The notes beneath the pieces were generated by a model. That model was not told the origin of the DNA. It searched no databases and saw nothing but the letters and a program-made list of their open reading frames with translations. From positions 3,286,001-3,350,000 of the forward strand of contig NZ_CP062231.1 in assembly GCF_024707525.1 (NCBI RefSeq): a stretch of DNA of 64,000 nucleotides, written 5' to 3'. The position numbers and the translations under genes are program-made. Positions 1 to 64,000 of this stretch are shown piece after piece. The stretch comes from Rhizobium sp. TH2. Lineage in GTDB: Bacteria; Pseudomonadota; Alphaproteobacteria; Rhizobiales; Rhizobiaceae. The stretch's first letter is position 1, and each line of letters starts with the position of its first letter.

Positions 1-599
1 AGTTCCTCGTCGATGGCCAGCCGAGGCTGTTCTCAGGCCCGCGCGACGCCCTCGATGCGGGCATCGCCACGGTCTATCAGGACCTCGCCATGATCCCGCT
101 GATGTCGGTCACCCGGAACTTCTTCATGGGCCGGGAGCCCCTGAAAGGCTTCGGCCCGTTCAAGACCATGGACATGGACCTCGCCGACAACGTCACGCGC
201 GACGAGATGCACCGGATCGGCATTGATGTCCGCGATCCGCAGCAAGCCGTCGGCACGTTGTCGGGTGGCGAACGCCAGTGCGTCGCAATCGCACGCGCCG
301 TCTACTTTGGCGCAAAGGTCCTGATCCTCGACGAACCGACATCCGCCCTAGGCGTCGCCCAGACCTCGATGGTGCTGAAATACGTCAACCAGGTCCGCGA
401 GAAGGGCCTCGGCGTGATCTTCATCACCCACAATGTGCGCCACGCCTACGCAGTCGGCAACCGCTTCACGGTTCTCAACCGCGGCAAGACGCTGGGCACC
501 TTCACGAAGGGCGAGATCAGCATCGACGAGCTTCAGAACCTGATGGCGGGCGGCAAGGAACTGCAATCCGTGTCCCAGGAACTCGGCGGAACCATCTGA
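1..599 (+). CDS. Sugar ABC transporter ATP-binding protein, 5' end outside window
   Basis: C-terminal part of an ATPase that powers a carbohydrate importer. The frame is open from base 3; the start codon and P-loop lie before the window. Seen: Q-loop region (ATVYQDLAM), signature LSGGERQ, Walker B ([10 protein letters not shown]) and switch His (FITHN). The Q-loop-to-signature stretch ([15 protein letters not shown]) and the single nucleotide-binding domain match the short ATPases that serve RbsC/FrcC-type permeases. It is clearly homologous to the intact ATPase at 41012-41833. The gene is followed after 110 bp by a MocC-like isomerase, so it probably belongs to a cyclitol (inositol/inosamine) uptake and catabolism operon; the substrate is inferred from context only. 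Confidence 0.9.
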
Positions 600-709
600 C
601 CCCGCCCTGTGGACCCGGCGCGCGTCGGCTCCACCAACCAGTCCCGATCACCGATCGGTCAAGCAACAACGCCAAGAGGAGCCCGGCAACCGCCGGGCAT
701 GGTATCGAC

Positions 710-1492
710 ATGACTTCTTCGTTCCCGCTCGCAGCCTGCGCCGAAATGCTCTGGCGCGACAGACCAATCGAATGGCGCGCCTCCCGGCTCAAGGAGCTCG
801 GCTTCGGCGTCGGCCTTTGGAACTGGCCGGAACACGACATCAGTAAGCTCGAGGCCACCGGGGCTGCGTTCACGATAATGAACGGCTATCTGACAGGCCG
901 CCTCACGGATGACGAAGGCGCTGCCGAGTTGCTCAAGACGGCACGTGAGACCGCACAGGTCGGCAAGCGCCTCGGCGTTCAACGCCTGAACCTGCATGGC
1001 ACCGGACTGGGTGACCGCGGTCTCCCCGTCCAGCCGATCGAGGTCGTCACGGGAGCCATGTGGCTCAAGGCCCGCGACACGCTCTGCCGCATCGTCGAGC
1101 TGGCCGAAGAGGAAAGCCTCACCTTCACGTTGGAGAACCTGAACCTCCCCGTCGACCATCCCGGTGTGCCGTTCGGCCGCGCCGAGGACACGCTGGCGCT
1201 CGTCTCTTCGATCAATCATCCCCGCCTGCGGCTCAATCTCGACCTCTATCACGCCCAGATCGGCGAAGGGAACCTGATCGAGCTATGCCGCAAGTCGTTG
1301 CCTTGGATCGGCGAAATCCAGGTTGCCGACGTTCCCGGTCGCTTCGAGCCGGGCACAGGGGAAGTCAATTGGAATGGCATCGCCAAGGCGCTCGCCGCCA
1401 TGGGCTATTCCGGTCCGATCGGCATGGAGGCCTGGGCATCTGGAGACTCCGACGCCGCTCTCGAAGCCTTCCGCAAAGCCTTCACTCTCTGA
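710..1492 (+). CDS. MocC-like sugar phosphate isomerase/epimerase (TIM barrel)
   Basis: 260 aa, xylose-isomerase-like TIM barrel of the hydroxypyruvate isomerase/MocC family. E142, D178, Q204 and E240 occupy the family's metal-ligand positions, with H181 in the DLYH motif. MocC is known from rhizopine (3-O-methyl-scyllo-inosamine) catabolism; members interconvert ketose/aldose-type substrates or dehydrate inososes. The ATG at 710 is chosen because the similarity to the paralogue at 42248-43030 starts there; upstream residues of the open frame lie inside the previous gene. By hand count the two paralogues differ at 33 of 260 positions. It sits between an ABC ATPase and a Gfo/Idh dehydrogenase, as in moc/iol-type operons. 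The exact substrate is unknown. Confidence 0.88.
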   Translation: MTSSFPLAACAEMLWRDRPIEWRASRLKELGFGVGLWNWPEHDISKLEATGAAFTIMNGYLTGRLTDDEGAAELLKTARETAQVGKRLGVQRLNLHGTGLGDRGLPVQPIEVVTGAMWLKARDTLCRIVELAEEESLTFTLENLNLPVDHPGVPFGRAEDTLALVSSINHPRLRLNLDLYHAQIGEGNLIELCRKSLPWIGEIQVADVPGRFEPGTGEVNWNGIAKALAAMGYSGPIGMEAWASGDSDAALEAFRKAFTL

Positions 1493-1524
1493 CAGTTCCC
1501 ATTCCCCCAAACAGGATTACGACC

Positions 1525-2544
1525 ATGCCCACCAAGAAACCCGTCAAAATCGGCCTTATCGGAGCCGGCCGTATCGGCTCCTTCCATGGCGAGACCGTCG
1601 CCCGTCGTCTCGTCGACGCCGAACTTGTCGCCGTTGCCGACCCGGCTCCCGGAGCGGCCGCAAACCTGGCCGCCAAGCTCGACGTCGACGCCTCCTATAC
1701 CGATGTCGCCGAACTGCTCGCCCATCCCGGCCTCGACGCCGTGATCATCGCGACGCCCGCCCGCTTCCACACCAACGTCGTCGTCCAGGCGGCGGAGGCC
1801 GGAAAGGCCGTGTTCTGCGAGAAGCCGATGGCGCTTACCCTCGAAGATGCCGAGCGCGCCGTCGCGGCGGCCAAGTCGGCTGGTATTCCTCTGCAGGTTG
1901 GTTTCAACCGACGCTGGGATCAGGCGTTTGCGGAAGGCCGTGCCGCCATCGACGCCGGAAAGGTGGGAACACCGCAGCTCATCCGCTCGCTCACCCGCGA
2001 TCCCGGCCCGTTCGGTGCCGATCCGGACCGCATTCCGCTCTGGACGATCTTCTACGAGACTCTGATCCACGACTTCGACACGCTGCTGTGGCTGAACCCC
2101 GGTGCGAAGGCCACCGCGGTCTACGCCGTTGGCGACGCGTTGGTCCGCCCGGACGCCAAAGACAAGGGCTTCCTCGACACCGCCGTCGTCACCATCCGTT
2201 TCGACAACGGCTCCGTGGCCGTGGCGGAGGCCAACTTTTGCGCCATGTACGGCTACGACATCCGCGGCGAGGTCTTCGGCTCCGGCGGCATGATCACCAT
2301 GGGCGACGTCCGCCGCTCCAGCATGACCCTGTTCGACAAGGACGGCGCGTCCAACGACACATGGCGTCGCGACACCGACCACTTCATCCACGGCTACACC
2401 GCCCAACTCGCATCGTTCGCGAAGTCGGTTCGCGAAGGCAAGCTCTCCGACGGCGCGACGGGCCACGACGCCCGCCAGGCACTGGCGATCGCGCTCGCTT
2501 GCATCGAGTCGATCCAGAAGAGAGGCCCCGCGCCCGTGAAGTGA
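1525..2544 (+). CDS. Gfo/Idh/MocA family oxidoreductase (inositol 2-dehydrogenase-like)
   Basis: 339 aa NAD(P)-dependent dehydrogenase. The N-terminal Rossmann motif is GLIGAGRIG (about residues 9-17), the EKP motif (CEKPMAL) lies near residue 97, and IHDFDTLLW carries the family's catalytic-region His-Asp. The likely reaction is oxidation of a ring hydroxyl (inositol or derivative) to an inosose. It follows the MocC-like gene by 32 bp and precedes a truncated RpiR gene by 34 bp, consistent with one transcript. The last ~200 bp are present again at 4641-4840 in a decayed duplicate. Its closest functional analogue in the window is the dehydrogenase at 43913-44911. Confidence 0.9.
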   Translation: MPTKKPVKIGLIGAGRIGSFHGETVARRLVDAELVAVADPAPGAAANLAAKLDVDASYTDVAELLAHPGLDAVIIATPARFHTNVVVQAAEAGKAVFCEKPMALTLEDAERAVAAAKSAGIPLQVGFNRRWDQAFAEGRAAIDAGKVGTPQLIRSLTRDPGPFGADPDRIPLWTIFYETLIHDFDTLLWLNPGAKATAVYAVGDALVRPDAKDKGFLDTAVVTIRFDNGSVAVAEANFCAMYGYDIRGEVFGSGGMITMGDVRRSSMTLFDKDGASNDTWRRDTDHFIHGYTAQLASFAKSVREGKLSDGATGHDARQALAIALACIESIQKRGPAPVK

Positions 2545-2866
2545 TGTCGACGAAATCAGCCGCGATCAATCCGGAGCTATGAACATGGTTGACATAAAGG
2601 GATCGGCGCGGCCGACGACAATCCAGGACCTCAAAGGTCTGGTGCTATCCCGAACCGTGGTCCTGCCGGGGCAACTCGAAAGAGTCGCGCGGTTCGCCTT
2701 CGAGCGGCCTGAGGAAATCGCTTTCGGTACGATCCAGTCAATATCGCTTTCATGCGATGTTGCGCCACGGACGGTCTTGAGGCTCGCGAATGCATTTGGC
2801 TTCGAGCGCTTTCGGGACTTCAAGACGCTTTTCCAAGAACATCTCAAGCGCCTTGTCTCCAGCTGA
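2343..2866 (+). repeat. Direct repeat copy 1 (dehydrogenase 3' end plus rpiR)
   Basis: The stretch from the last ~200 bp of the dehydrogenase gene through the short rpiR gene recurs at 4641-5166 in the same orientation with high identity. The offset is 2298 bp at the left end and 2300 bp at the right end because copy 2 carries two single-base insertions. Copy 1 keeps the reading frames and copy 2 does not. Confidence 0.9.
2579..2866 (+). CDS. HTH-only RpiR-family regulator (truncated)
   Basis: 95 aa corresponding to the N-terminal HTH_6 domain of RpiR/MurR regulators (VARFAFERPEEIAFGTIQSI, then CDVAPRTVLRLANAFGF and FRDFKTLFQEHLK). Complete family members are about 280 aa and carry a C-terminal SIS sugar-phosphate domain, which is absent here. 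The ATG lies 34 bp after the dehydrogenase stop. In the duplicate at 4878-5166 the homology ends at the same point, so the gene was already short before duplication. It could be a remnant, or a small DNA-binding protein lacking effector control. Downstream sequence is an IS110 remnant. Confidence 0.7.
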   Translation: MNMVDIKGSARPTTIQDLKGLVLSRTVVLPGQLERVARFAFERPEEIAFGTIQSISLSCDVAPRTVLRLANAFGFERFRDFKTLFQEHLKRLVSS

Positions 2867-2973
2867 AAGTTCGATGCTACTCGATTGGAGTTGTCCGCTA
2901 ATGGAATGGACCGGCTGCTCCCCCTGAGATGCTAGTCTGCATAGGCCACCATCACCAACTCGGAGAAGCAGCC

Positions 2974-3111
2974 ATGGAGACGACTTTAACGCATACCGCT
3001 CTTGCTTCAATTGGCATCGACATTGGCAAGGAGGTTTTTCACATTGTCGGCTTCAGCACGTATGGAAGTATTGCCTTCCGTCGGAAGATCAAACGCCCGG
3101 TGCCGCAATAG
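2974..3111 (+). pseudogene. IS110-family transposase N-terminal fragment
   Basis: 45 codons encode the start of an IS110-type DEDD transposase (SIGIDIGKEVFHIVGF, GSIAFRRKIKR), including the first catalytic Asp of the RuvC-like fold. The frame ends with a stop at 3109-3111 and no further transposase sequence follows, because a quinone oxidoreductase gene ends at 3142. IS110 elements are usually about 1.1-1.5 kb, so this is a left-end remnant. The 107 bp between rpiR and this fragment (2867-2973) hold no gene and probably include the element's left end. Confidence 0.75.
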
Positions 3112-3141
3112 GCCGTTTTGAGGTTCTCACATAAACGCCAC

Positions 3142-4143
3142 TCACCTCACCGTGACGACCACCTTTCCTTTTGCGCGGCCCGTGTTCAGGTAAGCAAGAG
3201 CCTCCTCGATCGCCGCAAAGGGGAAGGTCCGATCAACGACGGGCCGTATAGCGCCGGAGTCGATGAGCGCAGTAATATCGCGCAGTTGATCGCCGTTCGC
3301 GCGCATGAACAGGAATGAATAGGTCACGCCATGACGTCTTGCCTTCTTCCTGATTCCGTAGCTCAAAAGGCGCACGACCGTTCGCACGAACCAGCCTGAC
3401 CCCAACTCCCTCGCGACATCGGGATCAGGCGGACCAGAGATCGAGATCAGCTTGCCACCGGGCTTCAGCACGCGGAGTGATTTTTCGAGCGTGTCCTTGC
3501 CGAGACTATTCAGAACGACATCATAATCGCTGAGGATCGTCTCAAACTTCTCCTTCTTATAATCGATGACGACATCAGCGCCGAGATTCCTGACGAGGTC
3601 GACGTTGGCGGTGCTCGTCGTCGTCGCGACCGTTGCGCCGATATGCTTCGCCAGCTGGATGGCAAATGTTCCGACGCCGCCGGAGCCGGCATGGATGAGA
3701 ACTTTCTGGCCCTTCTTCAGATTGGCTTTTTCGATCAGTGCCTGCCAGGCGGTTAAGCCGACGAGGGGAATAGACGCCGCTTCTTCCATGCTGAGATTTT
3801 TTGGCTTGATGGCAACGTCACCTTCGTTCATGGCGATCAGTTCCGCGAAAGTGCCGATGCGATCCTTGTCCGGGCGTGCGTAGACCTCGTCGCCAGGCTT
3901 GAACCGCTTCACTTTGGGGCCGACCCGGACGACAACGCCAGCCGCCTCATTGCCCAGAATGAGCGGCAGGCGATAAGGCAAGATGGTTTTGTACTCGCCA
4001 TCCACGGTCTTCGAATCGAGCGGATTTAGACCGGCGGCATGGACCTGGACCAGGACGTCGTTGTCCCTGAGCTGCGGGTCCGGCCTCTCACCGATCCGTG
4101 CGCCGCTGTTCTTGCCGTAGCGATCGATAAAGAACGCTTTCAT
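3142..4143 (-). CDS. NADP-dependent zinc-type alcohol dehydrogenase-like quinone oxidoreductase
   Basis: 333 aa medium-chain reductase. The N-terminal GroES-like domain (VHAAGLNPLDSKTVDGEY, LGNEAAGVV) lacks the structural zinc cysteines. The nucleotide-binding domain has HAGSGGVGTFAIQLAKHIGA near residues 146-165, matching NADPH:quinone reductase (QOR)-type enzymes that reduce quinones or reactive carbonyls. The ATG at 4143 starts the conserved MKAFFIDRYG; upstream in-frame codons run through the operator region and are unlikely to be translated. The gene is monocistronic, divergent from a broken binding-protein gene, and preceded by two GCACCCGGGTGC palindromes, so it is probably repressed by a TetR- or HxlR-type regulator not in the window. 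Confidence 0.85.
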   Translation of the reverse strand: MKAFFIDRYGKNSGARIGERPDPQLRDNDVLVQVHAAGLNPLDSKTVDGEYKTILPYRLPLILGNEAAGVVVRVGPKVKRFKPGDEVYARPDKDRIGTFAELIAMNEGDVAIKPKNLSMEEAASIPLVGLTAWQALIEKANLKKGQKVLIHAGSGGVGTFAIQLAKHIGATVATTTSTANVDLVRNLGADVVIDYKKEKFETILSDYDVVLNSLGKDTLEKSLRVLKPGGKLISISGPPDPDVARELGSGWFVRTVVRLLSYGIRKKARRHGVTYSFLFMRANGDQLRDITALIDSGAIRPVVDRTFPFAAIEEALAYLNTGRAKGKVVVTVR

Positions 4144-4201
4144 GTCTTGTTCTCGTGCATTGGTATTCTTCTTTCCGGTTCTGGCAACAATATGCACACA
4201 C

Positions 4202-4239
4202 TTGCACCCGGGTGCAAGCAATATTGCACCCGGGTGCAG
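4202..4239. promoter_or_regulatory. Twin palindromic operators upstream of quinone oxidoreductase
   Basis: TTGCACCCGGGTGCAA at 4202-4217 is a perfect 16-bp palindrome; TTGCACCCGGGTGCAG at 4224-4239 repeats it with one change. Centres are 22 bp apart, about two helical turns. They lie 59-96 bp upstream of the ATG at 4143 on the minus strand, where a promoter is expected. This layout suits two dimers of a TetR-type repressor on one face of DNA; the protein is not identified. Confidence 0.75.
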
Positions 4240-4288
4240 AATGTTTTAAGCCGACCTGAGGAGTGGGACGGCATATCAGGAGGATGAA

Positions 4289-4840
4289 ATGAAAGCTCTT
4301 TTCAAGACGCTCGCCATGAGCGCAATCGCATTCGGTGTCGCCACCTCGGCCGCCGTCGCCGTGAGGCGCAGGAAATCTCCATCATCGCCGTCACGCACGC
4401 CCAGGCATCGGACCCGTTTTGGTCGATCGTCAAGAACGGGATGATGCAGCCCGCCAAGGACAGCAACGTCAAGATCGACTACCGCGCGCCCGAAACCTTC
4501 GACATGGTCGCGATGGGCCAGCTGATCGAAGCCGCCGTCAACCAGAATCCGGCAGGCATCGTCATCTCCAATCCCGATCCGGACGCTCTCGGCCCGGCGA
4601 TCAAAAAGGCCTTCGCCGCGGGCATCCCGGTCAACAGGAACGGCGTGTCCAACGACACATGGCGTCGCGACACCGACCACTTCATCCACGGCTATACCGC
4701 CCAGCTCGCCTCGTTCGCGAAGTCGGTTCGCGAAGGGAAGCTCTCCGGCGGCGCGACGGGCCACGACGCCCGCCAGGCGCTGGCGATCGTGCTCGCTTGC
4801 ATCGAGTCGATCCAGAAGAGGGGCCCGCGCGCCCGTGAAG
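4289..4840 (+). pseudogene. Sugar-binding protein fragment fused to dehydrogenase 3' end
   Basis: Starts as a periplasmic sugar-binding protein (type I fold) with a strong RBS (CAGGAGG) and signal peptide ([20 protein letters not shown]). The frame is lost at about 4361 by a one-base deletion at the predicted cleavage site and resumes in another frame with [20 protein letters not shown]. Around 4636-4641 the binding protein stops abruptly and the sequence becomes the 3' end of the Gfo/Idh gene ([16 protein letters not shown]), the repeat described at 2343. A single-base insertion then displaces the normal stop. It looks like a duplicated moc-like operon from which the segment between binding protein and dehydrogenase was deleted. 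Confidence 0.85.
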
Positions 4841-5166
4841 TGATGTCGACGAAATCAGCCGCGATCAATCCGGAGCTATGGACATGGTTGACATAAAGGG
4901 ATCGGCGCGGCCGACGACAATCCAGAACCTCAAAGGTCTGGTGCTATCCCGGACGGTGGTCTTACCAGGCCAACTGGAAAGGGTCGCTCGGTTCGCCTTC
5001 GAGCGGCCTGAGGAAATCGCGTTCGGTACCATCCAGTCGATATCGACTTCATGCGACGTCGCGCCCTCGGACGGTCTTGAGGCTCGGCCATGCATTCGGC
5101 TTCGATAGCTTTCGGGACTTCAAGACGCTCTTCCAAGAACATCTCAAGAGCCTTGCCTCCGATTAG
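4641..5166 (+). repeat. Direct repeat copy 2 (decayed)
   Basis: Second copy of the 2343-2866 segment. It carries one-base insertions near 4820 (end of the dehydrogenase part) and near 5068 (within rpiR), plus scattered substitutions. The left boundary coincides with the fusion point in the binding-protein pseudogene, and the right boundary with the end of the short rpiR frame. Confidence 0.9.
4878..5166 (+). pseudogene. Frameshifted copy of HTH-only rpiR
   Basis: Same product as 2579-2866 up to about residue 63 ([20 protein letters not shown] onward). Then an extra base at about 5068 shifts the frame, giving an early stop at 5106-5108. After correcting the insertion, the frame continues (FRDFKTLFQEHLK in copy 1) and ends with TAG at 5164-5166, matching the short end of copy 1. 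No SIS domain follows. It is very unlikely to be functional. Confidence 0.85.
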
Positions 5167-5234
5167 AAGTCACTTGGCATGGCCCGGAGTTTGGCCGCTT
5201 AGGGCCAACAGCAGTCAACATCCCTCTTTGCGCC

Positions 5235-6320
5235 TCAATCATAACCGGTCATTTCCAGATACCCCCACCCATGATGACTTCCCTTAAAACTAATCGGCCC
5301 TTCCCAATATGGAAATCTCGTTGCCATCCATGCCTTTCTATTCAAGGCCGTCGCGGTGATCGATAACGATTTCGATGGCAGGTCGATTTTCCATTCGATC
5401 GGCACGGTATGGCCCGCCACCGTCGTTGTGCCGAGCGGAGTTAATTTGATTTCTCCTTGTTTCAGCGGCGTTGACGTACCGTCTGCGGCGATCCAGGTGC
5501 CGGACGTGTACCCGCCACGGCTGTCGCGCAAGCGAAAACACATCAACTTCTCGCCGCCGTCGAGATGAAGCGAGAACCAGTCCCAACCTGACTGGTCCGG
5601 AGAAAGCGGTTGCGAGGACCATTCGCGATCCAACCATGCCTGACCCGTTACCGCGACATCGCCGCCAGGCAATTTCAACGTGCCTTTGACCGCATAGGAC
5701 GGCTGCGAATAATAATAGCTTGCCTGCCCGGTTTCCGACTTCACCGAAAACCCGCGGTCGCCATGGAGGACGAGCGGCTCCGAAGCGTCGAGTTCCAGTT
5801 TGTACGTGAAATCCGCGCCGCTTGCCGCGAGATCGAGATGGGAGAGGCTGACGTCGGGGAGAAGTTCCCCGGAAATGGCGCGCGCCGTCATGTTCCAGTC
5901 ATCGATCCAGGCGCTAAACGGTGATGCGGTGACGCCTGCCTGCAAAATGCCACCACGCGCGAGCCGTTCTGAGACATAGTGGTGGTCGGGCGTCGTGATC
6001 GCTGCGTTGCCGAGCCAGACCTGAGGACTTGACCAATCGGCCTTATCGGTAGGTGCGAGCGCGGACCGAAATAAAGTCCACTGGACACCGTAGTCTTTGC
6101 CGTCATCTCCCTTGAGGTTGGCGGTCAGGTACCACCATTCGATCCTGAAGTCTGGATGTGCGCCAAAGTCCCGAGGAAACTGCAGGGGGGTTCCGATCGT
6201 CGGCGACTTGAAGCCCTTGGTGTCCGTGCCAAGTCCGGCGAACCCCTGCCCGAGGGCGCTCGATCCGAAGACCATCGTCACAATCGCGGCGCAGACAACT
6301 AGAACCGTTTTAGCGTTCAT
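5235..6320 (-). CDS. Secreted AttH/CrtC-like lipocalin-fold protein
   Basis: 361 aa. An N-terminal signal peptide (VLVVCAAIVTMVFGSSALG) is followed by the carotenoid 1,2-hydratase/AttH-type double lipocalin fold: PRDFGAHPDFRIEWWYLTAN near the start, then WLDREWSSQPL and WDWFSLHLDGG. In AttEFGH-type loci this protein is encoded with an ABC transporter and is often called the AttH component or a predicted secreted hydrolase. The ATG at 6320 overlaps the 3' end of the permease gene by 11 bp, so translation is probably coupled. The biochemical role is unknown; retention of the aromatic/Asp-rich core suggests an active fold. Confidence 0.8.
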   Translation of the reverse strand: MNAKTVLVVCAAIVTMVFGSSALGQGFAGLGTDTKGFKSPTIGTPLQFPRDFGAHPDFRIEWWYLTANLKGDDGKDYGVQWTLFRSALAPTDKADWSSPQVWLGNAAITTPDHHYVSERLARGGILQAGVTASPFSAWIDDWNMTARAISGELLPDVSLSHLDLAASGADFTYKLELDASEPLVLHGDRGFSVKSETGQASYYYSQPSYAVKGTLKLPGGDVAVTGQAWLDREWSSQPLSPDQSGWDWFSLHLDGGEKLMCFRLRDSRGGYTSGTWIAADGTSTPLKQGEIKLTPLGTTTVAGHTVPIEWKIDLPSKSLSITATALNRKAWMATRFPYWEGPISFKGSHHGWGYLEMTGYD

Positions 6321-8718
6321 TGGCAAACACCTTGAGAAGCTCCGATGGTTGGGTCCTTGCCATTTGCCTGAGCGGCAAAACACAGGCAAGCAGAGCGGCC
6401 AGGAGTGCGTAGACGCCGAGCCTCAGCCAATCGGTGGGGAAAACGAAGAGCGGTAAGCGCCATCCGAAAGCCTCGACATTGACAACCGCCAGCAACACCC
6501 AGGCAAGTGCTATTCCGACGGGAAGCGCCGCCAGCAGAGTGAACAAGGCCAGCCCCATTGTCCGGGCAAGCTCAAGCAGGACCAGCTTTCGTTGCGTCAC
6601 GCCCATGGCCCAGACGGGTGCAATCTGTGGCAGTCGCATGCTGGACAGTGTCATGAGGCTGGCGAACATGGCAATGCCGGCAACCCCGAGCGTCAGGACG
6701 TTGAGCACTCCGGTGACCGCGAAAGTGGTCTCGAAGACCTCGAGCGCCTTCCGTTTCAGGCTCGCCTGATCGATCACCGACTGCGCGGGCAAGCCGAACT
6801 GCGCCCGGAGTTCCCGAGCCAGGGCTGCCGCGCGGCTTTGATCCATTCTCAAACCAAACCGCAGCTTCGGAACATCGGGATAATGCGACGCGAGCGCGTC
6901 CACGCCGACGATCGCCTGTCCGATAGGGTTGCCGTAGTCCGAATAGACACCTGCGACCTCCGTCTGCCAGCCTCCCGGCAGCGTGATCCGATCGCCTGGT
7001 CGCAAACCGTCTCGGCGCGCCATCTGCTCGTTAATAAGGGCGGCATTTCCGGCGGCGACCTTGTCCCATGCGTCCTGTTCCCCGGACAGCAAACGCCAAT
7101 TCTCACGGTATAGCCTGTCGTCCTTCACGCCGATGACTTCAGCGGGCTGGCCGAGTATCTTGCCATCCATACTCCAGATCGGCAGTACCGCATCCACCCT
7201 GCCCTCAAGCCAGGCGCGCAACGCGGACGCTTCCTTTTCCGTGCGCGCGGTGACGTAGAGCTGGGCGGCCAACCGTTGATCGAGGAAACCCTCGAATGTC
7301 AGGCGGAAACTCGCCACCATGGTGCCGACGCCAACATTGGCCGAAAGTGCCAACAGTAAAGCCATCAGTGCCAGGGACAGGCCGGGAAGCTGTTGGCGTG
7401 CATCGGCCCAAAACCATTGGTGAAGAGGTCGGTGCGCCGATGCCTCAAAGGCGGCCAGGACAAGAGAGAGCGCGACCGGCAGCAGCAATGCCGATCCGAG
7501 CAGCAGCCCCCCAAGGACCGCGAAGCCCGCGATCAGTCCCGATCCGAACTGCACGAGCATGGCTGCGGACGCCAGGAGGAGAGCGGCTGCCACGGCCTGC
7601 ATCTGCCTGGTTCGGCTCGAGGCCAGCGCCCATGCGCGAGGCTGCGCCGGCGCAAGCAGGGGCATTCGCCAAACCTGCCAGAGACTTTGTCCCGCCGACC
7701 CGAGAGCGCCGAGAACCGCCATGCCGAGCCCAGCCACCCACCATTCAGTCCTAAGCGTCAACGTGCCCGGCAGCGTCGCTCCGTAGAGGCCCTGCAACGT
7801 GGCGGCAACGCCGGGAAGCAGTAGTGAAGCAATCAAGTAACCGAGCGCGACGCCGACCAATGCGGCAAACACTGAGACCGCCAGCAACTCGGCGATCAGC
7901 ACCCCTGTCAGCGCCACCGCCGAAACCCCGAGCGCACGAAGCGTTCTGAATGTCGAGCGTCGTTGTTCGAAAGCCAGGCCGATCGCCGAATAGACGATGA
8001 ACAGCCCGACGGCGAATGCAAGAAAACCAAAAGCCGTGAGATTGAGATGAAAGCTGTCGGTCAGGCGCGTCAGGTCGCCTTGGGGATCGGGAGCCTGATA
8101 GGACAGGTCCGGCGCGACGTCTTCAAGCCTACCGCGCCCCGCAGGTTGATGATCTGCGACGATCAAGCGGCTCAGCCGCAGCGGATGGTCCAGAAGCGTC
8201 TGGGCGATACCGATATCGACGAGCGCGGTCCCGGGCGGCAGGCTCTCATCAACACGAAGCGCCGCCGATGTCCGCCCGGCAAGCGCCTTCGCCGTGGCGG
8301 AATTTACATACATGACCCCAGGCGTTGTGATGAAAGGCAACAGATCGGAACCACTGGCGACCGACGCGACATTCGCATCAGTCGGGATGCTGATGGGATC
8401 GATGCCGATCAGATGCACGGTGGTTGAACCGATTTTCAGGTCACCCTCGAGAATCGGCGAAACGAGCCACCCGGCCCTGCGCAATGCGATAAAGTGATCC
8501 TGGTCGAACAGTTCCCCGTCTTTTGTCACCAGTTGCGAAAATCTGTTGCCGCCGAGCATGGCGGCGGCACGATCATAGCTGGCGCGAGCCTCCGCGTTGA
8601 TCGCCTGGACCCCGGACCAAAGGGCGGTCGCAAGCGACAGACCGAGCAGGAGCATGGCGAATTGCATCGGATGCCGACGCCAATGAGAAGACAACGCGTC
8701 GAGACTGGCCCTCAACAT
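6310..8718 (-). CDS. FtsX-type ABC transporter permease (AttFG-like)
   Basis: 802 aa with a single N-terminal membrane segment, a large periplasmic domain, and several helices arranged as two FtsX/MacB-like permease domains (about residues 230-340 and 670-790, e.g. VLNVLTLGVAGIAMFASLMT). The size and duplicated architecture fit LolC/E-like or AttF/AttG exporters that work on lipids, lipoproteins or secreted proteins rather than import. The start overlaps the stop of the ATPase gene (TGATG at 8716-8720) and the end overlaps the AttH-like gene, giving a tight three-gene operon. Confidence 0.87.
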   Translation of the reverse strand: MLRASLDALSSHWRRHPMQFAMLLLGLSLATALWSGVQAINAEARASYDRAAAMLGGNRFSQLVTKDGELFDQDHFIALRRAGWLVSPILEGDLKIGSTTVHLIGIDPISIPTDANVASVASGSDLLPFITTPGVMYVNSATAKALAGRTSAALRVDESLPPGTALVDIGIAQTLLDHPLRLSRLIVADHQPAGRGRLEDVAPDLSYQAPDPQGDLTRLTDSFHLNLTAFGFLAFAVGLFIVYSAIGLAFEQRRSTFRTLRALGVSAVALTGVLIAELLAVSVFAALVGVALGYLIASLLLPGVAATLQGLYGATLPGTLTLRTEWWVAGLGMAVLGALGSAGQSLWQVWRMPLLAPAQPRAWALASSRTRQMQAVAAALLLASAAMLVQFGSGLIAGFAVLGGLLLGSALLLPVALSLVLAAFEASAHRPLHQWFWADARQQLPGLSLALMALLLALSANVGVGTMVASFRLTFEGFLDQRLAAQLYVTARTEKEASALRAWLEGRVDAVLPIWSMDGKILGQPAEVIGVKDDRLYRENWRLLSGEQDAWDKVAAGNAALINEQMARRDGLRPGDRITLPGGWQTEVAGVYSDYGNPIGQAIVGVDALASHYPDVPKLRFGLRMDQSRAAALARELRAQFGLPAQSVIDQASLKRKALEVFETTFAVTGVLNVLTLGVAGIAMFASLMTLSSMRLPQIAPVWAMGVTQRKLVLLELARTMGLALFTLLAALPVGIALAWVLLAVVNVEAFGWRLPLFVFPTDWLRLGVYALLAALLACVLPLRQMARTQPSELLKVFANER

Positions 8719-9374
8719 CAGCTGATGCTGCCTCCCCTCAGATGAACTCGGGTATCAAGCCTTTGCGCCAGTCGGCGCGAGTGGGTCACCATCAGCAGGC
8801 TCACGCCCTGCTCGGCAACGAGTTCCAGCAAGAGATCGAGCACCGCGTCGCCTGTCGCCTCATCGAGATTGCCCGTCGGTTCGTCGGCAAGCACGAGCTT
8901 CGGACGCCCTGCAAGCGCCCGGCCGATGGCGACCCGTTGCTGCTGGCCGCCGGAAAGCTGCTCGGGGAACCGTTTGAGCAGTTTGTCCAGTCCCAGGCGA
9001 TCGACAAGCGTCCTCAGCCGAACGGCGTCGTGTGTCCCAGCGAGCCGTGCGTGAAACGAAAGATTGGAAGTAACATCCAGCGAAGGGATCAGATTGTATT
9101 GCTGGAAAACGAACCCCAATGTCCCGCGCCGCAGCGCTGCCCTTTCGGCGTCGCCCAAGCCCGCAATGTCCGTGCCGGAAACGAAAATCCGCCCGCGTGA
9201 AGGGGCATCGAGGCCACCGATCAGATGAAGCAGAGTGCTCTTGCCGCTGCCGGACTCCCCCGTGAGCGCAAGGCTTCGGCCGGCCTCCAGGTCGAGGCTG
9301 ACATCACGAAGGACCTCAAGCGGGCCTTCCGCGGTCTCGAACGATTTGTAGACGTTTTGAACTTGGAGAAGCAT
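8718..9374 (-). CDS. LolD/MacB-type ABC transporter ATP-binding protein (AttE-like)
   Basis: 218 aa ATPase with Walker [10 protein letters not shown] near residue 40, Q-loop VFQQYNLIP, signature [15 protein letters not shown], Walker [13 protein letters not shown] and switch His (MVTHS). The GNLD after Walker B is typical of the LolD/MacB/FtsE group that pairs with FtsX-type permeases. The ATG at 9374 begins the usual [12 protein letters not shown] start; the longer upstream open frame crosses the intergenic region. First gene of the att-like operon, divergent from the acetolactate-synthase-like gene. Confidence 0.9.
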
Positions 9375-9588
9375 TGCGTATCCGGATTCGACGGCCTTCC
9401 GTAGCACAGCGCTTCGCGGCATGCGAACTGCCATCGACATCCGAGCGGTTTGGCTGCCTTGTCGAGAAGTGGTCCGTCGGCTGGGCTCTTTCCACGCCGT
9501 TAATGGCGTTAGCTTTGGCCACGATTCGAAGCTAAGAGGTTTAAAAACGGCGCTCCCGAGAGCATGGTGTACGAAAAGGAGATACTCT

Positions 9589-11241
9589 ATGGCCAAAGGA
9601 TCAGACCTTCTCGTTCGTGCGCTGGAGAACGAAGGCGTCGAGTATGTTTTCGGAATTCCAGGCGAGGAAAATCTCGACTTTGTGGAATCGCTTCGCACGT
9701 CTTCGATCAAGCTGGTACTGACACGACACGAGCAGGCGGCCGCCTTCATGGCCGCGACCTACGGCCGGCTAACGGGCAAGCCCGGCGTGTGCCTGGCGAC
9801 CCTCGGCCCGGGCGCTCTCAATTTTACCACCGGAGCCGCATATGCGCTTCTTGGCGCAATGCCGATGGTTATGATCACAGGCCAGAAGGGTATTCTTTCC
9901 TCGCGTCAGGCGCAGTTCCAGATCGTCGATATCGTCGCGACGATGAGGCCACTCACCAAAGCCTCCCGTCAGATCGTCTCCGCATCAACGATCCCAACGG
10001 TAGTTCGTGAGGCGTTCAGACTTTCCCAAGAAGAACGCCCCGGTCCCGTCCATCTCGAATTGCCTGAAGACATCGCCGCGGAGGACGGTGGCAATGCGAA
10101 CCTGATTCCGCCACATGACCTCGAACTGCCGGTCGCCAGCGCCACTGCTCTCGACAGGGCAGCTGCGATGCTTGTCGCCGCGGAGCGTCCGTTGGTAATG
10201 CTCGGTGCTGCAGCGTCGAGGCCGCGATCGACCTCGGACCTCGCTGACTTTGTCGTGCGCGCAGGAATACCGTATTTCAACACGCAGATGGGCAAAGGCA
10301 CGGTGCCGGGCGGCACCGAGCTCTATCTCGGGACGGCGGCACTGACCGAACGAGACTATGTCCACGAGGCAGTCGAGAGAGCCGATGTCATTTTGACGAT
10401 CGGCCACGACACCGTGGAAAAGCCGCCCTTCGTCATGGGACCGGGCGGGCCGAAGGTCATACATGTCGGCTATCAGCCGGCGCACGTCGAAGAGGTCTAT
10501 TTCCCACAAATCGAAGTCATCGGCGACATCGGCCCGTCGCTGAAGCAGCTTGGTGAGCGTGTCCACGGCAAGCTCAAGAATGCCCAGGTGCTTTTGTCGC
10601 TCAGGGACGGAATCCTCGCCAGGATCGCGGATCGGGCAACAGAGGATCGGCCGACACCGCAGCGCCTTGTCCATGACATCCGTGCGGTCATGCCGGACGA
10701 CGGCATCGTCGCGCTTGACAACGGGATGTACAAAATCTGGTTCGCGCGCAACTACCGTACGAGGATGGCCAACACCCTGCTGCTCGACAACGCACTGGCC
10801 ACGATGGGCGCGGGCCTGCCCTCTGCCATGGTGGCCTCCCTGCTTTACCCCGAGCGCCGCGTCATGACGGTCTGCGGCGACGGCGGATTCATGATGAACG
10901 CACAGGAGCTCGAGACGGCCGTCAGGTTGAAGCTCAATCTCGTCGTGCTGATCATCGAGGACAATGCCTACGGAATGATCCGCTGGAAACAGGCTGTCGA
11001 CCACTTTCCCGACTTCGGCATGACGTTTTCCAATCCGGACTTCGTCGCCTTTGCCGAAGCACATGGAGCCAAGGGCACGCGCATCAGCGATGTGAAGGAT
11101 CAGAAAGCCGCGCTGGAGAACGCGTTCGCCACCAGCGGGGTTCACCTTGTGGTCGTGCCCATCGATTATTCGGAAAATAAGCGCGTTCTGGTTGACGAGT
11201 TGGCGGAGCGCTTTGGGGATCACCGACCGGCGGCTAGCTAA
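9589..11241 (+). CDS. Acetolactate synthase-like thiamine diphosphate enzyme
   Basis: 550 aa with the three-domain ThDP fold. The catalytic Glu is E48 (LTRHEQAAAF), followed by GRLTGKPGVCLATLGPGA, a central domain (VMLGAAASRP), and the ThDP/Mg motif GDGGFMMNAQELETAVR with NAYGMI about 28 residues later. Family members condense or decarboxylate 2-oxo acids in the cytosol. No regulatory small subunit (IlvN) is adjacent and the gene sits with accessory genes, so a catabolic role is possible. RBS AAAGGAGA lies at 9575-9582. It is followed by a broken NTF2-like gene. The 214 bp upstream (9375-9588) hold the divergent promoters. Confidence 0.85.
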   Translation: MAKGSDLLVRALENEGVEYVFGIPGEENLDFVESLRTSSIKLVLTRHEQAAAFMAATYGRLTGKPGVCLATLGPGALNFTTGAAYALLGAMPMVMITGQKGILSSRQAQFQIVDIVATMRPLTKASRQIVSASTIPTVVREAFRLSQEERPGPVHLELPEDIAAEDGGNANLIPPHDLELPVASATALDRAAAMLVAAERPLVMLGAAASRPRSTSDLADFVVRAGIPYFNTQMGKGTVPGGTELYLGTAALTERDYVHEAVERADVILTIGHDTVEKPPFVMGPGGPKVIHVGYQPAHVEEVYFPQIEVIGDIGPSLKQLGERVHGKLKNAQVLLSLRDGILARIADRATEDRPTPQRLVHDIRAVMPDDGIVALDNGMYKIWFARNYRTRMANTLLLDNALATMGAGLPSAMVASLLYPERRVMTVCGDGGFMMNAQELETAVRLKLNLVVLIIEDNAYGMIRWKQAVDHFPDFGMTFSNPDFVAFAEAHGAKGTRISDVKDQKAALENAFATSGVHLVVVPIDYSENKRVLVDELAERFGDHRPAAS

Positions 11242-11350
11242 GAACCACCGGTGTCCACCACCCCGTCCATCGAGAGCCCGAATCCAGGAAATGCGAAATG
11301 GAAGTCGACCGCTTGAAAGGCCCACCCAAAGACCTCGAGAGGAAATCGAG

Positions 11351-11729
11351 ATGGGTGACGACACTGTGCTGCAAGCGATCGAGCTGCACTGGAAAGCGTC
11401 CGATGAAAGCGACTTCGACGCAGAGCACGAAATCTACCACGAGGATGCCGTGCTCGATTACCCGCAGTCCGGCGAACGCATCCGCGGTCGCAAGAATATC
11501 CAAAAGAGCCGCCGTCTGCAGCCCAGCAGGAAGCGCTTGACGGTTCAGCGGATTCTGGGCAGCGACGATCTCTGGATAAGCTAATTTGTGCTGAGCTATG
11601 ACGGCGTCGCGTCTTATGCCGTGAGCATCATGGAGGTCAGAAGGACTGGTATTGCACGAGACACAATATTTCGCCGACGCGTTCGAACCTTCCTCGACGC
11701 GTGCCCATCTCGTTGAGCGCGGCGAGTAG
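11351..11729 (+). pseudogene. Broken SnoaL/NTF2-like protein
   Basis: Begins MGDDTVLQAIELHWKASDES and continues through HEDAVLDYPQSGERIRGRKN, the start of a SnoaL/nuclear transport factor 2-like cone fold (about 120-130 aa). An in-frame TAA at 11582-11584 replaces an expected residue between WIS and FVLSYDG. A frameshift near 11640 then moves the remaining sequence (VLHETQYFADAFEPSSTRAH) to another frame ending with TAG at 11727-11729. Two independent lesions mark it as a pseudogene. It follows the ThDP enzyme gene by about 110 bp. Confidence 0.75.
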
Positions 11730-11929
11730 ATCAGCGTACGCTGCCTCAAGGCATCCAGACTGGAGCACACGAAATACGGTGTAGCTCGATCGATCCAACA
11801 GGGAACGACTGCCGTATCGATTGGCCGCATTGAAAGCGACACCGTTCGTATCCACGAGGATGACCTCGGCGTCTCGTTGCCCATCTATAAGTGAACCCGC
11901 GCGGTCAATCGCCTGATAACAGAGTAGCC

Positions 11930-12240
11930 GTGCAGCATACCTCCACAAACGACCTCCTCGACAAAATCCAGTGCGCCACGATCGCCTACTTCTGGGAAGG
12001 CGGCCATCCCAAATGCGGGATGGCGTACGACCGTCAACTTACATACGGGCAGCCGAGAAACGATCTCATCTCGATGAGCGGTTCGGGCTTTGGTTTCCTG
12101 GCAATTATCGTCGGCACATGCCGAGGCTGGATAGCGCGCGCCGCAGCGGTTCAAAGACTTCGCCAGATGGTGGAGTTTCTCGAAAGAGTTCCGCGATTCC
12201 ATGGGGCGTTTTCGCATATGGTTGACGGAAAGACCGCCAA
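11930..12240 (+). pseudogene. Glycoamylase-like protein, N-terminal fragment
   Basis: From a GTG at 11930 the frame reads TNDLLDKIQCATIAYFWEG, then GSGFGFLAIIVGTCRGWI and MVEFLERVPRFHGAFSH, the start of the glycoamylase-like ((alpha/alpha)-toroid) family. Complete proteins are roughly 400 residues or more. Here similarity ends after about 100 residues at KVVPFS, and the following bases belong to another gene remnant on the opposite strand. The fragment was left by a deletion or rearrangement at about 12235-12245. The 200 bp before it (11730-11929) show no recognisable gene. Confidence 0.6.
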
Positions 12241-12359
12241 AGTCGTTCCGTTTTCACTACGCGGCGAGAGACAATTCGGTTCGCGCGGAAATCGGTCTTG
12301 TTCAGACCTGTGATCACCGCCCCCGAGATCGTGCCCGTACCGACGAAGCCGAATGTCAT
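12220..12359 (-). pseudogene. ProC-like (pyrroline carboxylate reductase) N-terminal remnant
   Basis: On the minus strand from the ATG at 12359 the product starts MTFGFVGTGTISGAVITGLN, a dinucleotide-binding motif of the ProC/F420-dependent NADP reductase type. After about 30 residues the frame slips and a continuation (LSPRSENGTTLAVF) is found in another frame. It lies 30 bp beyond the stop of the last SDR gene and in the same orientation, so it may once have been the eleventh gene of the hydroxyproline-type operon. The far end is cut at the junction with the glycoamylase-like fragment. Confidence 0.55.
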
Positions 12360-12389
12360 TCCACCAAGATTGAGCGTCACGATATTTCC

Positions 12390-13145
12390 CTATGCCACTG
12401 CCTGAGCGCCCGTGATCTCCACCAGCGAGCCGCACATGAATTCGGCTTCGTCCGATGCAAGAAAGGCGACGAGCGCCGCGACCTCCTCCGGCTTTCCAAT
12501 ACGGCCGAAGGGAACGAGTTTGTCCAGATCGGCGATTGTCCGGCCGGAGCGCCTGACACCCGCCTCCAGCATGGGGGTGTGGATTTCGCCAGGGCAGACG
12601 GCATTGACGCGAATCTTGTGGGGCGCGTAGTCCCGGCCGAGGTTCTGGGTGAATGAGGCCACCGCCGCCTTGGTGACGTTGTATGCGATGTGGTTCGGCG
12701 CAGGATAAAGCCCCCATTGCGAGGCGATGTTGACGATAGCGCCGCCTCCCGCTTCGATCATATGTGGGATCACCGCTTTACAGAGATGGAACATCGAATC
12801 GATGTTGACGGCGAAACTCAGCCGCCAGTCGTCCTCCGAAATGGCCTGGATGTTTCCGCGTCGGTTGATCCCGGCATTGTTGGCGAGGATATCGACCCGC
12901 CCCTTCTGCTCGATGACCTTGGCGATGAGTTCCCGACAAGGTTCCCCATTGGCGATATCCGCGACGATTGCCGTAGCCTGACCGCCAGATGCTTCGATCT
13001 CCGCCACGACCGTGCTGGCGGAGTCGCCGTTCATGTCGCTGACCACAACGAAGGCACCATCGCTCGCGAGGCGTTTGGCGATGGCAGAACCGATTCCGCC
13101 TCCGGCTCCCGTGACGATCGCTATCTTGCCTTCAAAACGCGCCAT
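12390..13145 (-). CDS. Short-chain dehydrogenase/reductase (SDR)
   Basis: 251 aa classical SDR. TGAGGGIGSAIAKRL (residues about 12-26) binds NAD(P), NNAG is near residue 90, and the catalytic Ser...Tyr-x3-Lys triad reads SQWGLYPAPNHIAYNVTKAA. The PG motif (AVCPGEIHTPM) follows. It is the last intact gene of the long minus-strand operon, 11 bp after the preceding SDR. Its substrate is unknown; a role in handling a side product or alternative substrate of the hydroxyproline pathway is inferred only from position. Confidence 0.85.
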   Translation of the reverse strand: MARFEGKIAIVTGAGGGIGSAIAKRLASDGAFVVVSDMNGDSASTVVAEIEASGGQATAIVADIANGEPCRELIAKVIEQKGRVDILANNAGINRRGNIQAISEDDWRLSFAVNIDSMFHLCKAVIPHMIEAGGGAIVNIASQWGLYPAPNHIAYNVTKAAVASFTQNLGRDYAPHKIRVNAVCPGEIHTPMLEAGVRRSGRTIADLDKLVPFGRIGKPEEVAALVAFLASDEAEFMCGSLVEITGAQAVA

Positions 13146-13156
13146 GATGTGCTCCT

Positions 13157-13921
13157 TTATCTGATATAGCTGCCGCCGTTGACGTCGAGCGTCGCCCCGT
13201 TAAGGGAGCGCTGCGAGGGCCTCAGGACGAACGCCGTCAATTCCGCGACTTCTTCCGGCAAGGCCATGGCCCCGATCGGGATGTCTGCCACCGCGGCGGC
13301 CTCGCCGTTCTTGGCGATGAAAGCCTCCGCCATGTCGGTCCTGATCCAACCAGGTGAGATGGCGACGGCGGTAACTCCGTCTGGGCCGAAGCTTCGGGCG
13401 ATCGATTTGGTGAGGTTGATCAGGGCTGCCTTCGTCGCGCCATAGGCCATCGCGTCCGCCGAATATCCACGCTGCCCGGCGCGGCTCGCGATGTTGACGA
13501 TCCTGCCGCCACCATTCTCTTTGAAGTGCATGATGGCGCTGCGGGACAGATCGACGGCGGCAAAGAGGTTGACCTGGAACTCACCGCGCCAGGCCTTGTG
13601 CCAGGCGCTCAGGCTGTCGCCGAGGCCCACCTCCGTTCGGATGCCCGCGGCATTCACGACAGCATGTACGCGGCGGGTCGCGGCGACGGCCTTCCTCCAG
13701 AGGTCTTCAGGTCCCTCGGGCAACGAGAGGTCCCCCTGCACGACATGGCCCCTGCCTTCGATCCGCTCGAGAAGCGCGTGGGCCGAAGCCTTGTTCCAGC
13801 CGAAATGGATGATCGGCGACGCACCCTCGGCCGCCAGGCGCTCGACGATCGTCGAACCCAGACCGCCGGACGCCCCGGTCACCAGTACGTTCATGCCATC
13901 CAACGGCTTGTCCATGTTCAT
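13157..13921 (-). CDS. Short-chain dehydrogenase/reductase (SDR)
   Basis: 254 aa classical SDR with VTGASGGLGSTIVERL (about residues 14-29), NAAGIRTEVG, Ser in NIASRAGQRG and the YGATK catalytic Tyr/Lys, plus the C-terminal GATLDVNGGSYIR ending typical of 3-oxoacyl-ACP-reductase-like members. It begins 7 bp after the epimerase stop, so it is co-transcribed with the hydroxyproline-type genes. It is only distantly similar to the following SDR. The substrate cannot be told from sequence. Confidence 0.85.
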   Translation of the reverse strand: MNMDKPLDGMNVLVTGASGGLGSTIVERLAAEGASPIIHFGWNKASAHALLERIEGRGHVVQGDLSLPEGPEDLWRKAVAATRRVHAVVNAAGIRTEVGLGDSLSAWHKAWRGEFQVNLFAAVDLSRSAIMHFKENGGGRIVNIASRAGQRGYSADAMAYGATKAALINLTKSIARSFGPDGVTAVAISPGWIRTDMAEAFIAKNGEAAAVADIPIGAMALPEEVAELTAFVLRPSQRSLNGATLDVNGGSYIR

Positions 13922-13928
13922 TCCAATC

Positions 13929-14963
13929 TCAAATCAGGTCGCCGACTTGCGGTCCCCAAGTGTCCGACAAGGCGAAACCCTTGGTGAACGGGTCGGCGGG
14001 GTCGACGCGCAATTCCTGCCTGCCGTAGACCCAGGCCTGTCCCGTGATGCGTGGGAGCACCGATTTGCGGTTTCCGACGATGGTCTCCCCGATCGCCTCG
14101 GCCGTGAACTCGCCGCCGATGATCGAGCGCGATCGCCTGCTGTCGCCGACGGCGACCTCGCCACGCGCATGCAGGACGGCCAGGTTGGCCGAGCTTCCGG
14201 TGCCGCAGGGCGAACGGTCGACCCGGCCCGGCTTCAGGGTGGTGCAAGTTCGGATCGCCCCGTCGGCCTCACGGCCGCGGAACATCACATAGGCGATCTC
14301 GTCGATGGACAAAATTTCCGGATGTCGCACGGAGACCTGGTCAGCGAGCAGCGCCTTTATCTCGATGCCGGCTTCGGCCAACTCACGGGCGTGCTCCGGC
14401 GCGATCGAAAGACCAATCTGATCGACATCGACGATGGCGTAGTAGACCCCGCCATAGGCGATGTCCGCCTTGATCGTTCCCCACTTCGGCGTCTCAACCG
14501 CCTGGTCTAGGGTCTCAACGAAAGCGGGGACATTGTCGAGGCTGACGGCGAGGCAACGACCGTTCTCGCATCTAGCTCGCGCGATGATGAGCCCGGCGGG
14601 CGTATCCAGTCGGACGACCGTCTCGGGTTCGACCATTTCGACACGACCGCTCTCGAGAAGCGCTGTCACCACGCAGATGCAATTGCTCCCCGACATCGGA
14701 TGCGCGCGATCTGCCTGCAATACGATGAAACCCGCGTCGGCATCGGGGCGTGTGGGGCCGACCAGCAGGTTGACGGACATGGCTACGTTGGCACGTGGCT
14801 CGAAGGTCACGAAACGGCGAAGACTGTCGTCCACGTTGTTGATGTGGTCCATTTTCTCGGCCATCGTCGCACCGGGAATCTCCGGCGCGCCACCGACGAT
14901 GACCTTGCCGATCTCGCCCTGGCAGTGGACCTCGAGCAGATGAAGGCTGTTTTCCCAGTTCAT
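13929..14963 (-). CDS. hypRE: Proline racemase-superfamily epimerase, Ser/Cys type
   Basis: 344 aa, two-lobed PLP-independent epimerase. The first catalytic position is Ser (MSGSN, S91) instead of the Cys of MCGH-type racemases; the second is Cys (SPCGTGSS, C253). In this superfamily Cys/Cys proteins are proline racemases or 4-hydroxyproline 2-epimerases, Thr/Cys proteins are trans-3-hydroxyproline dehydratases, and Ser/Cys proteins have been linked to hydroxyproline epimerisation. Context (D-amino acid oxidase, DapA-like deaminase, semialdehyde dehydrogenase) supports conversion of trans-4-hydroxy-L-proline to cis-4-hydroxy-D-proline. The ATG at 14963 overlaps the ALDH stop (ATGA), so translation is coupled. 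Confidence 0.8.
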   Translation of the reverse strand: MNWENSLHLLEVHCQGEIGKVIVGGAPEIPGATMAEKMDHINNVDDSLRRFVTFEPRANVAMSVNLLVGPTRPDADAGFIVLQADRAHPMSGSNCICVVTALLESGRVEMVEPETVVRLDTPAGLIIARARCENGRCLAVSLDNVPAFVETLDQAVETPKWGTIKADIAYGGVYYAIVDVDQIGLSIAPEHARELAEAGIEIKALLADQVSVRHPEILSIDEIAYVMFRGREADGAIRTCTTLKPGRVDRSPCGTGSSANLAVLHARGEVAVGDSRRSRSIIGGEFTAEAIGETIVGNRKSVLPRITGQAWVYGRQELRVDPADPFTKGFALSDTWGPQVGDLI

Positions 14964-16435
14964 TTGATGTACCAGCCCCACGGTTCTTCGCTGACGAAGC
15001 GGGTGATCTGTTTCGTCTCGAGATAGTTGTCGAAACCCCAGCGTCCGAGCTCGCGTCCGATACCGGATTGCTTGTAGCCACCCCACGGCGCTTCGGTGAA
15101 CGTCGGCTGCGAGCAGTTGATCCAGACGATCCCGGCGCGGAGCGCGGCGGCCACGCGATCGGCGCGCGCGTCATCCTTGGACATCACGGCGGCGGCAAGG
15201 CCGAACTTGCTGTCGTTGGCGAGCGCCACTGCCTCTTCCTCCGTGGCGAACGGCCTCACGCAGACGACAGGGCCGAAGATTTCCTCTTTCCACGCGTCGC
15301 TTTCGAGGGGCACGTCGATAAGGACAGTCGGCTCGACATAGTAGCCCTTGTTGAAACCTGCCGGACGACTTCCTCCGACCGCGACCTTCGCACCGTCGGC
15401 GCGGGCTTTGTCAATCGCAGCGAGCACCTGATCCATCTGCTTCCGCGACACCATCGGTCCGAGCAGTACGCCCGGCTCCTGCCCGTCGCCGATTTTGATC
15501 TTCTTCGTTTCCTCGACAAGTCGATCAAGGAAGCGATCGTAGATGCCTTCCTGAACGAGGACGCGCGACGTCGCCGAGCAGACTTCGCCCTGGTTCCAGA
15601 AAATGCCGAACATCGTCCACTCGACCGCGGCCTCGATGTCGGAGTCGTCGAAGACAAGGAACGGCGACTTGCCGCCCAGTTCCAGGCTGACTCGCTTGAT
15701 GTCTCGCGCGGCCGCGGCCATGATCTTGGAGCCGACGGGACCCGACCCCGTGAATGCCAGTTTGTCGACGTCGGGATGGTCGATCATCGCCTGCCCGGCG
15801 ACGGACCCCGAGCCGGTCACGATATTGAGCACGCCTGGTGGGAGATCGGCCGCTTTTACAATGGCCCCGAGTTCCATCGCCGTCATCGACGTGACCTCAG
15901 CGGGCTTGAGGATCATCGTGCATCCGGCCGCGAGAGCCGGAGCAACTTTCCAGCACGCCATCAGCAGCGGGAAGTTCCAGGGCACGATGGCGACAGCCAC
16001 GCCGATCGGCTCCCGCACAGCCTTGGAGACAAAACGGCCGTCCGCGAGGGCGATCACCTCTTCGGGATTGCGGTCGAGTTCCTCGGCGAGATCGGCATAG
16101 AACTCGAAACATCCGGCGGCATCGGCGATATCCCATTCCGCCTCAGGGATGGGTTTTCCATTGTCGATGGTTTCGAGGCGAGCGATCTCCTGAAGCCTGC
16201 TGCGGATACCGGTCGCGATGGCGCGTAGATATTTCGCGCGTTCTGCGCCCGACATCTTCGGCCATGGGCCGTGGTCGAACGCCTTTCGAGCGGCCTTGAC
16301 CGCCAGTTCGACGTCTTCCGCCGTCCCCGCTGGACCATGATGGACCACTTCCTCCGTCGCAGGATTGATGATCGGGAAAGTGCCGCCCTTGATGGGCTTG
16401 GCCCATTGGCCGTCGATGAAGAGTTCGTTGCGCAT
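14960..16435 (-). CDS. hypH: Aldehyde dehydrogenase, probably 2-oxoglutarate semialdehyde dehydrogenase
   Basis: 491 aa NAD(P)-dependent ALDH. The N-terminus LFIDGQWAKPIKGGTF is family-typical; the catalytic Glu lies in LELGGKSP and the nucleophile Cys in NQGEVCSATS, with IVPWNFPLLMACWK earlier. In the hydroxyproline pathway the deaminase product 2,5-dioxopentanoate (2-oxoglutarate semialdehyde) is oxidised to 2-oxoglutarate by such an enzyme, hence the assignment. The C-terminal APWGGYKQSGIGRELG is also seen in betaine/aminobutyraldehyde-type ALDHs, so substrate choice rests on the operon. The ATG at 16435 is chosen over upstream codons because the conserved N-terminus starts there. Confidence 0.82.
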   Translation of the reverse strand: MRNELFIDGQWAKPIKGGTFPIINPATEEVVHHGPAGTAEDVELAVKAARKAFDHGPWPKMSGAERAKYLRAIATGIRSRLQEIARLETIDNGKPIPEAEWDIADAAGCFEFYADLAEELDRNPEEVIALADGRFVSKAVREPIGVAVAIVPWNFPLLMACWKVAPALAAGCTMILKPAEVTSMTAMELGAIVKAADLPPGVLNIVTGSGSVAGQAMIDHPDVDKLAFTGSGPVGSKIMAAAARDIKRVSLELGGKSPFLVFDDSDIEAAVEWTMFGIFWNQGEVCSATSRVLVQEGIYDRFLDRLVEETKKIKIGDGQEPGVLLGPMVSRKQMDQVLAAIDKARADGAKVAVGGSRPAGFNKGYYVEPTVLIDVPLESDAWKEEIFGPVVCVRPFATEEEAVALANDSKFGLAAAVMSKDDARADRVAAALRAGIVWINCSQPTFTEAPWGGYKQSGIGRELGRWGFDNYLETKQITRFVSEEPWGWYIK

Positions 16436-16457
16436 GTATTCTCCAATCCGGGCGGCG

Positions 16458-17696
16458 TCAGAAGCGGCCGACACGATAAGGCTTGATGTCTAGGGGTGGC
16501 AGAGCGCCGACTGCGAGGTCTCCGATGATCCGCGCCGTCGTCGCCGCATAGGTCAGACCGAGATGGCCGTGGCCCGTCGCATAAAGCAGGTTCGAGACCT
16601 TCTCAGACGGGCCGATCAGCGGGATGGTATCCGGGAAGGCGGGCCTGCGGCCCATCCACTCGCTTGTGTCTTCGACTTTGAGGCCCGGCAGCGCCTCGCG
16701 GGCGCGCTTCACCGTGATCTTGGCGCGACGATAATCCGGGGGCGCGTCCAATCCGGCCATCTCGACCGTGCCACCGACGCGAAGACCGCCTGCCGTGGGC
16801 GTGACCATGAAGGCCTTGGCGGGCCAGATGATCGAGTGCCTCAACCCCACCCCGGGCGACATGATCTGGGTGTGATAGCCGCGTTCCGTCTCCAGCGGGA
16901 TCGGTTCGCCGATCGTCGATGACAGGCGAGCCGAAAAGGCTCCGGCGGCCAGGATGAGTCGATCCGCAACGATCGTGCGGCCATCGGCGAGGCGAACACC
17001 CGTCAGGCGATGGCCACTCCGCTCGAAGGCGGCAACGTCACCTTTGATGAGCTCTCCACCGAGTTCGAGGAACTTCTCGAAAATACCGAGCACGAGCTTG
17101 TAGGGATCGCGGATCGAGCGGTTCTGCGGAAACAAAACCGCTCTCGCGATCCTGTCGCTGATATCCGGCTCGAGCGCCTTCAGTTCCTCGCGGCTGAGAT
17201 GTCTGTGCGGGAAAGCAAAGCGCTCGAGGATTTCGATGTGATCGCGATCTGCGGCGAGTTCGCCGTCGTCGGCATAGAGGGCCAGGCATCCTTCATCGGT
17301 GAGCATGTCGGACAGCCCGGTGTCGCGAAGCAATGGAAGAAGGTCGTCATAGACGCGAGCGCAGAGCGTCGCGCCCTGGGCTTCGAGTTCACGAAGCTTC
17401 GACGGCCGGCTGGCGGCGAGGAAGCGCGCGAACCACGGTATCAGCTTCGGCATGTAGGACGGCCGCACCCGGACTGGACCCTCGGGATCGAGGAGCCACT
17501 TGGGCATCTGCCGCCAAACCGCGGGACGCGACGCGGGCATGAACTCGGTGACGGCGATCGACGCCATGTTGCCGAAGGACGCGCCACGACCAGGCTCGTC
17601 CCGATCCACCAGCGTCACGGATATCCCGCGACGCTGGAGTTCGTAGGCGATGGTTACCCCGATAATGCCCGCCCCGATGACGACCGTCTGTGTCAA
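16458..17696 (-). CDS. hypO: FAD-dependent D-amino acid (D-hydroxyproline) oxidase/dehydrogenase
   Basis: 412 aa DadA/DAO-family flavoprotein with the FAD-binding motif VIGAGIIGVTIAYELQRRG at the N-terminus, the second FAD region (DRLILAAGAFSARLS) and the C-terminal LLYATGHGHLGLTYAA. Expected reaction: oxidation of cis-4-hydroxy-D-proline to 1-pyrroline-4-hydroxy-2-carboxylate. The start appears to be TTG at 17694-17696 (LTQTVVIGAG): a GGAGG lies about 7 nt upstream and no ATG/GTG fits. The gene begins 14 bp after the DapA-like stop, within the operon. Confidence 0.85.
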   Translation of the reverse strand: MTQTVVIGAGIIGVTIAYELQRRGISVTLVDRDEPGRGASFGNMASIAVTEFMPASRPAVWRQMPKWLLDPEGPVRVRPSYMPKLIPWFARFLAASRPSKLRELEAQGATLCARVYDDLLPLLRDTGLSDMLTDEGCLALYADDGELAADRDHIEILERFAFPHRHLSREELKALEPDISDRIARAVLFPQNRSIRDPYKLVLGIFEKFLELGGELIKGDVAAFERSGHRLTGVRLADGRTIVADRLILAAGAFSARLSSTIGEPIPLETERGYHTQIMSPGVGLRHSIIWPAKAFMVTPTAGGLRVGGTVEMAGLDAPPDYRRAKITVKRAREALPGLKVEDTSEWMGRRPAFPDTIPLIGPSEKVSNLLYATGHGHLGLTYAATTARIIGDLAVGALPPLDIKPYRVGRF

Positions 17697-17710
17697 CGCC
17701 GACCTCCGGG

Positions 17711-18604
17711 TCAATGCCAGTTGATGATCGGCTCCATGGCCGCCCTGAATTCCGCCTTCTCGTCGTCGGTCAAAGGACCGAGCGGCGCGCGGCATTCGCC
17801 AAGCGACATGCCCTGCAGCTCGCAGCCATACTTGATCTTCTGGACGAACTTCCCGCTTTCCAGGATGTTCATCGCCCGATAGAGGGCCTTCATCATGCCG
17901 CGCGACTTGTCGAGGTCACCCGCCCGGTAAGCGCGATCAAGATCGCAGCAGGCCTTCGCCATGCAGTTCGACGGTCCGCAAATCCACGATTCCGCACCCC
18001 AGAACATGAAGTCGAGCGCGATGTCGTCCGAGCCGCTCACGAGTTGGATGCGTCCGTCATAGCGGCTGGCGATGTCGATGGCGCGCTGCAGAACGCCCGA
18101 GCTTTCCTTGATCCCGATGACGCGGGGATTGTCGGCGAAACGGTCCAGCAGCTCAAAGCCGATGTCGGAGCCGTCCTTGGCAGGATAGCTATAGAGAACG
18201 AGATCGACATCGACCGCGCCGAGAACGGCTTCGTAGTGCCTGGCGAGTTCGTCCTGGGTCGGACGCGTGTAGAAGGGCGGCGCGAGGAGAACCGTGTCGT
18301 AGCCGATTTCCTTGGCCATCTCGGTCTGCTCGATCACCTCCCGGGTCGCAGGCGCATTGGTCCCGGCGATCAAAGTTTCGCCCGGCTTGGCGAAATCCTT
18401 GACGAACTGGAGAACCTCACGACGCTCCTCGGTCGACTGGCTGAAATATTCCCCTGTCGAGCCATTCGGAACCCAGCCCGTGACCCCCGCTTCGCGCAGA
18501 TGGACGAGCAGCTTCTCGAAGGCCTTGAAGTCGATCTTGTTGTTGGTGTCGAACGGGGTGACGAGAGCGGGCATGACGCCGGAAAGTTTCATCTTGGTCT
18601 CCAT
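17711..18604 (-). CDS. hypD: DapA-family deaminase (pyrroline-4-hydroxy-2-carboxylate deaminase type)
   Basis: 297 aa TIM-barrel lyase of the dihydrodipicolinate synthase/N-acetylneuraminate lyase family. The Schiff-base Lys lies in VIGIKESSG (about residue 166) and the Tyr in LYSYPAKDG (about 138); GSTGEYFSQS is the substrate-carboxylate loop. In trans-4-hydroxyproline catabolism the DapA-like HypD converts pyrroline-4-hydroxy-2-carboxylate to 2-oxoglutarate semialdehyde with loss of ammonia. The neighbouring oxidase, ALDH and epimerase give exactly the other steps, so this is favoured over lysine biosynthesis. Confidence 0.85.
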   Translation of the reverse strand: METKMKLSGVMPALVTPFDTNNKIDFKAFEKLLVHLREAGVTGWVPNGSTGEYFSQSTEERREVLQFVKDFAKPGETLIAGTNAPATREVIEQTEMAKEIGYDTVLLAPPFYTRPTQDELARHYEAVLGAVDVDLVLYSYPAKDGSDIGFELLDRFADNPRVIGIKESSGVLQRAIDIASRYDGRIQLVSGSDDIALDFMFWGAESWICGPSNCMAKACCDLDRAYRAGDLDKSRGMMKALYRAMNILESGKFVQKIKYGCELQGMSLGECRAPLGPLTDDEKAEFRAAMEPIINWH

Positions 18605-18625
18605 CAGTGGGATTTCGGATTTGGG

Positions 18626-19291
18626 TTAGACGGCAAGCCGCTTGAGAATTCGTTGTTCCAGAACGGTGACGGCGCGGGTCAGGGGGAAGGCGATCACGAA
18701 GTAGATCAGCGCCACCACGGTGAGGACCTCGACCGGCCTCGCGGTGTTGTTCGAAATGTTCTGGCCGACGAACATGAGGTCGGCCATGCCGACGGCCGAG
18801 ACGAGCGCGGACTCCTTGAACAGCGAGACCACATTCGACAGCAGCGTCGGCGCTGCGCGGAGCACCGCCTGCGGCAGGATCACGCTCGTCGTCCGCGTCC
18901 ATGGCGACAGTCCGAGGGCGACACAGGCATCGAGCTGCTCACGGCCGACGGACTTCAGAGACGACCGGAAGGTCTCGGATGTGATCGCGCCCATGTAGAG
19001 TGAAAGCGCGATGACGCCCGATGTCAGATTCGACAGTTCGACGCCGAGCAGCAGGGGCAGGCAGAAGAAAATCCAAAAGAGCTGGATCAGGACGGGCGTG
19101 CCACGGAAGAACTCGACATAGACGCTTGAGACTCCACGCAGCAGCGGGTTCTTCGAGGTCCTGGCGAGCGCCACCACGAAGCCGAGCGCGCATCCGATGA
19201 CGACGCAGATGAGGGTCAGCTTGATCGTCATCCAGAGACCGAGAAGCAGTGCGTGCTGGAACTTGAGGACGACAGCGAAATCGTAGGTCAT
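18626..19291 (-). CDS. Polar amino acid ABC transporter permease
   Basis: 221 aa HisM/GlnP-type inner-membrane permease with about five helices and the EAA loop (SLKSVGREQLDACVALGLSP). It follows a sister permease by 13 bp, and together they should form the heterodimeric channel for the importer encoded upstream (ATPase 19984, binding protein 20833). By context the likely substrate is hydroxyproline or a related amino acid. Confidence 0.88.
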   Translation of the reverse strand: MTYDFAVVLKFQHALLLGLWMTIKLTLICVVIGCALGFVVALARTSKNPLLRGVSSVYVEFFRGTPVLIQLFWIFFCLPLLLGVELSNLTSGVIALSLYMGAITSETFRSSLKSVGREQLDACVALGLSPWTRTTSVILPQAVLRAAPTLLSNVVSLFKESALVSAVGMADLMFVGQNISNNTARPVEVLTVVALIYFVIAFPLTRAVTVLEQRILKRLAV

Positions 19292-19304
19292 GATACCGCT
19301 CTCC

Positions 19305-19973
19305 TCAGCTTGCCAGCACTTCGCGGCGACGCTCGAGATATCCGACGATCTGGGATACCGGGAACGAAACGGCGAAGTAGATGAGTGCGATGATCGTGAA
19401 GGTCTCGATCGGGCGATAGGTCAGGGTGGCGAGCGTCTTGCCCTGGTACATCAGGTCCTGGACCGCGACGATGGCGACAAGGGCGCTCTGCTGGAAAGTG
19501 CCGATGCCATTGGTCAACAGGACGGGGATCGAATTGCGGACGGCGGTCGGCAGGACGATGTAGGCGATCCGCTGAAGAGGATTGAGACCGAGCGCGACCC
19601 CCGCATCGAGTTGCTCCCGCGGCACCGCCTGGATGGACGCCCTATACGCCTCGGCGTTGAATGCCGCGAGGTTCAACCCCAACGCCATGATCCCCATCGT
19701 CATCGAGCCGAGGAACACATCGAACAGCATCGGGACGCAGTAGAAGAACCAGACGATCTGGATTATGGCGGGCGTGCAGCGGAAGAACTCAATGAACAGC
19801 ATGACCGGTATGCGGATGACCGCCCAACGGCTCATCACCAGCAACGCAAGTCCGAAGCCGAGGGTGAGCCCGACGATGTTGGCCGCAAGCGTGAGCTGCA
19901 CCGTTACCCAAAGGCCTTGCCAGAGCGGGTCGAAGTTTCGGAAGACGGACGCGAAGTCGAAGCTGTAATCCAT
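19305..19973 (-). CDS. Polar amino acid ABC transporter permease
   Basis: 222 aa HisQ/GlnP-type permease (WVTVQLTLAANIVGLTLGFG, FIEFFRCTPAIIQIVWFFYC) with the EAA loop (SIQAVPREQLDAGVALGLNP) contacting the ATPase. The ATG at 19973 (MDYSFDFASVF) is 10 bp downstream of the ATPase stop; in-frame upstream codons lie within the ATPase gene. It is a partner of the permease at 18626. Confidence 0.88.
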   Translation of the reverse strand: MDYSFDFASVFRNFDPLWQGLWVTVQLTLAANIVGLTLGFGLALLVMSRWAVIRIPVMLFIEFFRCTPAIIQIVWFFYCVPMLFDVFLGSMTMGIMALGLNLAAFNAEAYRASIQAVPREQLDAGVALGLNPLQRIAYIVLPTAVRNSIPVLLTNGIGTFQQSALVAIVAVQDLMYQGKTLATLTYRPIETFTIIALIYFAVSFPVSQIVGYLERRREVLAS

Positions 19974-19983
19974 GACTCCGCCC

Positions 19984-20760
19984 TCAGCGCTTGATGTGGA
20001 AGACGCGTTCGATGAACTCGCGGGTGCGTTCCTCTTTCGGCGCGCCAAGAACCTGTTCCGGCGGGCCGTCCTCTACGACCACGCCGCCCGCGCAGAAGAT
20101 CACGCGGGACGCTATGTTCTTGGCGAACCACATGTCGTGGGTCACGATCACCATCGGCATCTCTTGCTGGGCGAGCTGGAGGATGACCTGCTCGACTTCG
20201 GACACGAGTTCCGGATCGAGCGCCGACGTTACCTCATCGAACAACATCAGCTTGGGGTCGAGCATCAGGGCGCGGGCGATGGCGACGCGCTGCTTCTGCC
20301 CTCCTGAGAGTTGCGCCGGATAGGCTTTGGCCTTTTGCGCCAAGCCGAAGCGTGTCAGCAGCGCCATGGCGCGCTCCGTCGCGTCGGCTTTACTGTCTCC
20401 CCTAACCTTCATCGGCGCGAGGACGAGATTTCCGATGACATCGAGATGGGGGAACAAGGTGTAGTGCTGGAAGACCATGCCGATCGAACGGCGAACCTTG
20501 TTGTCGATCAGGGTCTTGCCGTTGCCGTTGACCGAAATGTAGGGCTTGCCGCCGAAGGTGATCGATCCCTGGTCGATTTTCTCGAGGCCCATGAGGACGC
20601 GGAGAAGCGTGGACTTGCCGCCACCGCTGGGGCCGATGACAACGACGCGGTCTCCGGGCTTCATCTCGATGTCGAGGCCCTGTAGCACCTTGACATGCGT
20701 ACCGTAGCTCTTGTGCAGGCTTTCCATTTTGACAAGCGGAGCCGTTGATGGCGACGTCAT
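19984..20760 (-). CDS. Polar amino acid ABC transporter ATP-binding protein
   Basis: 258 aa GlnQ/HisP-type ATPase: Walker A GPSGGGKST, Q-loop FQHYTLFPH, signature LSGGQKQRVAIARAL, Walker B LMLFDEVTSALD and switch His (IVTHD). Note Val in place of the usual Pro in DEPTSALD, a common variant in this group. It energises the two permeases that follow. There is a 72 bp gap to the binding-protein gene upstream, often the site of mRNA processing in such operons. Confidence 0.9.
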   Translation of the reverse strand: MTSPSTAPLVKMESLHKSYGTHVKVLQGLDIEMKPGDRVVVIGPSGGGKSTLLRVLMGLEKIDQGSITFGGKPYISVNGNGKTLIDNKVRRSIGMVFQHYTLFPHLDVIGNLVLAPMKVRGDSKADATERAMALLTRFGLAQKAKAYPAQLSGGQKQRVAIARALMLDPKLMLFDEVTSALDPELVSEVEQVILQLAQQEMPMVIVTHDMWFAKNIASRVIFCAGGVVVEDGPPEQVLGAPKEERTREFIERVFHIKR

Positions 20761-20832
20761 GGCGCAATCCTTCGGGAGTGTTTACGGTTCGGTGAATGAG
20801 TGGGGCCGCACACGGGCGGCCCCGTCCGGCGA

Positions 20833-21663
20833 TCAGTTCGAAGGTTTTAGGACTTCATCGACGGCCTTCTTGATCAATGCTTCGACATGGCCGGTGGCGA
20901 CGCGTTCTTCGAGGAAGATGTCGACCACTTCTTTGTCGGCCGCCGTAAGCTGGTACGGAAGACCGAAAGCGACACCCTGCTTTGCGAGCGCCGGCTCGGG
21001 GTTCATCGCCACCGCCCAATCAGGGTTGGACTGGGTGAAGAGCTGGTTGGTGTCGGATGCGTCAACGAGGATGTCGGCACGCTTGGAGACCACCGCGAGA
21101 CGGGTCTCGTCATTGGTCGGCAGGCGAAGGATTTGCGCGGTCTTGATCGACGCCGAAATGGCCTTGTCCTGCGCGGTGCCGGACATGACGGCGAGCGTCA
21201 CGCCTTCCTTGTCGATGTCGGCGACCGACTTCGCGCCTGCCGGAATCTTGGGGTTCTCTTTGTTGTAGGCGAGAGATATCTGGTACTCCATCGCCGGGAT
21301 CGAGAACTGAACCGCCATGGCGCGTGCCGGGGTCCGGTTCAGGGCAAGCGAGACATCCCATTTGCCAGCCTGAAGCCCCGCGACGATGTTGTCCCACGTC
21401 GTGTCGACGAACTCGGGCTTCACCTGGAGTGTTTCGGCGAATTCCCGGCAAAGGTCGGCGAAGAAGCCAGTGTATTCGCCAGAGGCCGGATCGCGCATGA
21501 TGTAGGGCGGAGCAACTGCGGCACCGCAACGAAGGACGCCTGCTTTCTGAACGCCCTGCCAGTAACCCTCGGCGGCCTGAGCCGTAGCGACGCCCGCAAG
21601 ACCGACAACCAAGGCAGCAGCAGGCAGCGCCCGCAATGCGGACGAGATCAAGTTCGAGATCAT
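20833..21663 (-). CDS. Periplasmic amino acid-binding protein
   Basis: 276 aa SBP_bac_3 family receptor. The signal peptide (ALPAAALVVGLAGVATAQAA) is followed by GVLRCGAAVAPPYIM and GFFADLCREFAETL, the usual amino-acid-binding start, with the ligand Arg region at LALNRTPARAMAV. First gene of the hydroxyproline-type operon. The ATG at 21663 is preferred over the one at 21669 because the AAAAGGGA box is 6 nt upstream of it and would abut the other. The promoter region upstream holds the GTCGAC array shared with the divergent gntR. Confidence 0.88.
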   Translation of the reverse strand: MISNLISSALRALPAAALVVGLAGVATAQAAEGYWQGVQKAGVLRCGAAVAPPYIMRDPASGEYTGFFADLCREFAETLQVKPEFVDTTWDNIVAGLQAGKWDVSLALNRTPARAMAVQFSIPAMEYQISLAYNKENPKIPAGAKSVADIDKEGVTLAVMSGTAQDKAISASIKTAQILRLPTNDETRLAVVSKRADILVDASDTNQLFTQSNPDWAVAMNPEPALAKQGVAFGLPYQLTAADKEVVDIFLEERVATGHVEALIKKAVDEVLKPSN

Positions 21664-21737
21664 TGTCATTCCCTTTTCGTGATGCGCCCCTGTGGCGCTG
21701 TTCCAATGCCGATTTGTCACCGGACTTGTTATTATTT

Positions 21738-21841
21738 GTCGACGCAGTGTCGACTGCGCGTTATATGTCGACAGAGGATCGACAATGTCAAGCGGAAAAA
21801 CTACGTGTCGACAAAGTCTTTTCTGGGAACAACGTGTCGAC
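21738..21841. promoter_or_regulatory. Phased GTCGAC operator array between hyp-type operon and gntR
   Basis: GTCGAC occurs at 21738, 21749, 21767, 21807 and 21836, with a one-base variant ATCGAC at 21778. The sites at 21749, 21778, 21807 and 21836 are each exactly 29 bp apart, and 21738 to 21767 is also 29 bp. Most sites are preceded by TGT or GT (GTGTCGACAA). The array spans the divergent promoters and is most simply read as binding sites for the adjacent GntR/FCD regulator; this is inference. Confidence 0.7.
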
Positions 21842-21894
21842 AAGCCGCCGCCAACGCGGTATGTGGTTTGCAAGTGTTCAGCGAGGTGAGTGAC

Positions 21895-22611
21895 GTGGAA
21901 GAGACCGAAGGCAAGAGACCGCGTGGCGCGGGCTGGAAGGACATCTACACGACGCTGCGGAACGAGATTCTCTCGCTCGTGCTTCAGCCGGGACAGCTCC
22001 TCGACGAGATGAGTCTGGCCGAGCGGTTCGACATGTCACGCTCTCCCGTGCGAGAGGCGCTGATCCGCCTTGCCAGCGACGAACTGGTCGTCACGCTGGC
22101 CAACCGCAGCACGATCGTCGCACCGATCGAAGTGGCGACGTTTCCCAAATATGTGGAAGCATTGGACATCGCCCAGCGCATGAACACACGGCTCGCCGCG
22201 GCTTTGAGGACGGATGCCGATCTCAAGACCATCGCCAAGCGCTCGAAGGAGTTCGAGGCGGCGGTGAAGACAGGGAACCATCTCGGGATGTCGGAAGCCA
22301 ACAAACGCTTCCACATGGCCATCGCCGACGCTGGAAAGAACCCCTACCTCGCGTCCTTCTACGAGAAGCTCCTGTCGCAGGGCCAGCGCATGCTGCATCT
22401 GCATTTCGAGTATCTCGAACGTACACATGAGGGATATCTGCTGACCGACGAGCACAATCTGATGCTCGAGGCGATCCGGACGAAGGATGTCGAACGCGCC
22501 GACGATCTCGCCCACGCCCATACGCGGCAATTCCAGAACAATTTCATCGAGTTCATGCGTGAGAATTACACCACCGATGTCACGCTACGATCGCTGACGG
22601 CGGCAGAGTAA
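21895..22611 (+). CDS. GntR-family (FadR/FCD) transcriptional regulator
   Basis: About 238 aa. The N-terminal winged helix (LRNEILSLVLQPGQLLDEMS, AERFDMSRSPVREALIRLAS) is followed by an all-helical FCD ligand domain (residues about 90-215) with metal-ligand candidates in the FHMAIA and HNLMLEAI regions. The frame is open far upstream; GTG at 21895 is chosen because GAGGTGAG precedes it, with GTG 21886 and 21874 as alternatives. It is divergent from the hydroxyproline-type operon and is its likely regulator. In Sinorhizobium the hyp operon is controlled by a GntR repressor, which fits. Confidence 0.87.
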   Translation: MEETEGKRPRGAGWKDIYTTLRNEILSLVLQPGQLLDEMSLAERFDMSRSPVREALIRLASDELVVTLANRSTIVAPIEVATFPKYVEALDIAQRMNTRLAAALRTDADLKTIAKRSKEFEAAVKTGNHLGMSEANKRFHMAIADAGKNPYLASFYEKLLSQGQRMLHLHFEYLERTHEGYLLTDEHNLMLEAIRTKDVERADDLAHAHTRQFQNNFIEFMRENYTTDVTLRSLTAAE

Positions 22612-22797
22612 CCTCTTCGTCCTCGGAAGTTGCGGCATGCCTGCCTTGCGCCAAAAGCAGCCATCGAACCTCGGTTGAGTTGGAGAGCCTAAGTAGGACG
22701 CTAGCTCTTTCAGCGGAAGCCAAAATGCTGTGCTTAGCCTGAAATTGCAGCGCACCCATTCGTCGACTGCGTGGTGTGCGGCCCTCTAGTCGAAAGT

Positions 22798-22827
22798 GGC
22801 TGCCGTCGACATCTGCCGACGGCAGCC
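22798..22827. terminator. Hairpin between convergent genes
   Basis: GGCTGCCGTCG (22798-22808) pairs perfectly with CGACGGCAGCC (22817-22827) around an 8-nt loop. It lies in the 265-bp gap between the convergent gntR and nagA genes, as expected for a shared terminator, but neither side has a T-run. Nothing else is recognised in the gap. Confidence 0.5.
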
Positions 22828-22876
22828 GAGGTGTCCTTGGGAGGAGGACGTGGGTCTGCGAGTAATTTGCATGGAT

Positions 22877-24037
22877 TCAAAGCGAACTCGGCTCTCGACC
22901 TTCCACCCACGTATGGACGCACTCAAGTTCCCTGTTCAAAACTGCGAAATCGGCGGCATATCCTGGCCTGAGGTATCCATACCGATCATCCAAGCCCACG
23001 GCCTTCGCAGGCACGCTCGACGCCATCGCCAGCACGCGCTCCAACGGCAAACCGAGAACTTGATGAGCAAACCTGACGCTTGAAATCATATCGATGTCGG
23101 CACCCGCCAATGTGCCGTCCGACAGCTTCAAGGTCCCTTCGTTGCGGTATATGGCGCGCCCGTTCAGCTCGAATCCCGCAAGGTCTGTCCCGATCGTCTG
23201 CATTGCGTCGGTGACGAGGAAAATATCGCCTGGCGGGGCCTTTGATCGCAGTGAGACCCTGATCGTCGCCGGGTCGACATGGACCCCGTCCGCGATCAAG
23301 CCCGCAAAGACCCTGCCGTCGTCCAGTGCCGCACCGACGATCCCGGGCTCCCGGTTGCCCAAAGGGCTCATTGCGTTAAACAAGTGGGTGACCATCGACG
23401 CCCCCGCGTCGAAGTAGGACCGCGCGGTCTGCGCGGTGGCATTGCTGTGCCCGATGCTCACCACCACGCCGGCCGCGACAAGCGCCCTGACCTGTTCCGC
23501 CGTAACGTTTTCCGGCGCGACCGTAGTCAGGACCAATCCGGCATCCCCGCGATAGGCGCAGATGGCGTCCATGTCTGCCGCCGTCATCGGCCGGATGTAG
23601 GACGGATTGTGAGCACCCTTGCGCTCCAAGGACAGATGCGGCCCTTCGAGATGGAGACCAAGAAATCCGGGCACGTTGGCGGCCCGAGCCTGCCGACCCG
23701 CTTCAAGCGCCAGCGCCGTCACGTCCGGTGTGTCCGTGATCAATGTCGGAAGCAGTTTCGTGGTACCGAAACGAGCGTGGGCGCTCGCGATCTCCCGGAT
23801 CGCCTGCGCAGACGTTTCCTCGCCGAAACGGACGCCGCCACCACCATTGACCTGAAGATCGATAAAGCCAGGAACGACCTGTTGTCGGTCATAGTCGACC
23901 CGTCTGACGCCGCGCGGGATGTCCGAGGTCTTTACGATGCCGTGGACGCAGCCTTGCTCAAGAAGAAGGCCGGAGTCTTCATGCCACTCAGTGCCGTCGA
24001 AAATTCGAGCAGCGACAATCGCGATCGTCGGTGTCAT
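22877..24037 (-). CDS. nagA: N-acetylglucosamine-6-phosphate deacetylase
   Basis: 386 aa amidohydrolase. Signature segments: VPGFIDLQVNGGGGVRF, metal Glu in GLHLEGPHLS, metal His in VVSIGHSNAT and THLFNAMSPLGNREPG, and the catalytic Asp in FLVTDAM. It removes the acetyl group from GlcNAc-6-P to give GlcN-6-P in the cytosol. It is the last gene of the amino sugar operon, with its ATG overlapping the SIS gene stop (ATGA at 24034-24037). A short 22-residue tail ends VEGREPSSL, normal for the family. Confidence 0.92.
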   Translation of the reverse strand: MTPTIAIVAARIFDGTEWHEDSGLLLEQGCVHGIVKTSDIPRGVRRVDYDRQQVVPGFIDLQVNGGGGVRFGEETSAQAIREIASAHARFGTTKLLPTLITDTPDVTALALEAGRQARAANVPGFLGLHLEGPHLSLERKGAHNPSYIRPMTAADMDAICAYRGDAGLVLTTVAPENVTAEQVRALVAAGVVVSIGHSNATAQTARSYFDAGASMVTHLFNAMSPLGNREPGIVGAALDDGRVFAGLIADGVHVDPATIRVSLRSKAPPGDIFLVTDAMQTIGTDLAGFELNGRAIYRNEGTLKLSDGTLAGADIDMISSVRFAHQVLGLPLERVLAMASSVPAKAVGLDDRYGYLRPGYAADFAVLNRELECVHTWVEGREPSSL

Positions 24038-25068
24038 CGGGTCCGCGTCACTTTCCTGAGAGCCACGGGCTGGTCCGGGTTCAGGCCACGACGGCGCGAC
24101 AGTTGCTCGCCCATGACATAGAAGGGCACGATAAGTGCCAGCGCATCCGTGAGCGTGTGCCCGGTCTCGACAAATGGCAGAGTCCGTGCCGCAACAGCTT
24201 TCGTCGATGTAACGAAGACGTTCGCTCCCCGGCCCGCGAAATCGTCGGCGAGCAGGACGGCAGCGGACTCGGAGGCGTCCCGACCCGCCAACACCAAGAC
24301 GGGAAATTCCCGCGCCACGAGCGCCAGCGGTCCGTGCATGACTTCGGCCGTCGAATAGGCTTCCGCGTGAAGGTTTGACGTCTCCTTGAATTTGAGCGCG
24401 ACTTCCGACGCGATCGCGACGCTGGGGCCGCGACCGAGAACATAGAGAGACGTCGCGTTCTCAAGCGGCGGCAGCAAATCGCTCCAATCGAGGGCGAGCG
24501 CGCTTCGAAGCTGCTGGGGCAATAGGTCGAGCGCCGATTTCAGATCGGCATCGTCAATCCACTCCGCCAGAACGGCAAGACCTGCCACGATGGAGTTGAC
24601 GAAGGACTTCGTGGCCGCCACGGCGAGTTCCGGCCCGGCACGGAGGTCGATCGGCACCTCCGCCTCTCCCCAGATCGGGGAGTTGGGCGTGTTGGTCAAT
24701 GCGAGGGTCAACGCGGCCTGACGTCTGGCCGACGCGCACATTTCAACGATGTCGGGACTGCCTCCTGATTGGGAGATGGCGAATGTCGCCGCCTGTGAGA
24801 GATCGATGGGGCGATCATAGATGGAGGCGAGCGACGGACCAAGGGAGGCGACGGCCTTGCCCGCCGTGAGTTCGATCGCATATTTCAGGAACAGGGAGGC
24901 GTGGTCCGACGACCCTCTCGCTATCGTGGCGATGAAAGCGGGATTTTTGCGCGCCAGCGCCTTGCCCGCGGCCGTCAGCTGGGCCGCCGAAGTGTCAAGG
25001 AGCCGCCTCACGGCATCGGGAATCTCCTCGATCTCGCGCCGCATGTTCGTTGTTTCCACCATGCTCAT
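24034..25068 (-). CDS. SIS-domain sugar isomerase (GlmS-isomerase/NagB-II-like)
   Basis: 344 aa made of two SIS domains (about 30-180 and 200-335): ATIARGSSDHASLFLKYAIE, ATFAISQSGGSPDIVE and SLYVLGRGPSVAIASEVALK resemble the isomerase half of GlmS but without the glutaminase domain. Such proteins act as GlcN-6-P deaminases (NagB-II) or as sugar-phosphate isomerases. With nagA next to it and no classical nagB in the window, conversion of GlcN-6-P to fructose-6-P plus ammonia is the likely job. The ATG at 25068 (MSMVETTNMRREI) fits the usual family start. Confidence 0.85.
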   Translation of the reverse strand: MSMVETTNMRREIEEIPDAVRRLLDTSAAQLTAAGKALARKNPAFIATIARGSSDHASLFLKYAIELTAGKAVASLGPSLASIYDRPIDLSQAATFAISQSGGSPDIVEMCASARRQAALTLALTNTPNSPIWGEAEVPIDLRAGPELAVAATKSFVNSIVAGLAVLAEWIDDADLKSALDLLPQQLRSALALDWSDLLPPLENATSLYVLGRGPSVAIASEVALKFKETSNLHAEAYSTAEVMHGPLALVAREFPVLVLAGRDASESAAVLLADDFAGRGANVFVTSTKAVAARTLPFVETGHTLTDALALIVPFYVMGEQLSRRRGLNPDQPVALRKVTRTR

Positions 25069-25112
25069 TGTCCTCAAGTTCGTGGGTATGCGGGCCTGTC
25101 GTCCGCCAAAGG

Positions 25113-26252
25113 TCAGAAGTGCTCGGCTACCCAAGGGGGTGAGCCAGCGAACACCTTGTCGGCGAGCGCCACGGTCTCGGGATTGCCGTCGACGTAGCCG
25201 GCCCGCCGCAGGAAGCTGGCGGATCGGAAGCCCGAGAACAGACTGGCGAAGTGCGACGCATCGACGACCAGGACATGCTCGCCGTCGACGGCTGCGGGCG
25301 CGCAAGTCGCTCGACCGCCCTGAATGGAAATCCGCGTGTTGACGGTGTTGCTGCCTTCGATCGCGAGCGTCAGCTCGGCATCCGCACAGGCATAGCCGCG
25401 TGCGGTCAGCGCCAAAGCCGGATCGAGGACCCGGATCAGAAACTCCTCCTGATGGACGAGCCGCCAGCCCTTGTCCGGCATGGCGAAGACGAGCGCGTCC
25501 TGCGGCGCGCCGTGCCAGCGTGTCTTTTCGAACACCGTGGAGAATGTGCCGACGAATTTCAGTATCTGGCGGGCGGCAGCGCCATTGATGGCCGCCCAAT
25601 CCCGGATTTCGATTATTCCAGGCCTGGACATATCGAGTACCGCGTAGCCTTCATCCTCGCCGAAGACGAAGACCGACGGCACGCCTGTCGTCGGATCGAA
25701 GTGCGCGTTCCAATGTGCATCATGTCGATCAAGAGGCCCGCATTCGGCGCTGCAGGCGGTGCGATAGATTGGCTCCAACGTGGCGCGCGCGTCATCGAGG
25801 GACACCCGTCGCGAGGGAAGCTCTTGCTTGATTTTGTAGAGTTCCGACGTATCGGCCTCATAGATCATCTCATGTCCGGCCAGATTGAATCCCGCACGCC
25901 TATAGACCGGACGCGTCGATGCGAAGAGGCTGGCGAGAATGGCCCCGTCGCGGCGGGCATCCTCACAGGAAAGCTCCAGGATTTCCGCGGCGAGTCCCGC
26001 ACCACGGAACTCCGGCTGGATGGCGACATGAGCGATGTTGGCGGCCGGAACAACCCGGCCGCCGAACCAATGGCCGCAGGGAACCACTGCCCAAACCGCC
26101 GCGTAGTGTCCGTTCTTCTCCAGAACACGGAAGCAGTCGAGCCCCGTCATTTCGACGTAGCGGCGGGTGCGCTCTTCGTTGAAAGCAAAAGCGAGACGAT
26201 ACGCATCGACAATCAAAGACATGTCCGCTTTCGCGGCCTTGCGAACGGCCAT
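25113..26252 (-). CDS. Eis-like GNAT N-acetyltransferase
   Basis: 379 aa. The N-terminal GNAT domain (IAHVAIQPEFRGAGLAAEIL supplies the acetyl-CoA pyrophosphate loop), a second diverged GNAT-like domain, and a C-terminal SCP2-like region (LALTARGYACADAELTLAIE onward) give the three-part Eis architecture. Eis proteins acetylate amines such as aminoglycosides. The gene lies between the ROK kinase and SIS genes of an amino sugar operon, which suggests a sugar amine or a toxic amine as substrate; this is inference. Spacing is 29 bp to the upstream gene and 44 bp to the downstream one. Confidence 0.78.
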   Translation of the reverse strand: MAVRKAAKADMSLIVDAYRLAFAFNEERTRRYVEMTGLDCFRVLEKNGHYAAVWAVVPCGHWFGGRVVPAANIAHVAIQPEFRGAGLAAEILELSCEDARRDGAILASLFASTRPVYRRAGFNLAGHEMIYEADTSELYKIKQELPSRRVSLDDARATLEPIYRTACSAECGPLDRHDAHWNAHFDPTTGVPSVFVFGEDEGYAVLDMSRPGIIEIRDWAAINGAAARQILKFVGTFSTVFEKTRWHGAPQDALVFAMPDKGWRLVHQEEFLIRVLDPALALTARGYACADAELTLAIEGSNTVNTRISIQGGRATCAPAAVDGEHVLVVDASHFASLFSGFRSASFLRRAGYVDGNPETVALADKVFAGSPPWVAEHF

Positions 26253-26281
26253 GATGCTATCCTTTTCCCTATGGCGCGGCT

Positions 26282-27145
26282 TTAGCCGCCTGCGTGCAGC
26301 GACTTGGCGCGGGCCAAATCCGCAATGCCGAGAATGCCTGCATGTACACCGAGTTCAGCCCGGCAAATGGACACGGGAGGGACTAGGCTCGGTGGAACCA
26401 CCAAGCCGCGCACCCGTTCGATAAAGCCATCAGCCAGGCCGATTCCGCCACCGATCACGATCCGAGGAGGATCGAGAGTCAGTTGGATGTTTCGGCATAG
26501 CCGGGCCACGCTGCGTGCCGACCCTTCAACGATGTCCCCTGCCCAGGCTTCTCCGGCCGCCGCGGCCGCGAAAACCTGCCGGGCATCGACCGCGTGACCC
26601 TGTCGACGGGCCTCCGCAGCCATCCAGCGCCCGGAGGCGCGGTCCTCCAGAAACAGAGTGTCGTCGCCGTCGGTTGTGAGGCCGAAATGTCCGGCCAGCC
26701 CTTCCAGAAGGCGGCCATTCAGCACGATACCGCCACCGATCCCGGTGGATATGGTAAGAAAGACAAGGTCCTGGCCCTGTCCCGCTCCCAGCGTATGTTC
26801 ACCCCAGCCTGCAGCCTGCGCGTCATTGAAGGCGACGGCGGGAAGCCCGAACAATCTCTCGACTCTGTCGATGAGCGGATAGTCTGGCGGGATTCCCAGG
26901 GTCGCAGGGTTCATCGCCGACCAAAGCCCATTGCGAACGAACCCGGTGACGGCAAGTCCGACGCCGGAGAACTGCCCTCGCCACGCCGCAGCCGTAGCGG
27001 CGACGGCCGCGAACCAGTGGTCCGGGCCGTCTTCGCGGCGTGTTGGCACCGTAGCTTCCGCCACAACGGCGGATCCACGCACAAGCGCCACAAGCGTCTT
27101 GGTGCCACCGATGTCTACCGCGAGGATTGCCTTGTCCTGGTCCAT
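26282..27145 (-). CDS. ROK-family amino sugar kinase (NanK-like)
   Basis: 287 aa ROK kinase: ATP-binding DIGGTKTLVALV near the N-terminus, catalytic Asp in VAFNDAQAAGWGE and GIGGGIVLNGRLLEG. The zinc-binding CxCGxxGCxE motif of most ROK proteins is missing; the corresponding stretch after GHFGL contains no Cys. Likely reaction: phosphorylation of N-acetylmannosamine or N-acetylglucosamine at C6 in the cytosol, feeding NanE and NagA in the same operon. It lies 9 bp after the ATPase gene. Confidence 0.82.
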   Translation of the reverse strand: MDQDKAILAVDIGGTKTLVALVRGSAVVAEATVPTRREDGPDHWFAAVAATAAAWRGQFSGVGLAVTGFVRNGLWSAMNPATLGIPPDYPLIDRVERLFGLPAVAFNDAQAAGWGEHTLGAGQGQDLVFLTISTGIGGGIVLNGRLLEGLAGHFGLTTDGDDTLFLEDRASGRWMAAEARRQGHAVDARQVFAAAAAGEAWAGDIVEGSARSVARLCRNIQLTLDPPRIVIGGGIGLADGFIERVRGLVVPPSLVPPVSICRAELGVHAGILGIADLARAKSLHAGG

Positions 27146-27154
27146 CTGGCCGTT

Positions 27155-28246
27155 CTAGCCTATCAGTTGGCCGCTGGCGGCATTGAAGAGAGAGACTTTG
27201 TCCACGGCGATGGAGACGGGCAGTGTCGATCCTTGCGCAACGCTCCCGGTCTCCATCCGAGCGACCAGCGAATGGCCGTGAAATGACAGCGTCACGTTGT
27301 CTTCGGGTCCCGTCGACTCGACCAGATCGGCTCGAGCCTCAAGGGCTTGTTGACCGTCCCGCGCCGGCCGGATGTGCTCCGGACGAATTCCGAGCAGGAC
27401 GTCGCCCGATCCATCTATCCCTTCCGGCAAGCCCGGCAACGTCCACCCCTTCCCATCGTTGAAGGCCACCTTTCCGTCTGCGCGCGAAATGGTGCCGGGA
27501 ACGAAATGCATGGCGGGGGACCCGACGAACTTAGCGACGAAGAGATTGGCCGGACGATGATAGATGTCGTACGGGCTACCAATTTGCTGTACCTCACCCT
27601 TATTCATCACGACGATCTTCGTGGCGAGAGTCATCGCCTCGATCTGGTCGTGGGTCACGTAGATCATCGTCTTGGCAATGCGCTCATGGAGTTGCTTGAT
27701 CTCAACCCTGGTCTCGACGCGGAGCGTGGCGTCGAGGTTCGAGAGCGGCTCGTCGAACAGGAAGACCTTGGGATCGCGCACCAGAGCCCGCCCGATCGCC
27801 ACGCGCTGGCGCTGGCCGCCGGAGAGTTCGCGCGGCTTCCTCTCGAGAAGCTGTTCGATCTGGAGCAGTTTCGCGACCTGCGCGACCTTGGTTTCCTTTT
27901 CCTGGGCGCTCGCGTTCCGCATGCGCAACGGAAAGGCGATGTTCTGCCGGACCGTCATGTTGGGATAGAGCGCGTACGACTGGAAGACCATGGCGATGTC
28001 GCGCTCACGCGTCGGCACCTTCGTAACGTCACGGCCGTCGATCTCGATCAGGCCGCTATCGATCGGATGCAAGCCTGCGATCGCATGCAAGAGAGTCGAC
28101 TTGCCACAGCCGGAGGGTCCGAGCAGGACAACAAAGTCCCCCTCATTGACGTCGATGTTGATGCCTTTCAGCACGTCCACGGGACCGTAGGATTTCCGGA
28201 TGCTTTTCAGCAGAAGGGATCGTTTCATGGTTTTGGTTTCCGTCAT
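27155..28246 (-). CDS. Sugar ABC transporter ATPase (UgpC/MsmK type)
   Basis: 363 aa: nucleotide-binding domain with Walker A GPSGCGKST, Q-loop VFQSYALYPNMTVRQNIAFP, signature [15 protein letters not shown] and Walker B FLFDEPLSNLD, followed by a C-terminal TOBE/MalK-type regulatory domain (about 240-360). It powers the CUT1-type importer formed by the two permeases and binding protein upstream. The start is ATG 28246 (MTETKTMKRS) or 28228; the first is 5 bp past the permease stop. Confidence 0.9.
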   Translation of the reverse strand: MTETKTMKRSLLLKSIRKSYGPVDVLKGINIDVNEGDFVVLLGPSGCGKSTLLHAIAGLHPIDSGLIEIDGRDVTKVPTRERDIAMVFQSYALYPNMTVRQNIAFPLRMRNASAQEKETKVAQVAKLLQIEQLLERKPRELSGGQRQRVAIGRALVRDPKVFLFDEPLSNLDATLRVETRVEIKQLHERIAKTMIYVTHDQIEAMTLATKIVVMNKGEVQQIGSPYDIYHRPANLFVAKFVGSPAMHFVPGTISRADGKVAFNDGKGWTLPGLPEGIDGSGDVLLGIRPEHIRPARDGQQALEARADLVESTGPEDNVTLSFHGHSLVARMETGSVAQGSTLPVSIAVDKVSLFNAASGQLIG

Positions 28247-28251
28247 GGTTC

Positions 28252-29061
28252 CTATCCCTTGATGCTGCCGAGCGACATGCCGCGGACGACCTGGCCCTGA
28301 ACGAGCATTCCGAGAACCAGCATGGGCAGCATCACAAGCGTCGCCGCCGCCGTAAGTGGTCCCCATTGCACGCCCTGGAAGGTCAGGAAGGAGGTGATGC
28401 TGACTGGGAGGGTCTGCGTGTCGCGCCCTGTCAGCACAAGCGCAATGAAGAACTCGTTCCAGGTGAAGAGCACGCACAGGATGAACGTGGCGATGATGCC
28501 GCCAAGCGCCACAGGTATGAAGACTTCGCGGAATATTGTGAACTCGCGCGCCCCGTCGACCTTCGCCGCATCCCTGAGTTCTCGCGGAATATCCTCGAAG
28601 AATGTGATGAGCAGGGATATCGCAAAGGGGATGTTCACGAAGGCATAGACGCCAATGATGACCCAATGGTTGTTGAGAAGCTTCATCTGCGCCGCCAGGA
28701 AGTAGGTCGGGATGATGAAGATGAGCGGTGGCGCGATGCGCAGGCTCAGGATGAACTTCTCGTTCTTCCGCTTTGTCGGCTCGTCCTGCGCCACCAAACC
28801 GTAAGCAACAATGGAACCGACCGCGACCGAGATGAAACTCGCCGAGAACGAGATGATGACGCTGTTGAAGAAGGCGCGAATGAAGACGCCGTTGTTGAAG
28901 ACCTTCTCGTAATTTTCCCAGGTCGGCAGAAACAGCCAGACCGGAGGCATCGAGAACGCATCACGTTGTGTCTTGATGGATGTCGCCACCACCCAGTAGA
29001 GCGGGAAGAGCACGCAGATGAGAAGGATGGCGAGAGCGATCCAGAAAATGATACGGCGCAT
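28252..29061 (-). CDS. Sugar ABC transporter permease (MalG/UgpE type)
   Basis: 269 aa, six-helix CUT1 permease (IIFWIALAILLICVLFPLYW; EAA loop EDIPRELRDAAKVDGAREF). The start overlaps the stop of the other permease (TGATG), showing tight coupling. It forms the membrane channel with 29061-29930. The substrate is probably an N-acetylated amino sugar or its oligomer, judged by the catabolic genes of the operon. Confidence 0.9.
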   Translation of the reverse strand: MRRIIFWIALAILLICVLFPLYWVVATSIKTQRDAFSMPPVWLFLPTWENYEKVFNNGVFIRAFFNSVIISFSASFISVAVGSIVAYGLVAQDEPTKRKNEKFILSLRIAPPLIFIIPTYFLAAQMKLLNNHWVIIGVYAFVNIPFAISLLITFFEDIPRELRDAAKVDGAREFTIFREVFIPVALGGIIATFILCVLFTWNEFFIALVLTGRDTQTLPVSITSFLTFQGVQWGPLTAAATLVMLPMLVLGMLVQGQVVRGMSLGSIKG

Positions 29062-29930
29062 CAGATGCCTCCCTGCTTGGGTGCCTTGAAAGCGAGGTTG
29101 TAGAGCAACAGCAAGGCCAAGTTCGTCAGGATGGTCAGGACCATTGCGATCGTCAGCGAGTAGGAAATGTCGAAGTTCGTGAACGCGGATATGTAGCCGT
29201 AGAGATTGAGCGTCTCCGTCGACAAGGCAGGCCCGCCGCGCGTCATGATGTAGAAGATGTCGAACGCCTTGACCGCGTCGATTCCGCGGATCAGGGCCAC
29301 CACCAGCAGCGCCCGCTTCAGCGCGGGCAGCGTGATATACCAGAGAACCTGCCATTCCCGGGCACCGTCAACGCGCGCGGCGTTCTGAGGGTCACCCGGC
29401 AGCGACTCGAGCGAAGCCATCGTCAGCAAAACGACGAAGGGGGTCCATTGCCAGATATCGGCCATGAGGAGGGAGAAGAGAGCGACGTTCGGGCTACCGA
29501 GCCAATCGACCGGACCAAGTCCCATGGTCGAGAGCAGATAGTTCATCATTCCGTTGGACGGATCGAGCAGGAAGCGCCAGGTGAGGCCGACCACAACAGG
29601 TGTCATGACGATGGGAACGAGCAGAATGCCGCGCACGATGCGCTTGCCTGCGAACTCCCGGTCCACCAGGAGCGAGATCGCCAAACCCAACGCCACCTCG
29701 ATGGCGGTCGCGGCGACGGTGAACACGACCGTTCGCCCAAGCGCGTTCAAGGCGCGCGCATCCAGCAAAAGCCGCACGTAGTTGTCGAGACCGATGAAGG
29801 TTTCCCGACCTGGCCGGATCAGGCTGATGTTCTGTAGCGTCAGCCACAGCACGTAGATCGTGAGGATGGCCGAGATCGTCCCGAACGCAAGCACGACCGG
29901 ACGGTAGAAATATGTCGTCGCATCCTTCAT
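29061..29930 (-). CDS. Sugar ABC transporter permease (MalF/UgpA type)
   Basis: 289 aa CUT1 permease with helices such as VLAFGTISAILTIYVLWLTL and the EAA loop ESLPGDPQNAARVDGAREW. It is 54 bp downstream of the binding-protein stop and overlaps the next permease by one base. Partner of 28252-29061. Confidence 0.9.
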   Translation of the reverse strand: MKDATTYFYRPVVLAFGTISAILTIYVLWLTLQNISLIRPGRETFIGLDNYVRLLLDARALNALGRTVVFTVAATAIEVALGLAISLLVDREFAGKRIVRGILLVPIVMTPVVVGLTWRFLLDPSNGMMNYLLSTMGLGPVDWLGSPNVALFSLLMADIWQWTPFVVLLTMASLESLPGDPQNAARVDGAREWQVLWYITLPALKRALLVVALIRGIDAVKAFDIFYIMTRGGPALSTETLNLYGYISAFTNFDISYSLTIAMVLTILTNLALLLLYNLAFKAPKQGGI

Positions 29931-29984
29931 TTCATTCCCCCTTGAGAGAGGCCATGCCCGGCCAACCGGGCATGGCGCTTGTCG

Positions 29985-31277
29985 TCAGCGGCCGAGCGCG
30001 GCGTCGTTTGCCGTATTCGCTTCGGCGAGCGCGTCTTTCGCCGTGGCCGTGCCCGCGAGAACCTTCGAAACCGCGATGCCCGCGTTGTTGATGATCTCGT
30101 TGGCTGCGTCCACTGTCGGCAGATATTGCGGGTTGCCTGCGTTGATGGAGGCAAGCATGGCATCCTTGAAGGCACCATATCGCTTGTTGAAGTCGTCGGA
30201 GTTCAGCGCCGCAAGCGACGTCACGCCGGAGTTCGGCGCGATGGCGAACGACTTGATCTGCTGCTCCTTGGCGGTCGCCCACGACGCGAAGAGCCAAGCC
30301 GCTTCCTTGTTCTGCGACGCCGAAGCGACATAGAGGCTGTGTACGGCGAGCGAAGACGAGCCGCCCTTCAGCTTGTCGGTTTCGACTGGCACGGGTACGT
30401 AGCCTACCTTGCCAACGACAGAAGAAATCGCGGGGTCTTCGTTGAACGCCCCGTTCACCGTCGCGTCCATCGACATGGCCGCCTTGCCGTTTTGGAAGAG
30501 GACCCGGTTCTCTTCCCAACCGAAGTTGGCCACACCAACTGGACCGTAATCGCGCAACACATTGGCAAATGCCTCGAGCGATGCTGCCGCCTCGTCCGTA
30601 GCAAGCGCCGACTTGCCGTCTTTCGTGATGAACTCGCCGCCATATCCCCACAGCCAGCCGGCCCAGACGTAGACGCTGTGGATGCCCTGCGCGCCTCGCA
30701 TGGTAATGCCGACCATCTCGCCGTTCGACTTCTCCTTGACGGTCTTCGCGGCGGCGACCACCTCGGCAAATGTCTTGGGAGGAGTAATGCCGTACTGCTC
30801 GAAGATATCCTTCCGGTACATCAGGAACGTGCTCTCGCCATAAACGGGCAGACCGTAAAGCTTGCCATCGACGACGTTGGTGTTGAGGTAACCGGGCACG
30901 AAGTCCGCTTTGTCATAGTTGGTCGGAAACTTGGCCGCGACATCGTCGAGCGGCACGATGTAGCCTGCCTTCACGAAGCCGGGAATGAAAATGATGTTGT
31001 TCTGGACGACATCATAACGGCCCGAGCTCGATGAGAATTCCAGCAGCATCTTGGCGGTGATATCGGACTCCGGAATCACTTCGAGTTCGACCTCGATACC
31101 GGTCTCCTTGGTGAACTCCGGCAAAAGCGCCTGAATGCCGTCGGTGGTTGGGTGGCCCTCCATCAGCACCGCGAGGCGGGTTCCCTTGTAGGGCTGGTCC
31201 GCGGCCTGGGCGAAGGCCGGCATCGCCACGGAGGTGGCCAGTGCGAGCGTCAAGGCAACAAAGTGACGTCTATTCAT
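29985..31277 (-). CDS. Sugar ABC transporter periplasmic binding protein (CUT1)
   Basis: 430 aa. A signal peptide (MNRRHFVALTLALATSVAMP, cleaved near AFAQA) is followed by a family-1 solute-binding fold: LPEFTKETGIEVELEVIPES, YDVVQNNIIFIPGFVKAGYI and YGLPVYGESTFLMYRKDIFE. It captures the operon's sugar in the periplasm. It follows the dehydrogenase gene by 86 bp. The similarity profile is of the MalE/UgpB type, not the ribose-binding type used by the moc clusters. Confidence 0.9.
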   Translation of the reverse strand: MNRRHFVALTLALATSVAMPAFAQAADQPYKGTRLAVLMEGHPTTDGIQALLPEFTKETGIEVELEVIPESDITAKMLLEFSSSSGRYDVVQNNIIFIPGFVKAGYIVPLDDVAAKFPTNYDKADFVPGYLNTNVVDGKLYGLPVYGESTFLMYRKDIFEQYGITPPKTFAEVVAAAKTVKEKSNGEMVGITMRGAQGIHSVYVWAGWLWGYGGEFITKDGKSALATDEAAASLEAFANVLRDYGPVGVANFGWEENRVLFQNGKAAMSMDATVNGAFNEDPAISSVVGKVGYVPVPVETDKLKGGSSSLAVHSLYVASASQNKEAAWLFASWATAKEQQIKSFAIAPNSGVTSLAALNSDDFNKRYGAFKDAMLASINAGNPQYLPTVDAANEIINNAGIAVSKVLAGTATAKDALAEANTANDAALGR

Positions 31278-31363
31278 GTCATTCCCCTTTTTGGATATCG
31301 TTCTTAAACGAGCTGTTGATCACACTTCGCAGCGCCGATACGCGCTGTATCTCCCTGTTTGGA

Positions 31364-32377
31364 TTAGAGGCGTTGCACCTCCCCGGTTTCGGCCGATTTC
31401 ACGAGCGCCTGGGTCAACTCGAGCGAGCGCAGTGCCTCTTCGCCCGTAGCGACCTGGCATTCGACGCCGTTGACCCAGTCCAGCACGCTCGAAAGCTGCT
31501 GGCGGAGGTCGCCGCCAATCTTGCCGCCGATTTCCGGCCAATGCTGGGTGTCGATTTCCTGGGAGCTCTGGTTGTCGGCGAAATAGAGGCCGCTGTCGCC
31601 GCACTGCACCTCGAACGAACCCTCGGTGCCGATCAGTTCGAGGCGGGCGTCGATCATGTGACGCGTCCCGGCGGGCAGCGACCACGCGCTTTCGAATGTC
31701 ACCACCGTGCCGCCAGAGAAACGCACCACGCCAGCGATGGTGTCCTGTGTGCCCATCTCGCCCAGCAGAATGTCGGTCTGTTGCGCGTAAGCGGTGACGG
31801 GGGTCTGCCCCTTGAGCATCCACAACACCATGTCGACGTCGTGCACAGTGACATGCATGGCGAGTGGGAGAGTGCCGGCATAGCGCTTGGGACCCTCGGT
31901 GCGGGCGCTGTTGCGGCGGGCGTAGAGGTGGATCGGCTTGCCGATCTTCCCCGCTTCGATCAGTTCGCGCGCCTTATAATAGCGCGGGTCGAAGCGAAGG
32001 AGGTATCCGACGCCGAGCTTCACATTAGCAGCCTTGCAGGCTTCGACGATCCGACGTCCGTCTTCGATCGTGGACGCGATCGGCTTCTCGATGAAGAGAT
32101 TGACGCCCTTGGCGGCGATCGCCAGCGCGGGCTCCAAATGCAGGTGGTCTGGGGTGCAGATGCTGACCAGGTCAAGCGTCTCCGCAGCGAGCAACTCTTC
32201 GTGCGAGGCATAGACGCGGAGGTCTTTGCCTATGGATTCCACCAGGGCCTGACCGCGCGCGGTGTCGCGATCTACTACTGCGACCAATTCGGCACGGGGA
32301 TCGCTCGAGAAGATCGAAGCGTGCATCGAACCCATGAACCCGGCACCGATAACGGCAACTTTGACTGTCTTGATCAT
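31364..32377 (-). CDS. Gfo/Idh/MocA family oxidoreductase
   Basis: 337 aa dehydrogenase: VAVIGAGFMGSMHASIF at the N-terminus, FIEKPIAST near residue 100, and HVTVHDVDMVLWML with the catalytic-region His/Asp. The ATG at 32377 is 16 bp after the nanE stop. In an amino sugar operon a Gfo/Idh enzyme may oxidise the sugar (for example at C1 or C3) or act on a glycoside as NAD-dependent glycosidases do; the substrate cannot be read from the sequence. Confidence 0.88.
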   Translation of the reverse strand: MIKTVKVAVIGAGFMGSMHASIFSSDPRAELVAVVDRDTARGQALVESIGKDLRVYASHEELLAAETLDLVSICTPDHLHLEPALAIAAKGVNLFIEKPIASTIEDGRRIVEACKAANVKLGVGYLLRFDPRYYKARELIEAGKIGKPIHLYARRNSARTEGPKRYAGTLPLAMHVTVHDVDMVLWMLKGQTPVTAYAQQTDILLGEMGTQDTIAGVVRFSGGTVVTFESAWSLPAGTRHMIDARLELIGTEGSFEVQCGDSGLYFADNQSSQEIDTQHWPEIGGKIGGDLRQQLSSVLDWVNGVECQVATGEEALRSLELTQALVKSAETGEVQRL

Positions 32378-32393
32378 TGCAAATCTCCAAATG

Positions 32394-33068
32394 TCAGCGC
32401 CGCTCGCAGGCAATCGCGTCAGCGAAGCGCTTGGTAATTTCGTCAGGACGCGTGATCGCCGAACCGACGACGACGAACATTGCGCCGAGGGCGATGGCGC
32501 GTTGCGCTTGCGCCGGCTCCCAAATCCGACCTTCCGCGACGAAGGGGACATTTGCCGCCGCCAGGTCCGCCATGAGCGTGAAATCGGGGGCATCTGTGGG
32601 GGTCGTGTAGGGCGTATATCCCGACAACGTAGTGCCGACGAAATCCGCGCCCGAGGCGACCGCATCTTGGGCCTCCTCCAGAGTACTGATATCAGCCATG
32701 CTGGATTTTCCGAGCCGTCTGATTTCCGACAGCATTTCCGCGACGGAAACAGGTCGCGAGCGGTCTGTCGCGTCGAAGGCGATAACATCCGCACCAGCCT
32801 CCGCGAGGCTCCGTACATCTTCAAGCGTTGGCGTGATGTAGATGTCAGAGCCGGCCTGGCTGATCTTCGTTATGCCTATGATGGGCTCACTGATGGCGCT
32901 TCGGACCGCCTTGACGTTCCTTACACCTTCGATCCTCACGCCCTGAGCGCCACCCAGGACGGCCGCGCGGGCAAGTGCCACGATATGCTCTGTGGCGTTG
33001 AGGGGGCTGGTCTCCGCCGCTTGACACGACACGACGAGCTTGCCTCGCATTTTTTCGATGATGTTCAT
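32394..33068 (-). CDS. nanE: N-acetylmannosamine-6-phosphate 2-epimerase
   Basis: 224 aa TIM barrel of the NanE family: KLVVSCQAAETSPLN, AAVLGGAQGVRIEGVRNVKA (carrying the catalytic-region Arg/Glu), IIGITKISQAGSDIYITPTL, GADVIAFDATDRSRP and FVAEGRIWEP. It converts ManNAc-6-P to GlcNAc-6-P for NagA. First structural gene of the operon, 94 bp downstream of rpiR, with a TGAAG-N5-CTTCA palindrome in between. No sialic acid lyase (NanA) is present in the window, so the entry sugar may be ManNAc or a derivative. Confidence 0.9.
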   Translation of the reverse strand: MNIIEKMRGKLVVSCQAAETSPLNATEHIVALARAAVLGGAQGVRIEGVRNVKAVRSAISEPIIGITKISQAGSDIYITPTLEDVRSLAEAGADVIAFDATDRSRPVSVAEMLSEIRRLGKSSMADISTLEEAQDAVASGADFVGTTLSGYTPYTTPTDAPDFTLMADLAAANVPFVAEGRIWEPAQAQRAIALGAMFVVVGSAITRPDEITKRFADAIACERR

Positions 33069-33137
33069 AAACGCCGCATCTCCCTATGGACGCGACGTTA
33101 ATCTTTCTGGCGCTTTTCGTCAATAATTTTCTTCGCC

Positions 33138-33152
33138 TGAAGTTTTTCTTCA
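33138..33152. promoter_or_regulatory. Candidate RpiR operator upstream of nanE
   Basis: TGAAGTTTTTCTTCA is a perfect inverted repeat (5-bp arms, 5-bp centre) in the AT-rich 94-bp gap between rpiR and nanE, about 70 bp before the nanE ATG; CTTCAG recurs at 33160-33165. RpiR/MurR/NanR regulators often bind AT-rich GAA...TTC palindromes, so it is a plausible operator. Confidence 0.4.
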
Positions 33153-33162
33153 AAAAATATCT

Positions 33163-34008
33163 TCAGATGTTTCGATCGCTCACACTTTCGGCGGTGTCCT
33201 TGATCGTCTTCAGACGTGCCGGGTCAAGCTTCGTTATGGTGTTGGCCAAGGTATCGACGATAAGGAGCTGGCTGATTTTCGACGGGAAAGCACCGCCTGT
33301 CAGCGGCGTCTCGGGAGACGAAGCAAGTAGCTTGAAATCACAGATTGCGGCCAGCGGGCTCTTGGTTCTGTTGGTGATCGCCACCACCTTCGCCCCTCGC
33401 GCATGCGCGCTTTCCGCCACGCGCAGGGTGTCGATAGTCGAGCCGGAGCTTGAAATGAGGATATATAGATCGTCCGGAGAGGCGGTCGCAGACGCCATGG
33501 TCGCGAGATGCGAGTCTCGCGGGATATGCGCCTGGATGCCGAGTCTCGCGAGTTTATATTCCAGATATTGCGCCGTGATGGCGGAGGCCGCCACCCCAAA
33601 GATTTCGATATGCCGAGCGGCTAGCAACAGCGCCGACACGCGTTCGATAACCTCACGGTCAAGCAGCCGCTCTGTCTCCTCCAACGCCATACGGGCGGTC
33701 TCGACAAGTTCCTGCACCATGTCACCAGGCGCGCTCGCTGGCGGCTGTTGAAATGTCGCGAGCTCGTGTGCGAGAGCCAGCTTGAAGTTCTGGAAACCTT
33801 GATAGCCGAGTTCACGGCAGAACCGGATCACGCTCGCTTCCGACGACTCCGCCTCGTCCGCCAGCTCGGTGATGCTTTTGTAAAGCACCGTCTGAGGATC
33901 GGCCAATACGAATGTAGCGACCTTTTCGAGGGCACGTGTCATGTTGGGTGCATGAGATCGAATCCGCGCGATAAGCGAGGGCTGTGATTGAATGTCCACG
34001 TGCATCAT
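33163..34008 (-). CDS. RpiR-family transcriptional regulator
   Basis: 281 aa. The N-terminal HTH_6 domain (YKSITELADEAESSEASVIR, FCRELGYQGFQNFKLALAHE) is followed by a complete SIS domain (about 120-265: HIEIFGVAASAITAQYLEYK, LYILISSSGSTIDTLRVAES) that should sense a sugar phosphate such as ManNAc-6-P or GlcNAc-6-P. The ATG at 34008 (MMHVDIQSQP) is used because residues encoded further upstream do not resemble the family. It heads the amino sugar operon and likely controls it from the adjacent intergenic site. Confidence 0.88.
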   Translation of the reverse strand: MMHVDIQSQPSLIARIRSHAPNMTRALEKVATFVLADPQTVLYKSITELADEAESSEASVIRFCRELGYQGFQNFKLALAHELATFQQPPASAPGDMVQELVETARMALEETERLLDREVIERVSALLLAARHIEIFGVAASAITAQYLEYKLARLGIQAHIPRDSHLATMASATASPDDLYILISSSGSTIDTLRVAESAHARGAKVVAITNRTKSPLAAICDFKLLASSPETPLTGGAFPSKISQLLIVDTLANTITKLDPARLKTIKDTAESVSDRNI

Positions 34009-34363
34009 TCCCGAACGTTCTGAGCATGGAAATTGTCGACGGCCCAGCGCCACTGACGTGGCGGCAGGTCGCAGGGTCAAACAGCGGCCGCGGCGAGGGC
34101 AAGTGTTATCATCCAAGGCCGATCTGTGGCATTCAGCATAGCGCGACAATTTTCTCCAGTCGAAACCTATTTTCGAAGACATTCTTCAAGGTCGTCGGTC
34201 GGGGAACTCCCCTGCAGTACGGGACATTGCGAGCTCAAAACGTATGGTGCGATCCCAACACACGGAGAACTATGACCGGTTTGGGCCACCAACCGCCGAT
34301 TTATGATACGGTTCCAATGCTCAGGAAGAGCGACGTGGTGGGGGGCGCGGCGGAGGAACCGTC
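34009..34363. other. Intergenic region, divergent promoters
   Basis: 355 bp between the divergent rpiR and integrase genes. No coding frame with family-like sequence, RNA gene or clear inverted repeat was recognised. It must contain the rpiR promoter and the leader of the integrase gene (GGCGGAGGA RBS just before 34364). Confidence 0.4.
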
Positions 34364-34984
34364 ATGGAGTCCGATGTCGTGCGTACCCGCCGTCCGTGGA
34401 ACAAGGGCATTCTCGTAGGCCAGAAGCGACCGCTGCAGCCCAAGAACGTCTGGTCAATTAGAGTGCGCCTTGAGATGAGTGGCGCAACACGTGAGCTTGC
34501 CCTCTTCAACCTGGCCATCGACAGCAAGCTCCGTGCCTGTGATCTGGTCAGATTGCGCGTCGAAGACCTCTGGTCTGGGAGCTCGATCAGAGATCGCGCG
34601 ACCATCATTCAAAAGAAGACAAAGCGCCCTGTCCAGTTCGAGGTAACGGAGCAGACAAAAGTCGCGCTCGTGGCATGGCTTCCGTCGGTCAAAAGAACGG
34701 GAGGAAGCTATCTCTTCCCCGGCAGACGCCGACAATCTTCTCATTTATCGACACGGCAATATGCGCGCAGCGTGCATCGCTGGGTCCGCAGCATTGGCCT
34801 TGAAGCGAGTGCCTATGGTACTCACTCGATGCGTCGAACGAAGGCAGCCTTGATCTACAAGAAGACTGGGAATCTGCGCGCCGTCCAAATCCTACTTGGC
34901 CACACCAAACTTGAGAGCACCGTCCGATATCTCGGTATCGAAATCGACGACGCGCTGCGGATCGCAGAGCAGATCGAGCTCTAA
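34364..34984 (+). CDS. Short tyrosine recombinase/integrase
   Basis: 206 aa consisting almost only of the catalytic domain. The tyrosine-recombinase residues are visible: R57 (SKLRACDLV), a beta-hairpin Lys (QKKTKRP), H154 and R157 (HSMRRTKAA), H180 (LLGHTKLES) and nucleophile Y189 (TVRYLG). The N-terminal core-binding domain is minimal, as in the short integrases common on rhizobial plasmids. It may serve integron-like or element-borne recombination. A GGAGGA box lies 6 nt before the ATG. No att site was identified; the gene separates the amino sugar operon from the moc-like cluster. Confidence 0.85.
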   Translation: MESDVVRTRRPWNKGILVGQKRPLQPKNVWSIRVRLEMSGATRELALFNLAIDSKLRACDLVRLRVEDLWSGSSIRDRATIIQKKTKRPVQFEVTEQTKVALVAWLPSVKRTGGSYLFPGRRRQSSHLSTRQYARSVHRWVRSIGLEASAYGTHSMRRTKAALIYKKTGNLRAVQILLGHTKLESTVRYLGIEIDDALRIAEQIEL

Positions 34985-35101
34985 TAATGGCGATCATCGG
35001 CAGAAGCCGGTGGTCGCCAACGCGCCACAAGCGGTCAACGAGCATACAGGGTTTTGCCAACCGCAATTGTTGACAGTCGCACATTCCCAAACGCTCGCGT
35101 C

Positions 35102-36328
35102 TCACGCCGCCAGCAACGACTTGAGTTTGATGTTCGAAGAACCCAATGCCGCCATGCTGGGTTTCGCTTGAGCAGCGATCAACATTTCGGCCAATCGTAT
35201 GTCTCGACCCACGGCGTTCCCTATGCCGATCCCACTCGCCGCAACAATTCTGCCCTCGTCTTCGAGATGGAATAAAATGAATGCCCCGTCGCCGAGATCA
35301 CGGCGGACGCTTTTGGTCGTTGTCGTGGCAAGCCCCGCGACCTGGAGCGTCAGGTCATATTGGTCGGACCATGACCATGGAACATCGACGAAAGGTTTGC
35401 GGCCACCAAGCATGTTTCCGGCGACGAGCGTACCCTGATCCTGGGCGCTTCTCCATGACTCAAGACGAATTCGACGGTCCCCAAAAATCGCCGCGGGAAA
35501 AGAACAGCAATCTCCTACCGCATAGATATCCGGGTCGGAGGTTCGCATGAAGCGGTCGACCGCGATGCCGTTGTCGACAAGCAATCCAGTTTGCGCTGCG
35601 AGCTCGTCGTTCGGGATCGCCCCGATGCCAACAACAGCGAACTCACCTGCGACAACGCTTCCATCCTGGAGTTCGACGTGAATTTCGTCGTCCTTCTCCC
35701 TGACTGCAGCCACTGCGCTCTCAAGCAGGATTTCCACCCCTTCCTCGCGATGTCGTGCTTCCATGACCGCTGCTATCTCCGCTGGCACCGCCCGAGCCAT
35801 GAGACGCGGGAGCCCCTCTATGACCGTCACCGCAAGCCCGCGCCACCGAGCCGTGGCGGCAAGCTCGAGACCGATGAAGCCGCCGCCTATCACGATCATG
35901 CGTGCGCCTGGCGTGAGGCGCTCTCGAATGGCAACCGCGTCGTCGTGTGTACGCAGCGTCAACAGTCGCTCGGATCGCCGGAGGCCAGGCAGCATTCTCG
36001 GCCGTGCGCCAGTGGCCAGCAGGAGTTTGTCATACCGTTTGCTTATGCCATTGTTCAGGATCACGCATCGCTGTGCACGATCAATGCTGTCGACACGAAC
36101 TCCGCCAATATGCGTGATGTCAGCTTGAGCGAGCGCTTCCAAAGGTGCGATCAGCCTCGGATCAGGCTCGTCGAGCAACGCCTGCTTTGAAAGCGGAGGC
36201 CGGTCATATGGGGCGTGAGTTTCGTCTCCGATGAGCGTGATCTCTCCAGCAAAACCGCGCTCCCTGAGGCTTAACGCAGCGCGCGCGCCGCCAAGCCCCG
36301 CTCCCACAATCACGATACGTTCAGGCAT
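35102..36328 (-). CDS. FAD-dependent ferredoxin reductase (MocF-like)
   Basis: 408 aa oxygenase-type ferredoxin reductase (rhodocoxin/HcaD family): FAD motif IVIVGAGLGGARAALSLRER, the YDRPPLSKQ stretch, NAD motif MIVIGGGFIGLELAATARW, second FAD motif DPDIYAVGDCCSF and a C-terminal reductase domain. It would pass electrons from NAD(P)H to the Rieske ferredoxin at 41932 for the hydroxylase at 37770. Rhizopine catabolism in Rhizobium uses such a set (mocDEF). It is 123 bp downstream of the lacI-type gene on the same strand. The ATG at 36328 starts MPERIVIVGAG. Confidence 0.88.
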   Translation of the reverse strand: MPERIVIVGAGLGGARAALSLRERGFAGEITLIGDETHAPYDRPPLSKQALLDEPDPRLIAPLEALAQADITHIGGVRVDSIDRAQRCVILNNGISKRYDKLLLATGARPRMLPGLRRSERLLTLRTHDDAVAIRERLTPGARMIVIGGGFIGLELAATARWRGLAVTVIEGLPRLMARAVPAEIAAVMEARHREEGVEILLESAVAAVREKDDEIHVELQDGSVVAGEFAVVGIGAIPNDELAAQTGLLVDNGIAVDRFMRTSDPDIYAVGDCCSFPAAIFGDRRIRLESWRSAQDQGTLVAGNMLGGRKPFVDVPWSWSDQYDLTLQVAGLATTTTKSVRRDLGDGAFILFHLEDEGRIVAASGIGIGNAVGRDIRLAEMLIAAQAKPSMAALGSSNIKLKSLLAA

Positions 36329-36451
36329 TCCAAATCCTCCCAAGGCGAACAGGGGAAGAATATCGACGCCGCGCCAAAAGCCAACTGAAATTGATATAAA
36401 GTCTCATTCGTGCCATTTTCTTCCAAGAATGAAACGAAACGCGTCATTCAA

Positions 36452-37480
36452 TTAGATGTTCTCGCATGTGAAAATCTCGAATGGAAGAACCGTCGTGTGG
36501 TTGGAGGATTCTATTTTTCCCGAGGCCGCGCGCATCATCCCGTCAAGGGTCACATCCGCCAACTTTGGGAGAGGATGGCCGATCGCAAAGGTCATCGTGC
36601 CATCAAGAAGCGCTTCCCGCGTTGAGTCCATGAGTTCGTAGCCGACGAGAACCACTTTCCCTGCCATCCCGGAAGCCCGCAGACCCGCTATCGCACCAGA
36701 TATTCCTCCCCCGGCGACGTAAAGGCCTTTGAGGTCGGGGTTCTCATGAATCAACTTCTCCGTCATTTCCTGCGCAACAGCCGTGGATTCGAACGTCATG
36801 AGAGGCTCAAGAAGCGTGAAGTCGGTCGCATGCTCGCGAAAATAGGACCGGAAACCGCTCTCATTCATTTCCTGGCATCGGTAGCGAGGATTGCCGATGA
36901 GGATGCCGAGCTTGCCCCTTTCCTTGCAGATGTGATCGAACGCCCAACCAGCCGTCCGGCCTATCTTCCATCCATCGCAACCGACATAGGGAACGCGCCC
37001 CGTGGTCGCCAGCTGGGAGATAAGCGCGAAAACGGGCTTGCCCATCTGCTCGATCGCCTCGACGGCCTGCATGATCGTCGGGTGCACTTGCGCGACCACG
37101 CCGATCGCGTCGCAGTGTTCGGCGAGTTCCAGCATTTTGGCGGCGATGTTCTGCGGCGAGAGCGTCTCGATGTAGGCCACTTCGACACTGACCACTGCGC
37201 CATCCACCCGTTCAGACGCTGCTTCGATCGCGTTGCCGAGATTTCTGTAGAAAGCGCGGGAGGGCTGGTGCAACACGAAACCGAACCTGAATCTGGGGCG
37301 CGCGGCCGCAATCCGCCCTTCGATGGCCCCCGTGCCGTAGAACCCGATGTTCCGCGCCGCATCCTTGACGCGCTGCATGGTACCTGGCTTTACGGTGCTT
37401 GAACCGGCGAGAACGCGGTTCACCGTTGCCACGGAAACACCGGCCTCGTTGGCGAGATCGCGAATTGTTGGTCGGGACAT
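36452..37480 (-). CDS. LacI-family transcriptional regulator
   Basis: 342 aa: N-terminal LacI HTH (TIRDLANEAGVSVATVNRVL, residues about 4-23, with the hinge helix following) and a periplasmic-binding-protein-like ligand domain (FRFGFVLHQPSRAFYRNLG ... GLYVAGGGISGAIAGLRASG). It is divergent from the hydroxylase and transporter genes and probably controls the moc-like cluster in response to the imported cyclitol. Classical moc loci use a GntR-type MocR, so the regulator type differs here. An inverted repeat just upstream may be its operator. Confidence 0.88.
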   Translation of the reverse strand: MSRPTIRDLANEAGVSVATVNRVLAGSSTVKPGTMQRVKDAARNIGFYGTGAIEGRIAAARPRFRFGFVLHQPSRAFYRNLGNAIEAASERVDGAVVSVEVAYIETLSPQNIAAKMLELAEHCDAIGVVAQVHPTIMQAVEAIEQMGKPVFALISQLATTGRVPYVGCDGWKIGRTAGWAFDHICKERGKLGILIGNPRYRCQEMNESGFRSYFREHATDFTLLEPLMTFESTAVAQEMTEKLIHENPDLKGLYVAGGGISGAIAGLRASGMAGKVVLVGYELMDSTREALLDGTMTFAIGHPLPKLADVTLDGMMRAASGKIESSNHTTVLPFEIFTCENI

Positions 37481-37497
37481 CGTGCCCTCAATATCAT

Positions 37498-37529
37498 TTT
37501 GTATCAAACAGCCAATCCGTAGATACAAA
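37498..37529. promoter_or_regulatory. Inverted repeat upstream of lacI-type gene
   Basis: TTTGTATC (37498-37505) and GATACAAA (37522-37529) form an inverted repeat with 8-bp perfect arms and a 16-bp centre, 18-49 bp upstream of the LacI-type start on the minus strand. The position suits autoregulation and control of the divergent hydroxylase gene. LacI operators are usually more compact palindromes, so the match is tentative. Confidence 0.45.
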
Positions 37530-37769
37530 TGAGACAAATGTTGCTTCACGTAGCATGATCACTTGATTTGTCGTCCGTCAAGGATTTAGTTCCATTCCAG
37601 ACAAGGGTCGGGTTTCGAGAGAGCCGATCGGTCGAAGGAGACGTTTCGCAACATGGAATGGAGTTCGGCGGCGGGCCATGGCCTCGCACGATCGGCGAAG
37701 CCATGCCCGAAACGGATCGGAATCCCGACCATCGAGTTTGCGGCTCCGATCTACGAGATGGAGGATTGA

Positions 37770-38786
37770 ATGGACGATCTTCAGTACGGCACCCGCAACA
37801 AGCGCGGCGATTGGGCACCCAACGGCAAGATCGAAATCGCGCCTTTCTGGCGCTGGCCGATGAGCGCCAGGGCGCTGGGCGCGTGGCTGTTGGAATATCT
37901 GTGGCCGTGGAATGCGTTCCACATGGCGACGACATTGGCCTATTGGTATTTCATCATTCCCGACGTCGAGACGATGAAGACCTTGTCATGGGGTTGGCCA
38001 GTCTACCTCTACGTCGTGAACGCCGCAGCCATCTTCGTGATGTATGGTGCCGTCGAGTTCTTCTATTACGTCAAGCGCAAGCAGAGCAACCGCTTCAAAT
38101 ACAATGCGAAGTTTCCCGGTGACCAGCCGTCTGACGTCTTCTGGTTCAAGAGCCAGAACATCGACAACTTCCTTCGCAGCTTCTTGATCACCATCCCGCT
38201 GTGGACGGTCGTCGAAGTGACGTTCCTGTGGTGCTTCGCCAACGGCTACGTGCCCTGGCTGACCTGGGCCGACCATCCGCTCTACCTCGCAGCTCTCGTC
38301 TTCTTCGCACCGATGTTCCATGAGGGCTACTTCTACATGATCCATCGGCTGATCCACGTGCCTGTTCTCTACAAGTGGATTCACTCGGTCCACCACAACT
38401 CGGTGAATCCTTCGCCCTGGTCGTCGCTGTCCATGCATCCCGTCGAGGGCTTTGCCTATCATTCGGTGGCGTTCATTCACTTGATCATTCCGTCGAACCC
38501 TGTGGTCGCACTTTTCCAACTTCACGTCGCCGGCTTCGGCGCGATCAACGGCCATATCGGCTTCGAGAAGCTTGAACTCACCGACGAGGCCGCGCTGAAC
38601 AGCCACGCCTACACCCACTACCTTCACCACAAGTATTTCGAGGTGAATTACGGCGACGGCATCATCCCGATGGATAAGGTTTTTGGCACCTGGAACGACG
38701 GCACCAAGGAAGGCGAGGCAATCATGAATGCTCGTTTCCAAAAGAAGAAAGAACGCATGAACGCCAAGAACGCGGCGAAGGCTTGA
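37770..38786 (+). CDS. Membrane di-iron hydroxylase (sterol desaturase/fatty acid hydroxylase family)
   Basis: 338 aa integral membrane protein with the clustered histidines of the family: HRLIH (192-196), HSVHH (205-209), HPVEGFAYH (223-231) and HYLHH (283-287), among several hydrophobic helices. Such enzymes insert oxygen into C-H bonds with electrons from ferredoxin. Together with the Rieske ferredoxin (41932) and ferredoxin reductase (35102) it would form a three-component oxygenase; in rhizopine catabolism the MocDEF set removes the O-methyl group. The ATG at 37770 has GGAGGA just upstream. It is the first gene of the plus-strand half of the cluster. Confidence 0.85.
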   Translation: MDDLQYGTRNKRGDWAPNGKIEIAPFWRWPMSARALGAWLLEYLWPWNAFHMATTLAYWYFIIPDVETMKTLSWGWPVYLYVVNAAAIFVMYGAVEFFYYVKRKQSNRFKYNAKFPGDQPSDVFWFKSQNIDNFLRSFLITIPLWTVVEVTFLWCFANGYVPWLTWADHPLYLAALVFFAPMFHEGYFYMIHRLIHVPVLYKWIHSVHHNSVNPSPWSSLSMHPVEGFAYHSVAFIHLIIPSNPVVALFQLHVAGFGAINGHIGFEKLELTDEAALNSHAYTHYLHHKYFEVNYGDGIIPMDKVFGTWNDGTKEGEAIMNARFQKKKERMNAKNAAKA

Positions 38787-38827
38787 GACGCACGGCGCTT
38801 TCTTCCTGACAGACGGCGGCGCTGGTT

Positions 38828-38852
38828 GGGGCACGGGAGGAGAACGTGCCCC
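38828..38852 (+). terminator. Hairpin between hydroxylase and binding-protein genes
   Basis: GGGGCACG (38828-38835) pairs with CGTGCCCC (38845-38852) around 9 nt, 42 bp after the hydroxylase stop. There is no T-run, so partial termination or mRNA processing is more likely than full termination. Confidence 0.45.
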
Positions 38853-38901
38853 CTGATTGAGTGCCGGTTGGACAAGCATGTCCATTCCGGTTTGGAACTT
38901 G

Positions 38902-38921
38902 GAGCCGTCAGGTGACGGCTC
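38902..38921 (+). promoter_or_regulatory. Perfect 20-bp palindrome in binding-protein leader
   Basis: GAGCCGTCA-GG-TGACGGCTC is a perfect inverted repeat ending about 6 bp before the AGGAGGG ribosome site and 18 bp before the ATG at 38940. It could be an operator or a leader hairpin affecting translation of the binding protein; the sequence alone does not decide. Confidence 0.5.
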
Positions 38922-38939
38922 ATGTGAGGAGGGAATAAA

Positions 38940-39917
38940 ATGAAATCAATCAAGAAAATCGCAGCCGTCCTGGTCGCATCGGTCGCGCTGACCGTTGGTA
39001 TTGCCGGCGGCGCATCGGCCGCGAAGATCGCCATCATCGGCGGCATGAATTCCGACCAGTTCTGGAACAAGATCAAGAAGGGCGTGGACGACGCCCGGGT
39101 CGTGGTCGAGGCCAATGGCGGGACCGTCGACTACCTGCGCATGCAGTCCTATGACAACTTCGCCGCCGACTCGGCGGACATCATCCGCACGGCGATCAGC
39201 CAGCGGCCCGACGGCATTGCGGTACCCGATTGGGTGTTCGAATCCCAGGACCCCGCAATCAAGGAAGCCATTGCCGCAGGCATCAAGGTTATCCTGTTCA
39301 ATGCAGGTACGCTTGACAAGGCTAAGGAACTCGGGGCGATCAACTATATCGGCTCTGATGAATATGTCGCCGGCGTCGCGAGCGGTGAACAGCTTCTGAA
39401 GCTTGGCTCCAAAAAGGGCGTCTGTATCAACACACTGCCCGGCACGGCGAATATCGAGGCCCGTTGCAAGGGCATGATCGACGCCATGACCAAGGGCGGA
39501 GCCACGGCCGAACAGTTGCCGCTGCCGACCACGGCGTTTGGGGACCCGGCGGCGATCTCCGAGGCGATCAAGGCCTATCTCCTCGAAAAGGCTGATGTCG
39601 ATGGCGCCCTGACCATCGGCGCCGGCGAAGCCGACGCTGCCGCTGTGGGTATCGAACAGGCCGCCAAGACAGGCACCGTCAAGCTCGGCTCCTTCGACTT
39701 CAACGAAGCCACGCTCGCCCGCATCAAGGACGGCAAGCAGGCGTTTGCCATCGACCAGCAGCCCTACCTCCAGTCACTTCTGGCCGTGACGTTGCTTGCG
39801 TCTCATATTGACTTCGGCACGATGCTGCCGACGGCCCCAATTCTGACCGGCCCTGGAATTGTCGACAGCGCCAACGTCGATGCGACCATCGCCGGCGTGA
39901 AGATCGGCGCTCGCTGA
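38940..39917 (+). CDS. Periplasmic sugar/cyclitol-binding protein (MocB/RbsB type)
   Basis: 325 aa. A signal peptide (MKSIKKIAAVLVASVALTVG, cleaved near GASA) precedes a type I periplasmic fold: KIAIIGGMNSDQFWNKIKKG, SADIIRTAISQRPDGIAVPD and NYIGSDEYVAGVASGEQLL. It is of the ribose/rhizopine-binding (MocB) type and distantly similar to the broken binding-protein gene at 4289. It delivers the ligand to the permease at 40007. The AGGAGGG box is strong, and hairpins before and after the gene suggest independent dosage of this abundant component. Confidence 0.9.
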   Translation: MKSIKKIAAVLVASVALTVGIAGGASAAKIAIIGGMNSDQFWNKIKKGVDDARVVVEANGGTVDYLRMQSYDNFAADSADIIRTAISQRPDGIAVPDWVFESQDPAIKEAIAAGIKVILFNAGTLDKAKELGAINYIGSDEYVAGVASGEQLLKLGSKKGVCINTLPGTANIEARCKGMIDAMTKGGATAEQLPLPTTAFGDPAAISEAIKAYLLEKADVDGALTIGAGEADAAAVGIEQAAKTGTVKLGSFDFNEATLARIKDGKQAFAIDQQPYLQSLLAVTLLASHIDFGTMLPTAPILTGPGIVDSANVDATIAGVKIGAR

Positions 39918-39931
39918 TCGCATACCAAGTC

Positions 39932-39958
39932 GCCTGTCGTGGCAGTGCCACGGCAGGC
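39932..39958 (+). terminator. Hairpin between binding-protein and permease genes
   Basis: GCCTGTCGTGGCA (from 39932) pairs with TGCCACGGCAGGC (to 39958) with one mismatch and a one-base centre, giving a long stem in the 89-bp gap. Such stems commonly protect the upstream binding-protein mRNA or lower expression of the following permease. Confidence 0.5.
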
Positions 39959-40006
39959 CTCCCAGGAGGCGACCCATCGCGGGCTCGAAACATCGGATAT
40001 CGTTCC

Positions 40007-41008
40007 ATGGTCACAAATCTTTTCGGAAATCTGCTTCGGCGACCGGAGGCCGGCGCACTGATCGGCCTGATCGGCGTGCTCGTGTTCTTCGTCATCGTTG
40101 GGGGAATCGAGTTCCTCTATCCGGCAAGCATTGGCAGCTGGGTAAGCCGGGCGGCATCACTGGGTATCATCGCCATTCCCGTAGGTCTGTTGATGATCGC
40201 AGGCGAACTCGATATTTCGATCGGCGCGACCATTACCTCGGGCGCTCTGATCACCGCGCTCGTCTCTGGCTATTTCGGCCAGCCGATTGTCGTTGGCATG
40301 GTGGCGGCGCTGGCGTTCGGCGCGCTGGTGGGGCTGCTCAACGGCTATCTCGTGCTAAGAACTGGCGTGCCATCCTTCATCGTGACACTCGGCACCTTAT
40401 TCGCGGTATCTGGCCTGTTGCTCGGGGCGACAGTAGTTATCACCGGCACAACCTCCATCGCGTTGCAGGCACCGCAATTCGCCAAGACGATGTTTGGAGG
40501 CTTTTTCGGACCGGGCTTCCAGGTCTTGGTCCTCTGGTGGATCGGCATCACCGCTGCCTTCGTTTTCTTCGTGCACCTGTCGCGCTATGGGAACTGGATT
40601 TTCGCCATCGGCGGCGACAGTGTGAGCGCGCGCAACGCGGGCATACCCACCGGACGGATCACGATCCTCCTCTTCGTCCTGTCCTCCGTCTGTGCGTCCT
40701 TCGTCGGCATGTCGCAGGCCATCCTTTTCCAGTCGGTGCAAGCGACGCCTCAGTTGACGCTGATCTTCAACACGATCATCGCGGTCGTCGTCGGCGGCGT
40801 ACTGCTGACAGGGGGATTTGGCTCGGTCATCGGGATTTTTCTCGGAACGATCACTTTCGCTGTGGTGACGCAAGGCATCTATTACACGGACTTCGACCAG
40901 ACCTGGTCCAACATGGTGATCGGCATATTGCTGCTCGGCGCAGTCCTGATGAACAACACGTTCCGCCAACTGGCGCTGAGCGCCGCGACCCGCAAGAAGG
41001 GAGCCTGA
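40007..41008 (+). CDS. Sugar ABC transporter permease (RbsC/FrcC type)
   Basis: 333 aa with 8-10 hydrophobic helices and the family landmark IPVGLLMIAGELDISIGAT, then GLLNGYLVLRTGVPSFIVTL and FGSVIGIFLGTITFAVVTQG. A homodimer of this CUT2 permease forms the import channel for the binding protein encoded upstream. The stop is 3 bp before the ATPase start. Confidence 0.92.
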   Translation: MVTNLFGNLLRRPEAGALIGLIGVLVFFVIVGGIEFLYPASIGSWVSRAASLGIIAIPVGLLMIAGELDISIGATITSGALITALVSGYFGQPIVVGMVAALAFGALVGLLNGYLVLRTGVPSFIVTLGTLFAVSGLLLGATVVITGTTSIALQAPQFAKTMFGGFFGPGFQVLVLWWIGITAAFVFFVHLSRYGNWIFAIGGDSVSARNAGIPTGRITILLFVLSSVCASFVGMSQAILFQSVQATPQLTLIFNTIIAVVVGGVLLTGGFGSVIGIFLGTITFAVVTQGIYYTDFDQTWSNMVIGILLLGAVLMNNTFRQLALSAATRKKGA

Positions 41009-41011
41009 TCC

Positions 41012-41833
41012 ATGAACGCTCCAGTTTTGAAACTTGTGAATGTCAGCAAATCCTTCGGTCCGATCGACGTCCTCGAAGGCATCAATCTCGAAGTCCGCGC
41101 CGGCGAAGTGCTCTGTCTGCTCGGCGACAACGGTGCGGGCAAGTCGACGCTCATCAAGACGATGTCCGGCGTGCATAAGCCGACATCGGGCGAGATATGG
41201 ATGGACGGCGACAAGGTCGAGTTCAGCTCGCCGAGGGACGCATCCGAAAAAGGTATCGCGACCGTGCACCAGTTCGGTGGCACATTCCCGCTTATGTCGA
41301 TCGGCCGCTCGTTCTTTGTCGGCGTCGAACCGACCAAGGGCTGGGGGCCATTCAAAATCTATGACCGCAAGACGGCGAACGCTGTCGCGGTCAAGGCGGT
41401 TCGTGACTTCGGCATCACCCGGATCGACGATGGCGACCGACTGGTCGGCGGTCTGTCCGGCGGCGAGCGCCAGTCGCTGGCAATCGCTCGTGCTGTCCAT
41501 TTCGGTGCGCGCCTGCTGATCCTCGACGAGCCAACGGCAGCGCTGGGCGTCAAGCAGGCGACGCACGTCCTGCGCATCGTCAACGAAGCAAAGCGGCGTG
41601 GACTCGCAGTCGTCTTCATTACCCATCAAGTGATGCATGCCATGGCAGTTGGCGATCACTTCGCTGTTCTTATTCGTGGTGCTGTTGCCGCTGATTTCCG
41701 GAAGGGCGAGCGCTCGCGAGAAGAGATCACTGATCTGATGGCAGGCGGAGAGACGATGGCGTCTCTGGAAGCTGAGATCGAAAGCCAGATGAACTCGCAC
41801 GGCGGCGCGCACCACGTCGCTGCTGCAGAATGA
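41012..41833 (+). CDS. Sugar ABC transporter ATP-binding protein (single-domain CUT2)
   Basis: 273 aa: Walker A GDNGAGKST, Q-loop region ATVHQFGGTFPLMSIGRSFF, signature LSGGERQSLAIARAV, Walker B LLILDEPTAALG, switch His (FITHQ). Unlike RbsA it has only one nucleotide-binding domain. It is the intact counterpart of the partial ATPase at 1-599. Start ATG 41012, 3 bp after the permease stop. Confidence 0.92.
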   Translation: MNAPVLKLVNVSKSFGPIDVLEGINLEVRAGEVLCLLGDNGAGKSTLIKTMSGVHKPTSGEIWMDGDKVEFSSPRDASEKGIATVHQFGGTFPLMSIGRSFFVGVEPTKGWGPFKIYDRKTANAVAVKAVRDFGITRIDDGDRLVGGLSGGERQSLAIARAVHFGARLLILDEPTAALGVKQATHVLRIVNEAKRRGLAVVFITHQVMHAMAVGDHFAVLIRGAVAADFRKGERSREEITDLMAGGETMASLEAEIESQMNSHGGAHHVAAAE

Positions 41834-41841
41834 CCTCCTGA

Positions 41842-41895
41842 GGTCCGCCACCTCCACGGCGGACCGACTACGGCCCGGAGCTCCCACTCCGGGCC
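41842..41895 (+). other. Two tandem hairpins between ATPase and Rieske genes
   Basis: GGTCCGCC (41842-41849) pairs with GGCGGACC (41858-41865), and GGCCCGGAG (41872-41880) pairs with CTCCGGGCC (41887-41895). Both stems are perfect and lie in the 98-bp gap. They separate transport from enzyme genes and may limit read-through or stabilise mRNA ends. No T-run follows. Confidence 0.5.
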
Positions 41896-41931
41896 GCCCT
41901 TACCAACTCGAAGAGCAAGAGAGAATTATCA

Positions 41932-42243
41932 ATGTCACAATGGATCGAAGCCTGTGGCACGGAAGATGTCGAAACCGAGGAACTGATCCGGTTCGATTAC
42001 CAGGGTCGGACGTTCTGCGTCTATCGCAGCCCCGATGACAAGTTCTTCTGCACCGATGGCATCTGCACCCATGAAAAGGTCCACCTCGCTCAAGGCTTGG
42101 TCATGGACTACACGATCGAATGCCCCAAGCATAACGGGGTCTTCGATTATCGCACGGGCGAAGCCGTTCGCATGCCCGCCTGCGTGAACCTCAAGACTTT
42201 CCCCGTCAAGGTCGAGAACGACCGCGTTTTCATCGAGATTTGA
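41932..42243 (+). CDS. mocE: Rieske 2Fe-2S ferredoxin (MocE-like)
   Basis: 103 aa small Rieske protein. Ligands are C45-T-H47 and C64-P-K-H67 (GICTHEKVHL ... IECPKHNGVFDY). It serves as soluble electron carrier between the FAD reductase (35102) and the di-iron hydroxylase (37770). Proteins of this size and motif are called MocE in rhizopine loci. It is followed after 4 bp by the MocC gene, so they are co-translated. Confidence 0.88.
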   Translation: MSQWIEACGTEDVETEELIRFDYQGRTFCVYRSPDDKFFCTDGICTHEKVHLAQGLVMDYTIECPKHNGVFDYRTGEAVRMPACVNLKTFPVKVENDRVFIEI

Positions 42244-42247
42244 TAGC

Positions 42248-43030
42248 ATGGCCCCCTCATTCGAACTCGCCGCCTGCGCCGAAATGATCTGGCGCGATCG
42301 CCCCATCGAATGGCGCGCGAGCCGCCTCAAGGAGATGGGGTTCGGCGTCGGTCTGTGGAACTGGCCGGAGCACGACCTCGCCAGGCTGGAAGCCACCGGC
42401 GCGACCTTCACCATCATGAACGGCTATCTGCGCGGCAGACTGACGGACGATGACGGCGCGGCTGAGCTTCTGGAGACGGCCAGAGAAACCGCCCAGATCG
42501 GCAAGCGACTTGGACTCCAAAGGCTGAACCTTCATGGCACAGGCCTCGGAGACGGCGGATTGCCCTTACAGCCCATCGAGGTTGTGACAGGTGCAATGTG
42601 GCTCAAGGCCCGCGATACGCTCCGACGCATCGTCGATATGGCCGAGGAAGAGGACGTCACTTTCACACTGGAAAACCTCAACCTGCCCGTCGACCATCCG
42701 GGCGTTCCGTTCGGACGAGCAGAGGACACGCTTGCCTTGGTCTCAAGCATCAACCATCCGCGACTGCGGCTCAATCTCGATCTCTATCACGCGCAGATTG
42801 GCGAAGGGAACCTCATCGAGCTGTGCCGCAGGTCTCTGCCCTGGATCGGCGAAATCCAGGTCGCCGACGTTCCCGGCCGCTGCGAGCCCGGCACGGGCGA
42901 GGTCAATTGGCATGGCATCGCCAAGGCGCTCAAAGCGATGGGCTACGCCGGGCCGGTTGGCATGGAGGCTTTTGCCTCAGGTGATCCCGAGACCGCACTC
43001 GAAGCATTCCGCAACGCATTCACAGTCTGA
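42248..43030 (+). CDS. mocC: MocC-like sugar phosphate isomerase/epimerase
   Basis: 260 aa TIM barrel, 227 of 260 residues identical (hand count) to the product of 710-1492. The metal-ligand positions E142, D178, Q204 and E240 are all retained, and most changes are conservative. It is expected to act on the cyclitol or its ring-opened or keto derivative after oxygenation or oxidation. Starts 4 bp after the Rieske stop and ends 7 bp before the PanB-like gene. Confidence 0.9.
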   Translation: MAPSFELAACAEMIWRDRPIEWRASRLKEMGFGVGLWNWPEHDLARLEATGATFTIMNGYLRGRLTDDDGAAELLETARETAQIGKRLGLQRLNLHGTGLGDGGLPLQPIEVVTGAMWLKARDTLRRIVDMAEEEDVTFTLENLNLPVDHPGVPFGRAEDTLALVSSINHPRLRLNLDLYHAQIGEGNLIELCRRSLPWIGEIQVADVPGRCEPGTGEVNWHGIAKALKAMGYAGPVGMEAFASGDPETALEAFRNAFTV

Positions 43031-43037
43031 GGGTATC

Positions 43038-43862
43038 ATGGGCAACACCAAGAAACGGCCAACCGTCGCCGACATCCGCGCCATGAAGGCACGCGGCCAG
43101 AAAATTTCCATGCTCTACGTCACGACGCTGGAAGAGGCCGCCGCCGCGGATGCGGCAGGCATTGACATGCTCTCCATCGAGGGCCGTTTCTTCTCGTCCG
43201 CGATGCGCGAAGCGGCCGGGCGTTGCTTCGTTCAGGTGGGACTGCCCTATGGTGGACAAGGCACATTTCAGGGACGCCATCTCACGACGTCAAAGGACTA
43301 TCTTCGGGCAGCCTATCATTTCACTGTCATGGGCGGCGATTGCTTCTATTGCGCCGCTTCCTATGACATCCAGAAAGTACTCTGCGACAACCACGTCCCC
43401 ATCGTTGCCCATGTCGGGCTCATTCCGTCCTATATCACCTGGACTGGTTTCCGTGCTGTCGGGAAGACCGCCACTGAGGCGCTGGCAGTTTGGACACAGG
43501 TGAAGCAACTCGAGGCGATCGGCTGCTTCGGTGCGGAACTCGAGGTGGTGCCGGACCGTGTCGGAGAAGTGATCTCGAGATCGACGCCGATGATCATGCT
43601 GGGCATGGGGGCTGGACCCGGCGCTGACGCACAGTATCTGTTTGCCGAGGACGTGCTCGGCCATACCAGCGGTCACAAGCCGCGCCACGCCAAGACATAC
43701 CGCAACTTTGCCGCCGAGTTCGAGCGGCTGCAGCAGGAACGGATTTCCGCGTTCAGGGAGTTCATCGGCGACATCCAGACGGGCGCTTACCCAGCGCCGC
43801 AGCATGTCGTGCCGATTTCTGACGCGGAATACGACCACTTCGCGGCGTCCATTACCAATTGA
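43038..43862 (+). CDS. PanB-like protein with altered metal site
   Basis: 274 aa of the ketopantoate hydroxymethyltransferase (PanB) TIM-barrel family: TVADIRAMKARGQKISML at the N-terminus, VAHVGLIPSYITWTGFRAVG, GCFGAELEVVPDRV (E169 matches the catalytic Glu) and the C-terminal HKPRHAKTYRNFAAEF. The three metal-ligand sites of true PanB are replaced: VGDS by IEGR (about 47-50), ADMPF by VGLPY (67-71) and KLEGG by YCAAS (104-108). It therefore probably does not make ketopantoate. Within the moc-like cluster it may act on a keto intermediate or a one-carbon unit; this is inference. Confidence 0.8.
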   Translation: MGNTKKRPTVADIRAMKARGQKISMLYVTTLEEAAAADAAGIDMLSIEGRFFSSAMREAAGRCFVQVGLPYGGQGTFQGRHLTTSKDYLRAAYHFTVMGGDCFYCAASYDIQKVLCDNHVPIVAHVGLIPSYITWTGFRAVGKTATEALAVWTQVKQLEAIGCFGAELEVVPDRVGEVISRSTPMIMLGMGAGPGADAQYLFAEDVLGHTSGHKPRHAKTYRNFAAEFERLQQERISAFREFIGDIQTGAYPAPQHVVPISDAEYDHFAASITN

Positions 43863-43912
43863 GTTCATCAATCGCGGACCGGGCAGGACCCGAGGCCCAG
43901 GGAGAACAGACC

Positions 43913-44911
43913 ATGCTGAAAATCGGACTTCTTGGCGCTGGGCGTATTGGAAACGTCCACGCCAAGGCAATCACATCCCACGCCGCCAGCAAGCTCGTCG
44001 CTGTGTCCGACGTCAACCAGGAGGCCGCAGGCAAGCTGGCGACACAATACGGAGCGCAGGCCAGCACCAGCGAGGCGATCATCGCCAACAGCGACATCGA
44101 CGCGGTCTTGATCGCGACCTCGACAGATACGCATTCGGACCTCATCGAAGCGGCCACCCGAGCTGGAAAGGCCGTCCTGTGCGAGAAGCCCGTGGACCTC
44201 AGCCTAGAACGGGCGCTTGCGTGTCGGAAGATCGCCGCCGCGACAGGCCGTCCCGTCATGATCGGCTTCAACCGGCGTTTCGACCCGAACTTCGCTGCCC
44301 TGAAGGCTGCCGTCGACCGCGGCGAGATCGGCAGGGCGGAACTTCTCTCCGTGACGTCTTTCGACCCGGGTCCACCGCCTGTGTCCTACATCAAGGTCTC
44401 GGGAGGTCTGTTTCGCGACATGATGATCCACGACTTCGACATGGCGTCCTGGATCATGGGCGGGTTGCCCCAGACGGTCAGGGCGGTCGCGAGTTCGATC
44501 GTCGATCCCGAGATCGGCGCAGCCGGCGACGTCGATACGGCCGTCGTCACACTTGAATATGCGGACGGTCGGATCGCCGTCATCAAAAACAGCCGTCGCG
44601 CGGTCTATGGATACGACCAGCGCGTTGAACTCCTCGGCTCGGAAGGTTTGCTTTCGGCTGGCAATATGATTGAGAACACCGTCGTCAAGTCGACGAAGGA
44701 CGGTGTCGTCTCCGCCAAGCCCGAGTTCTTCTTCCTCGAACGCTACATGCGCGCCTACGCCGCGGAATGGGCGGCATTCGTCGGAGCTGTCACTGGCAGC
44801 GGCGTAGTCCCGGTCTCCCTTGATGACGGCGTGAACGCGCTCGCCCTTGCAGAAGCCGCAACCCGTTCGGCAAAGTCCGGGATGGCGGTTGAAGTCGCGA
44901 CTGTCATGTAG
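43913..44911 (+). CDS. Gfo/Idh/MocA oxidoreductase (inositol 2-dehydrogenase-like)
   Basis: 332 aa: N-terminal KIGLLGAGRIGNVHAKAI, LCEKPVDLSLE near residue 95, GFNRRFDPNFAALK, MIHDFDMASWIMGG with the catalytic-region His/Asp. Close in type to IolG/MocA, which oxidise myo-inositol or scyllo-inosamine derivatives with NAD. The ATG at 43913 is preceded by CAGGGAGAACAGA; an upstream in-frame ATG at 43859 lacks a family-like N-terminus. Last gene of the moc-like cluster. Confidence 0.9.
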   Translation: MLKIGLLGAGRIGNVHAKAITSHAASKLVAVSDVNQEAAGKLATQYGAQASTSEAIIANSDIDAVLIATSTDTHSDLIEAATRAGKAVLCEKPVDLSLERALACRKIAAATGRPVMIGFNRRFDPNFAALKAAVDRGEIGRAELLSVTSFDPGPPPVSYIKVSGGLFRDMMIHDFDMASWIMGGLPQTVRAVASSIVDPEIGAAGDVDTAVVTLEYADGRIAVIKNSRRAVYGYDQRVELLGSEGLLSAGNMIENTVVKSTKDGVVSAKPEFFFLERYMRAYAAEWAAFVGAVTGSGVVPVSLDDGVNALALAEAATRSAKSGMAVEVATVM

Positions 44912-45305
44912 CCGCCCGATCCGGTCTGCGATGGCAGAGTGGGGTCTCGCTCAACAAACGACGTGGGCCCGGCGACCTAATGCTCGCTCTTCTGCGGCAG
45001 CGGAAGGGCTCTCTCGCCTCTGCGGCGGCTAGACGGCGTGCACTTCGTCCGCATCACCCCAAGTCACGGGCTTGGAGCTGAGCCCCAAAGCACTTGTAAC
45101 CTCAAGACGATCTCTCATCTCGAAGCCGGAAGAGATTTCGAGGAGAAGCCCTGTCACGGCAGCTTTGGGCCAAGAGGAGCAGAGGCCTAGGCAATCCCCG
45201 ACGAAGGCCGAACACTTCAGCAGCCGTGCAAGCAGAACCGCGAGAAAACGATTTTGCTTTCGTGGCGCGGGCGGTATTTTCCGTCGACGCACAAGGAGCC
45301 ATACG
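44912..45305. other. Intergenic region with possible minus-strand gene remnant
   Basis: 394 bp without an intact gene. On the minus strand, 45180 down to 45029 reads as a plausible protein C-terminus (LLLEISSGFEMRDRLEVTSA, ending KPVTWGDADEVHAV and a stop) with regular codon use, but nothing family-typical precedes it. It may be the tail of a lost oxidoreductase or decarboxylase gene. The promoter of the VOC gene must lie near the right end. Confidence 0.3.
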
Positions 45306-45719
45306 ATGAAGAGCCTGTTCCATCTCGCCTACCATGTGACCGATCTCGACGCCGCTCGTTCGTTCTATGGCAACGTCCTAGGTTGCCGAGAGGGGCGTAG
45401 CACCGAGACGTGGGTGGATTTCGACTTTTTCGGACATCAGATATCCCTCCATCTCGGCAGACCGTTCGAGGTCACGCGCACGGGCAAAGTTGGGGATCAC
45501 ATGGTGATGATGCCTCACCTTGGCGTCGTCCTGCCCCTCGACGTATGGTTCGACCTCGCCGCAAGATTGGAGAGCGCCGGCATCGCCTTCGACATTCCGC
45601 CTGTCGTCCGTTTCAAAGGCGAGCCGGGTGAGCAGCGAACCATGTTCTTCTTCGATCCGAGCGGAAACCCGATTGAAGTCAAGGGGTTCAAGGATTTCGA
45701 CAGTGTGTTTGCAAACTAA
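45306..45719 (+). CDS. VOC-family (glyoxalase/extradiol dioxygenase-like) protein
   Basis: 137 aa: LFHLAYHVTDLDAARSFYGN opens the fold, with His in LAYHV, WVDFDFFGHQISLHL and FFFDPSGNPIEVKGF (Glu near the end), the usual VOC metal-ligand places. Members include glyoxalase, bleomycin-binding and ring-cleaving enzymes; this one cannot be assigned a substrate. It is separated from the moc-like cluster by 394 bp and followed by a MITE-like element, so it seems to be a single gene. Confidence 0.8.
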   Translation: MKSLFHLAYHVTDLDAARSFYGNVLGCREGRSTETWVDFDFFGHQISLHLGRPFEVTRTGKVGDHMVMMPHLGVVLPLDVWFDLAARLESAGIAFDIPPVVRFKGEPGEQRTMFFFDPSGNPIEVKGFKDFDSVFAN

Positions 45720-45771
45720 GAGTCCGGCGACGACCACCTGACGATTGATCCCGTCACGACAGCTCCGCGCC

Positions 45772-45960
45772 GATACTGTTGAAAAACTCCGCTGAGCGTT
45801 GGCAAGACGGCCCTCTGCGTTCATCGTCTGGAATGGATTTCCAGTGGTTGGCGTTCTCTGAAACCCATTTGCGCCGGGCTTGTGGAAGCGCCGTCCGCGC
45901 GCAATGGCATTTCAGCCGCCGCGTGGAAGAAGCTGCGCACAGGAGTTTTTCAACAGTATC
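45772..45960. mobile_element. MITE-like element with 19-bp terminal inverted repeats
   Basis: GATACTGTTGAAAAACTCC at 45772-45790 and its exact reverse complement at 45942-45960 bound 189 bp with no transposase frame. TGTTGAAAAACTC termini resemble those of IS1182/IS5-like elements (recalled, not searched). It may be a non-autonomous element or an internally deleted IS. It lies just after the VOC gene, before the copper island. Confidence 0.7.
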
Positions 45961-46291
45961 CGCCATGTGTGGACGGCTCCGGTTTGGCAAGAGGTTTGTT
46001 GACTTTTCGCACGTTGCTGGTCGGAGCTGCCATGTGTCCGGCCTTTCGACGCGGCACAGAGGGGCCGCTGGCCATAATGCTCTCCGCGGATTGGGTCCCG
46101 GTCAAAAGCTCGCGCTCGAAGCGCCTGACGCATAGTGGGTTGTCCCTTGTTCGTCTATGCCACTCGACCTGAACTCGCTATGGACCAGAAGCTTGTAGAC
46201 TTCGCCACGATGGGGAGCGTTTGCCTTGGGCGACAAATAGAGCTGGACGAAGCTAACATTTCCGTGAGCCCCTTCCCAAGCCGATCGGCAC
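45961..46291. other. Intergenic region before copper island
   Basis: 331 bp between the MITE-like element and the first copper-island gene. Short open frames on both strands show no family-like sequence, and I recognise no repeat or RNA. It should contain the promoter of the cus-type genes. Confidence 0.35.
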
Positions 46292-46684
46292 ATGCCAATC
46301 ATGAAGGCGATGAAAGCCATGTCCACCCTGCTGCGCGTCCTGTCGCTTTTCGCCCTCGTCGGGATGCTGAGCGCACCTGTGAGCACGATTGCGGCCGAGT
46401 TGACGATGGCCGACATGTCGAGGGCGACGTCGGTCGCTATGGACCAGATGGCTGGAATGGAGGGCGACATGCCCTGCTGTCCCGACCAGCAGCCAGTCAA
46501 GCCCGACTGCGACAAGAGCTGCCCCTTCGTCATCATCTGCTCTACCTCGGCACCGATTGCGTTGCTCAAAGCCGAGTGGACATCCGCGTCGGTCACGTGG
46601 ACAAACCATGTATACGGCGAGCCGAGTTTCGCCCGCCTCAACTCGCTAGCCGCAGAACCTCCCGCCCGACCTCCCAAAGCCTGA
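46292..46684 (+). CDS. Small exported Cys/Met-rich protein upstream of cus genes
   Basis: 130 aa (or 127 from the ATG at 46301). A signal peptide (LLRVLSLFALVGMLSAPVST) is followed by a short region rich in Met and Cys: MADMSRATSVAMDQMAGMEG, then CC, and DCDKSCPFVIIC. The C-terminus is Ala/Pro-rich. I do not recognise a named family, but small periplasmic proteins with this composition commonly sit ahead of copper-efflux genes and probably bind Cu(I). It is followed after about 100 bp by a FixH-like gene. Confidence 0.65.
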   Translation: MPIMKAMKAMSTLLRVLSLFALVGMLSAPVSTIAAELTMADMSRATSVAMDQMAGMEGDMPCCPDQQPVKPDCDKSCPFVIICSTSAPIALLKAEWTSASVTWTNHVYGEPSFARLNSLAAEPPARPPKA

Positions 46685-46787
46685 TTCACATCGCATTCAC
46701 CGACGCTTGCCCCAGCCAACGCTGTGGGTTGGCGCGACCGATATCGATAGGCGGGACGCTATCCGCCAAGCACCCAGATGTGAAACC

Positions 46788-47189
46788 ATGAAAACCATTA
46801 TCTCGACCGCGAGGACCGTCCTCGCCATCGCCCTACTTTCCACCTTGGCCGTCTCCGCCTACGCCGGGGCCGTCGATTACGAATTCCAGCCCGTGAAGAC
46901 CGAACTGCCGACCGGGCCGGAGTCCGAGTTTGCCGTGAAGATCGTCGATAAGCGCACAGGCAAGCCCGTCTCCGACGCGGTGATCTTCGAAACCCGCCTC
47001 GACATGGCTCCGGACGGCATGGAGGCGATGACCTCGAAAGTCGACGCGTTGCCATCGCAGGAGCCCGGTGTCTACAAGTTCAAGCTGAACCTGAGCATGG
47101 CGGGCGGCTGGCGTTTCAAGATGGCCGCCAAAATTCAGGGCGAGGAAGACACCGCACAGGGCGAAGTCATCCTCAAGGCGGCCGACTGA
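46788..47189 (+). CDS. FixH-like periplasmic protein
   Basis: 133 aa: signal peptide (STARTVLAIALLSTLAVSAY) then a beta-rich domain (ETRLDMAPDGMEAMTSKVDA, YKFKLNLSMAGGWRFKMAAK) typical of FixH/YtkA-like proteins found next to Cus or cytochrome oxidase genes. A role in copper handling in the periplasm is likely. The ATG at 46788 matches the signal peptide start; the stop lies 2 bp before the cusB-type gene. Confidence 0.75.
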   Translation: MKTIISTARTVLAIALLSTLAVSAYAGAVDYEFQPVKTELPTGPESEFAVKIVDKRTGKPVSDAVIFETRLDMAPDGMEAMTSKVDALPSQEPGVYKFKLNLSMAGGWRFKMAAKIQGEEDTAQGEVILKAAD

Positions 47190-47191
47190 TC

Positions 47192-48601
47192 ATGATCAGA
47201 ACGCTGCTCGTCACCCTCTCCCTCGCCGTCACGGGCGGGGGAGGATACATCGTGGGTTCCGGCAAGTTGCCGTTCGACACGGCCGTTGTCGCGTCGTGGC
47301 TCGCGGACGCGACCAATACCGCCCTGAAGCCTGCGGGAACTGGACCCGTCGTCTACTACAGGCATCCCGACGGGAAGCCGGACTACTCGGCGGTTCCGAA
47401 AGAGACCTCTGACGGTCGTGACTTCACGCCCGTCCGTCGGAGCGACGACGTGAGCTTCGATGGCCTCGGGACCACGAAGGACAAGGCGGTAGCCGAGGTC
47501 GCGACCCCGTCCGGGCGCAAGGTGCTCTACTACCGGAACCCAATGGGCCTGCCGGACAGCTCGCCTGTGCCCAAGAAGGATTCCATGGGCATGGACTACA
47601 TCGCAGTGTTCGAAGGCGAGGCCGACGACAGCGGCGCCATCAAGGTCTCTCCAGGCAAACTGCAGAGGATGGGCGTACGATCCGTGCAAGCCTCGCTCTC
47701 TCCGATCGTTCGCCGACTCAGGGTTCCGGGTACGGTGACCCTCGACGAACGGCGCGTCAGGATGGTCGCGATGCGGACCGACGCGTTCATCGAGACGGTC
47801 TCCGATGTCACGACGGGCGACAGGGTCCGGGAAGGCCAGCCGCTCTTCCAGTTCTTCTCGAAGGACATCGCCGCCGCGGCGGCCGAGCTCGTCACACATC
47901 AGGAATCCTCGGCCAAGGGCGGCGCTCTCAAGCTGCGCAACTTCGGCCTCTCGGAGGACGCGGTCGAGGGCATTCGGCGCAGCCGGAAAGTGCCGGACAG
48001 GCTCGACTTCGACGCGCCCGTCTCCGGCGTGGTCCTCGAGCGGATCGCGATGCCGGGCATGATGGCCGAGACGGGACAGACCTTGTTCCGTATCGCCGAC
48101 ACCTCTAGAATATGGGTCGTCGCCGAGGTTCCGGAGAGCCAGCTCGGTGCGGTCGCTGACGGCGCAAAGGCCAGTGTCACGGTCCGCAGCCTTCCTGGCA
48201 GGACATTCGCTGGGACGGTAGCGGTGATCTACCCGGAAATCCGGACGGAGACCAGGACCGCCAAGGTGCGCGTCGAACTCGACAACGAGGACGGCGCGCT
48301 CCGAGCCAACATGTTCGCCGATGTTGCGATCGATGGCGGCAAGGACCAGGCCGTCGTCGCGGTGCCGGACACCGCTGTCGTTGATACAGGCGAGAGGCAG
48401 GTCGTCTTCGTCGATCTCGGCGACGGCCGCTTCGAGCCGCGCGCCGTCAAGGTAGGACTGCGCGGGCGGAACGAGGTCGAGATCACGGAAGGCATCAAGC
48501 CGGGCGACCGTGTCGTCGTGTCGGGCAACTTCCTCCTCGATGCCGAGAGCAACCTGACCTCGGCTCTCAACGCGATGACATCGGACGAGGGCAAGCCATG
48601 A
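47192..48601 (+). CDS. cusB: CusB-type RND efflux periplasmic adaptor with two heavy-metal-binding motifs
   Basis: 469 aa membrane fusion protein. An N-terminal membrane anchor (LLVTLSLAVTGGGGYIVGSG) is followed by two repeats of the heavy-metal-binding domain: YYRHPDGKPDYSAVP (about 55-69) and YYRNPMGLPDSSPVP with GMDYI (113-137), the second keeping the Met residues. Then come the barrel-sandwich/hairpin region and beta-barrel (VRVELDNEDGALRANMFADV). It links CusA to an outer membrane channel; no cusC is adjacent. The stop overlaps the cusA start (ATGA). Confidence 0.9.
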   Translation: MIRTLLVTLSLAVTGGGGYIVGSGKLPFDTAVVASWLADATNTALKPAGTGPVVYYRHPDGKPDYSAVPKETSDGRDFTPVRRSDDVSFDGLGTTKDKAVAEVATPSGRKVLYYRNPMGLPDSSPVPKKDSMGMDYIAVFEGEADDSGAIKVSPGKLQRMGVRSVQASLSPIVRRLRVPGTVTLDERRVRMVAMRTDAFIETVSDVTTGDRVREGQPLFQFFSKDIAAAAAELVTHQESSAKGGALKLRNFGLSEDAVEGIRRSRKVPDRLDFDAPVSGVVLERIAMPGMMAETGQTLFRIADTSRIWVVAEVPESQLGAVADGAKASVTVRSLPGRTFAGTVAVIYPEIRTETRTAKVRVELDNEDGALRANMFADVAIDGGKDQAVVAVPDTAVVDTGERQVVFVDLGDGRFEPRAVKVGLRGRNEVEITEGIKPGDRVVVSGNFLLDAESNLTSALNAMTSDEGKP

Positions 48602-51600
48602 TCGCTAACCTGATCGCTTGGTCCGCGCGGAACCTGCTGCTCGTCATCGTCGGCGCGGCGCTCGCGGTCGCCGGCGGACTCTATTCGCTGCGCTCGCTAC
48701 CCCTGGACGCGATCCCCGACCTTTCCGACGTCCAGGTGATCGTCTTCACGGACTATCCGGGCCAGGCCCCGCAGGTCGTCGAGGATCAGGTCACATATCC
48801 GCTCACGACCTCGATGCTGACGGTGCCGAAATCGAAGGTCGTGCGGGGCTTCTCCTTCTTCGGGGTGTCCTTCGTATACGTGATCTTTGAGGACGGAACC
48901 GATCCCTATTGGGCGCGCAGCCGGGTGCTGGAATATCTCAACGCCGCCGCGAGCAGGTTGCCGCAGGGCGTGACACCGAACCTCGGTCCAGACGCAACGG
49001 GTGTCGGCTGGGTCTACCAGTATGCTGTCGTCGCGAAGGAGCTGTCGCTGGCGGAACTACGCTCCCTCCAGGACTGGGTCGTGCGGTTCGCCGTCTCGAA
49101 GTCCGAAGGTGTCGCCGAGGTGGCGAGCGTCGGCGGCTTCGTGAAGCAGTATTCCATCGTCGTCGATCCCGTCCGGCTCAAGGCGCAGGGCATCTCGCTC
49201 GACGATGTCGCCAACGCCGTCCGGGCGAGCAACCGGGACGTGGGCGGCCGAACGGTCGAGCTTTCGGAATTCGAGTTCATGGTGCGGGGGCGCGGATACC
49301 TCAAAGGCGTCGAGGACATCGAGAGCATCGGCTTGCGGAGCGAAAGCGGTGTTTCTCTTCGGATTTCTGATGTCGCGAAAGTGGAGATCGTCGGCGACGA
49401 ACGCCGCGGCATCGCGGAGTTGAACGGCAACGGCGAGGTGGCGAGCGGGATCGTGCTCCAGCGCTTCGGAGCCAACGCGCTCACGGTCATTGAAAACGCC
49501 AAGAAGAACCTGGAAATCGCCGAGAAGAGCCTGCCGGGCGATGCCAGGATCGTTCCCGTCTACGACCGGTCCCGCTTGATCGAGGCCGCCATCGAAACGT
49601 TGAAGTCGACGCTGATTGAGGAGTCGATCGTCGTCGCGCTCGTCACCGTGGTCTTCCTGCTGCATGTCAGGAGCGCGCTGGTGGCGATCATCATGCTGCC
49701 CGTCGGCATCCTGATCGCCTTCATGGCGATGCGCCTGCTCGGCCTCGGATCGAACATCATGAGCCTCGGCGGCATCGCCATCGCGATCGGCGCGATGATC
49801 GACGCGGCGATCGTGATGATCGAGAACGCCCACAAGCATCTCGAACGCGCCCCGCCGGACAAGCCGAGAACCGAGGTACTGATAGAGGCGGCATCGGAGG
49901 TCGGCCCGGCGCTGTTCTTCAGCCTGCTGATTATCACCGTCTCCTTCCTGCCGATCTTCACGCTGGAATCGCAGGAGGGAAGGCTATTCGGCCCGCTCGC
50001 CTTCACCAAGACCTTCGCCATGGCGGCGGCGGCTTTGCTGTCGGTCACTCTGGTTCCGGCACTGATGGTGATCTTCGTGCGCGGCCGGATCGTTCCGGAA
50101 CGTAAGAATCCCGTGAACCGCGTCCTGATCTGGCTCTACCGCCCGGTCATATCAGGCGTGCTGAAGGCGAAGACGCTGACGATCCTGCTGGCGATCATTA
50201 TCCTCGCCGCCACCGTCTGGCCCGCGCGACACATCGGTAGCGAGTTCATGCCCAATCTCGACGAGGGCACGTTGATGTACATGCCGACCACCCTGCCTGG
50301 CCTGTCCGTCACCAAGGCGGCGGAGCTCTTGCAGACGCAGGACCGCATCATTAAGTCGTTTCCGGAGGTTGAGACCGTGTTCGGCAAGGCCGGACGCGCG
50401 TTGACGGCGACCGATCCCGCCCCGACCGAGATGTTCGAGACGATCATCACCCTCAAGCCCAAGGACCAATGGCGGCCCGGCGTGACGGTCGACAGCCTCA
50501 AACAGGAGATGGACGCGGCGCTCCAGTTTCCGGGTGTCTCCAATGCCTGGACCATGCCGATCCGGGCACGCATCGACATGCTCTCGACGGGCATTCGCAC
50601 CCCTGTCGGGGTCAAGGTATTCGGTACCGACCTCAAGGAGATGGAGAAGATCGCCCGCGAGATCGAAGCGACGCTCAAGTCCGTACCAGGAACGTCGTCG
50701 GCCTATGCCGAGCGGGTCATCGGCGGCTACTATCTCGACATCGTTCCCGATCGGAACGCTCTCGCGAGATACGGCCTGACCGTCGATGCCGTTCAGGAAG
50801 TGGTCAGCATGGCCCTCGGTTCAGAAACCGTAACCTCGATGGTCGAAGGCCGGGAGCGATACGGAGTGGCGATCCGCTACCCCCGCGCTTACCGAAGTGA
50901 TCCCAAGTCCATCGTCGAGGACGTGCAGGTCTCCCTGCCGGGCGGCGGCACGGTCCCTCTCGGCGAGGTCGCGAAGATCGAACTCACTAGGGGGGCGACT
51001 TCGATCCGGACCGAAAACGGGCAGCTCGCGGTCTACATCTTCGTCGACATAGCTGGCCGCGATCTGGGCGGCTACGTCGCCGATGCCCAGACAGCGGTCG
51101 CCGAGAGTGTCACCATGCCGCCCGGCTATTCCGTCGCCTGGAGCGGCCAGTTCGAATATCTCGAGCGGGCCAAGGCGCGGCTGATGATCGTCGTGCCGCT
51201 GACGCTGGCGCTCATCTTCCTGCTGCTTTACCTGAACTTCGGCAGGCTGACCGAAACGCTCATCGTCATGCTGTCGCTGCCCTTCGCGCTTGTCGGCGGC
51301 ATCTGGCTGATGTGGTGGCTCGGCTTCAATGCATCCGTCGCGGTCGCGGTGGGCTTCATCGCGCTTGCCGGGGTCGCCGCAGAGACGGGCGTGATCATGC
51401 TGATCTACCTCGACCAAGCACTCCGGGAGCAGAGAGAAGCCAGCGAGCGCGAAGGTCGTCCCTTCGGCCGCGCCGATCTCAACCGTGCTATCATGGTCGG
51501 AGCTGTCGAACGTGTCCGGCCTAAGATGATGACCGTCGTCGCCATCATGGCGGGCCTCCTGCCGATCCTCTGGAGCACGGGCGCCGGATCGGAAATCATG

Positions 51601-51771
51601 CAGAGAATCGCCGTGCCGATGATCGGTGGCATGGTCTCATCGACCTTGCTCACGCTGATCGTCATCCCCGCCGTCTACGGCCTCGTCAAAGGCATCGGCA
51701 TGGCGAGGACAAGGAAAGAACAACCAATCGCGCCAGAGACTGTTTCAACGCAAGCACTGAAAGGAGCATGA
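48598..51771 (+). CDS. cusA: CusA/CzcA heavy-metal RND efflux pump, Cu/Ag type
   Basis: 1057 aa inner-membrane proton antiporter with two six-helix halves and large periplasmic loops. Motifs: DVQVIVFTDYPGQAP at the N-terminus, GIAIAIGAMIDAAIVMIENA in TM4 with the proton-relay Asp/Glu, and MPIRARIDMLSTGIRTPVG typical of Cu/Ag-exporting HME-RND members. It works with CusB to export Cu(I)/Ag(I) from the periplasm. Its start overlaps cusB, and its stop overlaps the DUF411 gene start (ATGA at 51768-51771), so all three are translationally coupled. Confidence 0.93.
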   Translation: MIANLIAWSARNLLLVIVGAALAVAGGLYSLRSLPLDAIPDLSDVQVIVFTDYPGQAPQVVEDQVTYPLTTSMLTVPKSKVVRGFSFFGVSFVYVIFEDGTDPYWARSRVLEYLNAAASRLPQGVTPNLGPDATGVGWVYQYAVVAKELSLAELRSLQDWVVRFAVSKSEGVAEVASVGGFVKQYSIVVDPVRLKAQGISLDDVANAVRASNRDVGGRTVELSEFEFMVRGRGYLKGVEDIESIGLRSESGVSLRISDVAKVEIVGDERRGIAELNGNGEVASGIVLQRFGANALTVIENAKKNLEIAEKSLPGDARIVPVYDRSRLIEAAIETLKSTLIEESIVVALVTVVFLLHVRSALVAIIMLPVGILIAFMAMRLLGLGSNIMSLGGIAIAIGAMIDAAIVMIENAHKHLERAPPDKPRTEVLIEAASEVGPALFFSLLIITVSFLPIFTLESQEGRLFGPLAFTKTFAMAAAALLSVTLVPALMVIFVRGRIVPERKNPVNRVLIWLYRPVISGVLKAKTLTILLAIIILAATVWPARHIGSEFMPNLDEGTLMYMPTTLPGLSVTKAAELLQTQDRIIKSFPEVETVFGKAGRALTATDPAPTEMFETIITLKPKDQWRPGVTVDSLKQEMDAALQFPGVSNAWTMPIRARIDMLSTGIRTPVGVKVFGTDLKEMEKIAREIEATLKSVPGTSSAYAERVIGGYYLDIVPDRNALARYGLTVDAVQEVVSMALGSETVTSMVEGRERYGVAIRYPRAYRSDPKSIVEDVQVSLPGGGTVPLGEVAKIELTRGATSIRTENGQLAVYIFVDIAGRDLGGYVADAQTAVAESVTMPPGYSVAWSGQFEYLERAKARLMIVVPLTLALIFLLLYLNFGRLTETLIVMLSLPFALVGGIWLMWWLGFNASVAVAVGFIALAGVAAETGVIMLIYLDQALREQREASEREGRPFGRADLNRAIMVGAVERVRPKMMTVVAIMAGLLPILWSTGAGSEIMQRIAVPMIGGMVSSTLLTLIVIPAVYGLVKGIGMARTRKEQPIAPETVSTQALKGA

Positions 51772-52229
51772 ACATGAAAAGAAGAGAGTTCATCATTGCT
51801 ATGACGGCCGCCGCCTTCCTCCCGTCAAAGTCGGCATTTTCGGCCACCGACGCGGATGTCATGACCGTCTACAAGGACCCCAATTGCGGATGCTGCACGC
51901 TCTGGGCGGACGCCTACAAGAAGGCCGGATACCGCGTCGAGGTCGTCAAGGAGCGGGACCTGATTTCGCTGAAGACGAAGCTGGGCGTGCCGCTGGACAT
52001 CCAGGGCTGCCATACCGCCGTCTACCGCGGGCAGTTCCTGGAAGGTCATGTGCCGCTGGAGGCTGCGCGCATGCTCGAGAGCCGGAGCGACCTCACTGGA
52101 CTGGCCGTACCCGGCATGCCCGCAGGCTCGCTCGGCATGGGCGACGATCCTTCGGCCTCGTACGATGTAATCGCCGTCGGCAAGGACGGCAAGACCGCGG
52201 TGTTCCTCGAGGTCCGGCCCAAGGCCTGA
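51768..52229 (+). CDS. DUF411 metal-binding periplasmic protein
   Basis: 153 aa with a signal peptide (FIIAMTAAAFLPSKSAFSA) and the DUF411 landmarks: CGCC in KDPNCGCCTLWADAYKKAGY (C40, C42, C43), IQGCHTAVYRGQFLEGHVP (C81-H82) and GLAVPGMPAGSLGM. DUF411 proteins occur almost only in copper/silver resistance loci and are thought to bind the metal. Overlaps cusA by 4 bp. Confidence 0.9.
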   Translation: MNMKRREFIIAMTAAAFLPSKSAFSATDADVMTVYKDPNCGCCTLWADAYKKAGYRVEVVKERDLISLKTKLGVPLDIQGCHTAVYRGQFLEGHVPLEAARMLESRSDLTGLAVPGMPAGSLGMGDDPSASYDVIAVGKDGKTAVFLEVRPKA

Positions 52230-52349
52230 CCATGATAAATGCTTCATTGGCGAAACATTGACTTGGCGGTCGATCTGCGGGCCACGTTGACCCTCATCGT
52301 CATGAAGCATGCACACACGAGTTTGCCATGCATAGGGAGGCCATCGTAG

Positions 52350-53141
52350 ATGACGGCAGACATCTCGCAAGTCGGAGGCCCAAGGCGCGTCTGCGTCGTC
52401 ACGGCCGGAGGACAAGCGCCTGCGATCATGATCAATGCCTTGGGAGCGGCATTCGGTCCGATCGATGTGGTCATGGAACGTCCGGAACCAATGTGGTCTT
52501 TTCTCAAGCGCCGGGCCAGAAAGGTCGGCTGGACGAACCTGGCGGGACAATTCCTGACGATAAAGCTCATTGTCCAGATGAAGCGGCTCTCACGACGATC
52601 GACCCGACAGATCATTCGCGACGAAGGCCTTCATGTGGAGATCGGCGCGCAGCACCGAATATGTAAGATCGAATCCGTCAACTCCATGGATTTCATCGAA
52701 GCGGTCGATGACTTGAGGCCGGAGGTTGTTTTCCTTTGTGGATGCAGAATCGTCAAGCCGGACATTTTGGCGCGTGTCCGGGTTCCCATGCTCAACTATC
52801 ATGCGGGGATAACGCCGCAATACCGTGGCATGAACGGCGGCTATTGGGCGCTTGCCAACGGAGACGACACCAATTTTGGGGCGACCGTCCACCATGTCGA
52901 TACTGGCGTGGACACAGGAGCGGTTATCGCACAGGTTCGCAGCAGCCCCGGCAAAGGCGACACGATCTGGACCTATCCTCTCCGCCAGGCGGCGATGTCG
53001 CGGGCGATGTGCGTCGACAGCGTCCGGGCTGCACTCGAAGGCGGCGTCAAGCCCATCGAGACTTCAGGGCCGTCCGTTCAGCATTATCATCCGGAAATCT
53101 GGAATTACCTTCGGGTTGGAATCGCCAAGGGGGTCTGGTAG
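52350..53141 (+). CDS. Formyltransferase-fold protein
   Basis: 263 aa. The C-terminal half carries the formyl-transferase signature: N149-Y-H151 in MLNYHAGITPQYRG, and D188 in HHVDTGVDTGAVI, matching the Asn-His-Asp catalytic triad. The N-terminal half (RRVCVVTAGGQAPAIMINAL) is a short Rossmann-like part. It is smaller than methionyl-tRNA formyltransferase (about 310 aa) and lacks its C-terminal domain, so a sugar-nucleotide N-formyltransferase or formyl hydrolase is more likely. AGGGAGG lies 9 nt upstream. It stands alone between copper genes; its role there is unknown. The 120 bp before it hold nothing recognisable. Confidence 0.75.
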   Translation: MTADISQVGGPRRVCVVTAGGQAPAIMINALGAAFGPIDVVMERPEPMWSFLKRRARKVGWTNLAGQFLTIKLIVQMKRLSRRSTRQIIRDEGLHVEIGAQHRICKIESVNSMDFIEAVDDLRPEVVFLCGCRIVKPDILARVRVPMLNYHAGITPQYRGMNGGYWALANGDDTNFGATVHHVDTGVDTGAVIAQVRSSPGKGDTIWTYPLRQAAMSRAMCVDSVRAALEGGVKPIETSGPSVQHYHPEIWNYLRVGIAKGVW

Positions 53142-53191
53142 CTGAGGTTCGACGCAAGAAATCTACTACAACCCACACGCAACTTCGCGCT

Positions 53192-53683
53192 TCAGTGAAT
53201 ACGGCCCCAGCCCGTGGTGCCCTTCGGCTTTACCACGGACAATACAAGGACCACCAAGAGTGCCAGCATGCCCACGCCCGAATGCAGCAGCACGGAGTAG
53301 CGAGCGCTGAGGTGCATAACTCCCAACTCCCTTGCCGAAGCACTTGCCCCAAGCCCGTCGATCATATTCGTTTGAAGCATCAGAACGAAGGTGATCAAGA
53401 CCGTCATCGCGAACTTCACGACGACCCAGTAGTGGCGGATGAGACCCCAAGGGCTCAGGAGGGACTGGAGGACGCCCACCGCAAGCGAGACTGCGGCAAG
53501 CGGCACGATGACGAACCAGGTGATCTGAGGCATGACCGCGTAACTCGCATTCACCAGCCGACCGTCTGAAGCCACAAGACCCGACACGGCTAGGCAGAAG
53601 AAAACAGCCACAGCCCCCAGAAATCCGACCGAGCTGGCGATATGCGCCACGAGGAGGGGCATACGGAGGCGACGGTAGCTCAT
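53192..53683 (-). CDS. Four-helix membrane protein (DUF2269-like)
   Basis: 163 aa with four hydrophobic segments (LLVAHIASSVGFLGAVAVFF, ITWFVIVPLAAVSLAVGVLQ, VVVKFAMTVLITFVLMLQ, GVGMLALLVVLVLSVVKPKG) and conserved His in AHIAS and RHYWVVVK. The His-in-helix pattern resembles predicted membrane proteins of the DUF2269/CopD-like kind that may bind heme or copper. The start overlaps the stop of the small gene upstream (ATGA). Confidence 0.6.
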   Translation of the reverse strand: MSYRRLRMPLLVAHIASSVGFLGAVAVFFCLAVSGLVASDGRLVNASYAVMPQITWFVIVPLAAVSLAVGVLQSLLSPWGLIRHYWVVVKFAMTVLITFVLMLQTNMIDGLGASASARELGVMHLSARYSVLLHSGVGMLALLVVLVLSVVKPKGTTGWGRIH

Positions 53684-53850
53684 TTTGGATTGTCCGCGGT
53701 CGTGCCGAAGTGTCGACCTGGTCCGTGACCCGTCGCCATCATGACCACTGCCAAGGACACCAGGATCAATCCCGCGACGACGAAACCTTTGACCCAACGG
53801 GGCATCGGAGGCCGTCCTCCACTCCTTGGCGCGACAGACTTTTCCGACAT
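53680..53850 (-). CDS. Small single-helix membrane protein
   Basis: 56 aa: MSEKSVAPRSGGRPPMPRWV, then one transmembrane helix (GFVVAGLILVSLAVVMMATG) and a His-containing tail (HGPGRHFGTT). No family recognised. Translationally coupled to the four-helix membrane protein through ATGA, and divergent from tetR. The two proteins may form a small complex. Confidence 0.6.
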   Translation of the reverse strand: MSEKSVAPRSGGRPPMPRWVKGFVVAGLILVSLAVVMMATGHGPGRHFGTTADNPK

Positions 53851-53868
53851 GATGCACCTCATCAAAAC

Positions 53869-53917
53869 GTTGACATTTTTCAATACAATGTGCTTAATAT
53901 CAAATCACTTTGTCAAC
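53869..53917. promoter_or_regulatory. Divergent promoter/operator of tetR
   Basis: GTTGACA (53869-53875) and TGTCAAC (53911-53917) form an inverted repeat with 7-bp arms in the AT-rich 71-bp gap between the small membrane gene and tetR. TTGACA at 53870 with TAATAT at 53895 (19-bp spacing) could be the tetR promoter. Overlap of operator and promoter would fit autorepression. Confidence 0.45.
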
Positions 53918-53921
53918 ACTT

Positions 53922-54518
53922 ATGGCGAGTCGAATGCCGAAGACCTGGGGAGAAACGCTCGAGGGCCATCGCGAGGCGGTTCGGCAGGCAGTCATGGAGG
54001 CGGCGCTAGCGCTCGCCTCCGAACGCGGGTTCCAAAAGGTATCCATGTCGGACGTGGCAGCACGCGCGGCCATCACGCGGGCGACGCTTTACAAGTATTT
54101 CAGTGACGTGGACTCGATCTTCGAGGAGTGGCATCGATCGACTGTTCATTCCCATCTAGCGCAGTTCGCGGAGATCGCCGACGGAGTGGGAGACCCCGGA
54201 GAAAAGCTCTCCGAAATATTGGAAGCCTACGCCATGACGGTGTTCCGGCACCACGGAACGCGCTTCGCCTCGATGCTCCATCGACAGGACCATGCCCGAA
54301 AAGCCGAGGCAAGCCTGGTAGCTCTTATCGAAAAACTGGTGTTGGCAGGGGCGCGGTCCGGCGTATTCAGGAAGGACATCCCGCCGGATGAGCTGGCGCG
54401 TTTCTGCCATTCCTCGCTTTCCTCGGCATTCATGCTTTCTGACGAGCGGGCCGTCCGCATGGCGGCCGGCCTTGTGCAGGATGCTCTGTCCACTCGCCTC
54501 AGGATTGACGGGAATTAA
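53922..54518 (+). CDS. TetR-family transcriptional regulator
   Basis: 198 aa. The N-terminal HTH (ALASERGFQKVSMSDVAARA, AITRATLYKYFSDVDSIFEE) is followed by an all-helical ligand domain (54-190). The ATG at 53922 is used; a TTG further upstream is less likely. It is divergent from the small membrane gene pair and 41 bp ahead of the tyrosinase-like gene, so it probably controls both. The inducer is unknown; a copper or quinone signal is conceivable from context. Confidence 0.85.
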   Translation: MASRMPKTWGETLEGHREAVRQAVMEAALALASERGFQKVSMSDVAARAAITRATLYKYFSDVDSIFEEWHRSTVHSHLAQFAEIADGVGDPGEKLSEILEAYAMTVFRHHGTRFASMLHRQDHARKAEASLVALIEKLVLAGARSGVFRKDIPPDELARFCHSSLSSAFMLSDERAVRMAAGLVQDALSTRLRIDGN

Positions 54519-54559
54519 AGGCGCATCTACAAGAAATGGTTGAGACGGAGGAGCGCGCC

Positions 54560-55402
54560 ATGGCAGACGAACGCATGCCGGAAGACATGATAGCGTGGAT
54601 GACCGACCGCAACTGGGGTCCGCATCACGACCAATGGCACTTCGAGCGGAGATGGGATTTCTGGCATGCCCGCGCCGCTCGTGGCGCTCCCGAAGACGTA
54701 GGCGTGCAGGCATATATCGACTCGAAAGTCGCCCTGGGCTACGGGCGCTCGCCGCTTCAGGAGGGAGAGGCCGGGAACGGCGAGGACTTTCTGTTCATGC
54801 ACCGCGCGATGCTGCAACTGCTGGTCGCCAATTTCACGCAGTCGATACACTTCCTGCGGGGTTGGGCCACGCTTCCACAAGATAACGCTGACATGGACGA
54901 TCCAGTGCCGCCGAACCCAGCCGGCGCTCCACCCAACCCTGCAAAAGACGCGTCCCATCCCAAGATGGCCGAAGCAATCACCCGCGTCGAAGCCAGAGCT
55001 CCGGAGTTCCCGTCCGACGAGGAGCTCGGCTTGTTTCTCCAGACGAAAATGCGCCCGGTTCCCGGAGACGCTTTCAGGGAAAGCCCCGACAAGGCCGCGG
55101 GGCTCCATAACTACCTGCACAACAGGTGGTCGGATGGAACAAGCCCCATCGACATCGGCAGGCCACTGGTGAACACGTTCAATCAGCGTTTCTGGAAGCT
55201 GCACGGCTGGATCGATCACCAGTGGTGGCGCTTCCGGCGTTCCAAGGGCATGAACGACGGCGATGCCGCCTATCAAACGAAGCTCAAACTCTATCTCGAC
55301 ATGATGAACCAGAGCGGTCATCACCACCACTTCGACGAGGTCTTGTCGACGACGACACCGAGCGTCGGGCGCAACATCTTCGACCTCGATTTCCCGAGTT
55401 GA
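54560..55402 (+). CDS. Tyrosinase-like type-3 copper protein (divergent)
   Basis: 280 aa, no signal peptide. The C-terminal half resembles the CuB site of tyrosinases: HNYLH (183-187), then FWKLHGWIDHQWWRF (H215, D219, H220) in place of HxxH ... HHxxxDRxWxxW. The N-terminal half has a His-rich helix (HHDQWHFERRWDFWH, 22-36) and FLFMHRAML (H81), like the CuA FxxWHRxxL motif. Family assignment is my own motif reading, close to what is called PvdP/tyrosinase-like. The ATG at 54560 is chosen over 54536 because GGAGGAG lies 6 nt upstream. It lies directly after tetR in the copper island. Confidence 0.6.
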   Translation: MADERMPEDMIAWMTDRNWGPHHDQWHFERRWDFWHARAARGAPEDVGVQAYIDSKVALGYGRSPLQEGEAGNGEDFLFMHRAMLQLLVANFTQSIHFLRGWATLPQDNADMDDPVPPNPAGAPPNPAKDASHPKMAEAITRVEARAPEFPSDEELGLFLQTKMRPVPGDAFRESPDKAAGLHNYLHNRWSDGTSPIDIGRPLVNTFNQRFWKLHGWIDHQWWRFRRSKGMNDGDAAYQTKLKLYLDMMNQSGHHHHFDEVLSTTTPSVGRNIFDLDFPS

Positions 55403-55462
55403 CCCAACGGTGTTTTCGGGAGCCCGAGTGGCGGAGGGCGGTGTTCCCGCCCTCCGCCTTGC

Positions 55463-56872
55463 TCATTCCGCCGGAACGGATGCCGACTTAGGTCCCCTCA
55501 ATCCGACCAGCGCCAGAAGCGCGCCTGCTGCTGCGACCGCGGCGGCGCCCGCGAACGCGGCCCGGAAGCCGGGGAGCAGGTCCGCCGAGGCCGGATCGGT
55601 CGACTGGTACGACGCGGCGACGGCGACCATCGCTGCGAGGCCCACGGCCGAACCGACCTGATACGTCGTGTTGATCAGACCGGACGCCAATCCGGTCTCC
55701 TCGGGCCGGGCACTGGAGACCCCGACCATGGTGGCCGGGATGTAGGCCAACGACATGCCGAGCGCGGCGAGCAGCGAGGTGGGAAGCACATCGATCCAGA
55801 AGTCGCCGTCTGCGGGAAGCCGGGCCAGCATGACCAGTGCGCCGCCCATGATTGCCAGACCGAGCACCAGGCTCGCCTTCGGTCCCAGCACCGCGATGAA
55901 CCTGCCGGAGAAGCCGACCATGAGGACCATGATCGCGACAGTCATCGGCACCAGCGCCAGGCCGCTTTCCCATGCCGAGAAATCCAGCGTCTGCTGCAGG
56001 TAGAGGTTCAGGTAGAACCAAAGAGGAATCCACGCCGCGCCGAGAAGCGCCATGAGGAGGTTTCCGACGGCGAGGTTCGGCGTCTTGAAGATGTGCAGCG
56101 GGAGCAACGGCTCGGCGCGCGCCGCCTGGATCAACACGAACACGACGATAAGGACCAGCGCGCCTCCGAGTTGGGCGAGCGTGGCCGTCGACGTCCAATG
56201 GCCCGGTTCCGTAGTCACGATCGCGTAGACCGAGAGGATCAGGGCGGCGGTGATGAGGATCGCTCCGATCCAGTCGACCCCGCCCTTAGAGACGACACTC
56301 TTCCGGAGGAGACCCGGGCTCGCGACGAGGGCGGCGACTCCGAGTGGCACGTTGATCAGGAACGTCCACTCCCAGCTCATCCACTGGGTGATCACGCCGC
56401 CGAGGAAGACCCCGGCAGTGCCTCCGGCGGCCGCGGAAGCGCCCCAGAAGGCGAACGCCTTTCCGAGTTCGGCACCATTGTGCGCGAAGAGGCTCACGAG
56501 GATGGTCATGGCCGACGGAGCGATCAAGGCAGCGCCCAAGCCCTGGACGGCGCGGCCTGCGAGCAGGACCTCCTGCGACGCTGCAAGACCAGCGACCAGT
56601 GAACCGGCCGTGAGGATGGCGAAGCCGAGCATAAAGAGCCGCCGCGCGCCAAAGAGGTCGCTCAGGCGCCCGCCGAGCAACAGGAGGCCACCGAAGACGA
56701 TGACGTAGGCATTGAATATCCACGACAGGCCTTCTGCCGTGAAGCCGAGGCTGGTCTGGATCGCTGGCAGCGCGATGCCGATGATGGAAGTGTCGAGAAT
56801 GACAATGAACTGGGCGGCGCAGAGAAGTGCCAGTGCCCACCATCGCCGGGGATCGGGTGTCTGTGTTGACAT
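55463..56872 (-). CDS. MFS efflux transporter, DHA2 (14-TM) type
   Basis: 469 aa with 14 predicted helices. The DHA2 motifs are ALLCAAQFIVILDTSIIGIA in TM1, LSWIFNAYVIVFGGLLLLGG followed by GRLSDLFGARR (loop 2-3) and GAALIAPSAMTIL. EmrB/QacA-like pumps of this type export drugs or organic cations with protons. The ATG at 56872 starts MSTQTPDPRRWW. It is convergent with the tyrosinase-like gene and has no linked regulator; its part in metal resistance is uncertain. Confidence 0.88.
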   Translation of the reverse strand: MSTQTPDPRRWWALALLCAAQFIVILDTSIIGIALPAIQTSLGFTAEGLSWIFNAYVIVFGGLLLLGGRLSDLFGARRLFMLGFAILTAGSLVAGLAASQEVLLAGRAVQGLGAALIAPSAMTILVSLFAHNGAELGKAFAFWGASAAAGGTAGVFLGGVITQWMSWEWTFLINVPLGVAALVASPGLLRKSVVSKGGVDWIGAILITAALILSVYAIVTTEPGHWTSTATLAQLGGALVLIVVFVLIQAARAEPLLPLHIFKTPNLAVGNLLMALLGAAWIPLWFYLNLYLQQTLDFSAWESGLALVPMTVAIMVLMVGFSGRFIAVLGPKASLVLGLAIMGGALVMLARLPADGDFWIDVLPTSLLAALGMSLAYIPATMVGVSSARPEETGLASGLINTTYQVGSAVGLAAMVAVAASYQSTDPASADLLPGFRAAFAGAAAVAAAGALLALVGLRGPKSASVPAE

Positions 56873-57114
56873 GTCGAATGTCCTGTTGGTTGGAATCCCG
56901 GGAGTGAAAAGCCCGTGGCCGCGCGATGATCGGGCGGTCGACATGGAGTCCTAGTGTTTCCAATGCTGGCAGGGTCAAGGGGGTGATGAACGGTTTCGAA
57001 AGACGGCCTGCCAATCAGGCTTTGAAATGAATTTCTCTATCTGTACGCGAAACTCAGAGTATGTCCGCGCGCCGAGTAGGAGGACGCGCCGACTATGCGA
57101 AAACGCGCAGGGAC

Positions 57115-58178
57115 TCACGCGGCGGTCTGCGTGTCGGCCTCCGGCGTGAAGAACACGTCGGCATGGAAGTCCTCCGGTTTCAGGCCCAGGGAAAACGACG
57201 CGTCAGCAGCGGCCTCGACCATGGCGGGCGGACCCGCGACATACGCCTTCCATCCGCGCAGGTCCCTCAGGTCCTCCGCGAAGGCATCGGACACGTACCC
57301 GGATCGGCATTCTCCGGCTGACTCCGACTGGGAAAGAACCAAGTCGTAGCTGAAGTTGGCGTGCTCTTTAGCGGCTACTCCAAGATGTCGAGATCGTACA
57401 AGTCCCGATGGGTCCGCGCCCCGGCGTAGAGTCGGATCGGCTGCCGCATTCCGGATGCCAAAGCCGTTTGCACGATCGAACGGATCGGAGCCAATCCGGA
57501 CCCTCCTGCGACCGCCAGCACAGGCCCGGTGTGCAACGCGCGGAGGTGCGAGTTCCCGAAGGGCCCTTGGACCTCGACCTTGTCTCCGACCCACAGGTTC
57601 TCGTGGAAGAACGAGGACACGCGCCCGCCTTCCACTCTACGGATGTGGAACTCCAGCTCGCGGCTGCCGGGGACGCTCGCGATCGAATAGTCGCGTTCCA
57701 GGCGTTTGCCCAAGCCGAGGCGCACGTATTGTCCGGCGGAGAACCGGAATTCCTCTTCTCCCAACGTGACGAGAACGCGCAGGATGTCGTGCGTAGCCTT
57801 GGACACGAATGTCACCAGCCCCTCGATCGTCTTGCGCGGATGGTCGGCGCTCTCGTCTCCGCCCGCCCACCGGACCGTGACATCGGTTTCCGGTATGGCC
57901 CTGCAGGCCAGGATCAGCCCAGCCGCCTTCTCCTCCTCGGTCAGCGAGAATCGGGTGTGCGGCAGAAGGCTGACCGAACCCTCGACCAGACGGGACTTGC
58001 ACGACCCACAGCGCCCACCTCGGCATCCATGCGGATAAGCAACGCCGGAGGCGAGCGCCGCAGCGAGGACAGTCTGGTCCGTTTCGACCCGGATCGATCG
58101 CCGAGCCTGCGGAAGGTTCACGGAAAAGCCCGGCAACTCGGCGGCATTGTCCGTCGCCAGGGTTTGGGATTCGCTCAT
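57115..58178 (-). pseudogene. Frameshifted 2Fe-2S/FAD oxidoreductase (ferredoxin-NAD reductase type)
   Basis: The first frame (58178 to 57375) encodes a plant-type ferredoxin domain (CRGGRCGSC plus LACRA), an FAD domain (RDYSIAS) and the start of the NAD domain (VLAVAGGSGLAPIRS), then stops after DLYDLDILE. The next frame continues at once with AAKEHANFSYDLVLSQ and ends ADVFFTPEADTQTAA at 57115. A one-base indel near 57372-57380 explains this. Repaired, the protein would be about 353 aa, like CDP-6-deoxyglucoseen or phenol hydroxylase reductases. The lesion may be real or a sequencing error. The 242 bp between it and the MFS gene hold nothing recognised. Confidence 0.8.
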
Positions 58179-58279
58179 CTTATCATCCTTTCTGATGGCG
58201 ACGGGAAGGTCGCGTGAAAGGAGGATGCCGTTTGCAAGCGTTGGAAGGTCAAGAAGGATGTTGATCGGCGAGGGCGTTG

Positions 58280-58519
58280 TCAGAACGGCTTCATGGCAGC
58301 GTCGTTACATTGAGACGAAGCCTTCTTGCTTTGCTCCAACAGCTTGATCTCAAGCCAAAAGATTGTGCGTCCGACTTTCTCCACTACGTGATCCTCGTCT
58401 GCCGCCGCCTGTTTGCACTCCGGAGACGAAGTCGCATATGCCGCCTTAGTGTCACGTGACGTACAGGACGTTGTCGCCGCCAACACGAGGGCGGCGCAGA
58501 TGAGTTTAGGCAATGACAT
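58280..58519 (-). CDS. Small putative lipoprotein
   Basis: 79 aa: MSLPKLICAALVLAATTSCT has a short hydrophobic core and a possible lipobox Cys (C19). The mature part carries two more Cys (PECKQ and SQCND), probably forming a disulfide. No family recognised. Upstream in-frame codons exist, but the signal sequence marks the ATG at 58519. It lies between the reductase pseudogene and copA on the same strand, 134 bp after copA. Confidence 0.6.
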   Translation of the reverse strand: MSLPKLICAALVLAATTSCTSRDTKAAYATSSPECKQAAADEDHVVEKVGRTIFWLEIKLLEQSKKASSQCNDAAMKPF

Positions 58520-58653
58520 TGAGACCTCCATTCGGGCAATGCTTTTTCCATCCATCAGCAGGCTTGCGGCATCGACTCTTGAAATGTGTTTCGAGGCGGC
58601 GTTGCATGGGCCGGGGCAAAACGGGGCCGTGACCTTCAGATACTGGCGCTCGA

Positions 58654-60924
58654 TCAACCAATCCTCGCTGCGCGCAGCCTCAATGCGTTTCCGATGACGC
58701 TGACCGACGACAGCGCCATGGCCGCCGCGGCTATGATCGGTGACAAAAGCAGTCCAAAGGACGGATAGAGAATCCCTGCCGCGACCGGAACTCCCGCCGC
58801 GTTGTAGACGAACGCGAAGAACAGGTTCTGACGAATGTTGCTCATCGTTGCTTGAGAGAGTTGCCTAGCCTTCACCAGTCCCTGGAGGTCGCCCTTCAGC
58901 AGGGTCACGCCCGCGCTTTCGATAGCGACGTCGGTACCCGTGCCCATAGCGACCCCCACGTCTGCGGCGGCAAGCGCCGGAGCGTCGTTGACGCCGTCCC
59001 CCGCCATGGCGACCACACGCCCCTCCGACCGAAGGCGCTTTACGATCTCGGCCTTGTTCTCCGGGAGGACCTCCGCCTCGACTTCGGCGATGCCAAGCCG
59101 CTGCGCGACCGCGAGCGCAGTCGTCTTGTTGTCCCCGGTCAGCATGACGACCCGGATGCCCGCGTCCCGAAGCGCCTTCAACGCCGCAGGAGTGGTCTCC
59201 TTCACCGGGTCGGCGATGGCGATCAGTCCGCCGAGCTTGCCATCGACGCTCATGAAGATAACGGTCGCGCCTTCACCGCGGAGGAGTTCGGCTTCGGCCG
59301 CGAGGGTGCTCACATCGACGCCCTCCTCCGACATGATCCTCAGGCTGCCGATCACGAGGCGCTTTGCGTCGACGGTTCCGACGACCCCCTTGCCCACCGG
59401 GCTGTCGAATTCGGATGCGGTGTCGAGCGCGATGTCGCGGGTTTCGGCCGCCTCCACGATGGCGAGCGCAAGCGGATGCTCGCTCGACTTCTCGAGACTT
59501 CCCGCAAGCCGCAGGAACTCGTGTTCGTCTATTCCGCCGACGGTTTTCACTGCCGTGACCTTGGGCCGTCCTTCGGTCAGCGTGCCCGTCTTGTCGACTA
59601 CCAGCGTATCAACCTTCTCGAAACGCTCAAGGGCCTCGGCGTTCTTGATGAGGACCCCGAGACCCGCTCCCCGGCCGACACCGACCATGATCGACATCGG
59701 CGTCGCGAGACCCAGCGCGCACGGGCAGGCGATGATGAGCACGGCGACGGCAGCCACCAATCCATGCGCGAACCGTGGTTCCGGCCCCCAGATCATCCAG
59801 GCGGCGAAGGACAGCAAGGCGATCCCAATGACGACGGGGACGAACCATCCGGATACCTGGTCGGCCATGCGCTGGATCGGCGCGCGGGAGCGCTGCGCGT
59901 TCGCGACCATTTGGACGATCTGCGACAGCATGGTATCCCGGCCGACCTTGCCCGCCTCCATCATGAAGCCGCCCGTCTTGTTCATGGTGCCGCCGATGAG
60001 CGCCGAGCCTGCTTCCTTGGTCACAGGCATGGATTCACCCGTGATCATGGATTCGTCGATCGAGCTGCGTCCCTCGATCATCTTGCCGTCGACCGGGACT
60101 TTCTCGCCGGGCCGGACACGCAGCCTGTCGCCGACCGAAACCTCTTCGAGGGGCACATCGGCCTCCGTACCGTCGGCGGAGACCCGCCGCGCCATCTTGG
60201 GCGCGAGATCGAGAAGCGCTCGTATCGCCCCACCTGTCTGCTCGCGCGCCCTCAACTCTAGGACCTGCCCTAGAAGGACAAGCACGGTGATGACCGCTGC
60301 GGCCTCGAAATAGACGGCGACCGCACCGCCCATCGTCTGGAAGGTGTCGGGAAAGATGCCAGGAGCGATGGTCGCGACGACGCTATAGAGCCACGCCACG
60401 CCCGTTCCCATGGCGATGAGTGTGAACATGTTGAGTTTCACCGTCTTCAGCGACTGCCAGGCTCGCTCGAAGAACGGCCAGCCAGCCCAGAGCACCACGG
60501 GCGTGGCGAGCAGAAGCTGAATCCAGTTCGAGACCTTTGGATCGACGAACATGTGTAGATCGACGAGATGCCCGCCCATTTCGAGGACGAGGACGGGAAC
60601 GGCCAGAACCAGCCCGACCCAGAAGCGGCGGCGCATGTCCAGGTATTCGGCACTCGGTCCCTGGTCAGCCGTCGCGATCTCAGGTTCTAGCGCCATGCCG
60701 CAGATCGGGCAGTTCCCCGGCCCGGGCTGCCTTATTTGGGGATGCATCGGGCAAGTATATATCGTTCCTTCAAGCACATGGGACGGAGGGGGCGGCCGAC
60801 GATCGGCATGACCATGCCCATGATGCGGCTGCTCATGACGATGCTGATGATCGGCATGACTGGAAGAGGGTTTCACATCGCGGCCGTGCCCGGCATGCTC
60901 GCCGGAGCGGTCTTCGTTGTCCAT
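58654..60924 (-). CDS. copA: Copper-translocating P1B-type ATPase
   Basis: 756 aa. The N-terminus is His-rich (many His in residues 10-50) and, instead of HMA domains, has one heavy-metal-binding motif [15 protein letters not shown] with CPICGM (57-76). Then come P-type ATPase signatures: TGESMPV, the ion-site CPC ([12 protein letters not shown]), DKTGTLTEG (phosphorylated Asp), SEHPLA and [11 protein letters not shown]. It pumps Cu(I) (or Ag(I)) from the cytosol to the periplasm. The ATG at 60924 has GAGGAGA upstream. Confidence 0.92.
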
Positions 60925-61052
60925 CGGCTGTCTCCTCATCTGTTCTCGGGACGGCGTCATAACGCCGTCCCTGCCTGCCTTGCGTCGATCCAAATTTCAC
61001 TGCTTATCCTGGCGAAACGTGCTATTATCCTGGTTCCCTACGGGAGGCTGAT

Positions 61053-61421
61053 ATGTCTATCATGGTCAAGCTCCTGACAGCCGCCGCCGCATTGGTGGGA
61101 AGCACTTCCGCAGCCTACTGCCAGCCACTTTCCTTCTACACTTCCGCGTTCGGTGAGCACGAACAGGTGAGCCTGTTCTTGCGAGATGCCACCGCCGCTG
61201 CAGAACCCGGTTTCGACTACGACGTATTGATCGAAATCGCCCGCGGTCAAACCGACGGCACTGGTTTCTACATCGATCCCTCCACCCACAAGGCGGTTGT
61301 GCGATGTTACGTTCCGGGCGCGGTGATGGTGAGCGGAAGGCTCTATGAGGTGTCGGGACTTGGAGGGGGCGACTGGAAGCTGGCGCTCTGGAACTCCATC
61401 TGTACGGCCCCGACGTCCTGA
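61053..61421 (+). CDS. Hypothetical exported protein
   Basis: 122 aa with a signal peptide (VKLLTAAAALVGSTSAAYCQ) and a GGGAGG ribosome site 5-10 nt before the ATG. The mature part (FDYDVLIEIARGQTDGTGFY, GAVMVSGRLYEVSGLGGGDW) looks beta-rich and has two Cys (VVRCYVP, NSICTAP). I do not recognise a family. It is transcribed divergently from copA, whose start is 128 bp away, so the two may share regulation. Confidence 0.6.
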   Translation: MSIMVKLLTAAAALVGSTSAAYCQPLSFYTSAFGEHEQVSLFLRDATAAAEPGFDYDVLIEIARGQTDGTGFYIDPSTHKAVVRCYVPGAVMVSGRLYEVSGLGGGDWKLALWNSICTAPTS

Positions 61422-61802
61422 GAGCCGCGTTGGCCTTTGACTTGAGGTCGAAATCATAGCGCCGCCGCCGTGCGGTCGCACGCATGAACTTCCATCAGGT
61501 ACGCGATGTCCAGCGTAACCGTCCTTGCTGGTATTTCCACCGACGCGGGATATGTCCAGTTGGCATGCCGTAAGGCGTTCGGTACCCGCTACAGCGGCCT
61601 TGTTCATGGCGATATTCCTTTTTCGGCGCTAGCTAAGGATGCCCGGAAGGCGTGATGTCTTCCGGGCATTGAGCTCGCAGGGGCTGGCGGATTTCGCCGC
61701 CAGTTGGTCAGCTTCTCCCAAAGCCGCCGCTTACACGGCCCCGCGCTCTCCTCCTCCCGGTTCGACTGGAACCCGGGAAGCTTTTGACACTCTGACGTAG
61801 AG
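61422..61802. other. Intergenic region with hairpin at 61639-61669
   Basis: 381 bp between the exported-protein gene and the convergent end of the multicopper oxidase operon. ATGCCCGGAAG (61639-61649) pairs perfectly with CTTCCGGGCAT (61659-61669) around a 9-nt loop. It is a likely terminator or processing stem for one or both converging transcripts, though no T-run follows on either strand. No gene is recognised in the rest. Confidence 0.5.
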
Positions 61803-62087
61803 TTACTTGACTTCGGTGACGGTGATTTTGCCATTCACGCGGTCGGCGACAAACTCCACGTTCGCGCCTTCCTTGAGCTTGGCGGCGTCGACCCCTTCAC
61901 CAATTCGGAACACCATGGTCATCGCGGGCATGTCGAGGCTCTTGAGTTCCTCGTGAATGATCGTGACCTTTCCGGCCTTTTCGTCGATCTTCTTGACCTT
62001 GCCCTTGGTGAACTCGGCCCCGAACGCGGTGCCAGTGGTTCCCAGAGCGAGGGTCAGGGCCACGGCCAGGTTGATGATCTTTCGCAT
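61803..62087 (-). CDS. CusF-like periplasmic copper-binding protein
   Basis: 94 aa. A signal peptide (MRKIINLAVALTLALGTTGT) is followed by a CusF/CopK-like OB fold: GKVKKIDEKAGKVTIIHEEL, LDMPAMTMVFRI, VEFVADRVNGKITVTEV. Copper ligand candidates are H45, M56 and M58. The position of the Trp that caps Cu(I) in E. coli CusF (NWPEMTM) is Met here (DMPAMTM, M53). It probably buffers Cu(I) or hands it to the efflux system. 24 bp after the cupredoxin gene. Confidence 0.85.
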   Translation of the reverse strand: MRKIINLAVALTLALGTTGTAFGAEFTKGKVKKIDEKAGKVTIIHEELKSLDMPAMTMVFRIGEGVDAAKLKEGANVEFVADRVNGKITVTEVK

Positions 62088-62111
62088 GTCGATTCTCCTT
62101 CGGTTTCGTGG

Positions 62112-62603
62112 TTACTTCTTGGCGGTGACGCTGACGTCGCCACGCATCCCGGCCTCGTAATGGCCGGGGATCAGGCAGGCGAAGGTCAGCGTTCCGGATT
62201 TCGTGAACTTCCAGATGATCTCGCCCGTCTTGCCGGGCGCGAGGCGCACGGAGTTCGGGTCGTCGTGCTCCATCTCGGGGAACTTCTCCATGACCTTCTT
62301 GTGCTCCATGATCTCGTCCTGGGTATCGAGCACGAATTCATGGTCGGTCTCTCCGCCGTTGCGGATCGCGAAGCGGACGGTCTGGCCCTCCTTCACCTGG
62401 ACGGAAGCGGGCATGTAGAGCATCTTGCCGTCGTCCGTTTCCTTCATCGTGACCTGGATGGTCTGGGTCACTTTCGACTTCTTGCCCGGCTCCCCGGCCA
62501 GCGACACCTTGTCGTGCCCGCCTTCGTGGGTGCCGGATGCCAGCGCCGTCGTGCCGAGAGCGGCGAGAGCGGCGAGCGCCATTGCCATGAGATATTTCTT
62601 CAT
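62112..62603 (-). CDS. Periplasmic cupredoxin
   Basis: 163 aa: signal peptide (LMAMALAALAALGTTALASG) and a C-terminal blue-copper domain. His in GGETDHEFVLDT and Cys-His-Met in FACLIPGHYEAGM form the type 1 site. A Met/His-rich middle (MEHKKVMEKFPEMEHDD) may bind more copper. It probably carries electrons or copper in partnership with the multicopper oxidase encoded just upstream (11 bp gap). Confidence 0.87.
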   Translation of the reverse strand: MKKYLMAMALAALAALGTTALASGTHEGGHDKVSLAGEPGKKSKVTQTIQVTMKETDDGKMLYMPASVQVKEGQTVRFAIRNGGETDHEFVLDTQDEIMEHKKVMEKFPEMEHDDPNSVRLAPGKTGEIIWKFTKSGTLTFACLIPGHYEAGMRGDVSVTAKK

Positions 62604-62614
62604 CGTGTTTCCTT

Positions 62615-63982
62615 TCACCGATGGTTTTCGTGGGATTGTTTGGTGGTGTCCTTGGGGGTCACCTTGGTCTTCGCATCGTCGGCCTTGGTCGGTTCGGGCA
62701 GAGCGCCCGTCCATTCCCATGCCTGCGTACCGGGCGGGTTCTCGTACCAGCCGGGGTCCTTGTAATCGTCCGCAGAGATGCCTTCGCGGACCTTCACCAC
62801 GGAGAACATGCCGCCCATCTCGATGGGACCGTGCGGACCCCACCCGGTCATCATGGGGACGGTGTTCTCCGGGATTTCCATTTCCATCTCGCCCATGTCG
62901 GCCATGCCCTTGGTGCCCATGGGCATGTATTCCGGCTGGAGCTTGCGGATTTTCTTGGCCACCTCGCGCTTGTCGACGCCGATGAAGGTGGGGACGTCGT
63001 GTCCCATCGCGTTCATCGTGTGATGCGACTTGTGGCAATGGATCGCCCAATCACCGAGATAATTGGCGTCGAACTCGTAGGCCCGCATCGCGCCGACCGG
63101 GATGTCGATCGACACTTCCGGCCAGCGCGCCTCCGGCCGCACCCAGCCGCCGTCGGTGCAGGTGACCTCGAAGTCGTAGCCGTGCATGTGGATCGGGTGG
63201 TTGGTCATGGTGAGGTTGCCGACCCGGACGCGAACCTTGTCGTTCTTGGAGACGACGAGCGGATCGATCCCCGGAAACACCCGGCTGTTCCAGGTCCAGA
63301 GATTGAAGTCGGTCATTTCCATGACGCGCGGGACGTATGAGCCGGGCTCGATGTCGAAGGCACTGAGCAGAAAGGCGAAGTCCCGGTCCACGGGCATGAA
63401 CTTCGGGTCCTTGGGATGGATGACGAATAGTCCCATCATCCCCATCGCCATCTGGACCATCTCGTCGGAATGCGGATGGTACATGAACGTGCCCGACTTC
63501 ACGAGGTCGAACTCGTAGACGAAGGTCTTGCCGACGGGGATATGCGGCTGGCTGAGCCCACCGACACCGTCCATGCCCGAGGGCAGGATCATGCCGTGCC
63601 AGTGGACGGTGGTGTGCTCCGGCAGCTTGTTGGTCACGAAGATACGCACCCGGTCGCCCTCGACCGCCTCGATGGTGGGACCCGGCGACTGGCCGTTGTA
63701 ACCCCATAGATGGGCGGTCATGCCTTCGGCCATCTCCCGCTCGACGGGTTCGGCGACGAGGTGGAACTCCTTGACCCCGTTGTTCATGCGGAAGGGCAGC
63801 GTCCAGCCGTTCAGCGTAACCACGGGCTGGTAGTCCGGGCCGGTCGGCGGGTGGAGCGGCCCTTGCGTGCTCGCCTTCTCCATGATCGCGGCTTCAGGCA
63901 GACCCATGTTGGTGGTCGCCGCCCATGCGGAACTGGAGACCATGGCAGCGCCGGCTCCCAGTATTTGTCTTCTCGAAAACAT
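62615..63982 (-). CDS. Multicopper oxidase (cuprous oxidase type)
   Basis: 455 aa with a twin-arginine-type signal (SRRQILGAGAAMVSSSAWA). The four copper motifs are HWHG (127-130), HPH (169-171), HPIHMHG, and HCHKSHHTM carrying the type 1 Cys. The C-terminal tail is Met-rich (KGMADMGEMEMEIPENTVPM), typical of Cu(I)-oxidising enzymes that detoxify copper in the periplasm. First gene of the three-gene copper operon; the 18 bp upstream in the window include a purine-rich RBS on the minus strand (GAAAGGAACCGAG). Confidence 0.92.
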   Translation of the reverse strand: MFSRRQILGAGAAMVSSSAWAATTNMGLPEAAIMEKASTQGPLHPPTGPDYQPVVTLNGWTLPFRMNNGVKEFHLVAEPVEREMAEGMTAHLWGYNGQSPGPTIEAVEGDRVRIFVTNKLPEHTTVHWHGMILPSGMDGVGGLSQPHIPVGKTFVYEFDLVKSGTFMYHPHSDEMVQMAMGMMGLFVIHPKDPKFMPVDRDFAFLLSAFDIEPGSYVPRVMEMTDFNLWTWNSRVFPGIDPLVVSKNDKVRVRVGNLTMTNHPIHMHGYDFEVTCTDGGWVRPEARWPEVSIDIPVGAMRAYEFDANYLGDWAIHCHKSHHTMNAMGHDVPTFIGVDKREVAKKIRKLQPEYMPMGTKGMADMGEMEMEIPENTVPMMTGWGPHGPIEMGGMFSVVKVREGISADDYKDPGWYENPPGTQAWEWTGALPEPTKADDAKTKVTPKDTTKQSHENHR

Positions 63983-64000
63983 CTCGGTTCCTTTCTAGTG

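What the first reader, a model, noticed from the sequence alone, without database searches (positions are those of the whole stretch)
43038..43862. PanB-family protein without PanB metal ligands inside an oxygenase-linked cyclitol cluster
The protein is clearly PanB-like over its whole length and keeps the catalytic Glu (LEVVP), but the three metal-ligand motifs are replaced (VGDS to IEGR, ADMPF to VGLPY, KLEGG to YCAAS). Known: PanB transfers a one-carbon unit from methylene-THF to a 2-oxo acid, using Mg held by those residues. Inference: it has been recruited to another C-C bond reaction. It may be a retro-aldol on a keto-cyclitol fragment, or capture of the formaldehyde released when an O-methyl group is oxidised.
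Basis: partly seen in the sequence, partly recalled or inferred. Interest (0 to 1): 0.8.

Follow-up and report, generated by a model that had tools for sequence, protein, structure and literature searches.

The report
Metal-less PanB relative paired with demethylases
A gene labelled as a vitamin B5 enzyme has lost the metal-binding residues that enzyme needs, belongs to a separate family that usually sits beside oxygen-using enzymes thought to strip methyl groups from sugars, and most likely passes the released one-carbon unit to folate.

Summary
The 274-aa protein has the PanB fold and catalytic Glu but none of PanB's metal ligands, and about 20 residues after GDS are deleted. It belongs to an alphaproteobacterial clade (SH-aLRT 100); in 144 aligned rows none keeps the second or third ligand. 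Its own genome has a normal PanB and three such paralogues.

The clade's commonest partner is not cyclitol genes but a non-haem-iron oxygenase of one of three Pfam families (PF04116, PF00487, PhyH). One lies within 9.5 kb in 41 of 50 loci from genome draws, against 1 of 22 canonical panB loci. A MocE ferredoxin often accompanies it. Some operons add purU and folD, the exit of folate C1 oxidation. In R. etli, what is almost certainly a clade member beside mocDEF-type genes did not replace panB (published).

Best reading: it is not a ketopantoate synthase. It takes the C1 unit (formaldehyde or its hemiacetal) from oxidative demethylation and loads it on tetrahydrofolate, the THF half of PanB's reaction run backwards without metal. 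The chemistry is inferred.

The parts
43038..43862 (+). PanB-family protein without PanB metal ligands (274 aa)
37770..38786 (+). membrane fatty-acid-hydroxylase/sterol-desaturase family diiron oxygenase (PF04116, 71.7 bits; His boxes HRLIH, HSVHH, HAYTH): proposed O-demethylase
   Evidence: one of two PF04116 genes in the genome
41932..42243 (+). MocE-type Rieske [2Fe-2S] ferredoxin (103 aa)
35102..36343 (-). FAD ferredoxin reductase, MocF-like
43913..44911 (+). Gfo/Idh protein above the NCBIfam inositol 2-dehydrogenase cut-off (TIGR04380, 419.9 vs 355)
38940..39917 (+). periplasmic sugar-binding protein; best NCBIfam hit rhizopine SBP but below cut-off (173.1 vs 420)
40007..41008 (+). ABC permease
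41012..41833 (+). ABC ATPase
36452..37549 (-). LacI-family regulator, divergent to the oxygenase gene

Best explanation
The protein is not a ketopantoate synthase. It is the C1-acceptor enzyme of an oxidative demethylation module. Step 1 (inferred): the diiron oxygenase, fed electrons by FAD reductase and MocE ferredoxin, hydroxylates an O-methyl group of an imported cyclitol or sugar, giving a hemiacetal (O-CH2OH) that falls apart to formaldehyde. Step 2 (inferred): the PanB-like enzyme transfers that CH2O unit to tetrahydrofolate, making 5,10-methylene-THF. This is the THF half of PanB's reaction run backwards. The metal and 2-oxo-acid site is gone because no enolate is needed; the catalytic Glu, active-site His and C-terminal half are kept. 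Step 3 (gene content shown, flux inferred): FolD and PurU, where present, carry the C1 unit to formate; elsewhere it enters the folate pool. The demethylated ring is oxidised by the IolG-like and TIM-barrel enzymes into inositol catabolism. Shown: ligand loss, one clade, fold, pairing with oxygenase, MocE and sometimes purU/folD. Not shown: any reaction, THF binding, or the natural substrate.
For: (1) In 50 clade loci taken from genome draws, a PF04116, PF00487 or PhyH gene lies within 9.5 kb in 41 (12 of 18; 29 of 32), against 1 of 22 canonical panB loci; 51 of 52 near-relative loci of at least 18 kb have a PF04116 or PF00487 gene. (2) Three oxygenase families, PhyH unlike the other two, share this one partner, so the shared product, a C1 unit, is the likeliest link. 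(3) purU/folD in operons: P. zundukense DES-MocE-MocF-PanBL-purU-folD; L156 Gfo/Idh-MocE-MocF-purU-FAH-PanBL. In 37 genomes 4 of 23 purU copies lie within 3 kb of a clade gene, about 0.04 expected by length. No GcvT or MetF hit in 80 near loci, leaving this protein as the obvious methylene-THF maker; serine hydroxymethyltransferase was not tested. (4) PanB residues kept: H125, E169, D197, D205; second and third metal ligands lost in all rows. (5) An R. etli relative beside mocDEF-type genes does not complement panB (PMC3082293 passages). [quoted passage not shown]
Against: No biochemical data. 21 of 37 clade-bearing genomes have no purU at E <= 1e-60, and the window's own cluster has none. Context misses: L088 and L091 (contig edges), L089 (MocE and purU but no oxygenase found), L095, L096, L100, L150, L154, L157, and L037 among the near loci of full length. 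THF-binding residues of PanB were not identified, so retention of a folate site is not tested. purU/folD might serve another C1 source. That the oxygenase O-demethylates is inferred (Bahar 1998 seen only as a reference title). Draw loci include related genera and are not independent.
Confidence: 0.55

Rival explanations
1. Formaldehyde aldolase without folate: it adds formaldehyde from demethylation to another carbon acid (2-oxo acid, ketose or keto-cyclitol), a metal-free variant of the PanB condensation.
For: PanB fold and catalytic Glu kept; oxygenase pairing. THF-independent hydroxymethylation by M. tuberculosis PanB is recalled, not seen in a call.
Against: The second and third metal ligands, which in PanB hold the enolate, are lost in all 144 clade rows; neighbouring catabolic genes differ between branches; purU/folD would be unexplained.
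Confidence: 0.15
2. Hemiacetal lyase or partner of the oxygenase: it speeds release of formaldehyde from O-CH2OH or shields it, with no folate chemistry.
For: In some loci the profiles find just an oxygenase next to the PanB-like gene, no MocE or MocF (L093, L108, L111, L171); PMC3617469 notes it is not known whether an additional enzyme assists hemiacetal breakdown (passages).
Against: purU/folD association; conserved acid/base residues suggest more than help with a spontaneous step.
Confidence: 0.14
3. Retro-aldol C-C cleavage of a ring-opened cyclitol fragment.
For: In the window branch it is next to MocC-like and IolG-like genes; C-C lyases of the PEP-mutase/ICL superfamily share the fold.
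Against: Several loci have an oxygenase but no MocC, Gfo/Idh or iol hit (L093, L098, L101, L110, L111, L112). Metal ligands, used for C-C cleavage in this superfamily (general knowledge), are lost. L113 and L089 have iolC/iolD, which already give the ordinary route.
Confidence: 0.06
4. Degenerate or still weakly active ketopantoate synthase (spare PanB).
For: Annotated as such in the annotated relatives and named homologues seen.
Against: Below PanB equivalog cut-offs (75.3 vs 207.55); ligands lost; a canonical panB next to panC is in the same genome; an R. etli relative does not complement panB (PMC3082293 passages); retention of H125, E167 and E169 in 143 of 144 rows (one gap) argues against decay.
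Confidence: 0.03

Closest known systems
PanB, ketopantoate hydroxymethyltransferase (EC 2.1.2.11; PF02548, TIGR00222)
   Different: Metal ligands and the segment after GDS lost; new invariant E167, H217; sits with oxygenases, not panC; an R. etli relative does not complement panB.
Rhizopine mocDEF oxygenase complex
   Same: MocE-type ferredoxin and reductase with an oxygenase; MocC-like and Gfo/Idh genes; the moc system handles an O-methyl cyclitol amine.
   Different: The window oxygenase is PF04116, not the PF00487 MocD type. A PanB-like gene directly after mocDEF-type genes (L109, L116, L143) is not named in two papers that treat moc genes: 'panB' occurs 0 times in the main text of PMC10107442 and PMC3538637.
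Formaldehyde-activating enzyme Fae (recalled)
   Same: Proposed role: catalysing formaldehyde addition to a reduced pterin cofactor.
   Different: Recalled as a different fold using tetrahydromethanopterin; no comparison was run.
Partial-ligand group B (L102-L107)
   Same: PanB-family paralogues with a Glu at the E167 column (6 of 6); PhyH within 9.5 kb in 5 of 6.
   Different: Keeps GDS but changes the second Asp to C/S and the Glu to Q; outside the metal-less clade.

Membership tests
PanB (ketopantoate hydroxymethyltransferase) | PF02548 domain above gathering score | tested here: met
   118.1 vs 28.7 bits
PanB (ketopantoate hydroxymethyltransferase) | curated PanB equivalog/subfamily cut-offs | tested here: not met
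   TIGR00222 75.3 vs 207.55; NF001452 108.2 vs 272
PanB (ketopantoate hydroxymethyltransferase) | metal ligands (GDS Asp, DMPF Asp, KLEGG Glu) | tested here: not met
   replaced by G49, G68, A106; in 144 clade rows second Asp 0, Glu 0, first-column Asp 4
PanB (ketopantoate hydroxymethyltransferase) | catalytic Glu and active-site His | tested here: met
   E169 and H125; 143 of 144 clade rows, one gap
PanB (ketopantoate hydroxymethyltransferase) | PanB fold | tested here: met
PanB (ketopantoate hydroxymethyltransferase) | makes ketopantoate / complements panB | not testable with these tools
   Published for an R. etli relative: no complementation, 'data not shown' there (PMC3082293 passages); identity of RHE_PE00443 with L143:8818-9633 inferred from plasmid, length and identity
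rhizopine moc system | MocD (PF00487) oxygenase with MocE and MocF | tested here: not met
   window oxygenase is PF04116; MocE- and MocF-like present
rhizopine moc system | rhizopine SBP above cut-off | tested here: not met
   NF052284 173.1 vs 420
THF-dependent formaldehyde-capture enzyme (proposed) | THF binding and methylene-THF formation | not testable with these tools
   only gene context supports it

The most novel reading that the evidence does not exclude
A metal-free branch of the PanB fold is a dedicated enzyme that loads formaldehyde, or the hemiacetal CH2OH itself, onto tetrahydrofolate. It serves as the general C1 sink for oxidative O-demethylation by several non-haem-iron oxygenase families in soil, aquatic and marine alphaproteobacteria. 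That would be a folate counterpart of Fae, and a class of enzymes now misnamed PanB in the databases.
Probability: 0.42. Interest if true: 0.85.

Novelty: new variant of a known kind. Interest (0 to 1): 0.68.

Why it matters
If true, it names an enzyme for a step usually treated as spontaneous, condensation of formaldehyde with tetrahydrofolate (general knowledge). It would explain how alphaproteobacteria that eat O-methylated plant and algal sugars avoid formaldehyde poisoning. It would also correct the annotation of many proteins now called ketopantoate hydroxymethyltransferase: all 120 relatives listed for P0001 (76-90% identity; 4525 found, only 120 listed) carry the PanB Pfam domain, and each name given by a source is 3-methyl-2-oxobutanoate or ketopantoate hydroxymethyltransferase. 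The clade tags putative demethylation operons, so it can be used to find new ones.

Tried and rejected
A cyclitol-only role was dropped: several loci have an oxygenase but no MocC-like, Gfo/Idh or iol hit. Pseudogene or spare PanB was dropped (PMC3082293). MAFFT on four sequences misplaced the motifs, so 70 rows were used and later all rows. Formaldehyde dehydrogenase in the operon: only weak hits to E. coli FrmA, 42-98 bits in 3 of 80 near loci and 68 bits in 1 of 32 further loci, likely general zinc alcohol dehydrogenases; canonical controls had 3 of 22 such hits; not supported. GcvT as methylene-THF source: 0 of 80, though L114 has one 7.3 kb away. GlyA was meant as a reference but the fetched stretch cut it off, so it was not tested. 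Relocated metal site: not tested, no coordinates available. In nine searches of PMC full text the only paper found that treats such a paralogue is PMC3082293; subscription papers and preprints are not covered. The 50 structures listed by VIA-align show no other fold above PanB.

Counts and rows dropped: one search kept the best 80 of 95 relatives. Near rows were thinned before the tree (70 rows) and the conservation table (31 clade rows); one search recounts the ligand columns on all 144. Gene fragments of the clade in G217 and G301 were not fetched, and places already held were not fetched again. purU in near loci is 13 of 80 by profile and 14 of 80 by tblastn (L009 extra). The Fisher tests treat related loci as independent, and the diiron one used 33 where the listing gives 34 of 50; they are not relied on.

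Full report

RECOUNT OF LIGANDS. On all rows held, 22 of 22 canonical rows have both Asp, the Lys and the Glu. Of 144 metal-less rows none has the second Asp or the Glu; 4 (L090, L108, L111, L113) have an Asp in the first ligand column. H125, E167 and E169 are present in 143 of 144, the other row being a gap. Group B (6 rows) keeps the first Asp and the Lys, with C or S for the second Asp and Q for the Glu.

FAMILY. The window genome has four PF02548 genes: a normal panB beside panC (L087) and three divergent paralogues, P0001, P0122 (52% identical) and P0123 (33%). In a 70-row tree the 42 metal-less rows fall on one side of a branch with SH-aLRT 100, the 22 canonical rows on one with 99 (quick search, some long branches, root not inferred). 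Among 299 Pseudomonadota genomes, 19 have a metal-less member at E <= 1e-35, all in the window's class.

SURROUNDINGS. In the window the gene lies 7 bp after a MocC-like TIM barrel and 50 bp before an IolG-like dehydrogenase that passes the inositol 2-dehydrogenase cut-off. Upstream in the same direction are a MocE ferredoxin, an ABC transporter and a PF04116 diiron oxygenase; a LacI regulator and an FAD reductase run the other way. Among the 80 relatives kept of 95 found, a PF04116 or PF00487 gene is within 9.5 kb in 68 of 80, and in 51 of 52 loci of at least 18 kb (exception L037); MocE in 72 of 80, purU 13 of 80, folD 6 of 80, GcvT 0 of 80. MocC-like genes are in 66 of 80 and Gfo/Idh in 62 of 80.

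SAMPLE FROM GENOME DRAWS. Loci from draws over the class, family and phylum were checked with the same profiles. A PF04116, PF00487 or PhyH gene lies within 9.5 kb in 12 of 18 (window; others) and 29 of 32. Misses: L088 and L091 (contig edges), L089 (MocE and purU only), L095, L096, L100, L150 (beside an IolB-family gene and a TIM barrel), L154, L157 (a ring-hydroxylating Rieske oxygenase about 3 kb away on the other strand). MocE is in 26 of 32. In 22 canonical panB loci there are 0 PF04116, PF00487, MocE, purU or folD genes and 1 PhyH. Family identities of the profile seeds were checked by Pfam on examples. In the window genome there are two PF04116 and five PF00487 genes; one of each lies beside a metal-less paralogue, and the third paralogue has PhyH.

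THE FOLATE LINK. Annotated relatives show the operon logic: Phyllobacterium zundukense has MocD, MocE, FAD reductase, PanB-like, purU and a folD profile hit next; Rhizobium sp. SL42 has MocD-MocE-reductase-PanB-like-iolG with purU at the other end of the cluster; L156 has Gfo/Idh, MocE, reductase, purU, PF04116 oxygenase, PanB-like, the reductase/purU and oxygenase/PanB-like ORFs overlapping by 4 bp with first-start coordinates. In G359 purU starts about 54 bp after the PanB-like match on the same strand. FolD was checked by Pfam in L006. In 37 clade-bearing genomes there are 23 purU copies; 4 (G100, G233, G244, G359) lie within 3 kb of a clade gene, where about 0.04 are expected by length. 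Against it: 21 of the 37 have no purU at that limit, and the window genome's single strong purU is elsewhere.

MECHANISM. Oxygenases of three Pfam families, two of them membrane diiron enzymes and one an Fe(II)/2-oxoglutarate type, share one partner. What they can share is the product of demethylation, a C1 unit at the formaldehyde level. Alkylglycerol monooxygenase, which has the fatty acid hydroxylase motif, hydroxylates the carbon next to an ether oxygen, giving a hemiacetal that breaks to an aldehyde (PMC3617469, passages). PanB joins methylene-THF to a 2-oxo acid as a metal-requiring aldolase; [quoted passage not shown] A PanB that lost the metal and 2-oxo-acid site but kept the rest is well placed to run only the THF half-reaction, from formaldehyde or hemiacetal to methylene-THF. 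FolD and PurU would take it to formate. This is inference from context; THF binding is untested.

LITERATURE. Rhizobium etli plasmid p42e carries a second PanB-like gene, RHE_PE00443. The panB mutant is a pantothenate auxotroph, and RHE_PE00443 expressed from a plasmid does not complement it (PMC3082293, passages). The p42e stretch read shows one such gene in a desaturase-MocE-reductase cluster; it is 271 aa (the paper gives 270), 65% identical to P0122, and lacks the ligand motifs. That it is RHE_PE00443 is inferred. Bahar 1998, a model of rhizopine catabolism with a ferredoxin oxygenase complex, was seen only as a title in a reference list. LacI homologues divergent to mocD operons are described in PMC3538637 (passages). 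'panB' has 0 occurrences in the main text of PMC10107442 and of PMC3538637.

VERDICT. Real, misannotated, and part of a distinct enzyme clade tied to non-haem-iron oxygenases and probably to oxidative demethylation. The specific chemistry is a testable proposal with confidence 0.55.

Noticed in passing
L094, L098, L101 (genome G135, 1.6 Mb): A small 1.6 Mb alphaproteobacterial genome carries four metal-less PanB paralogues, two in tandem beside PhyH genes, others beside desaturases and a family 4 glycosidase: heavy investment for a small genome.
   Followed up: partly
L102-L107: A second PanB-like group keeps GDS but changes the other ligands (D to C/S, E to Q); PhyH lies near in 5 of 6, with a TRAP transporter in L103. 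A 254-aa protein next to L103's PanB-like gene has no Pfam hit, while a relative in L097 just passes the FA_hydroxylase cut-off (32.2 vs 31).
   Followed up: partly
L086 (window genome C1 about 140 kb): Third paralogue sits with PhyH, a ribose-type ABC transporter, PfkB kinase and a GDSL-family gene; substrate unknown.
   Followed up: partly
L085:10040-11920: An amidase with an allophanate-hydrolase C-terminal domain directly follows the second paralogue.
   Followed up: partly
window 34364-34984: A 206-aa phage-integrase-family ORF lies between the amino-sugar cluster and this cluster, hinting that the cluster was inserted; the purU seen at this side in L067 and L075 is absent here.
   Followed up: partly
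window 52350-53141: Formyltransferase-domain protein (PF00551 62.6 bits; PurU model only 20.5 bits) about 8.5 kb from the PanB-like gene, beyond what looks like an RND efflux operon; probably unrelated.
   Followed up: partly
L108:7418-8041: Annotated 'inositol oxygenase family protein' beside the oxygenase + PanB-like pair, but no Pfam hit at 1e-5.
   Followed up: partly
L072: A MAG labelled Trueperaceae (Deinococcota by name) carries a 74% identical copy; transfer or misbinned contig.
   Followed up: no
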